In this document: piece after piece, positions 1 to 53,331 of the stretch
Position numbering within the stretch: the first letter of the stretch is position 1
Layout: each line of letters opens with the position of its first letter
Assembly (NCBI GenBank): GCA_022786545.1
Contig: JALFXV010000087.1
Location: 1 to 53,331 of the forward strand
DNA: 53,331 bases
Reading direction: 5' to 3'
Origin: Selenomonadaceae bacterium
GTDB lineage: Bacteria; Bacillota; Negativicutes; Selenomonadales; Selenomonadaceae
Notes under the pieces: generated by a model
What the model was told of the DNA's origin: nothing
Database searches by the model: none
Seen by the model: only the letters and a program-made list of their open reading frames with translations
Position numbers and translations under genes: made by a program

Positions 1-186
1 TGGGCCATATTTGGAGTAATAATTTCGCATTATGTCATCAATGTATGATAAATCAGGATAAGTAATCATATTGATGGCCTTGCGGATTCTATTTGGAATG
101 ATTTTTAAATTAGGATAAGACTTTTGTAAAAATATGCGGCAACGTTGCTTATAATAGCGATGATTTGTCGTGTAGGTTGGTATCAT
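1..186 (-). CDS. N-terminal fragment of an unidentified protein, possibly a transposase (runs off window)
   Basis: On the minus strand an ATG at 186-184 is preceded by a strong AAGGGGG ribosome binding site and opens a frame of 62 codons without a stop to the window edge. The peptide begins MIPTYTTNHRYYKQ and contains YPDLSYIDDIMRNYYS. It is rich in Tyr, Arg and Lys and has no signal peptide or membrane segment. The style recalls the N-terminus of some transposases, and a mobile element would suit the edge of this AT-rich island, but I cannot name a family. It is divergent from the glycan operon starting at 387. Confidence 0.5.
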   Translation of the reverse strand, partial: MIPTYTTNHRYYKQRCRIFLQKSYPNLKIIPNRIRKAINMITYPDLSYIDDIMRNYYSKYGP

Positions 187-237
187 GTTATGTATCCCCC
201 TTCTTGAAGTTTAGATTTGAAACATCCCTTCTAAGAA

Positions 238-261
238 GGCGCAAAGTGCCGCAATTTTTTT
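238..261 (+). terminator. weak hairpin plus T-run
   Basis: GGCGC-AAA-GTGCC forms a short stem (one G-T pair), followed by GCAATTTTTTTG. It lies in the 200-bp gap between the divergent left-edge gene and the glycan operon. It may terminate transcription arriving from the left or be part of the 5' leader. No clear promoter was found in this gap. Confidence 0.25.
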
Positions 262-386
262 GAAATTTGTCAAGTGTTTTTGAAAAATTTTTAGGGGATA
301 TAAATATAAAAAGAACCTTGAACATTAGATTTTACCTATTGTTCAAGATTCCGAGAGAATACGTATTGTATAAAGAGGGAAGAAAA

Positions 387-1493
387 ATGGAAAAGATTAT
401 TATTTTTGGGTATGGCCTAGCATTAAAAAAATTATTGAAGGTTCATGAAAAGGAAATGGCTTGTTTAGACATAATAGAGGTTTGGGATAATGATGTAAAT
501 AAGCAAGGGATGGTAATAGAAATAAGTGGTAAAAAAATTATTGTCACCGAACCGCATAAAATATCCCAAGGAACGAAAATATACATATCATCTAAAAAGT
601 ATGAAGATGATATCAAATTAGATTTAAGTAATAGATTTGGCATTACAAATGAATATTATGTAGATTATTGGATATGGTATGAAGGTATAAAACAATGTAT
701 TATAGAAAGATATAAAGACGTTACAGATGAGAATATCAAAAGCATAATCAATTATTTACGGAAGAACAATTTGTATTATTTTTTTGGAGGATTAAAAGAA
801 AAATATGCAGGAAAAGAAAGGGAAGTTCCAATATATGAAGATAATCAAACTAAACTTTTGTATTCTTATTGGAACGGAAAAAAGATGTATATGAAACGCG
901 GATATACTAAATATCAGGCTCAGAGATATATAGCGTCACTTTTAATGGAACAGGATAGTAGGTCACCACATTTTTATGGAAATGCAAATTTTGATTATTG
1001 TGATAACGATGTATTGGTTGATATTGGTGCAGCAGAAGGATTTTTTGCATTAGATCACATAGATAAAGTGAAGAAAGTGTTATTAATAGAGGGTGATTCC
1101 GAATGGCTAGAGGCTTTACATGCTACATTTGATGGATATGGAGATAAAGTTGAATTTATAAATAAGTATATAGCTTCATATGATGATGATATGCATATAT
1201 CGCTTGATAGTTTTAAAGACACTATAACTATTATAAAAATGGATATAGAGGGTGCGGAGATGGATGCATTGTTGGGGGCTTCACAAACATTAAAAAATGA
1301 TAATCTGAAAATTATTGCATGTAGTTATCACAGGGAAAATGATGATTTAAATATAGCAAAAATACTATTGGATAATGGATTTTTAGTAAAATATTCACCT
1401 GGGTATATGTATTGGGGAACATTGAGGCAAGGAGAACATAATGCGGATTTACGGCATGGTTTGGTAATTGGATGTAAAAATAATGAAATGTAA
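387..1493 (+). CDS. FkbM-family methyltransferase with N-terminal Rossmann-like domain
   Basis: This protein probably O-methylates a sugar or glycan using S-adenosylmethionine. Residues 1-100 are a small Rossmann-like domain opening KIIIFGYG with a later WDND. Residues about 200-350 are an FkbM methyltransferase: motif I VLVDIGAAEGFFALD near 205-220 and the family motif IKMDIEGAEMDALLGA near 283. An upstream TTG would lengthen the frame to 267, but ATG 387 has a GAGGGAAG ribosome binding site and starts directly at the Rossmann strand, so I chose it. It is the first gene of a compact operon (11 bp to the next). Its coding sequence is much more AT-rich than the housekeeping genes further on, which suggests acquisition by transfer. 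The FkbM call is firm; the substrate is unknown. Confidence 0.85.
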   Translation: MEKIIIFGYGLALKKLLKVHEKEMACLDIIEVWDNDVNKQGMVIEISGKKIIVTEPHKISQGTKIYISSKKYEDDIKLDLSNRFGITNEYYVDYWIWYEGIKQCIIERYKDVTDENIKSIINYLRKNNLYYFFGGLKEKYAGKEREVPIYEDNQTKLLYSYWNGKKMYMKRGYTKYQAQRYIASLLMEQDSRSPHFYGNANFDYCDNDVLVDIGAAEGFFALDHIDKVKKVLLIEGDSEWLEALHATFDGYGDKVEFINKYIASYDDDMHISLDSFKDTITIIKMDIEGAEMDALLGASQTLKNDNLKIIACSYHRENDDLNIAKILLDNGFLVKYSPGYMYWGTLRQGEHNADLRHGLVIGCKNNEM

Positions 1494-1504
1494 GGATTGT
1501 TAGT

Positions 1505-3040
1505 ATGTTTGAAAAAGAAAAAAGCGATATTTTGAAAAATGTATCAAAGTATAATAAGGTTATTATATATGGTATCGGTGCGTGGGGAAAGCGGATTTTT
1601 ACTTGGTTGGAAGAAGCTGGTTTGTCTAATCGTATAGTGGCCGTTGTGGATAATGATGAAGGTGAAAAGTTTGGTGAATTACTGGGAAGCTTTCGTATTT
1701 GCAAATTAGTGGATGTACATGTTCGCTATGATGCTATAATTATAGCATCCATTGTAAATAAAGTAGCCATTCAAGAACGACTGGATAGATATTTTGCTTC
1801 TTTTACTACAAAACCTATATATATTTTTATTTGTAGTAAAACTGCCGAAAAGAAGTTTTCAGCAGAGGAATATGAGACGTATTTACGCTATTTACAAAGT
1901 CGATATTCCAAGAAAAAGACTGATTTTGTTGGAATAACAAAGGATGATTATTTGTACCAAGATGGCGATCCTAGAATTATTGCTTGGTATTTGCCACAAT
2001 ATTATACTTTTGAATTAAATAATAGATTTCATGGAACAGGGTTTACAGAATGGACTAATACTGCCCAAGCTATACCATTATTTTATGGACATGAACAGCC
2101 ACATATCCCCTACGATCTTGGCTTTTATCGTTTAGAAAATATTGCTACATTATACAGGCAAGCTGAATTAGCCCGTAAATACGGAATATATGGCTTTTGT
2201 TTTCATTATTACTGGTTTTCAGGATATCGTATAATGGAGCAGCCTCTTAAGATGTTGCTGGAAAACAAGGACATAAATATTCATTACTGCATTAATTGGG
2301 CAATGGAAAATTGGACAGTTAATTGGGATGGTGGTAAATATGATTTAATGTGTAAGCAAAATTATACACATAATGATGTGGAAAAATTTATGAATGATAT
2401 ATTGCCATTTTTTTGTGATGAAAGATATATAAAAATAGATGGGAAACCAGTAATTATGTTTTACAGGATATCAGCCATAGGTAAAGAAAATTTCATTGAT
2501 ATGCTTGCTAGGATGCGGGAATTTTCAAAAAGGAATGGATTTCCTGATATTTATGTAATGGTATGTGATTGCGATAATTTTGATTATGATGTAACTTGTT
2601 TAGGGGCAGATGCACTTGTGCAGTATGCTCCCGCAAAGTTATGCCAAAATACTAAAGAATTGCATATTGAGGGATATATAGATCCTAGATTTAGAGGAAG
2701 CATACGGGATGCTCAGGAGATGATTAAGTCAAAGAGATATTTAAATGAGGTTGCTAGTAAAGAATATTATAGATCAGCATTGGTTGGTTTTGATAATACT
2801 GCTAGGAGATTGCAGTTCACATCATTTATATTACATAATATGACAGCAGAATTATATAAAGATTGGCTTAAGAATATTATTATTGAAAGTCGATCAATTC
2901 ATACCAGCGAAAAAAACTATGTTTTTGTTGCCTCATGGAATGAGTGGGCAGAAGGTTCACATTTAGAACCAGATGTTTTTCATGGATATGCGTATTTACA
3001 GGCAACAAAGGAAGCCTTGGAAGAATGCAGGGAGCTATAG
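1505..3040 (+). CDS. WbsX-type glycan protein (GH99-like) with N-terminal Rossmann-like domain
   Basis: Residues about 17-110 form a Rossmann-like domain (KVIIYGIGAWGKR, then VVDND and IIIASI). Residues about 155-505 match the WbsX family of O-antigen and surface-glycan clusters, which has a glycoside-hydrolase-99-like TIM barrel. Recognisable blocks are IIAWYLPQYY, FTEWTN, FHYYWFSG, INWAMENWT and the C-terminal FVASWNEWAEGSHLEPD. WbsX proteins are usually annotated as glycosyltransferases, but the activity of most is not established. The gene is AT-rich and lies 11 bp after the FkbM gene and 33 bp before the next, so the three are probably one transcript. No signal peptide is present, so a cytoplasmic role is likely. 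Confidence 0.85.
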   Translation: MFEKEKSDILKNVSKYNKVIIYGIGAWGKRIFTWLEEAGLSNRIVAVVDNDEGEKFGELLGSFRICKLVDVHVRYDAIIIASIVNKVAIQERLDRYFASFTTKPIYIFICSKTAEKKFSAEEYETYLRYLQSRYSKKKTDFVGITKDDYLYQDGDPRIIAWYLPQYYTFELNNRFHGTGFTEWTNTAQAIPLFYGHEQPHIPYDLGFYRLENIATLYRQAELARKYGIYGFCFHYYWFSGYRIMEQPLKMLLENKDINIHYCINWAMENWTVNWDGGKYDLMCKQNYTHNDVEKFMNDILPFFCDERYIKIDGKPVIMFYRISAIGKENFIDMLARMREFSKRNGFPDIYVMVCDCDNFDYDVTCLGADALVQYAPAKLCQNTKELHIEGYIDPRFRGSIRDAQEMIKSKRYLNEVASKEYYRSALVGFDNTARRLQFTSFILHNMTAELYKDWLKNIIIESRSIHTSEKNYVFVASWNEWAEGSHLEPDVFHGYAYLQATKEALEECREL

Positions 3041-3073
3041 AGATTTTATCTATAAAAAACTATGGAGAGTGTT

Positions 3074-5149
3074 ATGGTAAAGAGTGAAAAGTGCAATGAA
3101 TATTGTGTGTTGCCTGTAGATACTTTTATTGAACAAGGTGATGTCCCCAAAAGTAAGGTTGTAATAATTATTCATTTGTTTTATATCGATACATTAAGTT
3201 ATTATTGTAATTATATAGAACATATACCTAGTTTTGTGGACGTTTACATTACTTATTCTAATGATTTTGTTAAAGAAAGAATTTTATATTTTTTGGGAGG
3301 CAAGCGAAAAGTTGATTTTATAAAAAAAGATAATAGAGGACGAGACATCAGTGCATTACTTGTGGCAAGCAGAGAAATATTGCTAAGATATGATTATGTA
3401 GCTTTTTTACATGATAAAAAAAGTATTGATAGAATTTATGATAGAGATGTGTTTAATTGGTCTGATTTAATGTGGAAAAATACAATAGGTTCAGAAGAAT
3501 ACATATCAAATATCATATATATGCTTGCTAAAAGGAAAGATATAGGATTATTGGTTCCTCCTATATTTGTAGGAAATGTTCTGTCATATGGTATAAGTGA
3601 TTTGTGGGGGGAGAATTTTACTAATACTGTTGAGTTATGTCATAGGATAAATGTTAAAGCAAATATTGATGTGGAGATATCGCCAATATCTATCGGAACT
3701 GTTTTTTGGGCACGCTGCGATGCGATAAAAAAATTGTTGATGTATAAGTGGCGATATGAAGATTTTCCAATAGAACCAATGTCTAGGGATGGAACGATTA
3801 ATCATGCGGTAGAGCGATGTTTGGCATATGTGGCTGAAGATTCAGGTTATAAGACAAGTTTTGTGATTAATAGTCAATATGCAGGATATAGATTAAATTA
3901 TTTTGAAAAATTGTTAAAAGATTATTTTTATTTGGACAATTGTGAACCTATTTATAAAGTTAGAAACCGTGTAAGGATAAAAAAGCTACCTAGGGAGATT
4001 CGTAATACTAACAATTACAGAAAAAATGTTTATATTTTTGGGGCTGGAAGGTCACTTGAAAATAATTATAGTAAAATTTGTGAAAATTCTTATGTCAATA
4101 TTGTAGGATTTGTTGAAAATGATGTGGATAAGTGGCACCAGGTTTTACATGGTATAAATGTCATATCTCCGCAGGAGTTGATACACAAAGATTTTGATGG
4201 TGTAGTTGTGTCATCAAATAAGTATTACAAAGAGATTGAAACTCAGTTGGTTTTACTTGGAGTGCCAAGATGGAATATATTGCGATTATATCAAGTTTTT
4301 AATAAAGCGGTTTGTTATGCATTGCCAAAACTTAAGTGGTGTAATTATCCAAGAAAAGTTGAGCATAGGTCTAATACTATAGGTCTTTATGTAATTGCAC
4401 ATAAGGAGTTTTGTAATGCCAAATTGTTTATTAATAATCCCTATGGATATAAATTGTTTTTTACAGGTGAGAATTCTGCATATTTAGGTATTAGATATCA
4501 TTGTGAGTATGAAATGTTGGAAAATGATAATATAGCAGATTTTAATTTGTTAATTAATGAGTGTACTGCAATATATTGGATGTGGAAACATTCCAAGGTA
4601 GATATTATTGCTATAAATCATTATAGGAGGTTTTGGAAAAAAGAGGGAAATTCAGATAATATTATAAATAACATTGTGCATGCAGATGATATACAAAAAT
4701 ATTTGTCAGAGTATGATCTGATAGTTAATGAACCCTTTGTCAGAGAAGAATATAATGGCATATGCGATCAGTTGTATGAAACCATAGATGATGTAGCATT
4801 TGAGGAAGGCTGGAACATAATGCTTGATGTAATTCGAGAGAAACAGCCTGATTATTTGGTCTATTTTAGGCAGGTTATGGAAGGATGCATATTTTATCCA
4901 TGCAATATGTTTGCGACTCGCAAGGAGATTTTTGATGAATATTGTGAGTGGCTTTTTTCGTTTATAGTAGATGCAGCAAAGAGGATAGATGTAAGCAATT
5001 ATGATGATTATAGTAAACGAGTGATTGGATTCTTTGCCGAGAGAATGCTTACGGTATGGCTTATGGCGCATAATTATAAAATTAAGACATTACCAATGGT
5101 ATTGCTGGATGATTCTGAGCTAGTAGAGGAACAGAAATGTGATGAGTAA
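3074..5149 (+). CDS. Three-domain glycan protein: RgpF-like, Rossmann-like, DUF4422
   Basis: The protein (about 691 residues) joins two glycosyltransferase-type modules. Residues about 25-295 resemble rhamnan synthesis protein RgpF (VVIIIHLFYIDTLSYYCNY, KKDNRGRDISALLVA, YDYVAFLHDKKS). Residues about 317-415 are the Rossmann-like domain (NVYIFGAGRSLENN, GFVENDVDKW). Residues about 435-660 match DUF4422, a capsule and LPS glycosyltransferase family (LYVIAHKEF, then NHYRRFW). ATG 3062 is possible, but GGAGAG at 3064-3069 fits the second ATG at 3074 better. The 3' end overlaps the next gene by 8 bp. AT-rich coding suggests the same foreign origin as its two upstream neighbours. Confidence 0.85.
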   Translation: MVKSEKCNEYCVLPVDTFIEQGDVPKSKVVIIIHLFYIDTLSYYCNYIEHIPSFVDVYITYSNDFVKERILYFLGGKRKVDFIKKDNRGRDISALLVASREILLRYDYVAFLHDKKSIDRIYDRDVFNWSDLMWKNTIGSEEYISNIIYMLAKRKDIGLLVPPIFVGNVLSYGISDLWGENFTNTVELCHRINVKANIDVEISPISIGTVFWARCDAIKKLLMYKWRYEDFPIEPMSRDGTINHAVERCLAYVAEDSGYKTSFVINSQYAGYRLNYFEKLLKDYFYLDNCEPIYKVRNRVRIKKLPREIRNTNNYRKNVYIFGAGRSLENNYSKICENSYVNIVGFVENDVDKWHQVLHGINVISPQELIHKDFDGVVVSSNKYYKEIETQLVLLGVPRWNILRLYQVFNKAVCYALPKLKWCNYPRKVEHRSNTIGLYVIAHKEFCNAKLFINNPYGYKLFFTGENSAYLGIRYHCEYEMLENDNIADFNLLINECTAIYWMWKHSKVDIIAINHYRRFWKKEGNSDNIINNIVHADDIQKYLSEYDLIVNEPFVREEYNGICDQLYETIDDVAFEEGWNIMLDVIREKQPDYLVYFRQVMEGCIFYPCNMFATRKEIFDEYCEWLFSFIVDAAKRIDVSNYDDYSKRVIGFFAERMLTVWLMAHNYKIKTLPMVLLDDSELVEEQKCDE

Positions 5150-7496
5150 TAAGTTATTACATAAGGCTGATAAGCTGATAAGCGAACTCCCCCAGGGTTT
5201 ATTTCGCTGGTATGACTTCCCGGCGGGAAGTTCACGGTTGCTGATATGTGCGGATGATGTTGAAAAAAATAAATTCATATCATTGCCAGAGGGCATGGGT
5301 ATGTGTCGTGTGAAAGATGTACAGTATCTTTCTGGTATTTACGACTATATTATTGGAATTGGCATTTTGGATAGAAGCTTGGCTCCTGAAGGATTTCTTC
5401 AGGAGCTTTTGGTGCATTTGTCAGAAGATGGCAGGCTGTTGCTTTTTGCAGAGAACAGGCTGGCTATTAAGTATTTTTGTGGTGAAAAGGATGCCTATAC
5501 TCAGAAAGTCTTGGATGGTATAGATAATTACAGATATTATTCACAGCAATTCTTGGAACAGTTAGGCGGCAGGGCGTATGCAAAAGCTGAGCTGAGAGAA
5601 ATCATAAGTAATGCGGGCTTGTACAGTTCCTTTTATTCTGTCTATCCGGCATTGGAAAGACCGCAGCTTATTATAGCGGATAATTATTTGCCTAAGGAAA
5701 ATTTGAATATAAGGATTTTTCCGCAGTACAGGTCTCCGGATACTGTTTTTTTGCATGAGGAATGGCTTTATGATACGTTGGCGGAAAATGGCTTGCTACA
5801 TAGTATGGCAAATGGCTTTTTTATTGAGTGTAGCAGGAAAAAGATTGCCCATGAGTACAAGCAGATAACGGTTTCTCCAGATAGGGGGCATGATAATGCT
5901 TTGGCTACTATTTTGCGTAGTGATGGCAAAGTTGTGAAAAAGGCACTGTATTCAGAAGGCAAATGTACAATAGAGCAGCTTTATAAAAATAACGTATATT
6001 TGCAGCAGCGAGGTATTCCTATGGTGGAGATGAAGCTGCAAGGAGATGCTGCCGAGATGCCGCTTGTTGAACAGGAAACAGCCTTGTCTCATTTTCGCAA
6101 AATATTTACTCAGGATTTGGAAAAACTAATGGTTGAGCTGCAGCAGTTTTGGGAGCTTATTTTGCAATCATCGGAGCATGTGCCATATTCGGAGATAAAT
6201 TGGTATCAGTTTGTGCCGGGCTGGGAGAAGCTAAATATGCAGGACACCGCTGGTGATAAGTGGTATAATCTGGCACATGGTACGATTGAGGAACAGCAGT
6301 CTATTGGTCCGATTTTGCGGCATGGGTATATTGATTTGATTGCCTTGAATTGTTTTTATAAAGATGGCAGATTTACTTTTTACGACCAGGAGTGTTATAT
6401 GGAAAATCTGCCGGCAAAGGTGATTTTACTGCGTACCATTGATTGTATTTATGATGAACCGGCTAAAGAAGCAATTTTTCCTAAGGCAAAAATGTTGGCA
6501 CGATTTGGCTTGGTAGAGCTTGAAAAGGAATGGCGTAATTTTGCCTGGGCATTTTTGACAAAGTTACGTAATGAAAAAGAGCTGGCTGTGTATCATAAAA
6601 AGGTCAGGGCAGATTGGCAGATAGTTCATGAAAATCGCCAGCGAATGAATTATTCCCAGAGTTCTTATGATAAATATTATTCGCATATTTTTGATGATAT
6701 AGATGGCAGAGAATTGTTTTTGTTCGGTTCAGGTGTATTTGCCAAGCGTTTTGTGGATAATTATGGGAGCAAGTTGCCAATACGGGGATTTTTGGATAAT
6801 AACCCAGCTAGGTGGGGAAAAACCTGTGAAGGCATGGAAATATTTTCTCCTTCCTATGTGCAGGGGAGGGAAACTCGTTGCAAGGTTATTATCTGCATAA
6901 AGGATTATGAGCCGGTATTGCGGCAATTGCAGGATATGGGGGTATTTTATATTTCTGTTTATAATCCGGGGATAATATATCATTTCCCTAGTGTGCGTAA
7001 AGATAAAATGGACCATAATGCGAGCCGGACAGTGGCAAGTTCCAAGAAGTATGGTATTGGTTATGTAGCAGGCGTATTTGACATGTTTCATCGTGGGCAT
7101 CTCAATTTGTTGCAACGGGCGAAGGAACAGTGTGATTATTTGATTGTCGGAGTTTGTACGGATGAGCAGGTGTTCAATAATAAGCGTACCAAGCCTATGA
7201 TTTCTTTTGCTGATAGATTGGCTATTGTTCAAGGATGCAGATATGTGGATGAAGCGGTGGAGATACCGTATGATAATTCATCGACAGAGTATGCCCATCA
7301 GCAGTATCATTTTGATGCGCAGTTTTCCGGTAGTGATTATGAGGATGACCCTTATTGGCTGGCAGCTAGGGAGTATCTGCGCAAAAATGGGGCTGATTTG
7401 GTATTTTTTCCCTATACTGAGTCGGTGAGCTCCACGAAGCTGAAGCTGCAGCTGAAGGAAGCGGATAAAGCCGGGAGAGGAGATGGCGCAAAGTGA
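5142..7496 (+). CDS. Four-module protein: methyltransferase-like, kinase-like, Rossmann-like, cytidylyltransferase
   Basis: This 784-residue protein appears to combine several glycan-precursor steps. Residues about 15-240 look like a SAM-methyltransferase-type domain (IIGIGILDRS, LSEDGRLLLFAENRLAIKYF). Residues about 245-440 resemble a phosphotransferase or kinase fold (WYQFVPGWEK, HGYIDLIALNCFY, FYDQE). Residues about 520-615 are the Rossmann-like domain (ELFLFGSGVFAKRF, FLDNNPARWG). Residues about 633-775 are a TagD/GCT-type cytidylyltransferase with the HxGH motif in GVFDMFHRGHLNLL and an SSTKLK block matching the ISSTxI motif. ATG 5142 was chosen over GTG 5139 because AGAGGAAC lies nine bases upstream. 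Its stop overlaps the next start. The cytidylyltransferase call is firm, the kinase-like one tentative. Confidence 0.8.
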   Translation: MSNKLLHKADKLISELPQGLFRWYDFPAGSSRLLICADDVEKNKFISLPEGMGMCRVKDVQYLSGIYDYIIGIGILDRSLAPEGFLQELLVHLSEDGRLLLFAENRLAIKYFCGEKDAYTQKVLDGIDNYRYYSQQFLEQLGGRAYAKAELREIISNAGLYSSFYSVYPALERPQLIIADNYLPKENLNIRIFPQYRSPDTVFLHEEWLYDTLAENGLLHSMANGFFIECSRKKIAHEYKQITVSPDRGHDNALATILRSDGKVVKKALYSEGKCTIEQLYKNNVYLQQRGIPMVEMKLQGDAAEMPLVEQETALSHFRKIFTQDLEKLMVELQQFWELILQSSEHVPYSEINWYQFVPGWEKLNMQDTAGDKWYNLAHGTIEEQQSIGPILRHGYIDLIALNCFYKDGRFTFYDQECYMENLPAKVILLRTIDCIYDEPAKEAIFPKAKMLARFGLVELEKEWRNFAWAFLTKLRNEKELAVYHKKVRADWQIVHENRQRMNYSQSSYDKYYSHIFDDIDGRELFLFGSGVFAKRFVDNYGSKLPIRGFLDNNPARWGKTCEGMEIFSPSYVQGRETRCKVIICIKDYEPVLRQLQDMGVFYISVYNPGIIYHFPSVRKDKMDHNASRTVASSKKYGIGYVAGVFDMFHRGHLNLLQRAKEQCDYLIVGVCTDEQVFNNKRTKPMISFADRLAIVQGCRYVDEAVEIPYDNSSTEYAHQQYHFDAQFSGSDYEDDPYWLAAREYLRKNGADLVFFPYTESVSSTKLKLQLKEADKAGRGDGAK

Positions 7497-8785
7497 AGAT
7501 ATATTTTCGTGGCTTGGCGGATATATTTCGTCCCAGGCAGATTTTTGCAGATTTGGCACAGGCGAAGATATCCGGGGTAGTTTTGCCGCTGGGAGCGTAT
7601 TTCTATTGGGATGTAGATACAGAAGGCATACCTCGCAAAAGGGAGATTTTGCCTTGCCAGATGAAGATTGATGTGGATGCTGATTATGGAGCTTTGGCAG
7701 CTTTCGCGGAGCCATGCCTTTCGGCTATGCAGAAATATGGTCTGACAGCAGAGGTTTTTGATATGCCATCGTTAGGGGGTAATCTGCGTCAGGTCAAGTG
7801 GATTAAGCAGTGGGGCTGGGAGCGTGTTTGTGATGTGCTGAAGCATGTTCAGACAGTGGTCTTGCAGTTTGCCTCAGAAAAAGGCATTGGTACTTCTTTT
7901 GTATATTATATGAATCCCCCGGAAATGGATAATGAGGAAATCTATGCGTTTAATAAGGATTATTATGTTTGTCTGGGCAGGATGGCTGCTGATTTGGGAA
8001 TAACTTTGCTGTTTACCAATCAGCTGGATAGCGTGGGCGGTCATATTGTCCGCGGCAGCCTGGCTGATGGCAGTGAGATGGCCTGGTGGGTTGACGTGCT
8101 GAATGAAGCTGTAGGGGCAGAGGTTTTTGGGGTGAATCTCCACACAGGCAATGCCAACCTGTGCGGACAGGATATACAGATGTTTATCCGTGAGGTGGGG
8201 CATCGTCTCAAGGCTGTGACAGTATGTGATAATGATGGCAGGCATTATGCTTCGCTGCTGCCTTTTAGTACGTTCCGCAGGGGGGAGTATGCTACTGATT
8301 GGCTGGGCTTGATTCGTGGCATGCGTGATGTGGATTTCGATGGCAGCCTTATTTTTGAGGCAAATGATACGATTTATGGGTATTCGCCGCTCCTGCGGCC
8401 TCACGTACTGCAGCTGGCGAAGGCGGTAGCGGATTATCTGGCATGGCAGGTTTCCCTGGAGCTGGAGATGAAGCGGCATGACAAGATTGTGCTTTTTGGT
8501 GCAGGCAATATGTGTCGAAACTATATGAAGAATTATGGTGATAAATATCCGCCACTGTTTACCTGTGATAACAATTCTGCCCGCTGGGGGGATATGTTCT
8601 GCGGCTTGGAGATAAAAAATCCGCAGGTTTTGCGTGATTTGCCTGATGATGTTTGCGTGTTTATCTGCAATGTGTATTATCGGGAAATTGAGGCACAGCT
8701 GAGGGAGCTGGGGGTCAAGAATATAGCCTTTTTTAATGATGAGTATATGCCGACCTTTCATTATGACAGGCTGGAAAGGGGATAA
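7493..8785 (+). CDS. TIM-barrel protein lacking metal ligands, with C-terminal Rossmann-like domain
   Basis: Residues 1-325 are a TIM barrel related to sugar-phosphate isomerase/epimerase (AP-endonuclease-2) proteins and clearly paralogous to the next gene: GHIVRG, HTGNANLCG, CDNDG, TDWLGLIRGMR line up with GHIVEG, DTGHANLVG, HDNDG, TDWEGFIRGLR. The metal-binding residues of the neighbour are replaced here (T175 for E163, H217 for D205, N220 for H208, T243/C245 for H231/H233), so this barrel is probably not a metal-dependent isomerase. Residues about 327-425 are the Rossmann-like domain (KIVLFGAGNMCRNYM, TCDNNSARWG). It starts at GTG 7493 with GGGAGAGGAG about ten bases upstream, and the GTGA overlaps the upstream stop, so translation is coupled. 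A binding or scaffold role is inferred. Confidence 0.8.
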   Translation: MKIYFRGLADIFRPRQIFADLAQAKISGVVLPLGAYFYWDVDTEGIPRKREILPCQMKIDVDADYGALAAFAEPCLSAMQKYGLTAEVFDMPSLGGNLRQVKWIKQWGWERVCDVLKHVQTVVLQFASEKGIGTSFVYYMNPPEMDNEEIYAFNKDYYVCLGRMAADLGITLLFTNQLDSVGGHIVRGSLADGSEMAWWVDVLNEAVGAEVFGVNLHTGNANLCGQDIQMFIREVGHRLKAVTVCDNDGRHYASLLPFSTFRRGEYATDWLGLIRGMRDVDFDGSLIFEANDTIYGYSPLLRPHVLQLAKAVADYLAWQVSLELEMKRHDKIVLFGAGNMCRNYMKNYGDKYPPLFTCDNNSARWGDMFCGLEIKNPQVLRDLPDDVCVFICNVYYREIEAQLRELGVKNIAFFNDEYMPTFHYDRLERG

Positions 8786-8787
8786 AT

Positions 8788-9756
8788 ATGCTGGAGATTG
8801 GTATTCAGACTTGGAACTCTGTGAGTGATGAGGAGCCGGATATGGGCTTTCGCAGGCTGGCAGATTGTGGTTTTAGGCATGTTGACTTTAGTTTGCATAC
8901 ATATTTGAAAAATTCTACTTTGTATCAAAACAAGAGAAATAATTTTTTTAGCCGGTCAAGGACAGAGCTGGAGGAGTATTTTACTCCGCACAAAAATGCT
9001 GCCAAGGCGGCCGGGATAAATGTATTTCAAATGCACATGCCCTACCCGAACTATGTGCCGCTGGGCAGTGATGAGCTGAATGATTATTTGCGGAATATAG
9101 TTGCTCCCCGCAGCATGGAGCTTTGCAGTTTTTTTGAGAGCAAATTTATTGTGATGCATGGCTTCAAGCTTGCCAAGTATCTGGGCTCTGAAGAAGCGGA
9201 ATGGGAGCTGACAGAGGGCTTTATCAGGAATCTTGCAGGCATGGCAAAGGAAATGGGGATTACAATCTGTATTGAAAATCTCTATGGAGGCATGGCTGGA
9301 CATATTGTTGAGGGACCGTGCTGTAATGCGCATCGCTGTGTGGAGCGCATTGACAGGCTGAACGATGAATATGGGGCGGAGATTTTGGGCTTTTGCTTTG
9401 ATACAGGGCATGCCAATCTGGTAGGGCTTGATTTTGAAAAGTTCATTACTGCCCTTGATTACCGGCTAAAGGTGCTTCACATTCACGATAATGATGGCAT
9501 GGCGGATTTGCATCAGCTGCCTTATGCTTTTACTCGTGATAGAACAAATTCCAGCTCGACGGATTGGGAGGGGTTCATCCGTGGCCTGCGCAATATCAAG
9601 TATGCCGGGGTGCTGAATTTTGAAACGGGGCCTGCCTTGAAGGCTTTTCCAGAATATTTGCAGGATGATGTTTTGAGGCTGCTGGCAAAGACAGGGCGAT
9701 ATTTTGCAGGGCGTATTGACGAAAGCATTGATAAAGAACCGCGCTCGAAGCTATAA
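8788..9756 (+). CDS. Sugar phosphate isomerase/epimerase family TIM-barrel protein
   Basis: This 322-residue protein matches the xylose-isomerase-like TIM-barrel family whose members isomerise or epimerise sugars and polyols. Candidate metal ligands are present: E163 in CIENLYGG, D205 and H208 in FDTGHANLVG, H231/H233 in HIHDND, and a late Glu in LNFETG. H83 and H124 (QMHMPY, VMHGF) also fit the barrel pattern. It begins two bases after the previous gene with ribosome binding site GGAAAGGGG. Unlike its degenerate paralogue upstream it has no Rossmann-like domain. It is the last gene of the glycan operon, 86 bp before the first flagellin. Substrate unknown; a sugar acid, polyol or aminosugar precursor for the cytidylyltransferase is a reasonable guess. 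Confidence 0.85.
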   Translation: MLEIGIQTWNSVSDEEPDMGFRRLADCGFRHVDFSLHTYLKNSTLYQNKRNNFFSRSRTELEEYFTPHKNAAKAAGINVFQMHMPYPNYVPLGSDELNDYLRNIVAPRSMELCSFFESKFIVMHGFKLAKYLGSEEAEWELTEGFIRNLAGMAKEMGITICIENLYGGMAGHIVEGPCCNAHRCVERIDRLNDEYGAEILGFCFDTGHANLVGLDFEKFITALDYRLKVLHIHDNDGMADLHQLPYAFTRDRTNSSSTDWEGFIRGLRNIKYAGVLNFETGPALKAFPEYLQDDVLRLLAKTGRYFAGRIDESIDKEPRSKL

Positions 9757-9771
9757 AACCATATCCGTGAT

Positions 9772-9799
9772 TTAATTTCATGATAAAAATTTCCGATAC
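9772..9799 (+). promoter_or_regulatory. possible sigma-28 type flagellar promoter
   Basis: TTAA at 9772-9775 and TCCGATAC at 9792-9799 are 16 bases apart and resemble the sigma-28 pattern TAAA-N15/16-GCCGATAA. The site lies 43 bp before the first flagellin start, where a flagellar late-gene promoter is expected. The -35 match is weak. The second flagellin has only a poorer similar element (TTCGGTAA near 12844). Confidence 0.4.
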
Positions 9800-9842
9800 A
9801 AGAAATATACGATGACAACCGTAAGGGCATGGAGTGATTGCA

Positions 9843-12710
9843 ATGGTGATTTTTAATAATATGGCGGCTATGTCTGCTTTGAACGAGACAAATCGCAATA
9901 CCAGCAAGTTGGAGAAGACTATCAGGCAAGCGACTTCTGGTATGAAGATTAATTCTGCCGGGGATGATGCTTCCGGCTACAGCATTTCGGAAAGAATGAA
10001 AGTGAGGATTCGTGCGCTAAATCAGAACGATGAAAATGTAAAAAAAGGTGAATCTTTGCTGAAGATTGCAGAGGGTGCAATTCAAAGCCAGATGAATTTG
10101 CTTAAAACAGTTAAGGAACGTGTTATCAATGCTCATAATGATTCCAATACAGAGGCTGATAGGGCAATTATCCAGAAAGAGATAGATCAATGTTATGAGC
10201 AAATGTCATCAATAGCTTATGATACGGATTTTGATGGTAAGAAATTGCTGGTAGGCAATAAAGTGGAAGAGAAAATTATTAGCTGGATTGTTAACGATAC
10301 TGCTGTTTTGGCAGAAGATAGTGATATACCAGGTTTGCTGCATGATGCTACTTATGGTGATTTGGATGGTGAGCCAGGGCCATTTGCTATCTTTGGTTCG
10401 GTTGATGATGGAGATTATAAGGATTCAAGTGTATATTACAGCACACCATACGATGGCTATAACACCTATATCTATACAGATCCTACCTCTGAGTTGCTTG
10501 GCACGTCAGCTAATGCCGGTACTGCTCCGGATAGAATGTGGGGAGGTACGGCTGGTACTCAGAATACAACAGATATTTCATTGGCAGCTTACAGCAATGT
10601 GGCGGATTTGGATGACAAGTCTTTTCGTTTGGTTACTAGCTATATGCCGTATAACTTTGTGTTGACTACGGATACAACAGAAAAATATTCCGGTAGCGAT
10701 TATCTTATTGATTTGAATGCTTGTAATACAGTAGATGATGTAGCGGCAAGAATTGCGGCAAAAATTAATGGTTCTCTTAGCAGTTATTTTACGGCTGCTT
10801 CTAGTGGTAAGACAGTTACATTTACCACGAAGGATGATGGTGCAGTATCAAATAATTACACAGCTGTTGATTGGACTGCATTAGGTGGGACTACTAATAT
10901 TCCGGGACGTGCAAAAGCTGATAAGACGGGCTTGTCAATAGGAAATTTTTCAGGCGGAGCGGATGCAGTCTATAAGACTGTGTATCGGCCAGACCCGAAC
11001 GATCCGGATTTGCAAGTTCCGGTGAGTGTTCTTGACGTTCCAGCTAAAAAAGCCAAGCTGGAGATAAATGGCATCAATACTGTCGCATCTGGGAGCGGCA
11101 TTACAATTAGTGGTGTCTGGTTGGATTATCGTTCGTATAGTCCTGCTTATTTGGCATTTGTGGATGGAAGTTCCGGATTATCATATGATGCTGCCAAAGG
11201 CTGCAATACAATTGGCAAGGATTATACTGGCTCATTTAGCATAGGCTGTTTGGATTGCACGATGTCGGGAGGAAAGCTGACTGCGGTTGCAAAAAATGCA
11301 TGTGCTGATGGCAATAGTATAACCATTAAGAATGGAATTGATGAAGTTCCTTCGCAGGTGATTAACTATACCGCAACAACGGGAATTGGCGGTATTACAA
11401 ATCACGCCAGTGGCAGCGATGGCAACACGGCTCATTGGGATATAGATTTGTCCGGGTGTACGCTGGATGATGTTATTGATAGTTATTTGGGAAAATCTAT
11501 TCGGGTGAGGTATACCGGGGCACCATATCAGTCAGACGAATATGAGTTTATTGATACAGGTTCTTCCGATGCTGTGGATGGTTTATGGAAAATTTCCAAC
11601 AATGTTATCGATTTAAATAATGTCAGAACGGCTGTAAATAGTGGACAGAGTGTGGCGGAGGCTTTTGCGAATTTGCTGCAAAGCAAGTTTGGTGCAGCGC
11701 ATACTAAGCTGTTGCAAGATGTAGGCGGTAACACTAAAGGGATTAGCTTTCTAGATACTAATTCCGGCGTGGTTGGTAATAGTGCGCAAATAATTGTCAG
11801 ATCAGGTGAGTTGCGTTCGTATGCGATAGATTGGAAGCAGTGGGCAACTAGTCAGGGGATAACGGATATACCGGCTGCACTCAATGAAAAAGGATTTCGG
11901 TTCTATTGTCCCACTGATTCGTCCCAGTGGGTTAATGTGCGTTTTATTGATGGTCTTAATCATGAGGAGGATGATCGACCTGAAAGTGGAACGGAAGTTT
12001 TGGATATAAAGACTGTGACAATTGATATACAGGGCATAGATACAGTTGAGGATTTAGTAAGCAAGATAGACAATGATTTAGGAAGTTATTTGGCAAATAC
12101 ATATAAGCACAATCTATTGTTGGCATCTGACCCTGTTAATGGCACTACCACTATATACGATCAGAGAAGAAAACATGTAAAAAACAATAGTGGCTATGAT
12201 AATCAGGAGTTAGGTGCTAAAATTGCTACAGGCGTAATGGATAATGTCGTTAAAGATACGCGCAATGTGTATGTAAACGAACTTAATATTCAGCATGCTG
12301 ATAAGGCCAGTGTCAACATTCAAATAAAAATTCCTCAGACTACAATGGACCATATATTTGGTTATAAGGAGGGTACCTATCATATAACAGATTATAATGT
12401 CCTGGACAGTAAGATGCGGGAAAAGCTTTTAGGTGACCCGCCTGAAAAGGGCATTTTGGATACAGGATTGGAATATTTGACAGATGCGGAGACTCTTATT
12501 GGTGCCCAAATAAATCATATGCGTATGGCAGATAATAATATAACTACGCAAAGTGAAAATGTCACCTCGTCTTGCAGTGTGCTTCAGGATGCGGATATAG
12601 CGAGGGTGGCTATGGAGCAGGCCAAGTATAACCTTCTTCAGCAGGCTTCCCAGTCCATGCTGGCTCAGGCTAATCAGACACCAAATGGAGTTCTTGGTCT
12701 TTTGCAGTAA
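9843..12710 (+). CDS. Flagellin with very large central insertion
   Basis: This is a structural subunit of the flagellar filament. The N-terminal D0/D1 region (residues 1-140, with GDDASGYSISERMK) and the C-terminal D1/D0 region (last 60 residues, ending LLQQASQSMLAQANQTPNGVLGLLQ in pieces) are canonical. Between them lie about 700 residues of variable surface domain, giving 955 residues against 270-500 for most flagellins. The insert is rich in Ser, Thr, Gly, Asp and Asn, as expected for an exposed, possibly glycosylated region. It contains cysteines, rare in flagellins, including a CLDC pair at C469/C472. ATG 9843 is chosen because GGAG at 9831-9834 lies eight bases upstream; GTG 9834 overlaps that site. 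The neighbouring glycan genes suggest it is a glycosylation substrate. Confidence 0.93.
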   Translation: MVIFNNMAAMSALNETNRNTSKLEKTIRQATSGMKINSAGDDASGYSISERMKVRIRALNQNDENVKKGESLLKIAEGAIQSQMNLLKTVKERVINAHNDSNTEADRAIIQKEIDQCYEQMSSIAYDTDFDGKKLLVGNKVEEKIISWIVNDTAVLAEDSDIPGLLHDATYGDLDGEPGPFAIFGSVDDGDYKDSSVYYSTPYDGYNTYIYTDPTSELLGTSANAGTAPDRMWGGTAGTQNTTDISLAAYSNVADLDDKSFRLVTSYMPYNFVLTTDTTEKYSGSDYLIDLNACNTVDDVAARIAAKINGSLSSYFTAASSGKTVTFTTKDDGAVSNNYTAVDWTALGGTTNIPGRAKADKTGLSIGNFSGGADAVYKTVYRPDPNDPDLQVPVSVLDVPAKKAKLEINGINTVASGSGITISGVWLDYRSYSPAYLAFVDGSSGLSYDAAKGCNTIGKDYTGSFSIGCLDCTMSGGKLTAVAKNACADGNSITIKNGIDEVPSQVINYTATTGIGGITNHASGSDGNTAHWDIDLSGCTLDDVIDSYLGKSIRVRYTGAPYQSDEYEFIDTGSSDAVDGLWKISNNVIDLNNVRTAVNSGQSVAEAFANLLQSKFGAAHTKLLQDVGGNTKGISFLDTNSGVVGNSAQIIVRSGELRSYAIDWKQWATSQGITDIPAALNEKGFRFYCPTDSSQWVNVRFIDGLNHEEDDRPESGTEVLDIKTVTIDIQGIDTVEDLVSKIDNDLGSYLANTYKHNLLLASDPVNGTTTIYDQRRKHVKNNSGYDNQELGAKIATGVMDNVVKDTRNVYVNELNIQHADKASVNIQIKIPQTTMDHIFGYKEGTYHITDYNVLDSKMREKLLGDPPEKGILDTGLEYLTDAETLIGAQINHMRMADNNITTQSENVTSSCSVLQDADIARVAMEQAKYNLLQQASQSMLAQANQTPNGVLGLLQ

Positions 12711-12734
12711 TTTTTTAGTTCGATATTATTTTTG

Positions 12735-12766
12735 TGCGGTCTTTAGAAAAGGCCGCAGTTTTTTTA
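12735..12766 (+). terminator. rho-independent terminator of flagellin 1
   Basis: TGCGGTCTTT (12735-12744) pairs with AAAGGCCGCA (12748-12757) with one G-T pair, followed by TTTTTTTT. It lies 25 bp after the first flagellin stop and separates the two flagellin transcripts. Confidence 0.85.
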
Positions 12767-12889
12767 TAACCGTTTAATAGTATAAAATATTTTTAATTTG
12801 GCTGATTTTCTGTTAGAATGTAACTGATAGATTGTAGAAAAATTTCGGTAAAAGTGTAATTTTGTAAACACTGCAGGGGAGGGCTTGCG

Positions 12890-14413
12890 ATGAAAATCAA
12901 TAATAATATTGCGGCACTGTCTGTCCTGAATGAACTGAACCGCAATAGCAATAAGTTAGGGTGTATGGCAGAGAAGGCAGCTTCTGGTGTGTGCATTAAT
13001 TTTGCTGGTGATGATGCGTCGGGGTATAGCATATCGGAAAAGATGCGTGTGCAGCTCAGAAGTTTGGCACAGGATGTGGAGAATGTGCAGACAGGGCGCA
13101 ACATGGTGGCTGTAGCAGAGGGGGGGGTTCAGGAGATTATTGAAAACTTACGATATATCAAGGAAAAGGCGATTAATGCAGCCAATGACCATAATACAGA
13201 TGCAGATAGGGCATTTATCCAGAAGGAAGTGGATGCCCGTCTGGAGGAAATTAATGATATTGCCAGCAGCACGACATATAATGGCAGAATCTTGCTGAAT
13301 GGAGATTATGGGGAAGGCAAAGTTCTTGGGGTGTCTGTTAAGCCTGGCTATAGTATGGCAGCGAATACCCTGAACAACCTGACCTCGGCATTTTCCATTG
13401 TTGGGGGGGATGGTCAGGAAACGTCAGATCCAGCGTATCAGGTTATGAAGTTTAACAATATTGTTGGCAATAAGGCGTATCAGGATACTGTGGGGTATGA
13501 TGATACTGTACTGAAAGTTGATTTTAGCGGAGCCGGGGCTCCGTCAGGAAGCTTGTCTTATCCTGCATCCTTTGATAGGCAGGGGTTTTGCATGGGTTGC
13601 TGGGCTTGCAAGGCGTACATAAATATTGTCTTTGATGCCAGCATGCGTCCTTCTGAGTCGGTTGTGGTATTGGATGATACTGGTGAGACTGCGGCGGGGG
13701 AACATTCAGCCAATCAGGTTAATTGGTCATATTCCTATGTGATAGGCATCAAGGGGGCAACTGATGAGAAAAGTCTCAGCAAGGCTTTTTATGATGGTGT
13801 GATTGCCGCTAATGACAAAGAAAATTCCTGCCCTGAAGGCTGGGATGTGACTGTGAATAAGGATGGTGAGGGGTACTTTGGTTATCCCTGGGATTGGACG
13901 CACAATACCAGGATTGCTTATGAGGATGGTCAGGTGCTATTGAAGCGGGAAACTACTTTTCCGTGGGTGTTTTATGATGCGGGGGCCTTTGGCGTGGATA
14001 TTCAGCGTGATGCGAATCAGCCGAAGCTGAATATCCATACAGGTGTGAAGGCAAGCCAGAATATTGCGCTTACAATAAATGATATGCATACCAGGGCTTT
14101 AGGTATAGAAGGCCTCAGCCTGCGTAGCCGGGGAAAGGCAGAGGCGGCTCTAAGCACAATCGATTCAGCTATAGAATATGCCTTGGATGAGAATACCCGT
14201 ATGGGAGCATATCAGGTCAGGCTGAAGCAGACGGAGGCAAATCTCGTTACAAGCAATGAAAATACTACAGCGGCAGAGTCAGTCATCCGGGATGCGGATA
14301 TGGCAAGAACCATGATGGAGTATGCCAAATACAATGTTTTGCAGCAGGCATCTCAGTCCATGCTGGCTCAGGCTAATTCGCTGCCGGATGGTGTGCTGGG
14401 ACTGTTGCAGTAA
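12890..14413 (+). CDS. Second flagellin, cysteine-containing
   Basis: A second filament subunit of 507 residues. The N-terminus (MKINNNIAALSVLNELNRN, GDDASGYSISEKMRV) and the C-terminus (SQSMLAQANSLPDGVLGLLQ) are canonical. The central region of roughly 270 residues is not similar by eye to the insert of flagellin 1. It has cysteines in the conserved N-terminal helix (C25, C34) and a CMGCWAC cluster at C234, C237 and C240. The ribosome binding site GGGGAGGG precedes ATG 12890. The gene has its own upstream region after the flagellin 1 terminator. The two proteins could form a mixed or phase-specific filament; this is inference. Confidence 0.93.
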   Translation: MKINNNIAALSVLNELNRNSNKLGCMAEKAASGVCINFAGDDASGYSISEKMRVQLRSLAQDVENVQTGRNMVAVAEGGVQEIIENLRYIKEKAINAANDHNTDADRAFIQKEVDARLEEINDIASSTTYNGRILLNGDYGEGKVLGVSVKPGYSMAANTLNNLTSAFSIVGGDGQETSDPAYQVMKFNNIVGNKAYQDTVGYDDTVLKVDFSGAGAPSGSLSYPASFDRQGFCMGCWACKAYINIVFDASMRPSESVVVLDDTGETAAGEHSANQVNWSYSYVIGIKGATDEKSLSKAFYDGVIAANDKENSCPEGWDVTVNKDGEGYFGYPWDWTHNTRIAYEDGQVLLKRETTFPWVFYDAGAFGVDIQRDANQPKLNIHTGVKASQNIALTINDMHTRALGIEGLSLRSRGKAEAALSTIDSAIEYALDENTRMGAYQVRLKQTEANLVTSNENTTAAESVIRDADMARTMMEYAKYNVLQQASQSMLAQANSLPDGVLGLLQ

Positions 14414-14460
14414 AAATAGTTGCTTTTGTATTGAATTTTTATATGTGAATGGAGCTGGTG

Positions 14461-16593
14461 ATGATGGCAGGGGTTTTTGCTTTTGCAGCTGGTGAAGGTT
14501 GGGGAAATCCGCAAATAACCAAGAATTGTGGCATGTTGCTGTATTTATTTCATAAGTTATATGGTGACAGAGCTGTTATGGTAGGAGGCGATGAAAATGT
14601 TTCCTATACATCCTTGGCAGAAGTGCCAGGGGTGGAGATGGTGTGCTTGCCGAATCCGAAAAAGGAAGCCTGTGTGGACTACATAAGAAAGCATAGTGAT
14701 GAAATAGATTTGCTGATATTGCATGGAACTTTTGCTTTTTTCTATCCTTTGGTGGAGATTTACAAACGGCTTCGCCCTGATGGAAAGGTGTATCTGGAAA
14801 CGGATGCCAACAGCCACTGGATTGACAGAATTCCTATAACGGAGGAATTTTGCCATTTCTTATCTCAATGTGATGTAGTCGGGGCAAGCTGTCGAAAAAT
14901 ACAGAGATGGCTGGGGGTAAAGTGGCCGCATCGTATAGATTATATTCCCAATGGCTTTTATGATTTTCAGGGGGTATATAGAGAGCCGGATTTTGCGCAA
15001 AAGGAAGATTTGATTATCACTGTCGGCAGGCTGGGAACAAGGCAAAAGCGCAGTGAGGATCTGCTGGAGGCATTTGCTTTGGTAGCGGATAAATTTCCTA
15101 CCTGGAAGCTGGCATTAATAGGCAATCAGACATCTGAATTTATTGTATGGGTAAAGAATTTTCTGGCGGCTAATCCGTTTTTGCAAGGAAGGGTTATCAT
15201 GCCAGGCATGATAACTGAGAAAAAGGAGTTATATGATTGGTATCGCAGGGCAAAAATTTTTGCTTTGACATCTGCGTTGGAAGGCGGTACACCGAATGTT
15301 ATCGCAGAGGCGTTGTATGCTGGCGATTATATTGTAACATCGGATATTGATGGAGCCGGGGATGCAACTGATTCTGGCCGCTGTGGCATGGTTTATCCTT
15401 GTGGTGATATAGCGGCACTGGCAGATTGCTTTGGCAGATTGCTGTCTTCGCCGAAGCTGCTTGTGGCAGGTGGTGCACATGCTATTGAGCATGGAAAGCA
15501 AAACTTTGATTTTGAAAAATTGGCACGCAGGCTTAGGTATCTGTTATATGGAGATGGTACGATGATTTTGAAACTTGATTGCGATGAGAGAAGGATTTTT
15601 CTTAATGTTAATGAGCAAAGGAAAGTAATCTTGCTGGATACTTCGGATCATTGCATGAATCACTCGACTTGTAGTTTTTTTCAGGAATTTGATCGTTCGG
15701 GGTATGGGACAATCACTGAGCCGCGGCCATTGCTTCAAGCTATTGATCCGTTGCTGAAAAAGATATTCTCAGGCTGTTATGAACTCAATACGGTTATACT
15801 GTTGCTTATGATGTTGCAGAAACTCTTGTATGTTCCAGCAGTACGGGATGTTTTGTATGTGGGAGGACAAGCAGGGGATGAATTTTGTGAAGTAGCGACG
15901 GAATTGTTTGGTTATTTGCCATCAGTAACAGATAACGGAATGGAAAGACCAGCCGAGCGGCCATCCAAGAGAGTTATTGCTGTGCCAGAGGCGATGGTTG
16001 ATGATGTAAAGTGGGAAGTAGGTTATGCCATTGCAGGGGGATTGCTGGCATCGCCTTTGCCTCCTTTTATTGGGGAAATGCTGGTATTGGATTTGCAGGA
16101 ACTGCTGGACAGGCAGGGGATTGGCGCGGATATCAGGGAAGATGATGTAAGTGCAATATTGGAAAATGTATTTTTTGCCGTCTGCATGGACAGCCCGTGT
16201 GTTGTAATATGCCACAGAATACATGCTGAGGCAGTGGCCGCATATATGAGGGATGTAAAGATTGATGACCTGTACGGCGGCTGTGCTGCTGTTACCGGCT
16301 TTGCCAAGGGAATGTACATTCAGGCAGAGGAGGATGGCAGCCTGAATGTGCCGCCTCGTGAGCAGCAGAGACAGATGGTGCGCCAAAAAGTAAATGAAGT
16401 GGCAGGCCTGTTTGAAAGCTGGCTGCAGCAGGAACGGGGAGCCCGGGACAGATATTTTGCCCAGGTGATGCAGGCCGTGCAGGATTTAAATGAGTTGCTG
16501 CAAAGGAATCGTGGGGCTATATTGGCACCGGGGTTGTTTTTTGAAGCAGCTTCATTACTGGAAACTCTCATTGATATGAAGCTGGAAAACTGA
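14461..16593 (+). CDS. GT4-family glycosyltransferase with unassigned C-terminal half
   Basis: Residues about 1-355 form a GT-B, family 4 glycosyltransferase: GEGWGNPQITKN near the start, DYIPNGFYDF in the middle, then the donor-binding half with ITVGRLGTRQKRSEDLLEAF and TSALEGGTPNVIAEAL, the usual E-x7-E region. Residues about 355-710 match no family I recognise; they include an ILLLMMLQKLLYVPAVRDVLYVGG stretch in pieces and a helical C-terminus. There is no signal peptide. GGAG at 14451-14454 fits ATG 14461 better than ATG 14449. It lies 47 bp after flagellin 2 with no terminator between them, so co-transcription is likely. Flagellin glycosylation is the obvious inferred role. Confidence 0.85.
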   Translation: MMAGVFAFAAGEGWGNPQITKNCGMLLYLFHKLYGDRAVMVGGDENVSYTSLAEVPGVEMVCLPNPKKEACVDYIRKHSDEIDLLILHGTFAFFYPLVEIYKRLRPDGKVYLETDANSHWIDRIPITEEFCHFLSQCDVVGASCRKIQRWLGVKWPHRIDYIPNGFYDFQGVYREPDFAQKEDLIITVGRLGTRQKRSEDLLEAFALVADKFPTWKLALIGNQTSEFIVWVKNFLAANPFLQGRVIMPGMITEKKELYDWYRRAKIFALTSALEGGTPNVIAEALYAGDYIVTSDIDGAGDATDSGRCGMVYPCGDIAALADCFGRLLSSPKLLVAGGAHAIEHGKQNFDFEKLARRLRYLLYGDGTMILKLDCDERRIFLNVNEQRKVILLDTSDHCMNHSTCSFFQEFDRSGYGTITEPRPLLQAIDPLLKKIFSGCYELNTVILLLMMLQKLLYVPAVRDVLYVGGQAGDEFCEVATELFGYLPSVTDNGMERPAERPSKRVIAVPEAMVDDVKWEVGYAIAGGLLASPLPPFIGEMLVLDLQELLDRQGIGADIREDDVSAILENVFFAVCMDSPCVVICHRIHAEAVAAYMRDVKIDDLYGGCAAVTGFAKGMYIQAEEDGSLNVPPREQQRQMVRQKVNEVAGLFESWLQQERGARDRYFAQVMQAVQDLNELLQRNRGAILAPGLFFEAASLLETLIDMKLEN

Positions 16594-16658
16594 TGGTATG
16601 TGATTCGTATAAACACACATCAGCACATAGGTGTACATTGAATACAAACAATAATCTA

Positions 16659-16687
16659 TTGACAGTTGTAAACATGTAAACTATAAT
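16659..16687 (+). promoter_or_regulatory. consensus sigma-70 promoter of the liv operon
   Basis: TTGACA (16659-16664), a 17-base spacer and TATAAT (16682-16687) match the consensus exactly. The spacer carries a direct repeat GTAAAC-AT-GTAAAC, which could be an operator. It lies about 100 bp before livK. Confidence 0.85.
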
Positions 16688-16788
16688 AGTTTCATTAGCG
16701 TACAGTGGCTGAAAAGTATCTGAAATGGATAAAAACATGAAAAAGTATACTTTTCCACTGAAAATGACTAATAATAGGAGGAATGAAT

Positions 16789-17961
16789 ATGTTTTTTAGC
16801 AAAAAGCTTCGTCTGGCAAGTGCGTTTTTAGGGGTTGCCCTGCTGGGCAGCGTGTTTGCCGGCTGTGGCAGCGATGCAGGTTCCGGTGATACCATCAAGG
16901 TGGGGGCTAATATCGAGATGACCGGCAACCAGGCTAACTACGGTAAAGCAGGTCTTGAGGGCCTGAAGCTGGCTATCAAGGAGGCCAATGAGGCCGGTGG
17001 CATCAACGGCAAGCAGATTACCCTGGTGGAGGCTGATACCAAGTCCGAGGCTGCCGAGGCCGTAAATGCGGCTACCAAGCTGATTTCTGATGACCAGGTA
17101 AAGGTTATCGTAGGCCCTGCCGTAACTGCCAACGTTATTGCAGAGTCCCAGGTAGCTACTGACAACAAGGTGCCTGTTATCGGCTTTGCAGCAACAAACC
17201 CTGATGTAACCGTTGAGAACGGCCAGGTGAAGCCTTTCATTTTCCGCAGCTGCTTCATCGACCCGCAGCAGGGGACTGTAATGGCTCAGTTTGCTACTGA
17301 TGAGCTGAAGGCAAAGACCGCAGTTCTGTACATCGATTCCAGCTCCGACTACTCCAAGAGCCTGGGCAAGGTGTTCAAGGAGACCTTTGAGGCTGCCGGT
17401 GGCAAGGTAGTCATGGAGGAGGCATTCCTGGCCAAGGATCAGGACTTCAAGGCCGCCCTCACCAAGATTAAGGGCGCCAATGCAGATGTAATTTTCGTTC
17501 CTGCTTATTATGAGGAAGTGGGCAAGATTGTAAAGCAGGCCCGGGAGATTGGCATCACCGCCACCATGCTGGGTACTGACGGCTGGGATGACCCTAAGGT
17601 TGCCGACATCGCCGGTGCTGCCGCCCTGAACAATACTTACTTCTCCACTCATTACTTTGCAGAGGACCCGGGTGCCAAGAGCTTTATTGATGCCTTCAAC
17701 AAGGAGTACGGCCATGCACCTAACGTATTCGCGGCTCTGGGCTATGATGCCGGCAAGCTGCTGGTAGATGCCCTGAAGCGTGCTGGCAGCGATGATCCTG
17801 AGGCCATCCGCAAGGCTCTTGAGGAGACCAAGGACCTGCAGGTTGCTACCGCCAAGATTACTATGGATCCTGCAACCCATAACCCGATTAAGGATGCTAT
17901 CATCATCCAGAACGTTGATGGCAAGTATGTGTTCAAGGGCAGGATTGCTCCAAGCAAATAA
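16789..17961 (+). CDS. livK: Branched-chain amino acid ABC transporter, substrate-binding lipoprotein
   Basis: This is the extracytoplasmic receptor that delivers leucine, isoleucine or valine to LivHMGF. Residues 1-24 are a lipoprotein signal (KK, hydrophobic core LASAFLGVALLGSVFAGC) with the lipobox ending at the Cys. The mature part begins DTIKVGANIEMTGNQANYG and keeps the periplasmic-binding type 1 fold throughout (GPAVTANVIAESQVA; LGTDGWDDPKV). AGGAGG at 16776-16781 lies seven bases before ATG 16789 and only one base before ATG 16783, so the later start is used. Its GC content and codon choice are markedly more biased than in the upstream island, as in highly expressed genes. The ligand could also be another amide or peptide-like compound. 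Confidence 0.93.
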   Translation: MFFSKKLRLASAFLGVALLGSVFAGCGSDAGSGDTIKVGANIEMTGNQANYGKAGLEGLKLAIKEANEAGGINGKQITLVEADTKSEAAEAVNAATKLISDDQVKVIVGPAVTANVIAESQVATDNKVPVIGFAATNPDVTVENGQVKPFIFRSCFIDPQQGTVMAQFATDELKAKTAVLYIDSSSDYSKSLGKVFKETFEAAGGKVVMEEAFLAKDQDFKAALTKIKGANADVIFVPAYYEEVGKIVKQAREIGITATMLGTDGWDDPKVADIAGAAALNNTYFSTHYFAEDPGAKSFIDAFNKEYGHAPNVFAALGYDAGKLLVDALKRAGSDDPEAIRKALEETKDLQVATAKITMDPATHNPIKDAIIIQNVDGKYVFKGRIAPSK

Positions 17962-18018
17962 TTTATAGCAAATAATTTGCAGCAAATCGGCTTTGCGGCT
18001 GATTGATTCAAGACAGTT

Positions 18019-18068
18019 GAGAGGTCACGTTGAGTGCGGTGCAAGCACTTCCTGTGACCTCTTTTCTC
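18019..18068 (+). terminator. hairpin between livK and livH
   Basis: GAGAGGTCAC (18019-18028) pairs with GTGACCTC (18054-18061), followed by TTTTCTCAG. A nested AGTGC/GCACT pair lies in the loop. It probably lets most transcripts stop after livK, so that the binding protein is made in excess over the membrane parts. The rest of the gap to livH (to 18183) is AT-rich with repeated TTGATT-like words and no gene. Confidence 0.65.
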
Positions 18069-18183
18069 AGTTTTTGGGATATTATTTACTTTATATTTTT
18101 AAGATTTCTTTAATTGACTTTGCTGGTTTAATTGATTTGGTTAGTTGATTTTAGTTGATTAATTGCTTTTCGGAGGAATTTTT

Positions 18184-19071
18184 ATGGAATTTTCTCATCA
18201 GTTTGTCCAACAGCTGATCAATGGTGTCTCCCTGGGCAGCATTTATGCACTGATTGCGTTGGGCTATACTATGATTTATGGCATTATCAAGCTGATAAAT
18301 TTCGCCCACGGCGATATTTATATGGTTGGTGCCTATATCGGCTTTTTTGCCGTGACTGTTACCGGGCTGTCCATTGTGCCGGCGCTGCTGATTTCTATGG
18401 TGGTGACGGCCCTGCTGGGCATGCTGGTGGAGCGGCTGGCTTACAAGCCCCTGCGTCATGCACCCCGTATCTCGGTGCTGATTACCGCCATCGGCGTGTC
18501 CTTCTTTTTGGAGTACGCCACCATGTATTTTGTTACCCCTACACCGAGGACTTTCCCGGAGGTTATGCCCAGCATTGCCTTTAATGTAGGGCCTTTTATC
18601 ATTAACGGCCAGCAGATGCTGATTATGGGCATTACCCTGGTGCTGATGCTGGTGCTGACCTACATTGTCCAGAAGACCAAGCTGGGGAAGGCCATGCGGG
18701 CCGCTTCTTTTGATGTGGAGACGGCACAGCTCATGGGCATCAACGCGGACAGGGTAATTTCCTTTACCTTCTGCATCGGCTCCGCCCTGGCGGCTGCCGC
18801 CGGTGTGCTGGTAGGGGTGTATTACAACTCCATTGACCCGCTGATGGGCATCATGCCGGGCCTGAAGGCCTTTGTGGCGGCGGTGCTGGGCGGTATCGGC
18901 ATCCTGCCGGGTGCGGTGGCAGGCGGCATCATCCTGGGTGTGATTGAGGCGCTGGTGTCCGGCTTTATTTCCTCTACCTTCCGGGATGCGGCAGCCTTTG
19001 CGATTCTGATTCTGGTGCTGCTGTTCAAGCCCTCCGGCCTGTTCGGCAAGAATACCCGTGAGAAAGTGTAG
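18184..19071 (+). CDS. livH: Branched-chain amino acid ABC transporter permease LivH
   Basis: A multi-spanning inner-membrane permease of 295 residues, normal for LivH. It opens with FVQQLINGVSLGSIYALIALGYTMIYGI and has the typical GIIKLINFAHGDIYMVGAY block; late in the protein GLKAFVAAVLGGIGILPGAVAGG is the LivH-type coupling region for the ATPases. ATG 18184 has GGAGG at 18172-18176; the longer frame from 18163 has no such site. It is followed 10 bp later by livM and works with livM, livG and livF. Confidence 0.95.
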   Translation: MEFSHQFVQQLINGVSLGSIYALIALGYTMIYGIIKLINFAHGDIYMVGAYIGFFAVTVTGLSIVPALLISMVVTALLGMLVERLAYKPLRHAPRISVLITAIGVSFFLEYATMYFVTPTPRTFPEVMPSIAFNVGPFIINGQQMLIMGITLVLMLVLTYIVQKTKLGKAMRAASFDVETAQLMGINADRVISFTFCIGSALAAAAGVLVGVYYNSIDPLMGIMPGLKAFVAAVLGGIGILPGAVAGGIILGVIEALVSGFISSTFRDAAAFAILILVLLFKPSGLFGKNTREKV

Positions 19072-19081
19072 GTGACAGGAT

Positions 19082-20032
19082 ATGAACTTAATGCGTAAAA
19101 ATGATTTGATTATGCTGGGCCTGTCACTGGTGCTGTTTGCGATTTTGCAGGCCCTGATCAGTACCCGCGTCCTCAGCTCCTTCTGGGAACTGAATTTGAT
19201 TATTATTGGCATCAACGTGATTATGGCTGCCAGCCTGAACTTGATTAACGGCTATACGGGTCAGTTTTCTTTGGGCCATGCGGGCTTTATGGCGGTAGGT
19301 GCTTATACCGGCGTGGTGATGACCTCTTACTTCCACCTGCCGTTTATTGCAGCTCTGCTGGCCGGTGCCGTGCTGGCAGGTATCCTGGGCTTTCTCATTG
19401 GCCTGCCTACCCTGCGGCTTCGGGGCGACTATCTGGCCATTGCCACCCTGGGCCTGGGTGAGATTATCCGCATCGTGATTATGAACATGGATTATGTAGG
19501 GGGCGCCGCAGGCTTCAAGGGCATCATCCACCACACCAATTTTGCCTGGGTGTTCATGGTGATGCTCTTTACTCTGTTCTTCATCAAGAATTTTGTCAAT
19601 TCCTCCCATGGCCGTGCCTGCATTGCCATCCGTGAGAATGAGATTGCGGCGGAGGCTATGGGCATCAACACCACCAAGTACAAGGTAATGGCGTTCACTA
19701 TCGGTGCTGCCTTTGCCGGTGTGGCAGGGGGACTCTTTGCCCACAATTTCTATATTATCAATCCGGGTTCCTTTACCTTCCTGGCGTCCTTCAACTACCT
19801 GATTATGGTGGTTATGGGGGGACTGGGCTCCATTACAGGCTCTATTGCCGGTGCCTTCGTGGTGACCTTTATTTCGGCGGCTTTGGCGGCATGGCCTGAG
19901 TTCCGCATGATTATTTATGCCCTGGCGCTGATTTTGCTGATGTTCTATCGTCCTCAGGGGCTGTTTGGCTACATGGAGGTAACCAGCATGGGTATCTTCC
20001 GCCGGATTTTCAAAAGGGGGCGTGAATCATGA
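19082..20032 (+). CDS. livM: Branched-chain amino acid ABC transporter permease LivM
   Basis: The second inner-membrane permease, 316 residues with about eight to ten hydrophobic segments. The LivM block SLGHAGFMAVGAYTGVV and the GDYLAIATLGLGEIIRI motif are clear, and FNYLIMVVMGGLGSITGSIAG matches the loop that contacts the ATPases. The C-terminus overlaps livG by four bases (ATGA), so the two are translationally coupled. It forms a heterodimer with LivH. Confidence 0.95.
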   Translation: MNLMRKNDLIMLGLSLVLFAILQALISTRVLSSFWELNLIIIGINVIMAASLNLINGYTGQFSLGHAGFMAVGAYTGVVMTSYFHLPFIAALLAGAVLAGILGFLIGLPTLRLRGDYLAIATLGLGEIIRIVIMNMDYVGGAAGFKGIIHHTNFAWVFMVMLFTLFFIKNFVNSSHGRACIAIRENEIAAEAMGINTTKYKVMAFTIGAAFAGVAGGLFAHNFYIINPGSFTFLASFNYLIMVVMGGLGSITGSIAGAFVVTFISAALAAWPEFRMIIYALALILLMFYRPQGLFGYMEVTSMGIFRRIFKRGRES

Positions 20033-20799
20033 GCGAGGCTTTGCTGAAGGCTGAAAATGTCTCCATCGTGTTTGGCGGCTTGAAGGCTGTTTCTGATTTT
20101 GATTTTTATATTAACAAGGGTGAGCTAGTGGGGCTGATTGGCCCTAATGGCGCCGGAAAGACTACGGCATTCAACCTGATTACCGGCGTGTACCAGCCTA
20201 CCACCGGCAGTATTGAGTTTGACGGCAAGAGCATTGTGGGCAGGAAGCCTTATGAGATTACTCAGCGGGGGGTGGCCCGTACCTTCCAGAATATCCGGCT
20301 GTTTTCCGAGCTGAGCGTGCTGGATAACGTAAAGATTGCCTTCCATTCCCATGTAAAGTACGGCCTGGCGGAGTCTGTTTTCCGCGTGGGCAGGTATTTT
20401 GGGGAGGAAAAGCAGATTGAGGAGGAAAGCCTGAAGCTTTTGAAAATCTTCAAGCTGGACGGCAAGGCGGATGAGCAGGCCAAGAACCTGCCTTATGGTG
20501 CCCAGCGCCGCCTGGAGATTGCCCGTGCTTTGGCGGCCAAGCCTAAGCTGCTGCTGCTGGATGAGCCGGCGGCCGGCATGAATCCCCAGGAGACCAAGGA
20601 GCTGATGGAGATGATCAGCTGGATACGGAAGGAATTTGGCCTGACTGTGCTTTTGATTGAGCATGATATGAGCCTGGTTATGGGCATCTGCGAGCGGATT
20701 TATGTGCTGGAGTACGGCATGATTATTGCTACCGGCACACCACAGGAAATTCAGCGCAATCCTGAGGTTATCAGGGCATACTTAGGCGGGGAGGCTTGA
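20029..20799 (+). CDS. livG: Branched-chain amino acid ABC transporter ATPase LivG
   Basis: A 256-residue ABC ATPase energising LivHM. Walker A is [12 protein letters not shown] near residue 39, the LivG-typical [18 protein letters not shown] follows, the signature is [15 protein letters not shown], and Walker B is [13 protein letters not shown]. The H-loop is in [11 protein letters not shown]. The start overlaps the livM stop. Length and motif spacing are normal. Confidence 0.95.
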
Positions 20800-20805
20800 T
20801 GGAAA

Positions 20806-21519
20806 ATGGGAACTATGCTAAAGATTAATGACATCAATGTCTTTTATGGTGCAATTCACGCCATCAAGGGTGCTTCCCTGGAGGTCAATGAGGGGGAAAT
20901 CGTTACCCTGATCGGTGCCAATGGCGCCGGAAAATCCACTATCCTGCGCACTATTTCCGGCCTCTTGAAGCCCAAGGGGGGCAGCATTCAGTTCGAGGGC
21001 AGGGATATTGCCGGGCTGCCTGCCCATGAGATAGTGAAAGGCGGCATTTCCCAGGTGCCTGAGGGACGGCGGATTTTTGCGGAGATGACCGTGCTGGAAA
21101 ATCTTGAGCTGGGTGCCTTCACCCGGAAGGACAAGGATGGCATCAAGAGTGATATGGAGATGGTATTCAACCGCTTCCCGCGGCTGAAGGAGCGCATCAG
21201 CCAGCTGGCAGGCACCCTGTCCGGCGGCGAGCAGCAGATGCTGGCCATGGGGCGTGCCCTCATGAGCCGTCCGCGGCTGCTGCTGCTGGATGAGCCGTCT
21301 ATGGGCCTGGCGCCGCTCCTCATCAGGGAGATTTTTGCCATCATTCAGGATATCAACAAGGCCGGCACTACGGTGCTTCTGGTGGAGCAGAATGCCAACA
21401 TGGCACTGTCCATCGCCCATCGGGCCTATGTGCTGGAGACAGGCCGCATCACCCTCAGCGGCGAGGCCAAGGAGCTGGCCGCCAGCGAGGATGTCAGGAA
21501 GGCATACCTGGGGGGCTGA
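20806..21519 (+). CDS. livF: Branched-chain amino acid ABC transporter ATPase LivF
   Basis: The second ABC ATPase, 237 residues. Walker A is GANGAGKSTILR, the LivF-typical QVPEGRRIFAEMTVLENL follows, the signature is LSGGEQQMLAMGRAL and Walker B is LLLLDEPSMGLAP. The start is either ATG 20806 or ATG 20815; the GGGGAGG inside the livG end is about 11 bases from the first. It is the last gene of the liv operon, ending just before a strong bidirectional terminator. Confidence 0.95.
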   Translation: MGTMLKINDINVFYGAIHAIKGASLEVNEGEIVTLIGANGAGKSTILRTISGLLKPKGGSIQFEGRDIAGLPAHEIVKGGISQVPEGRRIFAEMTVLENLELGAFTRKDKDGIKSDMEMVFNRFPRLKERISQLAGTLSGGEQQMLAMGRALMSRPRLLLLDEPSMGLAPLLIREIFAIIQDINKAGTTVLLVEQNANMALSIAHRAYVLETGRITLSGEAKELAASEDVRKAYLGG

Positions 21520-21542
21520 TGTCCATACGCAATATATAAATA

Positions 21543-21589
21543 AAAATTCCCTGAGAGCGGATTTTATCCGGCTTTCAGGGAATTTTTTT
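21543..21589. terminator. bidirectional terminator between livF and the CBS-ACT gene
   Basis: AAATTCCCTGA pairs with TCAGGGAATTT, with A-rich and T-rich sides outside, so the hairpin can act for both convergent genes. Confidence 0.85.
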
Positions 21590-21621
21590 GCAAGTATGCT
21601 ATGATGTAAATATAGATGAAG

Positions 21622-22272
21622 TCACCCGATTTTTGCCACATGGACAACGTTATAGCCCTTTTCCTCAATCTTGGCGGTGATTTCCTCCACGTTGTCGGCA
21701 TCTACCCGGATGACGATTTCAAAGTGGCCTGCCAGGGCGGCCTGCTTGCAGGTGACCATGCTGTCGATGTTGAAGCCTGCATCGGCAATGATGCCTGCCA
21801 GCTCCTTTACCACGCCGATTTTGTCCACTACGTCCAGGGTGATGCGGGTTTTGCCGTCAGCCAGGCCCATTACATCTACGAATGTCTTGAAGACATCTGT
21901 CTCCGTGATGATGCCCACCACGGCACCCATGCTGCTGACCACCGGCAGGCCGCTGAGCTTTTCGTTGTACATTACCAGGGCGGCTTCCTCGATGGTGGCC
22001 GTATCAGGCAGGGAAACCACATCCTTGGCCATGATTTCGGCTACGGTAATCTTGTCTAGGAGGCTCATGATCTCGAACTTGGACAGGGTGGTGGCAGGGG
22101 AAGGGGCAACCCGCATGATGTCCCGGTCGCTGATGATGCCCACCAGGCTGCCGTTCTCTACCACGGGCAGGCGGCGGATGTTCCTGCGCTTCATCAGCTT
22201 GGCTGCCTCATTGACAGGCGTGGCCGGCTCTACGGTGATAGGATTTTTGGTCATGCGATTGGCAACGAACAT
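21622..22272 (-). CDS. CBS-pair and ACT domain protein (AcuB-like)
   Basis: A probable cytoplasmic sensor of 216 residues. Two CBS motifs (MTKNPITVEPATPVNEAAKL with VGIISDRDIM; MAKDVVSLPDTATIEEAALV with VGIITETDVF) are followed by an ACT domain at about residues 140-216 (ITLDVVDKIGVVKELAGII). CBS pairs bind adenine nucleotides and ACT domains often bind amino acids. It is convergent with the liv operon, so a sensing role linked to branched-chain amino acids is tempting but unproven. AAAGGATG precedes the ATG. Confidence 0.85.
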   Translation of the reverse strand: MFVANRMTKNPITVEPATPVNEAAKLMKRRNIRRLPVVENGSLVGIISDRDIMRVAPSPATTLSKFEIMSLLDKITVAEIMAKDVVSLPDTATIEEAALVMYNEKLSGLPVVSSMGAVVGIITETDVFKTFVDVMGLADGKTRITLDVVDKIGVVKELAGIIADAGFNIDSMVTCKQAALAGHFEIVIRVDADNVEEITAKIEEKGYNVVHVAKIG

Positions 22273-22702
22273 ATATAATCATCCTTTCTGCAAAAAATCT
22301 TGTTTTATATTCACTGTAACTGCTCTACTTATTAATTCGTCAAAAGAAGGAAAATTCCTGCAATAGAAAATAAATATGATAGAAATTGAAGGAAAAATCT
22401 TATTGTGGTACAATAGATAGTGGATGGACGGAAATGTAAAGTATTTGCGCCGAATGGCTGTATTTCCTTTACAAGTCTATTTTTATCATATATAATACGC
22501 ATGGAATAGGAAAAATATCATATATATAATTTATGGGAATATAAATAGTTAAGCAATCAGGCAATAGATGAATGATTTGTAATGAGGTATGAGCGGTGAC
22601 AGGTGCTGCAGCCATAGAGGGTAAAAGTGAGGATGTTTGTATTGATGGGGCTGCTGCATGAGTCACGTTGAGCGCAGAAGCGCGAAAGGAGAGTATATAA
22701 TC
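22273..22702. other. intergenic region between the CBS-ACT gene and pyk
   Basis: This 430-bp gap separates two divergent genes. It holds the pyk promoter at 22386-22414 and then a leader of about 280 bases. Within the leader GCAGCC near 22610 and GGCTGC near 22650 can pair around a 40-base loop. I see no coding sequence and no riboswitch class I recognise. Confidence 0.5.
22386..22414 (+). promoter_or_regulatory. sigma-70 type promoter of pyk
   Basis: TTGAAG (22386-22391), a 17-base spacer and TACAAT (22409-22414). It would give a pyk leader of about 280 bases, unusually long. Confidence 0.6.
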
Positions 22703-24139
22703 ATGTTAAAGAAAACTAAAATCGTATGTACAATGGGACCTGCTACTGAAAAACCGGGACTGGTTGAAGAATTGATTAAAAATGGCATGAACTGTGCCCG
22801 CTTTAATTTCTCCCACGGAGACCATGCGGAGCATGCAGGACGCATCAAGATGGTTCGTGATGCGGCACGCCATACTGATAGCATCGTGGCACTGCTGCTG
22901 GATACCAAGGGGCCTGAGATGCGCCTGGGCACCTTTAAGGACGGCAAGGTCCAGCTGACCAAGGGCGAGGAGTTTATCCTGACTTATGCGGATACCCCGG
23001 GTGATGAGCATCATGCTCCTATCAGCCACAAGGCGCTGTACAAGGAGGTAAAGCCGGGCAATACCATCCTGCTGTCTGATGGCCTGGTAGGTCTGACCGT
23101 CAAGGAAATCAAGGGCAAGGATATTGTGACGGAAATCCTGAACAGCGGCCCGATGAGCACCAAGAAGCGCGTGGCTGCTCCTGGCGTTGCCGTAAGCCTG
23201 CCGCCTATTTCCGAGCAGGATGAGAAGGATATTATCTTCGGCATCGAGAACGACATGGATTATGTGGCTGCTTCCTTTATTCAGCGTGCCAGCGATGTAA
23301 AGGAAATCAGGAAGCTTATCAAGAAGCACAAGGGCAGCATGGATATTATTGCCAAGATTGAGAACCTGGAAGGCGTAAAGAATATCGATGCCATCATCGA
23401 GGCTGCTGACGGCATCATGGTAGCCCGTGGTGACCTGGGCGTAGAGATTCCGGCGGAAGATGTGCCGTTCCTGCAGAAGGAGATCATCAGCAAGTGCAAC
23501 AGGGCCGGCAAGCTGGTTATCGTTGCCACCCAGATGCTGGAGTCTATGACCAGCAACCCTCGCCCTACCCGTGCCGAGGTTTCCGATGTGGCCAATGCCG
23601 TATTTGACGGCACTGATGCCATCATGCTCAGCGGCGAGACTGCCAGCGGTGATTATCCGGTGGAGGCTGTGCAGACCATGAGCAAGATTGCCATGAAGAC
23701 CGAGAGCACCATCCACTACGAGAAGCGTTTTGCCAACACCGGCGTGGAGGAGCAGAAGCACATTACTGATGCTATTGCCCATTCCAGCGTGCAGCTTTCC
23801 TATGAGCTGGGGGCCAAGGCCATCCTGACTCCTACCCATTCCGGCTATACCGCCAAGGCTGTGTCCAAGTATCGTCCGCTGGCTGATATTGTGGCCTATG
23901 CCCGTACTGCCAAGGTGGCCCGTCAGCTGAACCTGTACTGGGGCGTGCAGCTGATTAATGGCCGCATCTGGGATGACGAGCATGATAGTGCCGCGGCTAC
24001 GGTGGCTGCTGCGCTCCGGGAGGGCTATGTGGAGATTGGCGATACCACTGTCATCACTTCCGGCATTTCCTCCGGGGAGGCAGGCTTCAAGAGCAAGGGC
24101 AACAACACTACCAAGATCCAGATTGCCATAGTGGACTAA
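22703..24139 (+). CDS. pyk: Pyruvate kinase
   Basis: It catalyses PEP + ADP to pyruvate + ATP, the last step of glycolysis. The 478-residue protein has the usual N-terminal start (KKTKIVCTMGPAT), the substrate block NFSHGDHAEH, LLDTKGPEMRLG, the active-site MVARGDLGVEIP with the preceding AKIEN lysine region, and the C-terminal allosteric domain. It lacks the extra PEP-utiliser-like C-terminal domain of many Bacillus enzymes. ATG 22703 has GAAAGGAGAG upstream; the longer frame from 22658 does not. Strong codon bias fits high expression. Confidence 0.96.
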   Translation: MLKKTKIVCTMGPATEKPGLVEELIKNGMNCARFNFSHGDHAEHAGRIKMVRDAARHTDSIVALLLDTKGPEMRLGTFKDGKVQLTKGEEFILTYADTPGDEHHAPISHKALYKEVKPGNTILLSDGLVGLTVKEIKGKDIVTEILNSGPMSTKKRVAAPGVAVSLPPISEQDEKDIIFGIENDMDYVAASFIQRASDVKEIRKLIKKHKGSMDIIAKIENLEGVKNIDAIIEAADGIMVARGDLGVEIPAEDVPFLQKEIISKCNRAGKLVIVATQMLESMTSNPRPTRAEVSDVANAVFDGTDAIMLSGETASGDYPVEAVQTMSKIAMKTESTIHYEKRFANTGVEEQKHITDAIAHSSVQLSYELGAKAILTPTHSGYTAKAVSKYRPLADIVAYARTAKVARQLNLYWGVQLINGRIWDDEHDSAAATVAAALREGYVEIGDTTVITSGISSGEAGFKSKGNNTTKIQIAIVD

Positions 24140-24145
24140 CTTTCC

Positions 24146-24174
24146 TTGAAATATCTTGCGTTTTGTGTTATGAT
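24146..24174 (+). promoter_or_regulatory. sigma-70 type promoter of secG
   Basis: TTGAAA (24146-24151), a 17-base spacer and TATGAT (24169-24174), just after the pyk stop. Confidence 0.6.
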
Positions 24175-24210
24175 GGTGGGAGTTTTTGAGAGGTAGGAGG
24201 TTGTCCGTAG

Positions 24211-24438
24211 ATGATTACGGTTTTAATGGTGCTGGATGCCATTATCGGCTTGCTGCTGATTGGCTCCGTTGTAATGCAGACGCCTAAGTCAGCCGGTATG
24301 GGCATGGGCGGCGGCAGCGATACTGTCTTCAGCAGCAGCGCCAGGGGGCTGGATGCCCTTTTGGCCAGGGTGACTGTGGTGCTGGCGGTGCTGTTTGGCG
24401 TGCTTACCCTGTTTATTGCCAAGCTGACCAGCTTCTGA
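24211..24438 (+). CDS. secG: Protein translocase subunit SecG
   Basis: A 75-residue SecYEG channel subunit. It has two hydrophobic segments (residues 2-22 and about 50-72) and the SecG-typical QTPKSAGMGMGGGSDTVFSS between them. AGGAGG lies ten bases before ATG 24211. Upstream of an rnr-smpB pair this is a classic Firmicutes order, although here an esterase gene and a terminator/promoter lie between. Confidence 0.92.
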   Translation: MITVLMVLDAIIGLLLIGSVVMQTPKSAGMGMGGGSDTVFSSSARGLDALLARVTVVLAVLFGVLTLFIAKLTSF

Positions 24439-24465
24439 TTTTGAGGCATAGAAAAGAAATGATTG

Positions 24466-24503
24466 AGCGTTCTCAATATAAAAATTGAGAACGCTTATTT
24501 TTT
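24466..24503 (+). terminator. secG terminator
   Basis: AGCGTTCTCAAT (24466-24477) pairs perfectly with ATTGAGAACGCT (24484-24495), followed by TATTTTTT. The right arm also forms the -35 element of the next promoter. Confidence 0.9.
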
Positions 24504-24513
24504 GTGGTAGAAT
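24485..24513 (+). promoter_or_regulatory. promoter of esterase-rnr-smpB overlapping the secG terminator
   Basis: TTGAGA (24485-24490), a 17-base spacer and TAGAAT (24508-24513). The -35 lies inside the terminator stem, so readthrough and initiation share the same DNA. Confidence 0.55.
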
Positions 24514-24548
24514 AAGGCTAGAAGAATGTGGATACGAGAGGTGAGAGC

Positions 24549-25286
24549 ATGATTTTGCGCGGAGGGGAACCATTTTTTTATCGGGCGGGCAGCCACGGGG
24601 TACTGCTGGTCCACGGCTTTACCAGTGTACCGGCGGAAATGCTGCTATTGGGCTGCCATCTCCATGACCTGGGGTACACGGTGCTGGGGGTGCGGCTGGC
24701 AGGCCACGGCACAACTCCCAAGGATCTGGCCAGGATGAGCCGCGAGGACTGGTATGACTCGGTGTGTGACGGCTATGCCCTGCTGGACAGCTGCTGCGAG
24801 AAGATTTCCGTGGTGGGGCAGTCTATGGGCGGGCTGCTGAGCCTCAGGCTGGCTGCCAATGTGCCTGTGCATAGGGTGGCGGCTTTGGCGGCACCGATTT
24901 TTATTCATGAGGACAAGATGCTGTACCGGCTGCCGCCAAGGGAGAAGTGCGCCGGGCGTTTCCAGCCCAAGCGGCGCCGCCAGCTGCCGGATGTGCCGGA
25001 GGAGTGCAACGCTTCCTATCTGGAGATGCCCTTGGTGGCTGTCCATGAGGTGCTGGATTTGATTGAGGTTGTCAAGAAGGAGCTGCCCCGCGTCACTGCG
25101 CCGCTTTTGCTGATGCAGAGCTACGCTGACCATACTGTGCGCTACAGGAGCGCCAGCTATATTTACCGCCGGGCAGGCAGTCAGGAGAAGGAGCTTCACT
25201 GGCTGGACAGGTCAGGCCACCTGCTGACCCTGGATTGCCAGCGTGATGAGGTTTTCCAGCGGGTTAGTGCATTTTTAGAAAAATGA
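24549..25286 (+). CDS. Alpha/beta hydrolase, carboxylesterase Est30-like
   Basis: A 245-residue serine hydrolase that probably cleaves short acyl esters. The oxyanion region is VLLVHGFTSVPAEM, the nucleophile elbow is GQSMGG (Ser near residue 97), and the C-terminal His is in LDRSGHLLTLD with an Asp in SYADHTV. Est30-type enzymes commonly sit next to secG and rnr in Firmicutes, as here. ATG 24549 has AGGTGAGAGC just upstream. The physiological substrate is unknown. Confidence 0.88.
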   Translation: MILRGGEPFFYRAGSHGVLLVHGFTSVPAEMLLLGCHLHDLGYTVLGVRLAGHGTTPKDLARMSREDWYDSVCDGYALLDSCCEKISVVGQSMGGLLSLRLAANVPVHRVAALAAPIFIHEDKMLYRLPPREKCAGRFQPKRRRQLPDVPEECNASYLEMPLVAVHEVLDLIEVVKKELPRVTAPLLLMQSYADHTVRYRSASYIYRRAGSQEKELHWLDRSGHLLTLDCQRDEVFQRVSAFLEK

Positions 25287-25325
25287 AATGCAGATAAATC
25301 TATGTAGAGACGGGAGTGACGGATT

Positions 25326-27737
25326 ATGAAACAGCAGAGGAAAGCGGTGCGCCTGCGCAGGAAAAGCATCGGCAAGGCCGGCAGGGGCAGGAGTGCCAGA
25401 AATGCCGGGGCTGAGGCAAGGCAGGTACAGCCATCTAGGGAGGCGCGCTATGCCGCCCTGAAATATACGGACGAAATGATAAAGGGAAAGATTTCCATCA
25501 ACAGCCGGGGCTTTGGCTTTGTGACGCCTGAGGGCATGCAGAAAAATCAGGCGGATATCTTTATTCCTAAGGATGAGCTCCATACGGCCATGAACGGCGA
25601 TACCGTGCAGGTGCAGCTGGTCCAGCAGCCTGCCTATGCTTTAACCGGCAGCCAGTCCCGGGAGGGCAGGGTGGCAGAGGTGCTGGAGCGTGCCAACAGC
25701 AGGATTGTGGGCATTTATTCCGCCAGCCGCCGTTTTGGCTTTGTGGCTCCCGATGATACCCGCCTGAAGACGGATATCTACATTCCGGAAGGGGCGTCAA
25801 TGGACGCTGTTACTGGCTCCAAGGTAGTGGCGGAAGTTACCCGGTGGCCTGATGGCAGGCAGAAGGCAGAGGGCAGGATCATCGAGGTCATCGGCCAGAA
25901 GGGGGAGCCGGGAGTGGACATCCTTTCCATCATGCGCCAGTACGACCTGTCGGAAAGCTTCCCGGAGGAAGTGCAGGCTGCAGCGGATGGGGTGGAGCAG
26001 TCCATCAATGCTGAGGAGCATATCGGCAAGCATGGCAGGGAGGACAGGCGGCATCTGAAAATCGTCACCATTGATGGCGAGGATGCCAAGGATTTGGATG
26101 ATGGCGTCTATGTGGAAAAGAAGGATGACGGCAGCTTCTTCTTGGGGGTTTATATTGCGGATGTGAGCTGGTATGTCAGGGAGCATGAGCCACTGGACAT
26201 AGAGGCGGAGGCACGGGGCACCAGCGTCTATCTGGTGGACAGGGTTGTGCCTATGCTGCCCAAGGCTCTCTCCAACGGCATCTGCAGCCTGAATGCGGGG
26301 GTGGACAGGCTTTCTATGGCCTGCGAGATGAACATCAGCCCTGAGGGCAAGGTGACGGATTACAAAATCCTGCCGGTGGTCATCCATGTCTACCGCCGCT
26401 TGACTTATACGCTGGTTAATAAAATCCTCGTGGATAACGATAAAGAATTTGTCAGGGACAATGAGGATATCGTGCCGTTCCTGCACGACTTGCAGGATGT
26501 CAGGAACGCCATGTACAAGTACCGCCACCGCCGGGGGGCCATCAATTTTGAAATCCCGGAAATCAAGGTAAAGCTGGATGAAAACGGCAAGGCCGTCGGC
26601 CTGAAGAAGCGTGTGGGCAATCTGGGGGAGTCCATCATTGAGCAGTGCATGCTGGCTGCCAATGAGACTGTAGCAGAGCACATGTGCCGTCGCAAGCAGC
26701 CTTTTGTTTACCGCGTCCATGAGGAGCCGGAGGAAAGCAAGGTCACGGCCCTGAACGGGCTTCTAAATACCTTCGGTCTGCACCTGAGGACGGCTTCTGA
26801 TGGCAGCATCAAGCCGAAGGATTTGCAGGTGACGCTGGAAAAGATTGCCGGGGGACCGGCAGAGAAAATCGTCAGCACCGTTGCCCTGCGCTCCATGCAG
26901 CAGGCCCGGTATGCGGCGGAAAACCTGGGGCACTTCGGTTTGGCGGCCCAGTATTATACCCACTTCACCTCTCCGATCCGCCGCTATCCTGACCTGATGG
27001 TGCACCGCCTGCTGCGGGAGTCCTTTGAGACGGGCTCCATCCCCAGGGAGAAACGGGAAAAGATTCTGGAAAAGCTGTCAGAGCGGGCTGACCATGCCTC
27101 CCAGCGGGAGCGCATCGCGGTCAATGCAGAGCGTGATACTACCGACCTCAAGAAGGTGGAGTACATGCAGCAGTTTGTGGGTGATACCTTTGAGGGCGTC
27201 ATCAGCAGCGTCACCAGCTTCGGCTTCTTCGTGGAGCTGGATAACGGCGTAGAGGGGCTGGTGCACATGACCACCCTCAAGGACGATTATTATGACTATG
27301 TGGAGAGCCAGTATGCCCTGGTGGGCACCCATCACAAGCGCCGCTATCAGCTGGGGGATACGGTGGAAATCCTGCTGGCCCGTGCCGATGTGGAGGCACG
27401 TTCCCTGGACTTTTGGGTGAAGGACAACTGTGACCTGCACGCCCTGAACATGCAGGGCAGCAGGGACAGGGATCCTGGGGCGGCCGCCGGTATCAAGAGC
27501 CGTGCCGAGGCCAGGAAAATCAAGCGCGGTGCCAAAAAGGACAAGAAGGAGAAGAAGAGCCCAAAGGGCAAGCAGGGGGAAGGCTTTTATCCTGACGGCA
27601 GGAATGTTGCTGGCCACATGGGGCGCAAGAAGAACAAGAAGGAGAAAAAGGCAGGCAGGGACAAGCACAGCAAGCGGAAGGGCAGAAGGAAGCAGGGCGG
27701 CGATGTAATTGCCAGCTTTGACCCCCTGACCATCTAG
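25326..27737 (+). CDS. rnr: Ribonuclease R
   Basis: A 3'-5' exoribonuclease of 803 residues that degrades structured RNA and assists trans-translation. It has an Arg/Lys-rich N-terminal tail (residues 1-45), cold-shock OB domains (GFGFVTPEG, RRFGFVAPDD), the RNB catalytic domain with TIDGEDAKDLDDGVYVEK carrying the metal-binding aspartates, HFTSPIRRYPDLMVHR, an S1 domain (about 615-695: GVISSVTSFGFFVELDNGVEGLVH in pieces) and a Lys-rich C-terminal tail after about 715 that probably binds RNA or ribosomes. It lies 87 bp upstream of smpB, its functional partner. Confidence 0.95.
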   Translation: MKQQRKAVRLRRKSIGKAGRGRSARNAGAEARQVQPSREARYAALKYTDEMIKGKISINSRGFGFVTPEGMQKNQADIFIPKDELHTAMNGDTVQVQLVQQPAYALTGSQSREGRVAEVLERANSRIVGIYSASRRFGFVAPDDTRLKTDIYIPEGASMDAVTGSKVVAEVTRWPDGRQKAEGRIIEVIGQKGEPGVDILSIMRQYDLSESFPEEVQAAADGVEQSINAEEHIGKHGREDRRHLKIVTIDGEDAKDLDDGVYVEKKDDGSFFLGVYIADVSWYVREHEPLDIEAEARGTSVYLVDRVVPMLPKALSNGICSLNAGVDRLSMACEMNISPEGKVTDYKILPVVIHVYRRLTYTLVNKILVDNDKEFVRDNEDIVPFLHDLQDVRNAMYKYRHRRGAINFEIPEIKVKLDENGKAVGLKKRVGNLGESIIEQCMLAANETVAEHMCRRKQPFVYRVHEEPEESKVTALNGLLNTFGLHLRTASDGSIKPKDLQVTLEKIAGGPAEKIVSTVALRSMQQARYAAENLGHFGLAAQYYTHFTSPIRRYPDLMVHRLLRESFETGSIPREKREKILEKLSERADHASQRERIAVNAERDTTDLKKVEYMQQFVGDTFEGVISSVTSFGFFVELDNGVEGLVHMTTLKDDYYDYVESQYALVGTHHKRRYQLGDTVEILLARADVEARSLDFWVKDNCDLHALNMQGSRDRDPGAAAGIKSRAEARKIKRGAKKDKKEKKSPKGKQGEGFYPDGRNVAGHMGRKKNKKEKKAGRDKHSKRKGRRKQGGDVIASFDPLTI

Positions 27738-27741
27738 CAGG

Positions 27742-27779
27742 ATATCTGCCCTGGGGGCCTTAGCCTGCCTGGCAGATAT
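27742..27779. repeat. inverted repeat between rnr and smpB
   Basis: ATATCTGCC (27742-27750) and GGCAGATAT (27771-27779) form a 9-bp perfect stem around a GC-rich 20-base loop. There is no T-run, so RNA processing or stability control is more likely than termination. Confidence 0.5.
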
Positions 27780-27824
27780 GCCAAGAGATATATGATAAAC
27801 ATCGAGACAATATAGGAGACAAAT

Positions 27825-28298
27825 ATGGGACGTAAAAACGCCGCTGTCAAGATTGCCTGTGAAAACCGCAAGGCAAGGCATGATTATTTCATCCATGAAA
27901 CCTTTGAGGCGGGGCTGGTTCTGCACGGAACCGAGGTAAAATCCCTGCGGGACGGCAGGGCGAACCTGAAGGACAGCTATGGCGAAATTAAAAATGGTGA
28001 AATTTTTATTCAGAACATGCACATAAGCCCTTATGAGCATGGCAATATTTTCAATCACGATGAACGCCGCCCCCGGAAGCTGCTTATGCACAAGGCGGAG
28101 ATTGTGAAGCTTTTTAGCAAGACCCGGGAAAAGGGCTTTACCCTGGTGCCACTGAAAATTTACTTCAAGCAGGGCAGGGCAAAGCTGGAGCTGGCCCTGG
28201 CCAGCGGCAAGCATAACTATGACAAGCGCCGGGATTTGCAGGAGCGTGCCGTCAAGCGCGATGTGGCGCGTGAGCTCAGGGACAGGCAGAGGGGCTGA
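27825..28298 (+). CDS. smpB: SsrA-binding protein SmpB
   Basis: SmpB binds tmRNA and delivers it to stalled ribosomes. The 157-residue length is normal. Typical blocks are [21 protein letters not shown] in pieces, [18 protein letters not shown], and the basic C-terminal tail [14 protein letters not shown] that mimics an anticodon stem in the decoding centre. No tmRNA gene was seen in the window. It follows rnr, with which it acts in trans-translation quality control. Confidence 0.96.
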
Positions 28299-28363
28299 AG
28301 CACAGGTGTGCGTCAGTCGGCACAAAAAATTTTTTTGTAAATTTTTTGCGATTTAGCAGGAAT

Positions 28364-28392
28364 TTGCCGAAAGCTATTGAATTATATATAGT
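28364..28392 (+). promoter_or_regulatory. possible promoter of the phosphofructokinase gene
   Basis: TTGCCG (28364-28369), a 17-base spacer and TATAGT (28387-28392), 50 bp before the start. The AT-rich palindrome ACAAAAAATTTTTTTGT just upstream may help terminate smpB. Confidence 0.45.
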
Positions 28393-28441
28393 GGATGAAC
28401 TATCATGAACATGCAAGCACAAAAATATGGAGGTTGTATAT

Positions 28442-29401
28442 ATGCTGAATAATATTGCGATTCTTACTAGTGGAAATGACTGCCCGGGCATGAATGCCGC
28501 TATCCGTGCCGTGGTTCGCACTGCCCGTCATGGCGGCGTCAAGATCTGGGGCGTGCGCAACGGCTTCAAGGGGCTTTTGCGGGACCAGATTGAGGAACTG
28601 AGCACCCGCAGCGTGGGCGATATGATTCAGAGGGGCGGCACTTTCCTGGGGACGGCCCGCTGCCCTGAGTTCATGGAGCCGGAGAAGCGCCAGGCTGCCT
28701 TTGAAAATCTTCAGAAGCGCGGCATCGATGGGCTGATTGTCATCGGCGGCGCAGGTTCCCTGGCCGGTGCCTGGGAGCTGTCCAAGCTGGGCCTGAACGT
28801 GGTAGGCATCCCTGGCACCATCGAGAATGATGTGTGGGGCACTGACTACACCATCGGCTCCGATACGGCAGCTAACACTGTTGTGGATGCCATCAACAAG
28901 CTGCGTGATACCGCCTGCGCCCATCGCCGCATCATCCTCATCGAGGTCATGGGCAAGACCTCCGGCTGGCTGGCCATGACCACCGGCATCGCCGGCGGCG
29001 CCGAGTATGTGCTGGCTCCGGAGGCCAAGTATAACCTGGACCGCATGTGCACGGAAATCCGTGAGGCTTATGAGGCTGGCAAGCGGTACAGCATCATCGT
29101 TGTGTCCGAGGGTGCGGCTTCTGCTGTGGAGCTGGGCAAGCAGGTAGGCGAGAAGACCGAGATTGATACCCGTGTAACCGTGCTGGGGCATATCCAGCGG
29201 GGCGGTTCCCCTACGGTGCAGGACCGCATCAATGCCAGCCTGCTGGGGGAGAAGGCTACCTTGGGCCTCCTGAATGGAGTCAGCGGCGTTATGTACGGCC
29301 TGGATACCGGCACGGTAGTTGAGATTCCTCTGGAGGAGGCAGCTACCAACACCAAGACCCTGGACCCTGAGTTCATCAGGCTTTCCAAGGTTCTGGCCTA
29401 A
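28442..29401 (+). CDS. 6-phosphofructokinase family protein with altered active-site residues
   Basis: The 319-residue protein aligns along its whole length with ATP-dependent 6-phosphofructokinase (RGGTFLGTARCPEF; GHIQRGGSPTVQDR; EVMGKTSGWLA). However, positions conserved for catalysis differ. The GGD of the ATP loop is GND (N12), the Mg-binding Asp of GGDGS is Ala (A104 in GGAGS), and the catalytic TIDND is TIEND (E128 for the base equivalent to E. coli Asp127). It may be a specialised, slow or regulatory paralogue rather than the main glycolytic enzyme. GGAGG at 28429-28433 supports ATG 28442. No second pfk lies in this window, so I leave the symbol empty. Confidence 0.85.
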   Translation: MLNNIAILTSGNDCPGMNAAIRAVVRTARHGGVKIWGVRNGFKGLLRDQIEELSTRSVGDMIQRGGTFLGTARCPEFMEPEKRQAAFENLQKRGIDGLIVIGGAGSLAGAWELSKLGLNVVGIPGTIENDVWGTDYTIGSDTAANTVVDAINKLRDTACAHRRIILIEVMGKTSGWLAMTTGIAGGAEYVLAPEAKYNLDRMCTEIREAYEAGKRYSIIVVSEGAASAVELGKQVGEKTEIDTRVTVLGHIQRGGSPTVQDRINASLLGEKATLGLLNGVSGVMYGLDTGTVVEIPLEEAATNTKTLDPEFIRLSKVLA

Positions 29402-29424
29402 TTTTATATGCTTTAGCAGGAAGG

Positions 29425-29460
29425 ATAGGCGTATGTTGATTACGGCATACGCCTATTTTT
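29425..29460 (+). terminator. terminator after the phosphofructokinase gene
   Basis: ATAGGCGTATG (29425-29435) pairs perfectly with CATACGCCTAT (29446-29456), followed by TTTT. Confidence 0.88.
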
Positions 29461-29527
29461 AGGATTGATAATAATTTGCATATTCAAATAATCATTTGTG
29501 CAAACAATAGCCGCTTCTCCGAATTAT

Positions 29528-29535
29528 GCCGATAT
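29528..29535 (+). promoter_or_regulatory. sigma-28 type -10 element upstream of the chemoreceptor
   Basis: GCCGATAT exactly matches the sigma-28/sigma-D -10 consensus, 100 bp before the chemoreceptor start. No good TAAA -35 is found at the right distance (TAGC at N16), so the call is tentative. Confidence 0.35.
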
Positions 29536-29634
29536 GGTCATTGGAGTGGAAGAACTGTAGGATGGACATTCGGGGGAGATGTGTTGCTTTTGCAAATAAA
29601 ACATATTAAAAGTATCAGAAGGGTGTGATTTCTT

Positions 29635-31335
29635 ATGGACAATGTAAAAGTCAGCTATAAAATCCTGATTATGGTTATTATAGCTGCGATTGGTATGGTC
29701 ATCGTAGGGGTACGTGGTGCGATATCTATCCAGGATGCCAACCAGCAGATGGCGAAGATGTATGAAAGCGATATGCGTGCTGTAGAGCTCTTGGGGCAGG
29801 CTTGTGAGAAGATGCGCACGATCCAGGTGCGTTCCCTGCAGGCTATAGCTGATGCTTCCAGGCAGGAGGAGCTCTCCAAGAGCCAGGCGAAGGACATCAA
29901 CGATATGGAAGCCCTTTTGGGGGAGTATGCGTCCATGGCTGCGCAGAGCGGAAATGATGCAGCTGTGCAGGAGATGATGGGCTACTGGGAAAGCTTCAGG
30001 AGATCCATGCCTGCCGTTATGTCTGCGGTGAAGTCCGGGGGCTCCGAGGCAGGCATTGCCGAGTACAACAGGGCTGCACGGCAGGATACGGTGAAGCTGA
30101 GGGATTCCCTGACAGCACTTAGCACGGCTACCCGGGATGCAGCCTTCGGGGTGAATCAGCAGAATGCTGCTGACGGGCAGAGTGCCATTACCCTGATGCT
30201 GATTACAACGGTGGTGTGCATGATTATCCTTTTGGGCTTCAGCTGGAAGCTGATCACCGGCATCAAGCAGCCTCTGGAGATTATGCTGCATGTCTGCGAC
30301 AAGCTGAGCAAGGGCAATTTCATGGTGAAGACGGCACCGTCTGACCGGGGGGATGAGTTTGGCGATGTGCAGCGGGGACTGTATGATATGACGCTGGCAG
30401 TCAGCAAGCTGCTGAAGAATTTTTCCCGCACTACGGAGCAGATTGCAGCATCTTCTCAGCAGCTGAATTCCAGCTCCATGGAGTCTGCCAATGCCGCTAC
30501 GGCAGTGGCTCAGTCTGTGGCAGATGCCGCTACTGTTGTTATCCAGCAGCAGGGCTCCGTGGATTCCGGCACCCATAGCATCGCTACCATAACGGAGTCC
30601 GTAGAGGGCATCAGCCGGGAGGCAGCGGAGGTTTCTGCCAACGCGGAGCAGGCTGCGGAAAAGGCCGCTTCAGGAAATGGCGTGGTAGGGGCATCTGTCA
30701 GCCAGATTAAGAGCGTGGAGGAAACCGTGCGCCTGACAGCGGAGCTGGTGGACAAGCTGGGAGAGCGTTCCCAGGAAATTGGCGCCATCGTAGATACCAT
30801 TTCCGACCTTGCCGGGCAGACCAACCTGCTGGCACTGAATGCGGCTATTGAGGCGGCCCGTGCCGGTGAGCAGGGCAGGGGCTTTGCCGTAGTGGCAGAG
30901 GAAGTGAGAAAGCTGGCAGAGCAGTCAGGCCTAGCAGCCCAGCAGATTGCAGGCCTGATTGGCAGGATTCAGGAGGATACCGGCAAGGCGGTGGCTTCTA
31001 TGAACTCCGGCAGGGATGCGGTAGCAAAGGGTGCGGAGTCTGTCGAGGGGCTTCGTCAGGTATTTGAGGAAATCAATTTGCTGGTGGTGCAGGTATCTGA
31101 GAAGATCAATCACATGTCCCAGTCCGTGGCAGCTGTTGCCAGGCAGGCGGAGGGGATTACCAGCCAGATGAATGAGATTGACAAGGGTGCAAAGCATGTG
31201 GCTGACAACATGCAGTCCATCTCGGCAGCCACGGAGCAGCAGTCCGCTTCTGCCCAGGAGGTGGCCTCCGCCAGTGATGCACTGGCACGGCAGGCCCAGG
31301 AAGTGCAGGAAAATTTGCAGAAGTTCCAGTTCTGA
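29635..31335 (+). CDS. Methyl-accepting chemotaxis protein
   Basis: A 566-residue inner-membrane chemoreceptor. TM1 is residues about 8-30, a four-helix-bundle-type ligand domain of about 150 residues follows, TM2 is about 185-207 ([18 protein letters not shown]), then HAMP (about 208-262) and the cytoplasmic signalling helices. The hairpin tip [20 protein letters not shown] is the conserved CheA/CheW contact. Gln/Glu-rich methylation-type heptads flank it. There is no C-terminal CheR-docking pentapeptide (it ends QKFQF). The ligand is unknown. Its presence agrees with the flagellins upstream. Confidence 0.95.
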
Positions 31336-31362
31336 GCTTGATTTTGTTTTTGGGCAAAAAAT

Positions 31363-31403
31363 ATTGCCGCAGGATGAGCAAGTCATCCGCGGCAATTTTT
31401 TTT
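31363..31403. terminator. bidirectional terminator between MCP and EAL genes
   Basis: ATTGCCGCAGGATGA (31363-31377) pairs with TCATCCGCGGCAAT (31383-31396) with a small bulge, with eight T on the right and an A-run on the left. It serves both convergent genes. Confidence 0.9.
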
Positions 31404-31412
31404 GCAAAGAGT

Positions 31413-33122
31413 TTATTGGAGGCTGGAGAGCAGCTCGATATAGGCGTCTGAGTTCAGGGGACGGGAGTAGTGGAAGCCCTGCATGGTATGGCAGCCCATG
31501 GTCTGCAGCAGCTCTGCCTGCACAGGTGTTTCCACGCCTTCGGCAATCACCTGCATCTTGAGTTTTTGGGCCATGTCGATGATGGCCTGCAGGATGATGT
31601 CCACCCTGTCATGGTTGCCGTGGGCGTAAAGGCGGCGCACATCCACCTTGAGCATGTCCACGGTCAGGTCCCGGAGGATGCCCAGGGAGCTGAAGCTGCT
31701 GCCGAAGTCATCCAGAATGACGGAGAAGCCGCAGCTGTTCAGGCGGCGCAGGATTCTGGCCAGCTGCTCCGGGGCGTGGCTGTAGGATTTTTCCGTCAGC
31801 TCCAGCCACAGCATCCAGGGCTGCAAATCGTATTTTCTCAGCAGCCGCAGCAGGTAGTCCACAAAGGTCATATCGTAAAAATTCATGTGGGAGATGTTGA
31901 TGGAGACAGGCCGTATATCCAGCCCCCAGTCCCGCTGGCGGCTGAGGAAGTGGCAGGCCTGCTCCCAGGCGAATCTGTCCACCCTGTTGATGAAGCCGTT
32001 TTTTTCAAAGACGGGGATAAATCTGCCGGGGCTGATGACTCCCTGCTCCGGGTGCTGCCAGCGCAGCAGGGCTTCGGCGGCGATGGGCGTCATGGTCCTG
32101 GCTTCCGTGTCTATCTTGTAAATCGGCTGGTACTTTACAAAAAAATGGCCGTTGGCAAGGGCGGGTTCCATTTCCCTGGCGATAATCTGCTCGTCCATCA
32201 GCTTGGTGCGCAGGGCATCGTCATAAAAGGCGTAGCGGCGGGCGTGGGAATTTTTGACGGAGGTCATGGCCATGTGCGCCCGGTCCAGCATCTGGCCGGG
32301 AGTGAGATAGATGTTGTCTATCTGGTATACCCCGGCAAAAAATGCCACTGTGCGGTAAATGGTCAGGGTGTGCATCATGGCATCCAGCCCCTGAATGAGC
32401 AAATCCATGTCCAGCATATCCTCAGGCAGCAGTATGGCGAAGGAGTCAGCCGTCAGGTGGCTGGCAAGGCCCCGCTTGCCTACGATGGTGTTGAAGTAGG
32501 AAGCTGCTGTCTTGAGGATGGTATCCCCTGTTTCTATGTTAAAAAGCTCGTTAATCAGCTTGAAGCTGGCTATATCCAGGTAGATGAAGCAGTAGCGGGT
32601 TTCCGGGTCGCCGGATATTTTGTCTGCTGACTGCTGCAGGAATGCTTTTTGGGTCAGGAGGCCCGTAAGCTGGTCGATATCCAGAATCTGCTGCATGGCA
32701 TTGATTTTTTTGTCCTGGGCAGCCTGCCTCAGCTTGCTGAGTTCATTTTCGCGCCTGCCCAGCACGTTCTGTACCCGGCAGGTGACGATGGACGGATTGT
32801 ACGGCTTGGTCAGGTAGTCTGCTGCCCCCCGTTCCATCGCCATGACTTCGCTGTTGATATCATCAGCCGATGTGGTTACGATTACCGGGATGTCCCCGTA
32901 GCGCGGATTTGCCAGCAGCCAGTTCAGCACTTCCATGCCCGTCATGACCGGCATCATCAAATCCAGCAGGATGATGTCGATGGGCTGGCTCTTGATGAAG
33001 TCCAGTGCCTCCCTGCCATTTTCCGCCTCGATGAGATTAAATTCGTCCTGAAAAAACTGCGTTAGGATGGCGCGGTTGATTTCCATATCGTCAACAATCA
33101 GCATTGTTTTTCTGTTTTTCAC
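31413..33122 (-). CDS. Response regulator with degenerate GGDEF and EAL domains
   Basis: A cytoplasmic 569-residue c-di-GMP signalling protein. Residues 1-125 are a receiver domain (LIVDDMEINR, phosphoacceptor Asp in ILLDLMMPVM, Lys in LTKPY). Residues about 150-300 are a GGDEF domain whose signature is lost (TADSF in its place). Residues about 320-565 are an EAL domain with the catalytic set largely intact: EALLRW, SINIS, ELTEKS, LDDFGSSFSSL, KVD, AEGVET and QGFHYS. It is therefore predicted to hydrolyse, not make, c-di-GMP, under control of phosphorylation. No sensor kinase lies beside it. Low c-di-GMP generally favours motility, consistent with the flagellar genes. Confidence 0.9.
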   Translation of the reverse strand: MKNRKTMLIVDDMEINRAILTQFFQDEFNLIEAENGREALDFIKSQPIDIILLDLMMPVMTGMEVLNWLLANPRYGDIPVIVTTSADDINSEVMAMERGAADYLTKPYNPSIVTCRVQNVLGRRENELSKLRQAAQDKKINAMQQILDIDQLTGLLTQKAFLQQSADKISGDPETRYCFIYLDIASFKLINELFNIETGDTILKTAASYFNTIVGKRGLASHLTADSFAILLPEDMLDMDLLIQGLDAMMHTLTIYRTVAFFAGVYQIDNIYLTPGQMLDRAHMAMTSVKNSHARRYAFYDDALRTKLMDEQIIAREMEPALANGHFFVKYQPIYKIDTEARTMTPIAAEALLRWQHPEQGVISPGRFIPVFEKNGFINRVDRFAWEQACHFLSRQRDWGLDIRPVSINISHMNFYDMTFVDYLLRLLRKYDLQPWMLWLELTEKSYSHAPEQLARILRRLNSCGFSVILDDFGSSFSSLGILRDLTVDMLKVDVRRLYAHGNHDRVDIILQAIIDMAQKLKMQVIAEGVETPVQAELLQTMGCHTMQGFHYSRPLNSDAYIELLSSLQ

Positions 33123-33206
33123 TGAGCATACCCCCTCTAAGCCCTTTGCCCTTGATTATACATAATATTTCTGCAAAAAATCTCTAAATCCTTCTTGCAG
33201 TGAAAT

Positions 33207-33545
33207 AAATTTCAGTTTATCGTAGTGCTTATTCTTTACTTCGTGCACATAATGACGTAATTTGATACTTCGTGGACTCTGTTCAGACTAAAAATGGGTT
33301 GAGCGGGACAGCTACCCATAGAAAACACGCTCGCGCTCCTAGTTGTGCCTCGGTGCTTAGCAATTCGCAAGCCGTCAGGCGCAGCGAGAGCTTAGCATCC
33401 GCTAGGCACAACGAGGAGCGAGAGCGTGTCTCTGAGGGCACTGCCGTAGACCATCCCATCTTTAATCTGAACAGAGTGCACGAACTCACAAAACTCATCC
33501 GTTAATGTTCCAAAAGTCTCGTACCTTCACTACGACAAACTGAAA
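33207..33545. repeat. palindromic intergenic element, copy 1
   Basis: The 429-bp gap between the EAL gene start and the jetC stop is mostly this element. Its ends are inverted repeats: TTTCAGTTTATCGTAGTG (33210-33227) and CACTACGACAAACTGAAA (33528-33545), one mismatch in 18. A second nested pair is GTGGACTCTGTTCAGA near 33272 and TCTGAACAGAGTGCAC near 33466. The inner arms 33314-33350 and 33404-33440 are again complementary, around a 53-base core (33351-33403). No protein of its own is plausible; a frame at 33272-33505 only reads through the palindrome. It could be a MITE, a structured RNA or a recombination site. The first 82 bases match copy 2 at 76 of 82 positions. Confidence 0.85.
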
Positions 33546-33551
33546 TCTTTT

Positions 33552-36500
33552 TTACAAACTGAAATCCAGCACTTCCTGATGATACTCCCCTTCCATCAGC
33601 CTTTCCAAGCTCCCCGGCGACTTTTCCTCCAGATAGGCAGTCTTCAGTTCCATTTCCGGCCGCAGCACCTTCCCCCTGCCCTGGGAAAGGCTGGCAAACC
33701 GGCAGCTGTACACCACAGGGAAATACTTCCTGATAAAGCTGCCATCCTCATGGGCAGTCAGGGCAAGCAGCTGAAATCCCAGCTGCCGTGCTATATAAAA
33801 TACCGGGTCCAGCACATGCTCGCTGGAAGCCTTGCCAAAAGGATTATCCGCTACCACCACCCGGTTGTTGAACCTGGTCCGCATCATCGGGCAGCGTTTT
33901 TCAGAAAGATAATTCAGGCACCCCAAAAACAATGCCATATTCTTGCTCCACATCTCACCGCCTGACCAGCGATTGCTTTCCTCCCAGGTATAGGTACGCT
34001 CCGACAGCCGCCCGGCACTAATGGCCTTGTGGCAGCGAACCCGTACCGCATTATTGTTGCTGCCCAGCACGCACTGCAAAATCCTTCTGGTGCCCAGCTG
34101 GCCGGTCAGGTATTTATTGATTTTCTCCTGATCCTCCTGGCCGTTTTCCAGGAAAAATTCCTGGCTCTCCAGCTTTTCCGTCAGGCTGCTGAGATGGCCC
34201 CGGATAGCAGTACGCCCCTGATGCTCCTCCCACTCACTGATATGAATGGAAAAAATATTTCTGTAGATGTCCCCTGCCTTCACCCTGGTCTTCCCCATCA
34301 GCTCCACCAGCCCGTGGCAGATTTCCCTGATATACGAAGTCATGCGGTCCACCATGTGCTCAATATGCCTGAAATGCTCCTGCCGCTCCGATTCTGCCAG
34401 GCTGATGATTTTGCCGATAGTATCCGTCACGTCATTTTTCCAGGCCACAAAGGCAAGATACCCCTGCTTTTTGCGGATGCCCTCCACCACCCGGCGGCGC
34501 AGCCTCTCATCCCTGAGGGTACTTTCACAGAACCTGATGAAGCCATCCTTGGCCTTTTCACTGGCCTTGCGCCTGGACTCCGCCAGCTGCCACAGCGTCC
34601 ATGCCTCCTCCAGCTGCGGTTCCAGCAGCTCACGCAGGCCGCTGCTGCCATATTCCTGCCAGGCGGCATCAGCCACTGCCATGGCAACCTCCTCAGCCGC
34701 AAAGCGCAGGCTTTCATTCTTCAGCTCCATTTCCTGCCGCAGCTGGTCAAGGGCATCCTTTTCCGCTGCCCCCTGCCTGAGCTGCTGCTGATTCAGCTTG
34801 ATTTTCTGCCGCGTATCACCAAGCTGTTCTTCCAGCCTTCTGCACAGCTCAGCCAATGGCTCATGAAAATCCGGATAGGCCTGATACCTTTTATCATACT
34901 GACCCTTGGCATGCTCATAAGCCCCCTTCTGCCTGTCCGCTGCGGAACGAAGCTCATTGGCATTTTTACTAAGATCTGACAATGCCAGCCGCAGGGACTT
35001 AATCTCCCTTTGCAGCAGCTTTTCCTGTTCCTCCCCATCAAATGGATACTCAGGCCTTTCCTGCAGCACTGAATCGGTATTTTCCCTAAGCCGCAGCAAT
35101 TCCTCCTGCAAGCGTGCCACTTCTTTTTCTGCCGCCTGCAGCCTGCCTTCCAGCTCCCTGCGGCTGGTGTTATAGCCATTCAGCCGCATCTGCAAGCTGT
35201 AGATGCTTCCTGCCAGGACATCATAATCCCTGTCATCAGCCAGCATGTCAGCTGCCATCGCCTCCCTGTAATACTGCCTGTCCCGCAGCTTGGACAGCTC
35301 CATGTCGCATTTTGCCGACCGTCTGTCCAAATCTGCCAGCTGTTCCTGCAGATCATCCAGCTCCTCATCCAGCTCCTTTTTCTGCTCCCTGAGCAGTGCC
35401 AGCCAGTTATTTTTCTGCGCCTTGAGCTCTATGGCTTCCTTTTGCTGTTTTTGCAGGTCAAGATACTCCGCCAGCTTGGACAGCTGCCCCTGGACTTCCC
35501 TTTGGCGCAGCTGGGCCTGATAGATGTTGTCCTTGTATTTGCTGATATTTTCCCGGCACTGGGCCAAAAGGCTGCTGCCGTTATCCATATTCCTCCGCAG
35601 CTCAGCCTGTTGCTGCTCCAGCCTCTGGCGGCTGCCGGACAGCTCCTGAAAAAGGCTCTGCTGGTTCAGCTGCATAAAGCCGTTCAAGTCCCTCAGCACA
35701 TTCTTCAGCCCATGCAGCTGCTCATTAAGCTCCTGCTCCAGCCGGTCTGCCTCCAAAGCCTGCTGCTGCAAAGCCGCCAGCCATTCCTGATAGGACCGGC
35801 TGCTGATATGTTTCCAATACCCCGGTGCTACGCAGGCTATTCCCAAAGGCAGATTTCCCTCCAGCATGCTCCGGTATTCCTGCTCGCTGAGCACAAAAAC
35901 CACCTGCTGCAGATGGTCAGCCCAGGCACACAGCTTCTCTGCCAGCTTATCCTTCTCACCGGCAGCAGTAACCACCACAGCCGCCAAGAAAGGATATTTT
36001 TCCAGGAGAGCCTCTGCCTTTTCCCTGTCCTTCTCCACCAGTTCCCTGTAAAGCTGGCTGCCTCCGGCCAGGTAAGTAAAATCACCGGCCAGCTCCTGCA
36101 GCCTGTCCTCCAGGGCAGGATCCGCTATAAATTCCTCACGCCCCTGATACATATCCCAGAAGCGATGGGCCAGACGGCTGGCCCGCTGCTGTTCCTTCCA
36201 CTGCCTCTCCAGCATCACCAGCCTGTCGCCCAGCTGATTTCGCAAAAAATCATACCGCTGATATAGCTCCCTGGCCGAAGCTGCTATATGGACGCACTCC
36301 GGCACCAGGGCAAGCCTTTCCAGCACTGCCTGGGCCCTGGTCTCTATGATTTGCAGCTGGGCATTTACCGCTGCTGATTCCTCATCTGCCCGTGCCAGCT
36401 CCTGCCGCCATGCCTCCATCCTGGCGGCAGTTTCCTTTTCCTGCTGGGCGTACATCTGAATGCTGTCCTGATATCCGTCAATATTCCCGGCAAGCTCCCG

Positions 36501-38030
36501 GGTTTCCTGCTGCCATTTCCGCTGCAGAAAAGCAGCATCCTGATGCATGCCGTCCGGAAAGAGCTGCTGCTCAATATATTCCTGCCGCTGCAGCAGTGAC
36601 CTGATGGTGCCCTCCAAAGCACTTTTTTCCGCCAGCAAAGCCTCCAGCTCCCCGGCCTTTTGGCGGATGGTTCTCCGCAGCCTGTCACATTCAGCCTGCT
36701 TCTCCCGTGTCTCCGCCCGGCAGGCTTCCTTATTTTCCGCCAGACGCTGCTCGTGGCGGAAAAACCAGCTGTGCAGGCCGCCAAACAGCACCTGCAGCTC
36801 CTGCTCCAGCTCCCTGGTGGCAGTATCCCTGTCCAGCTCTGCCAATTCTTTTTGGCATGCTGCCAGATGCTCCCCGGCTCTTTTTTCATCCCGCAAAAGC
36901 CGTGCCAGCTGCAAATTATCCAGCCTCGTCCGGCTAATCCCCAGCTTTTCCTCAGCCTGCTGCTGGCGGCCAAATGCCCTCTGCCAGTCCGCTTCCCTGT
37001 CCTGCCAGAGACGCCTGCCTTCCTCTACGCCGCAGGCTTCCAAATCACGCTGCACCACTGCCAGCCGCTCCTGCAGCTCCTCCTGCTCCGCTTCCAGGGC
37101 GGCATTTGCCGCCAGCTGCTTCGCCAGGGTTTCCTTCAGCTGGCAGAAGCCTGCCTTCAGCCTGCCGGACACCTGCCAAAGCTGCTGCTCCGCCTCATGC
37201 TGCTGCTTCTGCACATCGTTATACACATCCAGCTCCTGCAAAATCCCCTGCATCTCCCCGATGCGCTTTTGCAGCCTGACCTGCTGCTTGAAATGCTCCC
37301 GCTGCCCCTGGAACATCTCCACAAAGCCGTTTCCACCGCCCAGCCCGGCACTCTCCCCCAGGCCTTCCTCCACAGTAGGAATGAGCAGCCGCGACAAAAG
37401 CTCCCCTGTGCTGCGGCAATTGGCAAAATAAGCCTCCACGCCGCCCTCATCAGAATTTATGCTGGCTATTTTATTCCATTCAGAGGCAATCAGCTTATAA
37501 TGCTCCTCCAGATACCTGTGATAATTATGCAGGGAGTCATGCTCCGAAAAAAACTTTGCCTGCATATTTTTCTCAGCCTGCCCCCTGCACCAGGCTGCCA
37601 TTTCCTCCTTGCTGGCAGGACGGGTTCTGCCTGCCTCCTCCAGGGTAAAGGGCACCCTGGCCAGGGAAAAGGCATCCCCCGCATATTCCATGGCAAAACG
37701 CTGGGAAGCCAGCTCGTTATTGCTGTTCATAAACAACGACACAGCCGTCAGGCCGTAACGCCTTTTGGGATGCTCCGCCAGAATCCACTCCACGGCAATA
37801 TGGGCAATGCTATTGGAAAGCTGCAGGGTTTCCTGGATTTTCCGATTGGCCACCATCTTGTGGGGCAGCACCGCCTGAATCAGCGTCTGCACAAAAACAG
37901 TTTTGCCTGCACCGTTTTCCAGCAGCAAAATGCCGTTATGGCCGTCAAAGCGAAAGGTGGAATCAATATAACGCTTATTGCCATTATCATAAACTACATT
38001 TGTAAACCTCACCTTGCTAATAGATGGCAT
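33552..38030 (-). CDS. jetC: Wadjet defence protein JetC (SMC/MukB-like ATPase)
   Basis: The 1492-residue motor of a Wadjet anti-plasmid system. The N-terminal ATPase half has a Walker A in LLENGAGKT (about residues 36-44); several hundred residues of coiled coil follow, rich in Glu, Gln, Leu and Arg, with a central hinge-like part near 640-760. The C-terminal half has the ABC signature RWSGGE (about 1354-1359) and a Walker B VVVADN (D1395, N1396). In Wadjet, JetABC forms an SMC complex that extrudes loops and JetD cuts the plasmid. The length suits the long JetC proteins of type III systems. The start is directly after the jetB stop. The Asn after the Walker B Asp is unusual for SMC ATPases. 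Confidence 0.92.
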   Translation of the reverse strand: MPSISKVRFTNVVYDNGNKRYIDSTFRFDGHNGILLLENGAGKTVFVQTLIQAVLPHKMVANRKIQETLQLSNSIAHIAVEWILAEHPKRRYGLTAVSLFMNSNNELASQRFAMEYAGDAFSLARVPFTLEEAGRTRPASKEEMAAWCRGQAEKNMQAKFFSEHDSLHNYHRYLEEHYKLIASEWNKIASINSDEGGVEAYFANCRSTGELLSRLLIPTVEEGLGESAGLGGGNGFVEMFQGQREHFKQQVRLQKRIGEMQGILQELDVYNDVQKQQHEAEQQLWQVSGRLKAGFCQLKETLAKQLAANAALEAEQEELQERLAVVQRDLEACGVEEGRRLWQDREADWQRAFGRQQQAEEKLGISRTRLDNLQLARLLRDEKRAGEHLAACQKELAELDRDTATRELEQELQVLFGGLHSWFFRHEQRLAENKEACRAETREKQAECDRLRRTIRQKAGELEALLAEKSALEGTIRSLLQRQEYIEQQLFPDGMHQDAAFLQRKWQQETRELAGNIDGYQDSIQMYAQQEKETAARMEAWRQELARADEESAAVNAQLQIIETRAQAVLERLALVPECVHIAASARELYQRYDFLRNQLGDRLVMLERQWKEQQRASRLAHRFWDMYQGREEFIADPALEDRLQELAGDFTYLAGGSQLYRELVEKDREKAEALLEKYPFLAAVVVTAAGEKDKLAEKLCAWADHLQQVVFVLSEQEYRSMLEGNLPLGIACVAPGYWKHISSRSYQEWLAALQQQALEADRLEQELNEQLHGLKNVLRDLNGFMQLNQQSLFQELSGSRQRLEQQQAELRRNMDNGSSLLAQCRENISKYKDNIYQAQLRQREVQGQLSKLAEYLDLQKQQKEAIELKAQKNNWLALLREQKKELDEELDDLQEQLADLDRRSAKCDMELSKLRDRQYYREAMAADMLADDRDYDVLAGSIYSLQMRLNGYNTSRRELEGRLQAAEKEVARLQEELLRLRENTDSVLQERPEYPFDGEEQEKLLQREIKSLRLALSDLSKNANELRSAADRQKGAYEHAKGQYDKRYQAYPDFHEPLAELCRRLEEQLGDTRQKIKLNQQQLRQGAAEKDALDQLRQEMELKNESLRFAAEEVAMAVADAAWQEYGSSGLRELLEPQLEEAWTLWQLAESRRKASEKAKDGFIRFCESTLRDERLRRRVVEGIRKKQGYLAFVAWKNDVTDTIGKIISLAESERQEHFRHIEHMVDRMTSYIREICHGLVELMGKTRVKAGDIYRNIFSIHISEWEEHQGRTAIRGHLSSLTEKLESQEFFLENGQEDQEKINKYLTGQLGTRRILQCVLGSNNNAVRVRCHKAISAGRLSERTYTWEESNRWSGGEMWSKNMALFLGCLNYLSEKRCPMMRTRFNNRVVVADNPFGKASSEHVLDPVFYIARQLGFQLLALTAHEDGSFIRKYFPVVYSCRFASLSQGRGKVLRPEMELKTAYLEEKSPGSLERLMEGEYHQEVLDFSL

Positions 38031-38846
38031 TTATGCTTCATCTCCCCTCTGACCTGTGGCTGCCTGCCCCATCTGCTCCATGGCGGCATCCTCCCCGTGA
38101 GCTTTCCCATCGGTATCAGCCGGAGCCGCCTTGTGGTCGCAGCTGTACATAAAATCCAGCAGCCCCCTGTTGTACTCACTGTCCATATAATAGCTGACAT
38201 AGATATTTTTTGCCTTTTCCGTCAGGCACATCTCCATATTGCCCACATTTTCCAAAAGCCCCTGCTGCAGCAAAAAATTCCTGGCCTGATTCAGGAAGCC
38301 CACCCGGCTCATATTCCTGGCATCCTGATTTTTCACATTCTCCTTGAGGCTGTCCATATCCAGCCACTTGTCCCTGATAGTCACCCAGTTGAACTCAAAT
38401 TCCTTTTCCATCCCCCTGAGAAAATCCTCATCATGGTTCTTCATGGCCTCCATGCGGGCATCCATGCTTTCCAGCCAGCGGCTCATAGTCACAAATTCCG
38501 CCGCCTCATTAGTCTGATAGCTGTCATAAAAACAGCCAAAAAGCACAATAATCGCCATGTACAATAAATATATATCCATATTTACCGCCCTGGCAGGCAT
38601 GTACTGCTTCTTAAAAGCATCATTAGAGATATGGAATTCCGACTCGGTTGCCAGCGGCACCAGATAAAGCTTGTCCGCATCAGGCAAAATCACGCACTGC
38701 ACGGCATTCACATAGCGGTCCAGCAAATTCCTGACATCATCATCATCAAAATAATCCCCTGCCTCCAGCCTGTCCAGCTGCCCCCTGGCTGCCAGGCGCG
38801 TATATAAATTAAAGGCCTCCATGACCTTATCTTCCGAATACTGCAT
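38031..38846 (-). CDS. jetB: Wadjet defence protein JetB (MukE-like)
   Basis: A 271-residue protein in the MukE position of the Wadjet operon, where JetB binds the JetA kleisin and JetC heads. I do not recognise catalytic motifs; it is acidic and helical (winged-helix type by family), e.g. DKVMEAFNLYTRLAARGQLDR at its start in pieces. It resembles the DUF6063-type JetB by context. The start overlaps the jetA end by 20 bp and the stop TAA abuts the jetC ATG, so expression is coupled. The last 40 residues (after about 230) are low-complexity Gly/Ala/Asp and probably disordered. Confidence 0.82.
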   Translation of the reverse strand: MQYSEDKVMEAFNLYTRLAARGQLDRLEAGDYFDDDDVRNLLDRYVNAVQCVILPDADKLYLVPLATESEFHISNDAFKKQYMPARAVNMDIYLLYMAIIVLFGCFYDSYQTNEAAEFVTMSRWLESMDARMEAMKNHDEDFLRGMEKEFEFNWVTIRDKWLDMDSLKENVKNQDARNMSRVGFLNQARNFLLQQGLLENVGNMEMCLTEKAKNIYVSYYMDSEYNRGLLDFMYSCDHKAAPADTDGKAHGEDAAMEQMGQAATGQRGDEA

Positions 38847-40353
38847 GCTTGTAATTCACCCTTATCTGCATATTGCTAATCTTGAAGGAAGGATATTCCA
38901 GCACCTCTCCTCCCGGCAATTCACTGACCTGGATGTCCTCCAGGCCAGACACCTCCGACCGCATCAGGTAATAAGGAGACTTTTCGCTCATTTCCTTGTC
39001 ATCCAGCACCAATACCCCCTTGCGATGGAGGAGAATCCAGAACATATAAAACTGCTTCTGCGTCAAAAGCCCCTTATCCTCCGCCCCGGCATAGGCACAA
39101 AAATCTCCCAGGAGAGCTTCCTGCCGCCCTTCTCCGGCTGCCAGGAAATCCACCAGCAGGCTGCAAATCCTGCCATTGAGCTTTTGGATAGCCCTTGTGA
39201 CCTCCGGCAATTCCTCATCCTCCGCCAAATCAGGGAAGCTCAGCTCCGGCCGTTCCCCTGCCTTTCTTTCCAGCCGCTGAGGCTGAAAAACAGATAAAGG
39301 CGACCAGACCTTGGCACCTGCCAGCTGAAAAAAAGGATTAATCAGCCGCCTGGCCGCCCCTACAGGCAGCGGCGAGCCAAAGAAGCGGCTGGTAATCTCC
39401 TGCTCAAAATTGAAGCTGTCCAAGCTGGTAAAAAACAGGGCATCCTGTGCTTCCTTCAAAGCCGTTGTGCCCAGCTCAATCCCCAGCAGCAGCAGCTGGC
39501 TGTGCTTGCCGTGCACCAGGTCCAGCCGTGACTCCACCTCGGAAATATTTTCATAGGCAGTCCTGTTGGCGGACAAATCGCCATTTTCCCTGATGCGCTC
39601 CTTGGTTTCCCGCACGAAGGACTTCAGCTCCTTGAACTCCGTGTCCTCCCCCTTCAGGCGGTTATTGATATCCTCCACCAGCTTGCGATAGCGTTCCAGG
39701 GTATCATCAGATACGATATTCCTGTGCATCTCTCCACGGAGCTTGACGATATTCTGCCGGATGGTCTCCACATCCAGCCGCATTTCCTCCACCTGCCGGA
39801 GAGCCAGGGCGAACTGCCCCCGCTCCAGCTGCTTGCGCAAAATCAGCTGATTGATGGAAAGCTGGTATTCACTGAAATATTCCTTGGTAATAAAAATCAG
39901 CTCCAGCCCGTGCTCATCCAGGGCATAAAACTGCTCGTTGGAGTCAATGTCAGCCGAATAAGCCTTGATATAGGAATACTGAGCCGTTTCTGACCGTCCT
40001 GTTTCCAGATTAAAAAATTCCTCCTGGCTGCGCCTGCCGGTGGCAGGACGAAAAGCCGTAATGATTTCCCTGGCCAGCTTTTCATAATCCACCGGCTCAG
40101 CCTCCCTGCCAGCCGCAAAGTGCGCCAGCTTTTCCTGCAAATGAGCTGCCAAATCCCGTACCGAGCCCTTCCGGGCTCCCCCCAGCATCAGCTCAAAAAA
40201 ATAAAGCAGGCTCACCATCCCCAGCTCCATGCCAGTAACCTCGTTGCCATCAGCCAAAGCTATTTTCCGCCTGCGCTGCAGGCTGTACAGAGGCGCCATC
40301 AGCAAAAGCCTGTGCATGCGCTCATGAAAGCCTTCCATATCCAAACATCTCAC
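38827..40353 (-). CDS. jetA: Wadjet defence protein JetA (MukF-like kleisin)
   Basis: A 508-residue protein in the kleisin position of the operon. It has a helical N-terminal region (MERMHRLLLMAPLYSLQRRRK-like, residues about 10-30), a central helical and coiled-coil part (about 195-330) and a C-terminal winged-helix-like portion near 390-470. By family it bridges the two JetC heads. It appears closest to DUF5716-type JetA of type III Wadjet, judged by eye only. GTG 40353 has AGGAAAGG just upstream; ATG 40338 is an alternative start. It is 26 bp after jetD and overlaps jetB. Confidence 0.82.
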   Translation of the reverse strand: MRCLDMEGFHERMHRLLLMAPLYSLQRRRKIALADGNEVTGMELGMVSLLYFFELMLGGARKGSVRDLAAHLQEKLAHFAAGREAEPVDYEKLAREIITAFRPATGRRSQEEFFNLETGRSETAQYSYIKAYSADIDSNEQFYALDEHGLELIFITKEYFSEYQLSINQLILRKQLERGQFALALRQVEEMRLDVETIRQNIVKLRGEMHRNIVSDDTLERYRKLVEDINNRLKGEDTEFKELKSFVRETKERIRENGDLSANRTAYENISEVESRLDLVHGKHSQLLLLGIELGTTALKEAQDALFFTSLDSFNFEQEITSRFFGSPLPVGAARRLINPFFQLAGAKVWSPLSVFQPQRLERKAGERPELSFPDLAEDEELPEVTRAIQKLNGRICSLLVDFLAAGEGRQEALLGDFCAYAGAEDKGLLTQKQFYMFWILLHRKGVLVLDDKEMSEKSPYYLMRSEVSGLEDIQVSELPGGEVLEYPSFKISNMQIRVNYKHAVFGR

Positions 40354-40379
40354 GACCTTTCCTGCCCATTTCCAGCCTG

Positions 40380-41435
40380 TCAGGCCAGAAGATCATTGTA
40401 CCGGCGAAGCACCCTGCCCAAAGCCTCTGCCGGCAGGATTTCCTGGGGATAGTACATGTGCCCCTGCAATATCTGCTGCCAGCGGCCGCCTTCCTCCCTG
40501 GAAAAGCAGCTGGCAAAGGCATCCAGCGCCGCCTGGTTCAGCTGCTGGTTTTCCTTGCCCCTGACAGGGGGCAAATCCAGCATGGCCCTGTAGAATTCCG
40601 TTGCCAGCTGCACCTGCATGCTATGCAACAGGCTGTGCCAGATGCTGATGCCCTCTGCATCAAAATCACCGAAATACAGTACCCGGTGGCATACAGGCAT
40701 CTGCCCCAGCTGAACAGCCAGCTGCGACAGATTCCCGGCGATTTTCCAGCCATACCCCAAAATCATGGAAACAAAGGGGGAATCTGCCAGATAAGGCAGC
40801 ATGCCATAATAAGCAGCCTTATTTTCCACCACTAAATGATAGCAAGTAATTATCCCATGTCCATTTTCCTGAAAAACATCCTTCAGGCACCTCTGCCACC
40901 TGACAGGATTGACAGCCAGCATCAAAGGATCCGGCTGGCTCACAATCCCCAGCTGTTCCGGCAGCAAGCCCACATGCCCCAGGAAATCACCATGCTCCAG
41001 CAGCCACTTTTCATCCTTGAATATCTCAAAGGAACGCTGCTGGATTCCGGCCGGAGCTATTTTTTGCTTATGCTTCAGGTAGGCATCCAGCAATCTGATA
41101 TAGGGCAATTCCCCTTCCCAAATTTTTAAAGGCTGCTCATAATACCAGCTAAAAGAAAGCAGGCTGGAGAACTCCCCGGCCTGCACGATTTTGTTTATGT
41201 AAGCTACGTTATCCCCCAGGAGCCTGCCCCTGGCAATGCTGAATTTATAGGGCAGGCCGCTGCCATCCCTGCCGGCGCTCTTTATGGGCAGCAAAATCCC
41301 CTTCTCCATGCATTCCCTGATGAGAACAGCAAAATCCTCATAGGAAATCCCCCTGCACTGCCGCTGCAGATAATCCAGCTCTATCCTGCTCTTTTTCCAA
41401 TGTTTCAAAACCTCACATACCATAAGCACTGCCAT
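40380..41435 (-). CDS. jetD: Wadjet defence protein JetD (TOPRIM nuclease)
   Basis: A 351-residue nuclease subunit that cleaves the plasmid caught by JetABC. A C-terminal TOPRIM domain is visible: E204 in HLVVENKAAYYG and the D-x-D motif D257/D259 in YFGDFDAEG, with E261. The N-terminal 160 residues are the DNA-binding winged-helix-type part typical of JetD. The gene is the first of the operon. ATG 41435 lacks a good ribosome binding site and abuts a heptanucleotide repeat; ATG 41423 has AGGATGG upstream and may be the real start. Only 39 bp separate it from the ybeY-era stop, with no terminator, so transcription from the housekeeping operon is likely. Confidence 0.9.
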   Translation of the reverse strand: MAVLMVCEVLKHWKKSRIELDYLQRQCRGISYEDFAVLIRECMEKGILLPIKSAGRDGSGLPYKFSIARGRLLGDNVAYINKIVQAGEFSSLLSFSWYYEQPLKIWEGELPYIRLLDAYLKHKQKIAPAGIQQRSFEIFKDEKWLLEHGDFLGHVGLLPEQLGIVSQPDPLMLAVNPVRWQRCLKDVFQENGHGIITCYHLVVENKAAYYGMLPYLADSPFVSMILGYGWKIAGNLSQLAVQLGQMPVCHRVLYFGDFDAEGISIWHSLLHSMQVQLATEFYRAMLDLPPVRGKENQQLNQAALDAFASCFSREEGGRWQQILQGHMYYPQEILPAEALGRVLRRYNDLLA

Positions 41436-41436
41436 C

Positions 41437-41468
41437 CTGTTATCTGCTATCTGTTATCTGTTATCTGC
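41437..41468. repeat. heptanucleotide tandem repeat before jetD
   Basis: Four full copies of CTGTTAT or CTGCTAT and a partial fifth, period 7, fill the gap between ybeY-era and jetD. Copy-number change would shift the distance between the jetD start and upstream sequence. Confidence 0.75.
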
Positions 41469-41474
41469 TGGCCA

Positions 41475-42956
41475 TCAATCCTGAAAGCCGAAATCCTTCA
41501 GGATATTGTCCCGGTTGCGCCAGTCCTTCTTGACCTTTACCCACAGGTCAAGGAATACCTTGCACCCTAAAAGCATCTGAATATCGGCACGGGCCTGGGC
41601 ACCTATTTCCTTCAAAAGAGCTCCCCGCTTGCCGATGACGATGCCCTTCTGGGAGTCACGCTCCACATAGATAGTGGCACGGACATACATATCCCCGTTA
41701 TCCCTTGGCTTCATCTCTTCGATATCCACCGCAATGGCGTGAGGAATTTCCTCCCTGGTCTGCAAAAGGGCCTTTTCCCTGATCAGCTCCGCCACAATCA
41801 GCCTTTCCGGCTGGTCCGTCACCATGTCCTCAGGGTAGTACTGAGGCCCCTTGGGCAGATGCTTCTTGATCTCCGCCAAAAGGCCCTCCAGGTTGTTTTC
41901 CTCCTTGGCCGAAATCGGCACTGTAGCCGCGAAATTGTACCTGCCATTGTAGCCGGTAATAATCGGCAGCAGCTGCTCCTTGTCCTCCAGCAAATCCAGC
42001 TTGTTGATGGCCAGAATAACCGGCTTGTCTGTTGCCTGCAGGCGTTCAAGGATATACTGCTCCCCGGGACCGAACTTCTCCGTGGCATCCACCACAAAGA
42101 TAATGGCATCCACTTCCTTGAGGGTTCCCTCGGCAGCCCGCACCATATACTCACCCAGCTTGTGCTTCGGCTTGTGAATGCCCGGCGTATCAAGAAATAC
42201 CATCTGGGCATCCTGCTGGGTAAGCACGCACATAATACGGGTACGGGTAGTCTGGGGCTTGTCGGACATAATGGCAATCTTCTGCCCGATGAGGCTGTTT
42301 ATCAGGGTTGACTTGCCCACGTTAGGACGGCCAATCACTGCCACAAAGCCGGATTTGTGCGTCTTGGGATCAATCTGCAGCTTCGGCTCTGACGGCAATT
42401 CTGCCAGCTTTATTTCCTTGCCCTTGCTCATGGTCACCTGGGCTTCCTGAGCCAGCGGCAGGATCATGCCCTTGCCATCCCGGGAAATCCCCAGCTTGCC
42501 CATGATATACCGCTGTTCCTCCTCCATCTCCATGCGTTCTTCTTCTTCCATGTGGTCATACCCAAGAAGATGCAGCATGCCATGCACGGTCAGAAAGGAC
42601 AGCTCCCTTTCCATGCTGTGGCCGTATTCCTGAGCCTGGGCCCAGGCACGCTCCAGGGAGATAATAATATCCCCCAGCACCTCTGTCTCCGGCCCGTCCT
42701 CGATTTCCGGCTCCTCGCTGTCCACAAAGGCAAAGGACAGCACATCCGTAGGCCTGTCCAGCCCCCGGTATTCCCGGTTGAGCCTGTGTATATGCCCGTC
42801 ATTGGTCAGGGTTACGCTGACCTCGCTGTTTTCCACATCATATAGTGGGCCGGTAATCTCCACCGCCCGCCTGACAATATTTTCCATTTCCTCCAGGCTG
42901 CCCATTTCCTCAGGCAGCTGCAAATCTTCAGGCTCACGCCCGATAATAATCTCCAT
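41475..42956 (-). CDS. ybeY-era: YbeY endoribonuclease-Era GTPase fusion
   Basis: One 493-residue frame contains two normally separate ribosome-maturation proteins. Residues 1-150 are YbeY, the 16S rRNA 3'-end endoribonuclease, with zinc motif HGMLHLLGYDH (H125, H129, H135). A linker (about 150-200) leads to Era: G1 GRPNVGKS (209-216), G2 TTRTR, G3 DTPG, G4 NKLD, and a C-terminal KH domain (GIVIGKRGALLKEIG). Era binds the 16S 3' end next to the YbeY site, so the fusion makes sense. ATG 42956 has AAAGGAG at a good distance; the upstream TTG does not. An internal ATG at 42431 (MSKGKEIKL) with AGGTGA nearby could also give free Era. Confidence 0.9.
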   Translation of the reverse strand: MEIIIGREPEDLQLPEEMGSLEEMENIVRRAVEITGPLYDVENSEVSVTLTNDGHIHRLNREYRGLDRPTDVLSFAFVDSEEPEIEDGPETEVLGDIIISLERAWAQAQEYGHSMERELSFLTVHGMLHLLGYDHMEEEERMEMEEEQRYIMGKLGISRDGKGMILPLAQEAQVTMSKGKEIKLAELPSEPKLQIDPKTHKSGFVAVIGRPNVGKSTLINSLIGQKIAIMSDKPQTTRTRIMCVLTQQDAQMVFLDTPGIHKPKHKLGEYMVRAAEGTLKEVDAIIFVVDATEKFGPGEQYILERLQATDKPVILAINKLDLLEDKEQLLPIITGYNGRYNFAATVPISAKEENNLEGLLAEIKKHLPKGPQYYPEDMVTDQPERLIVAELIREKALLQTREEIPHAIAVDIEEMKPRDNGDMYVRATIYVERDSQKGIVIGKRGALLKEIGAQARADIQMLLGCKVFLDLWVKVKKDWRNRDNILKDFGFQD

Positions 42957-42970
42957 TAAAATCTCCTTTA

Positions 42971-43945
42971 TCAAAATTTTTGCAATTTCTTTTCATAGGC
43001 AGCATAAGCTTCCACAATCCTCGTTACCACATCATGGCGGATAACATCCATCGGCTCCATGCGGACGATGCCGATGCCCTTCACCCCATCAAGGATTTTG
43101 GCAGCCTCCACCAGGCCGGAAGTAACGCCTCTCGGCAGGTCAATCTGCCCCGGGTCACCTGTTACCACCATCCGGGAACCAAAACCCAATCTAGTCAGGA
43201 ACATCTTCATCTGCTTATCCGTGGTGTTCTGGGCCTCGTCCAGGATGACAAAGGCATTCTCCAGCGTCCTGCCCCGCATGTAGGCAAGGGGAGCCACCTC
43301 TATTACCCCCTTCAGCATCAGCTTCTGAAAGACATCCTGCCCCAGGATATCCTGCAAGGCATCGTACAGGGGGCGCAGATATGGATCAACCTTCTCCTGC
43401 AAATCTCCCGGCAAAAAGCCCAGCTTTTCACCAGCCTCCACTGCCGGCCGGGTAAGAATCAGCTTCTCCACCTCCCGGTTCCTGAGAGCCGCACACGCCA
43501 GCACCACTGCCAGATAGGTCTTGCCTGTACCGGCAGGCCCCACGCCGAAGGTAATAAAATTGTGCTTGATGGTATCTACATATATCCTCTGTCCCAGGGT
43601 CTTGGGACGGACATGGCGCCCCCGGGAGGTAACCAGAATGGTATCACTGAAAAGATTGTGCAAAGCCTCCCCCTTGCCACCCTTCATCAGCCCCACGCTG
43701 TACCGTACCTCATGCATGGTGATGGCAGTTCCCTGCCGGTAGAGATATTGCAGCTCACGCATAATCTTCGCCGCCTGCTCCACCTCACCGGCCTCGCCGC
43801 TGATGGAGATGCTTTCTCCCCGACTGACGAACCTGGCATCAAAATTGTCCATCAATACCCGGACAAACTCGTCACGCTCCCCCAGAAGTGCCTGAGCCTC
43901 CTGCCTGTCCTGAAATTCAATAATTTCCTCTGCTGCCTTTTGCAA
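42971..43945 (-). CDS. phoH: PhoH-like ATPase (YbeZ)
   Basis: A 324-residue cytoplasmic ATPase of the PhoH family, typically coupled to YbeY and linked to RNA handling. Walker A is GPAGTGKTYLA, Walker B VILDEAQN, and the QxxQ region VVTGDPGQIDLPRG is present. The start is probably TTG 43945, with GAGGGTG seven bases upstream and no earlier ATG in frame. It lies 14 bp before ybeY-era and about 117 bp after recO. Confidence 0.94.
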   Translation of the reverse strand: MQKAAEEIIEFQDRQEAQALLGERDEFVRVLMDNFDARFVSRGESISISGEAGEVEQAAKIMRELQYLYRQGTAITMHEVRYSVGLMKGGKGEALHNLFSDTILVTSRGRHVRPKTLGQRIYVDTIKHNFITFGVGPAGTGKTYLAVVLACAALRNREVEKLILTRPAVEAGEKLGFLPGDLQEKVDPYLRPLYDALQDILGQDVFQKLMLKGVIEVAPLAYMRGRTLENAFVILDEAQNTTDKQMKMFLTRLGFGSRMVVTGDPGQIDLPRGVTSGLVEAAKILDGVKGIGIVRMEPMDVIRHDVVTRIVEAYAAYEKKLQKF

Positions 43946-43980
43946 TAACGCACCCTCGTTTCTCTCAACCTGCTACAAAA

Positions 43981-44047
43981 ATCAATTACTAAATCCTAAA
44001 TCAACTGCTATATCAACTACTACATCAACTACTATATCAATCACTAA
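43981..44047. repeat. 12-bp tandem repeat between recO and phoH
   Basis: Variants of ATCAACTACTAT repeat with period 12 (44000, 44012, 44024, 44036), with a related unit at 43981. It fills most of the gap. No hairpin or T-run is seen. Confidence 0.65.
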
Positions 44048-44062
44048 ATAAATTGCCAGCCA

Positions 44063-44818
44063 TCAGCCAATCTGCCTGATAAACTCCAGGGATTTCAGGG
44101 GCTTCTCAAAGATGTGATGCAGATACCCCAGAAGCAGCGCCTCCGCTGCCACCAGCGTCCTGCCGCTGACCGTAAAGGAAGGCTGGCTGTGCCAGTCCAG
44201 CGCCAGAAGCTGCAGGATAAATTCCCTGACCTCGCCGCTATAGGCAAGGACACCGTATTCCCCCAGCTCACACCTCTTGCTGCCTGCACAATCCCTGCAC
44301 AGGGCACCGCCCAGGTCAAAAGAAAAGCCTCCGTCCCCTTCCAGCTCACGGCTGCATTCGGCACAATACTGATAGCTCATCTGCATGCCGGAATACTCCA
44401 GCAGCTGATAAGCCGCAGCCAGGGCCGCCACCCGGGGATTGCGCCTGCCAAAAGCCTCAAAAATCTCCTGCAGGCGGCTGTACATATCCTGCTGGGGAAA
44501 ATTCTCAATGGCCAGGCGGCTGGCAGTCTCCGCCACAAAGGAGCCATAGGCCATCGCCGCAAAATCCGTGCTCATGACACGGTAGGCACGCAGCAGGGAA
44601 CAGCTCCTGATGGTATCCAGCCTGTCACCTTCCCTCACCTGCACCTCCACCTGATTGAACATCTGCAGGGAGCCTGCCAGGGCACTTTTCGGACGGCGGC
44701 AGCCAAAAGCCGCGGCCTTGATGCGTCCCCTTTCCGGAGACAGCAGGGTTATTATCTTGTCCGCCTCACCCCAGTTTTTTATGCCGATGATGAGAGCCTC
44801 TGTCGTATACTGTGCCAT
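44063..44818 (-). CDS. recO: DNA repair protein RecO
   Basis: RecO acts with RecF/RecR in loading RecA at gaps. The 251-residue length is normal. The N-terminal OB fold begins MAQYTTEALIIGIKNWGEAD; a helical domain follows; the zinc-binding cysteines are in YCAECSRE and ALCRDCAG (about residues 148-180). It is the first gene of the recO-phoH-ybeY/era-jet series. Its promoter probably lies in the 171-bp gap shared with nfo. Confidence 0.94.
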   Translation of the reverse strand: MAQYTTEALIIGIKNWGEADKIITLLSPERGRIKAAAFGCRRPKSALAGSLQMFNQVEVQVREGDRLDTIRSCSLLRAYRVMSTDFAAMAYGSFVAETASRLAIENFPQQDMYSRLQEIFEAFGRRNPRVAALAAAYQLLEYSGMQMSYQYCAECSRELEGDGGFSFDLGGALCRDCAGSKRCELGEYGVLAYSGEVREFILQLLALDWHSQPSFTVSGRTLVAAEALLLGYLHHIFEKPLKSLEFIRQIG

Positions 44819-44989
44819 TGCCGCTCACTCTGCCCACCAATTTATTAACTGAATTACAACCAGCTAAAAGATAGCTATACATGATATATTTTACATCAAA
44901 CAGGCAAAAAAACAAAATATTTTTTGATTTTTCCCCAGGCCATAGGCAGGCCCCCGGATATATGCTATGATATTGCCGAGGTGAGCTTT

Positions 44990-45820
44990 ATGCTAAATAT
45001 TGGTAATCATGTCTCCTCCGCCAAAGGCTATCTGGCCATGGGCAAGGAGGAAATTTCACTGGGGGGCAATGTTTTCGCCTTCTTTACCCGTAATCCCCGG
45101 GGCGGCAAGGCAAAGGACATCAAGCCCGAGGATGTTGCCGCCTTTCTCAAGTACAAGGAAGAAAAGCAGATCGGCAGGCTGGTGGCACATGCCCCCTATA
45201 CCCTGAATCCCTGCGCCGCCAAGGATGACCTGCGGGAGTTTGCGGCAGCCGTCATGGCAGACGATTTAAAGCGGCTGGAATACACCCCCGGCAACTACTA
45301 CAACTTCCATCCCGGCTCCCATGTAGGGCAAGGTGCAGAAAAGGGAATCCAGCTTATTGCCAAACTTCTCAATCAGGTGCTGCAGCCGGAGCAGACCACT
45401 ACCATACTGCTGGAAACCATGTCCGGCAAGGGCACGGAGGTGGGCCGCAACTTTCAGGAGCTACGTGACATCATTGACCGCACGGAGCTAAATAGCCAGT
45501 TGGGAGTCTGCCTTGATACCTGCCACGTCTACAGCGCAGGCTACGATATTGTCAACAACCTGGACGGGGTGCTGGCAGAATTTGACCGCATTATCGGGCT
45601 TGACCGCCTCAAGGCAGTACATCTCAATGACAGCCTGACGCCTTTCAGCTCCCACAAGGACCGCCACGCCAAAATCGGCCAGGGCAGCCTGGGGCTGGAC
45701 GCCATAGTCCGGGTTATCAACCATCCCCTGCTGCGGGATTTGCCATTTATCCTGGAAACGCCCAACGATAACGACGGCTACCGCCAGGAAATCGCCCTGC
45801 TCAGGTCACAGTACAAATAA
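44990..45820 (+). CDS. nfo: Endonuclease IV
   Basis: A zinc-dependent AP endonuclease of 276 residues for base excision repair. It opens with [17 protein letters not shown] and keeps the metal-binding blocks [53 protein letters not shown] and [11 protein letters not shown] 44990 has GAGGTGAG upstream; the longer frame from 44924 has none. It is transcribed away from recO. Confidence 0.96.
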
Positions 45821-45839
45821 CAAAATAAGCAAAGTCCAG

Positions 45840-45879
45840 GTGAACGTACTCCCGCCTCTATAGGCGGGAGTACGTTCAC
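45840..45879. repeat. perfect 17-bp inverted repeat
   Basis: GTGAACGTACTCCCGCC (45840-45856) and its exact complement (45863-45879) flank a six-base loop. There is no T-run on either side close to the stem. It may terminate nfo and the minus-strand fragment, or be a REP-like repeat. Confidence 0.8.
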
Positions 45880-45932
45880 TTATGATGTTAACCTAAAAAT
45901 TTTGGGATTCCCCGGCAGGGTGTGCCATATTA

Positions 45933-46364
45933 TCAGAAGTAGAAGTTTACCTTGCCGGTAGCTATCCAGCCTTTGTAGTCCATGAATGTCTTCTCCATGG
46001 AGAGGGCGAGGACTGCGTTCCTTGCCATATTGGCACAGTAGCCAAGGCTCAGGTACAGCACATTGGCATCGTTGTCACTGGCTGGCATGGCTACGCCATT
46101 GATGTAGGCATTGTAGCTGCCGGAGAGCCCACGGCTGTAGGCAACACCACCATACAAGCCGCTGGCATCAATCAGGTTTACACCCAGCTTTGCCGTCCAG
46201 TTGTTGCTGTCATCACTCTTGATTACATTGCCGGACCGGGTGGTGTAGCTATCTACGCTAATCCTGTCATAAGCCAGCTGCACATAAGGATTCCTGGTCA
46301 GGCGGTCACCCTGGGCAAGCTTCACGCCATAGCCCACCATGGCACCAGTATCCCTATATTTCTT
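45933..46364 (-). pseudogene. autotransporter beta-barrel remnant
   Basis: The 135-codon frame encodes the last strands of an outer-membrane autotransporter barrel: alternating patterns such as NPYVQLAYDRISV, NWTAKLGVNLID and GLYGGVAYSRGLSG, ending GKVNFYF with the terminal Phe needed for barrel insertion. The frame extends to 46364 upstream, where a TAA closes it, so the passenger, signal peptide and most of the barrel are absent. It supports a diderm host. Probably a deletion relic; a short standalone OMP is much less likely because no signal peptide exists. Confidence 0.75.
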
Positions 46365-46377
46365 TTATGCAGGAAAA

Positions 46378-46468
46378 AACAAAATGCCGCAGCGCACAAC
46401 GCTATTTTCCTGCAAACATGCAACATGCAATAATGCAGAAAACAGCCTTGTACACTGCGGCATTTTCA
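46378..46468 (-). terminator. possible large terminator structure after the HU gene
   Basis: AAAATGCCGCAG (near 46380-46391) and CTGCGGCATTTT (near 46456-46467) pair around about 64 bases. On the minus strand the distal arm ends with TTTTGTTTTTT. The loop contains smaller pairings with repeated GCATGTTGCATG. It could terminate HU or be a small structured RNA. Confidence 0.4.
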
Positions 46469-46523
46469 TTTCCGTCAGGCCTGACAAACTCAAATCAGAA
46501 ATCCCATCATTTATTGTTTCTTT

Positions 46524-46838
46524 TTATTTCTTGCTCTTTGCCTTTTTCTTGCCCTTGGCAGGCTTCACATTCACAGCCTCCTTCAGAGCCTTGCCCGGCT
46601 TGAAGGAAGGATTCTTGGAAGCGGCAATCTGCAGCTCCTCGCCGGTCTGCGGATTGCGGCCGGTACGGGCAGCACGCTCCTTGACCTCAAAAGTACCAAA
46701 GCCCAGCACCTGAACCTTGTCACCGGCTACCAATGCTTCCTGCACGGCTGCAAAAATACCTGCAACAGCCTTCTCAGCATCCTTCTTGGTAACACCTGAC
46801 TTCTCAGCAACCTTTGCCACTAAATCTGCCTTATTCAT
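46524..46838 (-). CDS. hup: HU family DNA-binding protein
   Basis: A nucleoid protein of 104 residues. The body (residues 1-90) is typical: [36 protein letters not shown] (the DNA-binding arm, in pieces) and [13 protein letters not shown] Lys/Ala-rich tail (GKKKAKSKK) extends it beyond the usual 90 residues. GAGGGGG lies just before the ATG. A 6-bp inverted repeat CGGCAA-CCCC-TTGCCG (46889-46904) lies in its promoter region. Confidence 0.95.
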
Positions 46839-47001
46839 GCAATTTCCCCCTCAAAGTATAAAATATAATAATACTCTGCTAAAATCCCCGGCAACCCCTT
46901 GCCGATTGACTACAATATACCATAAACACTGGGATTTTGCACTATTTTTTTGCAATATTTCCCTGTTAAAGGCATATTTATCAATTATTTTTGCCTGGAG
47001 C

Positions 47002-47031
47002 TTGACTTTCAGTACGAATTCGGATTATACT
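47002..47031 (+). promoter_or_regulatory. promoter of the MarR gene with direct repeats
   Basis: TTGACT (47002-47007), an 18-base spacer and TATACT (47026-47031). CAGTACGA occurs at 47010-47017 and 47039-47046, on each side of the -10, and could be an autoregulatory operator. Confidence 0.5.
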
Positions 47032-47095
47032 ACTATTACAGTACGATTTAGGACTTAATTTTAATCAGGAAAGGACAGGATATACAAAAATAATC

Positions 47096-47641
47096 ATGGC
47101 TAACATAAACGACATAAACAACGCAAACACCATAGACCATACAGAAGATACGAGGAATACAGGGAAGATAGAGAATGCAGAAAACATGGAAGCTATAAAG
47201 GGCAGCAGGGAGCAAATCCGTCGCCTGATGGTAGCAGTCAATCAGATTGATATTTTGTACTACAGCATCCTGCGCAAGCTGAAAATAAAGGAAAGTACCT
47301 TTGTGCTCATATATGCCCTCGTCAACGGCAAGTCGTATTCCCAGAAAAACATCTGCGATGAATGGGGCATTCCCAAAACAACCCTGAATACCACCGTACA
47401 GGAATGCATCAGGAAAGAATACATCACCCTGCTGAAGGACGGCCACAAGGAAAAACGCATTGTCCTGACCGACAAGGGCAAAGCCTATGCAGAAAAAATC
47501 CTCACTCCTATCTTTCGGGCGGAAGAATATGCCATTGCCCCGTTGCTCAGCAGCAGGATGACAGAGCAGCTGGAGCTGTTTGCCCGGCGGCTTGGCAGTG
47601 CCTTTGACCAGGCAAAACCGAGCCCTGTAGAAAAAGAATAA
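47096..47641 (+). CDS. MarR family transcriptional regulator
   Basis: A 181-residue winged-helix regulator. Residues about 60-150 carry the MarR fold: VLIYALVNGKSYSQKNICDEWGIPKTTLNTTVQ in pieces is the HTH, ITLLKDGHKEKRIVLTDKG the wing. The first 35 residues are a low-complexity Asn/Asp/Thr-rich tail (NDINNANTIDHTEDTRNTG) unusual for MarR; Met31 could be an alternative start. The gene sits 56 bp before a decayed efflux adaptor, so it probably once repressed an efflux operon. Confidence 0.88.
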   Translation: MANINDINNANTIDHTEDTRNTGKIENAENMEAIKGSREQIRRLMVAVNQIDILYYSILRKLKIKESTFVLIYALVNGKSYSQKNICDEWGIPKTTLNTTVQECIRKEYITLLKDGHKEKRIVLTDKGKAYAEKILTPIFRAEEYAIAPLLSSRMTEQLELFARRLGSAFDQAKPSPVEKE

Positions 47642-47697
47642 TAACATAGCTTGGCAAAAATCACATGGTTGTATATGAATATAGATGAAAGAAAGTT

Positions 47698-48135
47698 TTG
47701 AACATGTCAAATAAAATAGATATTGCAGATACCATCAGCATCAACAGAACAGCACAAATTGAGTTTGAGCCGGTTCTGCCATCAGAATATCGCCAGTTTA
47801 TCCGTCTGCTGCAGGGAGCCTTTTCCGTAGCCGTCTACAAAGAGTTCGGCACCCTGGCAGCCGTCATCAATCCTGCCGCCCGCCGGGACAGCCGCACCTT
47901 CCGTGTCAAGATAACCATTGAAAACAGCCGCCACCTGCTGAAGCCGGGCATGTCCATCAAGGCAGCCCTGCCCCTGAGGGAGCCGGAGCAGGTGGATGCC
48001 CAGATCACCCCAGAAACTGGAGGAAGCCATCAATTATATAAGTTCCCATTCAAAAGGACTGCCCCATCGTCACGCTGTCTCGCACGGACGATGGGGCAGC
48101 CCTCTTTTTTCGCCTATAACTCTAAATTACCCTAG
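47698..48135 (+). pseudogene. truncated RND/HlyD efflux adaptor remnant
   Basis: The frame keeps part of a periplasmic adaptor (membrane fusion protein) beta-barrel and proximal region: AAVINPAARRDSRTFRVKIT and ENSRHLLKPGMSIKAALPL match the family's NP-x-DP-x-SRTF and LKPGM blocks. The signal, lipoyl and hairpin parts are missing, and after about residue 112 the frame reads into a terminator hairpin, so the real C-terminus is lost as well. No pump gene follows. It is a relic of a MarR-controlled efflux operon. Confidence 0.7.
48059..48110 (+). terminator. terminator inside the 3' end of the adaptor remnant
   Basis: CTGCCCCATCGTC (48059-48071) pairs perfectly with GACGATGGGGCAG (48087-48099), then CCCTCTTTTTT. 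It probably ended the ancestral efflux operon. Confidence 0.85.
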
Positions 48136-49601
48136 TTATTTAAACTATCTTTTCCTTGCCCCTTGGCCTCATTCCAGTACTCGTCCAGCTGCGCCAAAGT
48201 GAAATCCTGCCAGCGGCCTCCCTGCTCCCTGACCTTCTGCTCCACGAAGGAAAAGCGGCTGCGGAACTTCTGATTGCAGCCAAGAAGCGCCATTTCGCTG
48301 TCCGCCTTCAGGAACCTGGCCAGGTTGACGATGGTAAAAAGCACATCACCCAGCTCCTCGGCAATATGCCCGGCATCCCCCTCTGCCATGGCTTCCTTCA
48401 GCTCCGCCAGCTCTTCCTGTACCTTTGCCCAGACAGGCTCCGGCCCATCCCAGTCAAAGCCCGCCTTGGCCGCCTTGCCCTGCAGCTTCTGAGCCGCCAT
48501 CAGGGCAGGCAAATCCTTGGGCACCCCGTCCAGAAGGGATTTCCGCTCCTTCTTTTCCTCTTTTTTCACAGCCTCCCAGCAGAGCAGGGCAGAACCGGCA
48601 TCAGACGCCTGCACATCCCCGAACACATGTGGATGGCGGCGCACCAGCTTCTCCGTAACGCCATCCACTACATCCTGCATGGAAAACTCCCCAGCTTCCT
48701 CCGCCATGCGGGCGTGGAAGACCACCTGCATGAGAAGGTCCCCCAGCTCCTCGCACAAAAGTCCATAATCCTCCAGGTCGATGGCCTCAAGCACCTCGTA
48801 GGTTTCCTCAATGAGGTTCCTGCGGATGCTCTTATGGGTCTGGGCAATATCCCAGGGGCATCCCCCCGGCTCCCGCAATGTCTTGATAATGTCCTGCAGG
48901 GGCGCGATATCAAACTCCGGCTTTTTCGGATAAGGCTTTATGTAGAGGCTGGTGAGATAATCAATATCCGGCTGCCTGTCCAGCTCATAGAGGGGGATTT
49001 CCCTGATGCTCTCATCAGGCATGCCCAGCTTGTGGATATAGGTGACAGGATACTCGTCCGGCAGCACCTCCATCAGGCTCAGCTTGGCATCGGAGGCAAT
49101 CTGCTGATTGTACACCTGGGTGACCACCAGCCCTGTAGGCATATCCACCGGCAGGCTGGCAAAATCCTCCGCATCAATAATCGTCAGGCCGTCAATAGGG
49201 TCAATGCCCAGCTTGCCGTAGAGCACCTCCACAAAGCTCATGCCCGGCAGGATGTCAAGCTGCACCTCATCTAGGCCTGCCGCCTTTTCCCGCAGCAGCA
49301 CCACGGTCTTCTCCGCCACCATAGGGCTCCCTGGCACGGCGTAAACAATGTCCATGCCGGACTGAGCCTTGGCAATCAGGTCATCGGCAATCCTCTGATA
49401 CAGGCTGGCAAAATCCTCCGCTGCCTCATAGAAGCTGTCATAGGTGGCAAAGCTGATGCCCCGCTCTGCCAGCATGGGCACGGTAGGATGCTTTGCTGTC
49501 CGCAGATAGAGATTTTCTGCTCCCTGCATCAGCTCCCAGCTTTCCATCGTAATATAGCCGAAATCACCGGGCCCCAGCCCTACAACCTTTATGCTTCCCA
49601 T
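48132..49601 (-). CDS. mazG: YabN-type tetrapyrrole methylase-like/MazG NTP pyrophosphohydrolase
   Basis: A 489-residue two-part protein. Residues 1-225 are a tetrapyrrole (SAM) methylase-like domain (IKVVGLGPGDFGYITMES; YAVPGSPMVAEKT). Residues about 240-480 are tandem MazG modules: GGCPWDIAQTHKSIRRNLIEE in pieces, then EELGDLLMQVVFHARM and EELGDVLFTIVNLARF, each with the E-x2-E...E-x2-D metal motifs. MazG hydrolyses (d)NTPs to NMP and pyrophosphate. The fusion is common in Firmicutes (YabN). In many relatives it lies next to mfd, as here (mfd ends 99 bp upstream). Confidence 0.93.
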   Translation of the reverse strand: MGSIKVVGLGPGDFGYITMESWELMQGAENLYLRTAKHPTVPMLAERGISFATYDSFYEAAEDFASLYQRIADDLIAKAQSGMDIVYAVPGSPMVAEKTVVLLREKAAGLDEVQLDILPGMSFVEVLYGKLGIDPIDGLTIIDAEDFASLPVDMPTGLVVTQVYNQQIASDAKLSLMEVLPDEYPVTYIHKLGMPDESIREIPLYELDRQPDIDYLTSLYIKPYPKKPEFDIAPLQDIIKTLREPGGCPWDIAQTHKSIRRNLIEETYEVLEAIDLEDYGLLCEELGDLLMQVVFHARMAEEAGEFSMQDVVDGVTEKLVRRHPHVFGDVQASDAGSALLCWEAVKKEEKKERKSLLDGVPKDLPALMAAQKLQGKAAKAGFDWDGPEPVWAKVQEELAELKEAMAEGDAGHIAEELGDVLFTIVNLARFLKADSEMALLGCNQKFRSRFSFVEQKVREQGGRWQDFTLAQLDEYWNEAKGQGKDSLNN

Positions 49602-49700
49602 AAAATCCTCCTGAAATATTCATTGTAACACCGATAACACCGGCAACTGCCATTTTATATCGCCAGCGATATCCCTTATCTATCGCCCACGACAGCCATG

Positions 49701-52700
49701 TTACACCGCCAGCTTTTCCACTATATCCAGCACGAAATCCAGCACCCTTTTCCGTGCCAGGGCCCTCAGGGCTATCCGCATCAAATTCCGCTCCTTCAGC
49801 ACCTTCAGGGCGGACTTCAGCTCCTGGGACACTGCCAGCATGCCTTCCGGGCGGATATTCGGCGTATCCCGGAAATAAATCTCCAAGAACAGCGGCGTCT
49901 GGACAATCTTCTCGATGCCTATCCGGCGGGCATAGTTTCTCACCTTCGCCACATCCAGAAGGTTCAGCACCTGCATTGGCGGCTCCCCGAAGCGGTCCGT
50001 CAGCTCCCCGAAGACAGCCTCCAGCTGGTCATTGTCCCTGACGGCGGCAATCTTCTGATAAATCTCAATCTTGTGCATGGCATCCCCGATATAATCGCTG
50101 TCCAGGTATGCCTCCACCGGGATTTCTATCAGCGGCTCCGGCACGATTTCCACCGGCTTGCCGGTCTTAATCTGCTGCATGGCCTCATCTAAAAGGCGGC
50201 AGTACATCTCAAAGCCCACGCTGGCAATATGGCCATGCTGCTGGGCCCCCAACAGGTCCCCGGCCCCCCGGATTTCCAAATCCCGCATGGCAATCTTGAA
50301 GCCTGCCCCCAGCTCTGCAAATTCCTTGATGGCCTGCAAGCGCTTTTCTGCCACCTCGCTGAGAACCTTGTTCTGCTGGTACAAGAGATAGGCGTAGGCA
50401 AGGTGATTGGAGCGGCCCACCCGGCCTCGCATCTGGTAGAGCTGGGCCAGGCCAAATCTATCCGCATCATAAACAATAATCGTATTGGCGTTGGCAATAT
50501 CCAGCCCGCTTTCGATGATGCTGGTAGCCAGCAGGATATCGTACTTCCCCTCATAGAACTCCAGCATGACGCGCTCCAGCTGCGCCTCCGGCATCTGGCC
50601 GTGGGCAATCTGAATCACCGCATCCGGCACGATTTCCTCCAGCTTCAGCTTCATCTGCTCAATGGTTTCCACCCTGTTGTAGACGAAATAAGCCTGGCCG
50701 CCCCGCTTCAGCTCCCTGTGAATGGCATTCCTGATGATGCCGTTGCTGTTTTCCACCACATAGGTCTGCACCGGGAAGCGTTCCTGAGGCGGCGAGCCGA
50801 TAATGCTCATATCCCTTGCCCCTGCCAGGGACATGTGCAGGGTGCGGGGTATCGGGGTGGCGCTGAGAGTAAGCACGTCAATGCCAACGGCCAGGCTCTT
50901 GATTTTTTCCTTCTGCTTAACGCCAAAACGCTGTTCCTCATCCACAATCAAAAGCCCCAAATCCTTGAACTGCACCTTTTTCTGGTTCAGCAGGGCGTGG
51001 GTGCCGATGAGGATATCCACCCGTCCTTCCCTGGTCTTTTCCAGGATTGCCTTCTGCTCCCTGGCGCTGCGGAAGCGGTTAATCACATCCACCGAGGGGC
51101 CGAAATTCCTGAACCTTTCCTCAAAGGTCTGGTAATGCTGCTGGGCCAGCACCGTGGTAGGCACCAGCACCGCCACCTGCTTGCCTCCCATGACCGCCTT
51201 GAAAGCCGCCCGGATGGCCACCTCCGTCTTGCCGAAGCCCACATCGCCGCAGAGCAGCCTGTCCATAGGCTGCGGCCTCTCCATATCCCCCTTGATATCA
51301 TTGATGGCAGAAAGCTGGTCAGGAGTTTCCTCAAAGGGAAAAGCGTCCTCGAACTCCCTCTGCCACACGGTATCCGGCCCGAAGGCAAAACCCTGAGTTT
51401 TCTTTCTCTGGGCATACAGCTTGATTAAATCCTGGGCAATATCCTCCACGGCAGATTTAGCCTTTGCCTTGGCCTTTGCCCAGGCGGTGCTGCCCATGCG
51501 GTGGAGCCGTGGTATCTCCCCCTCGGAGCCGATGTATTTCTGCAGCATGCCCACCTGGTCCGTAGGCACAAACAGCTTGTCATCGCCGCCGTACTGGATG
51601 CGGAGGTAATCCCGGCGTATGCCCTCTATCTCCACGTTTTCCACGCCCATGTACTTGCCGATGCCGTGCTGGGTATGCACCACGTAGTCCCCTACGTTGA
51701 TTTCCCGGAAGCTGCTGATGCGCTCCTCGCTGCTGACCCGGCTGAGCCTTTTTTTCTGCCTGCCGAAAATATCCTTTTCCGTCACCAGCACCAGCCCAGC
51801 ACCAGGCAGCTCAAAGCCGTTCAAGAGGGCGCCCTGCACCAGGCTGATGCGCCCCGGCTTCACCGACTCGGAAGCAGCTGTCTCCACTGCCGCCAGCCGG
51901 TGCCTGCCAAAGATTTCCTTCAGGGAGGCGGATTTTGCCTTATCCCCCAGGGCAATCAGCATGCCATTCCCGGCGGACAGCCAGTCCTGGGCATCCGACA
52001 CCACCATATCCATCTGCTTCTGGTAGGATGTCACCCCGTTGACCTTGACGCTGATAATCCTGTCCAGAGCGGCATTGTGGAGGTTGTGCAGCATCAGGGC
52101 CAGCAGGATGACGTTCCTGCCCTCCGTCTGCCGGGTCAGTTCCTCCCAGTTAAACATGCGGCTACGGATATCGGGATTTTCCTTCAGCAGCTTGATGCTC
52201 TCCTCCCTCGCCTTCAGGGGCTCATCGATGATGATGGTGCCATCTTCCGGCACAAAATCCGTAAAGCAGCATTTTTTCTGCTTCTCCGCCACGCCCCCAA
52301 AAGGCAGGATTTCCACTATATCCAGCTTTTCCACGGACAACTGGGTAACAATATGAAAACTGCGGATGGAATCTATCTCATCATCAAAAAACTCTACGCG
52401 GCAAGGATGAGGACTGTTCAGGGGAAATACATCCACGATACCTCCCCTGACGCTGAAATCCCCTGCCATTTCCACCTGGTCGCTGCGCTCATAGCCCAGC
52501 TTCACCAGCTGCTGCAGCAGCTTCTCCCTGCCGAAAACCATGCCCGGCTCCAGCACCAAGCTCAATTCCCGGTAGGCGGAGGGGCTGATGCCCTTCTGCA
52601 TGGCCGCCTCTGCCGTGGCCAGCACCACCAGCCGCTCACCCTTCAACAGCCTGCCCAGCACCTCCATGCGCCTGGCCAGCCTGTGCAGCCCCTTGGCGGC

Positions 52701-52970
52701 GGCATTGAACTCCGCCATGTCCAGCACCGGCAGCTCCGCCACCTCCGTCCCCGGCAGCAGGCACTGCAAATCCTCCCGCCAGCCGCTCAGTTCCTGGCTG
52801 CCGCTGGTAATGATTACCGCCGTATTTTGCAGATAGCAGGCCGCAAAGGCACTGTGCTTCTGAGTGCCTGCCAGCCCATAGACAAATGCCTGCCCCTGCT
52901 TTTTCCTGAACTGACCTGCCATTTCCCTGATTGAATTGTCCTGCAGCATGGCATCCAGCAACGCCTGCAT
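49701..52970 (-). CDS. mfd: Transcription-repair coupling factor Mfd
   Basis: A 1089-residue DNA translocase that removes stalled RNA polymerase and recruits UvrA. The N-terminal UvrB-like module occupies residues about 1-340, the CarD-type RNA-polymerase-interacting domain about 415-480 (INVGDYVVHTQHGIGKYMGVE), and the RecG-like motor about 540-920 with Walker A GDVGFGKTEVAIRAAF, DEEQRFGV and SATPIPRTLHM. The TRCF C-terminal domain follows. ATG 52970 is chosen; GTG 52973 is adjacent. Transcription reads from the second palindromic element toward mazG. Confidence 0.96.
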   Translation of the reverse strand: MQALLDAMLQDNSIREMAGQFRKKQGQAFVYGLAGTQKHSAFAACYLQNTAVIITSGSQELSGWREDLQCLLPGTEVAELPVLDMAEFNAAAKGLHRLARRMEVLGRLLKGERLVVLATAEAAMQKGISPSAYRELSLVLEPGMVFGREKLLQQLVKLGYERSDQVEMAGDFSVRGGIVDVFPLNSPHPCRVEFFDDEIDSIRSFHIVTQLSVEKLDIVEILPFGGVAEKQKKCCFTDFVPEDGTIIIDEPLKAREESIKLLKENPDIRSRMFNWEELTRQTEGRNVILLALMLHNLHNAALDRIISVKVNGVTSYQKQMDMVVSDAQDWLSAGNGMLIALGDKAKSASLKEIFGRHRLAAVETAASESVKPGRISLVQGALLNGFELPGAGLVLVTEKDIFGRQKKRLSRVSSEERISSFREINVGDYVVHTQHGIGKYMGVENVEIEGIRRDYLRIQYGGDDKLFVPTDQVGMLQKYIGSEGEIPRLHRMGSTAWAKAKAKAKSAVEDIAQDLIKLYAQRKKTQGFAFGPDTVWQREFEDAFPFEETPDQLSAINDIKGDMERPQPMDRLLCGDVGFGKTEVAIRAAFKAVMGGKQVAVLVPTTVLAQQHYQTFEERFRNFGPSVDVINRFRSAREQKAILEKTREGRVDILIGTHALLNQKKVQFKDLGLLIVDEEQRFGVKQKEKIKSLAVGIDVLTLSATPIPRTLHMSLAGARDMSIIGSPPQERFPVQTYVVENSNGIIRNAIHRELKRGGQAYFVYNRVETIEQMKLKLEEIVPDAVIQIAHGQMPEAQLERVMLEFYEGKYDILLATSIIESGLDIANANTIIVYDADRFGLAQLYQMRGRVGRSNHLAYAYLLYQQNKVLSEVAEKRLQAIKEFAELGAGFKIAMRDLEIRGAGDLLGAQQHGHIASVGFEMYCRLLDEAMQQIKTGKPVEIVPEPLIEIPVEAYLDSDYIGDAMHKIEIYQKIAAVRDNDQLEAVFGELTDRFGEPPMQVLNLLDVAKVRNYARRIGIEKIVQTPLFLEIYFRDTPNIRPEGMLAVSQELKSALKVLKERNLMRIALRALARKRVLDFVLDIVEKLAV

Positions 52971-52973
52971 CAC

Positions 52974-53100
52974 ATATCACCATCCCAATTCCGCTTTATT
53001 GTACCTTTTTCCATACCTGAAAAGGAAGTTTGCGCAAAATATTTTATAGCATCTACTCGCCTTTTAAATATTATCATATTTTGCAACAATTATCACTGAG
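52974..53100. other. mfd upstream region
   Basis: AT-rich, no gene. TACAAT at about 40 bp before mfd (minus strand) is a possible -10, but I see no good -35. Confidence 0.3.
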
Positions 53101-53331
53101 AAATTTCAGTTTTTCGTAGTGCTTATTCGTTACTTCATGCATATACTGATGTAATTTGATACTTCGTGGACTCTGTTCAGACATTTAAAAGGGACAGGTA
53201 GCGGCAGTACCCATAGAAAACACGCTCGCGCTCCTAGTTGTACCTAGCGGATGCTAAACTCACGCTTCGCCTTCGGCTCGCGTATCGTTAAGCACCGAGG
53301 TACAACAAAGGTTTTCTTTGGGTACATGCCG
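53101..53331. repeat. palindromic intergenic element, copy 2 (truncated by window edge)
   Basis: Bases 53101-53182 match 33207-33288 at 76 of 82 positions without gaps and in the same orientation; 53209-53245 match 33314-33350 at 36 of 37. The 52-base core (53246-53297), however, matches the reverse complement of copy 1's core. The right arm is shorter than in copy 1 (about 17 bases missing after AGGTACAAC). The distal end lies beyond the window. Confidence 0.85.

Follow-up and report, generated by a model that had tools for sequence, protein, structure and literature searches.

A Rossmann-Type Domain Repeated in Putative Flagellin Glycosylation Enzymes of Selenomonadaceae and Related Bacteria

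Described relatives of the domain and of the pathway

Soluble protein-glycosylation pathways are usually pictured as separate enzymes meeting by diffusion. For the flagellin glycans of C. difficile and Pseudomonas, a CDP-(N-methyl)threonine donor was proposed; a methyltransferase and a cytidylyltransferase would produce it and a TagF-like transferase would consume it, the phosphate step being reported as phosphoserine-phosphatase-like (PMC10714395, PMC11833859). The published passages on these glycans describe separate small enzymes (C. difficile type A, cd0240-cd0244; Pseudomonas b-type, pa1088-pa1091) and make no mention of the domain considered below (PMC10714395, PMC11833859). In contrast, the stretch of DNA analysed here (the window; 53,331 nucleotides of a Selenomonadaceae genome) encodes a protein, called the hub, in whose single chain the folds of a methyltransferase, a kinase and a cytidylyltransferase are united, the kinase fold standing in place of the phosphatase-like step. 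TagF-like proteins are common to the published model and to 27 of the 80 loci found with the hub (34 of these 38 proteins carry the domain). The hub and its putative CDP-linked donor may be likened to the C. difficile and Pseudomonas systems in their enzyme logic, on which the comparison with type A is based.

The hub and four neighbouring proteins share a domain of about 90 residues, one copy per host protein, for which we use the working name R. Its fold is already known: by profile comparison, R belongs to the PglD_N/C2185-like_N/CoA_binding_3/Methyltransf_14/Rex-type Rossmann superfamily. A profile of 103 R copies matched the solved structures 3nkl (E 1.5e-11), Rex (1.3e-9), 2g6t (1.1e-8), WbaP (4e-6), VioB (6e-6) and the sugar C-methyltransferase 4rv9 (1e-3), with homology to members of the PglD_N/CoA_binding_3/Rex superfamily over the whole domain; the PDB relatives are mostly nucleotide-binding or sugar-nucleotide enzymes. 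Pfam places subsets of R copies in PglD_N, C2185-like_N or Methyltransf_14, and none of the window copies exceeds a curated Pfam cut-off. In fold searches with the host models, the matches listed were to TIM, cytidylyltransferase, methyltransferase and kinase structures, with none to R among them.

PglD_N (PF17836; the PglD, NeuD and VioB acyltransferases) resembles R in its Rossmann-like fold, GxG motif and acidic pair after strand 2, and 23 of the 103 copies match it at E <= 0.01. Its cut-off of 23.4 bits is exceeded in a single related host (L065:11216 with 24.4 bits), while the best window score is 13.8 (copy 2). In PglD-type proteins the domain sits on a left-handed beta-helix acyltransferase; this fusion is absent from the R hosts examined, and the modules of the window hosts are of the methyltransferase, glycosyltransferase, kinase, cytidylyltransferase and TIM types. 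C2185-like_N (PF22674; PDB 2g6t), an N-terminal fusion module, is the nearest Pfam model for window copy 3, which scores 22.4 bits against a cut-off of 27 that some relatives pass (e.g., 27.8 in L071 and 37.6 in G035). It is matched by 16 of the 103 copies (best E 8e-18), although in the alignment 2g6t is without the GxG loop, unlike R, and we know of no pathway-wide tagging described for this entry.

The best PDB profile match, covering nearly the whole domain, is the N-terminal, CoA_binding_3-type domain of FlaA1/UDP-quinovosamine dehydrogenase and WbaP (3nkl, 30us), which to our knowledge occurs on membrane-linked dehydratases or phosphoglycosyl transferases and not serially on soluble transferases. 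The C-terminal domain of the C-methyltransferase (Methyltransf_14; 4rv9), a sugar-nucleotide enzyme domain, is matched by eight of the 103 copies (one at E 1e-41) and, unlike R, is known within one enzyme family only. Rex repressors carry a winged-helix DNA-binding domain N-terminal of the NADH domain, whereas the window hosts carry other modules; copy 2 gives a weak Rex match restricted to the Rossmann part. The broad R profile does reach Rex, and the five-copy result in the window is independent of such drift towards any Rossmann protein.

Literature searches of open-licence papers found no description of enzymes tagged with R in this manner, and the serial tagging of flagellar glycan islands is apparently undescribed. 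The preliminary description of this DNA likewise knew of no system built this way. The domain itself is not new and has its relatives in Pfam and the PDB.

Five homologous copies in the window

The five R hosts are encoded by consecutive genes (Table 1). Base 1 of the window is the start of the contig, and the cluster may extend upstream, with further R genes possibly located on another contig. The longest reading frame of the first gene begins with TTG at 267; the ATG at 387, which was given as its start previously, is the most likely one. The two adjacent flagellins are unlike each other and have large middle insertions.

Table 1. Genes and R domains at the beginning of the window
Feature	Positions	Strand	Evidence
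FkbM-type methyltransferase with N-terminal R	387..1493	+	PF05050 (Methyltransf_21) E 2.5e-8
R copy 1 (FkbM protein, N-terminal)	384-689	+	profile match; independent profile E 6.7e-6
WbsX-type glycosyltransferase with N-terminal R	1505..3040	+	PF14307 (Glyco_tran_WbsX) E 2.4e-102
R copy 2 (WbsX protein, N-terminal)	1547-1834	+	profile match; independent profile E 6.5e-9
RgpF - R - DUF4422 two-transferase protein	3062..5149	+	PF05045 E 1.3e-59, PF14393 E 1.7e-46
R copy 3 (RgpF/DUF4422 protein, central)	4019-4324	+	profile match; independent profile E 2.7e-20; C2185-like_N E 1.5e-4, under that family's cut-off
Hub: methyltransferase fold - APH-like kinase fold - R - glycerol-3-phosphate-type cytidylyltransferase	5139..7496	+	AlphaFold, Foldseek, PF01467 (CTP_transf_like) E 1e-18
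R copy 4 (hub, four-module protein, central)	6705-6992	+	profile match; independent profile E 3.5e-23
Degenerate ketohexose-epimerase-like TIM barrel with C-terminal R (TIM+R)	7493..8785	+	AlphaFold; UlaE match; weak Pfam AP_endonuc_2 match (xylose-isomerase-like barrel)
R copy 5 (TIM protein, C-terminal)	8477-8764	+	profile match; independent profile E 1e-29
R-free TIM-barrel protein resembling sugar isomerases/epimerases, with apparently intact catalytic motifs	8788..9756	+	PF01261 E 1e-19; conserved neighbour of TIM+R gene
Flagellin, 958 aa	9834..12710	+	flagellin-like N and C termini by sequence; as query matches relatives' flagellins
Flagellin, 507 aa	12890..14413	+	flagellin-like N and C termini by sequence; as query matches relatives' flagellins

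Protein 5 alone, used as a tblastn query, recovered copy 4 at E 2.7e-11 and copy 3 at E 1e-5. An independent profile, built from the R copies of loci L105-L184 with the window excluded, detected exactly five copies and nothing else of note among 314 stop-to-stop six-frame stretches of the window, and gave no match to 2000 shuffled proteins. These two results exclude a chance similarity of the five copies.

The preliminary description had proposed that one Rossmann-like domain recurs in five different, otherwise unrelated proteins of one pathway. The profile located all five copies at the places given there; the hosts indeed belong to different families (Methyltransf_21, Glyco_tran_WbsX, RgpF with DUF4422, CTP_transf_like and AP_endonuc_2 in Pfam), and the greatest similarity is that between copies 4 and 5 (about 32-34% identity), as was claimed. 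The homology and the common fold were borne out, and the suggested genome search revealed strong clustering elsewhere; neither unrelated folds nor scattered single copies, which were to speak against the proposal, were encountered. The observation is confirmed and is larger than was first stated.

The AlphaFold models of protein 4 (the hub; 58 sequences, pLDDT 90.3, pTM 0.83) and protein 5 (47 sequences, pLDDT 89.5, pTM 0.89) present R as a b-a-b-b-a-b-a-b domain, the strands of protein 5 being at residues 331-335, 354-358, 372-375, 387-391 and 411-413. The b-a-b-a-b order of the Rossmann superfamily is seen in this protein together with the glycine loop after strand 1 (residues 336-338) and the acidic residue after strand 2 (residue 359).

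Clustering of R, its association with flagellins and the history of its fusions

With the five-copy profile, R was found at E <= 1e-4 in 66 of the 151 genomes of Selenomonadaceae, and 40 neighbourhoods contained up to 13 genes with R in one 20 kb stretch. Within a sample of this family, 103 of the 132 listed copies lie less than 10 kb from another (2.7 expected at random); for other families of the phylum the number is 55 of 59 (1.7 expected), Rex-sized matches of about 200-250 aa being mostly left out of the latter count. A scan with the hub alignment, biased towards hub clusters in a way that the profile searches of the 151 family genomes and of other families are not, yielded 80 named loci, mostly from Lachnospiraceae and Selenomonadaceae, with one from Treponema; two or more R copies occur in 76 of them (maximum 11). 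In loci having at least three R hosts, R is carried by 622 of the 793 ORFs (>= 180 aa, between the outer R genes), or 78%. That R could be a general feature of the enzyme class is ruled out by the GT2 genes of the window's genome that lie outside its two R contigs and are R-free.

The second R group of this genome (G000, contig C114; L063 4274-12374 and L064 9568-10677) includes an MptE/Maf-like protein with R (436 aa), and flagellins are located further on the same contig (42427, 71843). In some other loci, two R domains occur in single proteins (L069 11427, L070 1713, L071 10211 and 14903), the last of these being an R-FkbM-...-R protein of 910 aa.

The R cluster of the window is followed by flagellin genes, as is that of Anaerovibrio lipolyticus (L170). 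All 15 R-bearing genomes tested from other families encode flagellin, and ten of them (G265, G299, G365, G257, G341, G369, G184, G350, G310 and G227) do so on the same contig less than 45 kb from R; flagellin is also encoded in 19 of 20 genomes with the hub. Within the family, R is absent from all six flagellin-free genomes, a weak contrast that is uninformative by itself with 145 of the 151 genomes being flagellin-positive. The arrangement that marks a flagellin glycosylation island, glycan genes beside flagellin genes, is therefore present in the window (9834-14413), in L170 and in the ten genomes listed above, and the five window enzymes probably build the sugar coat of the bacterial flagellum.

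After masking of R, its partners formed 58 groups in the first set and 123 in a set of 612 hosts under stricter joining. They span at least 15 enzyme families and include GT2, GT4, GT8, GT9, TagF-like, WbsX, RgpF, DUF4422, DUF5672, TOD1/MUCI70, FkbM, TylF, radical SAM/SPASM, HAD and MptE-like proteins. The commonest in 99 sampled R hosts are GT2 (40), GT4 (14) and TagF-like (10) proteins, and the 25 most frequent families of this sample include none that makes sugar nucleotides; NTP transferases, epimerases and IspD are frequent in 84 untagged genes of the same clusters.

Within each partner family R is kept at one end (481 of 489). Copies on different partners are equally dissimilar in the same locus (21.8% identity) and in different loci (21.6%), while copies on the same partner in other loci are 35.9% identical. 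Since the identities and the fixed position agree in this, the fusions are old and family-specific and were not shuffled locally, and both findings rule out a recent duplication or shuffling inside the cluster. Of the suggestion that the domain was shuffled into the partners of a pathway, its presence on all five proteins has stood, but movement inside the cluster has not.

The high share of R-bearing proteins in the clusters is what would be expected if the R copies interact with one another or with a single shared partner, thereby assembling a glycan-synthesis complex, and the position of R in the chain, which is free between families, would agree with such docking. Nevertheless, same-cluster copies show no mutual matching in their identities and the conserved residues of R sit at the ligand edge (see below), and we regard docking as rather unlikely.

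Ligand binding by R and the roles of its hosts

In a Rossmann fold, the ligand edge is made up of the residues that directly follow the strands. In R these residues are more conserved than the rest of the domain (P 0.003 for TIM+R, 0.006 for the hub, 0.014 for all copies), which favours a ligand over docking. We suggest, with confidence divided about evenly for and against, that R is a shared nucleotide-type ligand-binding module, which recruits or gates the enzymes of the flagellin glycan. According to this suggestion, R was fused long ago, one partner family at a time, to most of the enzymes acting on the glycan or its donor in a cytoplasmic flagellin glycosylation pathway. At the C-terminal edge of its sheet, every R copy would accommodate a small ligand of the same type, with a nucleotide, or a nucleotide-activated sugar or alcohol, as the likeliest candidate. 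Binding would draw the enzymes to a shared pool of substrate, keep them there or gate them, and the members of an island would thereby cooperate. It is odd, if R binds one donor, that transferases with different donors share it.

The binding of NAD in the classical manner is doubtful for many copies. Among 202 R copies, the G-x-G glycines are retained in 98% and 95% and the Asp at the end of strand 2 in 80%, but the third position of the dinucleotide loop GxGxxG/A is Gly in only 47% (Ala in 24%); 98% of the TIM+R proteins have Cys there, and most hubs have Ala or Thr. It seems quite improbable, therefore, that R is a Rex-like redox or energy sensor switching flagellar glycosylation through NAD(H), as over half of the copies, and nearly all of those in the TIM+R and hub families, no longer have the third Gly, and the other R matches are sugar-nucleotide proteins. 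Arguments for such a sensor are the Rex match of the R profile (E 1e-9), the hits of this profile to Rex-sized proteins in many genomes and the retained Asp.

The hub, a protein of 785 residues with the cytidylyltransferase at its end, was resolved by Foldseek into modules similar to the methyltransferase 2p7i, the macrolide phosphotransferase 7w15 and the glycerol-3-phosphate cytidylyltransferase 1coz; its orthologues keep the kinase residues D399/N404/D416 and the cytidylyltransferase HxGH motif. The position of a kinase beside a cytidylyltransferase in this model suggests a CDP-linked donor. Perhaps, the hub phosphorylates an alcohol or amino-alcohol and converts it into such a donor; the chain would be attached to the neighbouring flagellins and completed there by the R-bearing transferases together with the FkbM methyltransferase.

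The barrel of the TIM+R protein is similar to UlaE (Z 25.4 over 263 residues, rmsd 3.0 in the fold search), and the position of its His metal ligand is occupied by Arg in 33 of 47 orthologues, in which conservation is far higher in R than in the barrel (3.43 vs 2.37 bits per column). The neighbouring R-free TIM protein (8788-9756) keeps its motifs, and the two genes form a pair conserved in most loci, possibly representing a pseudo-enzyme adaptor and its partner. In the docking hypothesis, the degenerate TIM+R protein would be the adaptor that brings in the intact one via barrel pairing; the conservation of R on a barrel with a lost metal His, next to an intact R-free neighbour in a conserved gene order, is in its favour.

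The other substrate to be considered is the acceptor. R might recognise the stem of the flagellin glycan, or a phosphodiester unit within it, since R is carried by chain-acting enzymes rather than by the common precursor enzymes, and the TagF-like proteins of the hub loci make phosphodiester-linked chains plausible. However, the hub and TIM+R look like precursor enzymes and yet carry R, and the pocket resembles a nucleotide pocket; this function appears improbable to us.

A wider and more tentative interpretation, which we consider possible but not probable, is that R represents a pathway tag, i.e., a single recognition module which over a dozen enzyme families acquired by independent fusions, and through which a whole soluble glycan pathway runs tag-assembled or substrate-tethered on flagellin. 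If true, its logic would be comparable to that of the carrier and docking domains of assembly-line synthases, here built from a nucleotide-type Rossmann domain. R marks about four in five proteins of the flagellar glycan islands in many Bacillota, including gut Lachnospiraceae and related rumen bacteria. Its binding partner would be the common thread of the pathway, and knowing the ligand would reveal the principle by which the pathway is organised and would probably disclose the chemistry of flagellar glycans that are as yet uncharacterised. R may also serve as a sequence marker for locating such islands and naming many of their "unknown" proteins, and the physical organisation of these pathways becomes a directly testable question.

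In several Lachnospiraceae, a pair of genes for proteins of about 237 and 350 aa is located just upstream of the hub (L109 8181-9990, L111, L112, L127, L146 and L171). The pair probably encodes an IspD-type cytidylyltransferase and an epimerase, hinting at a second CDP-linked donor.
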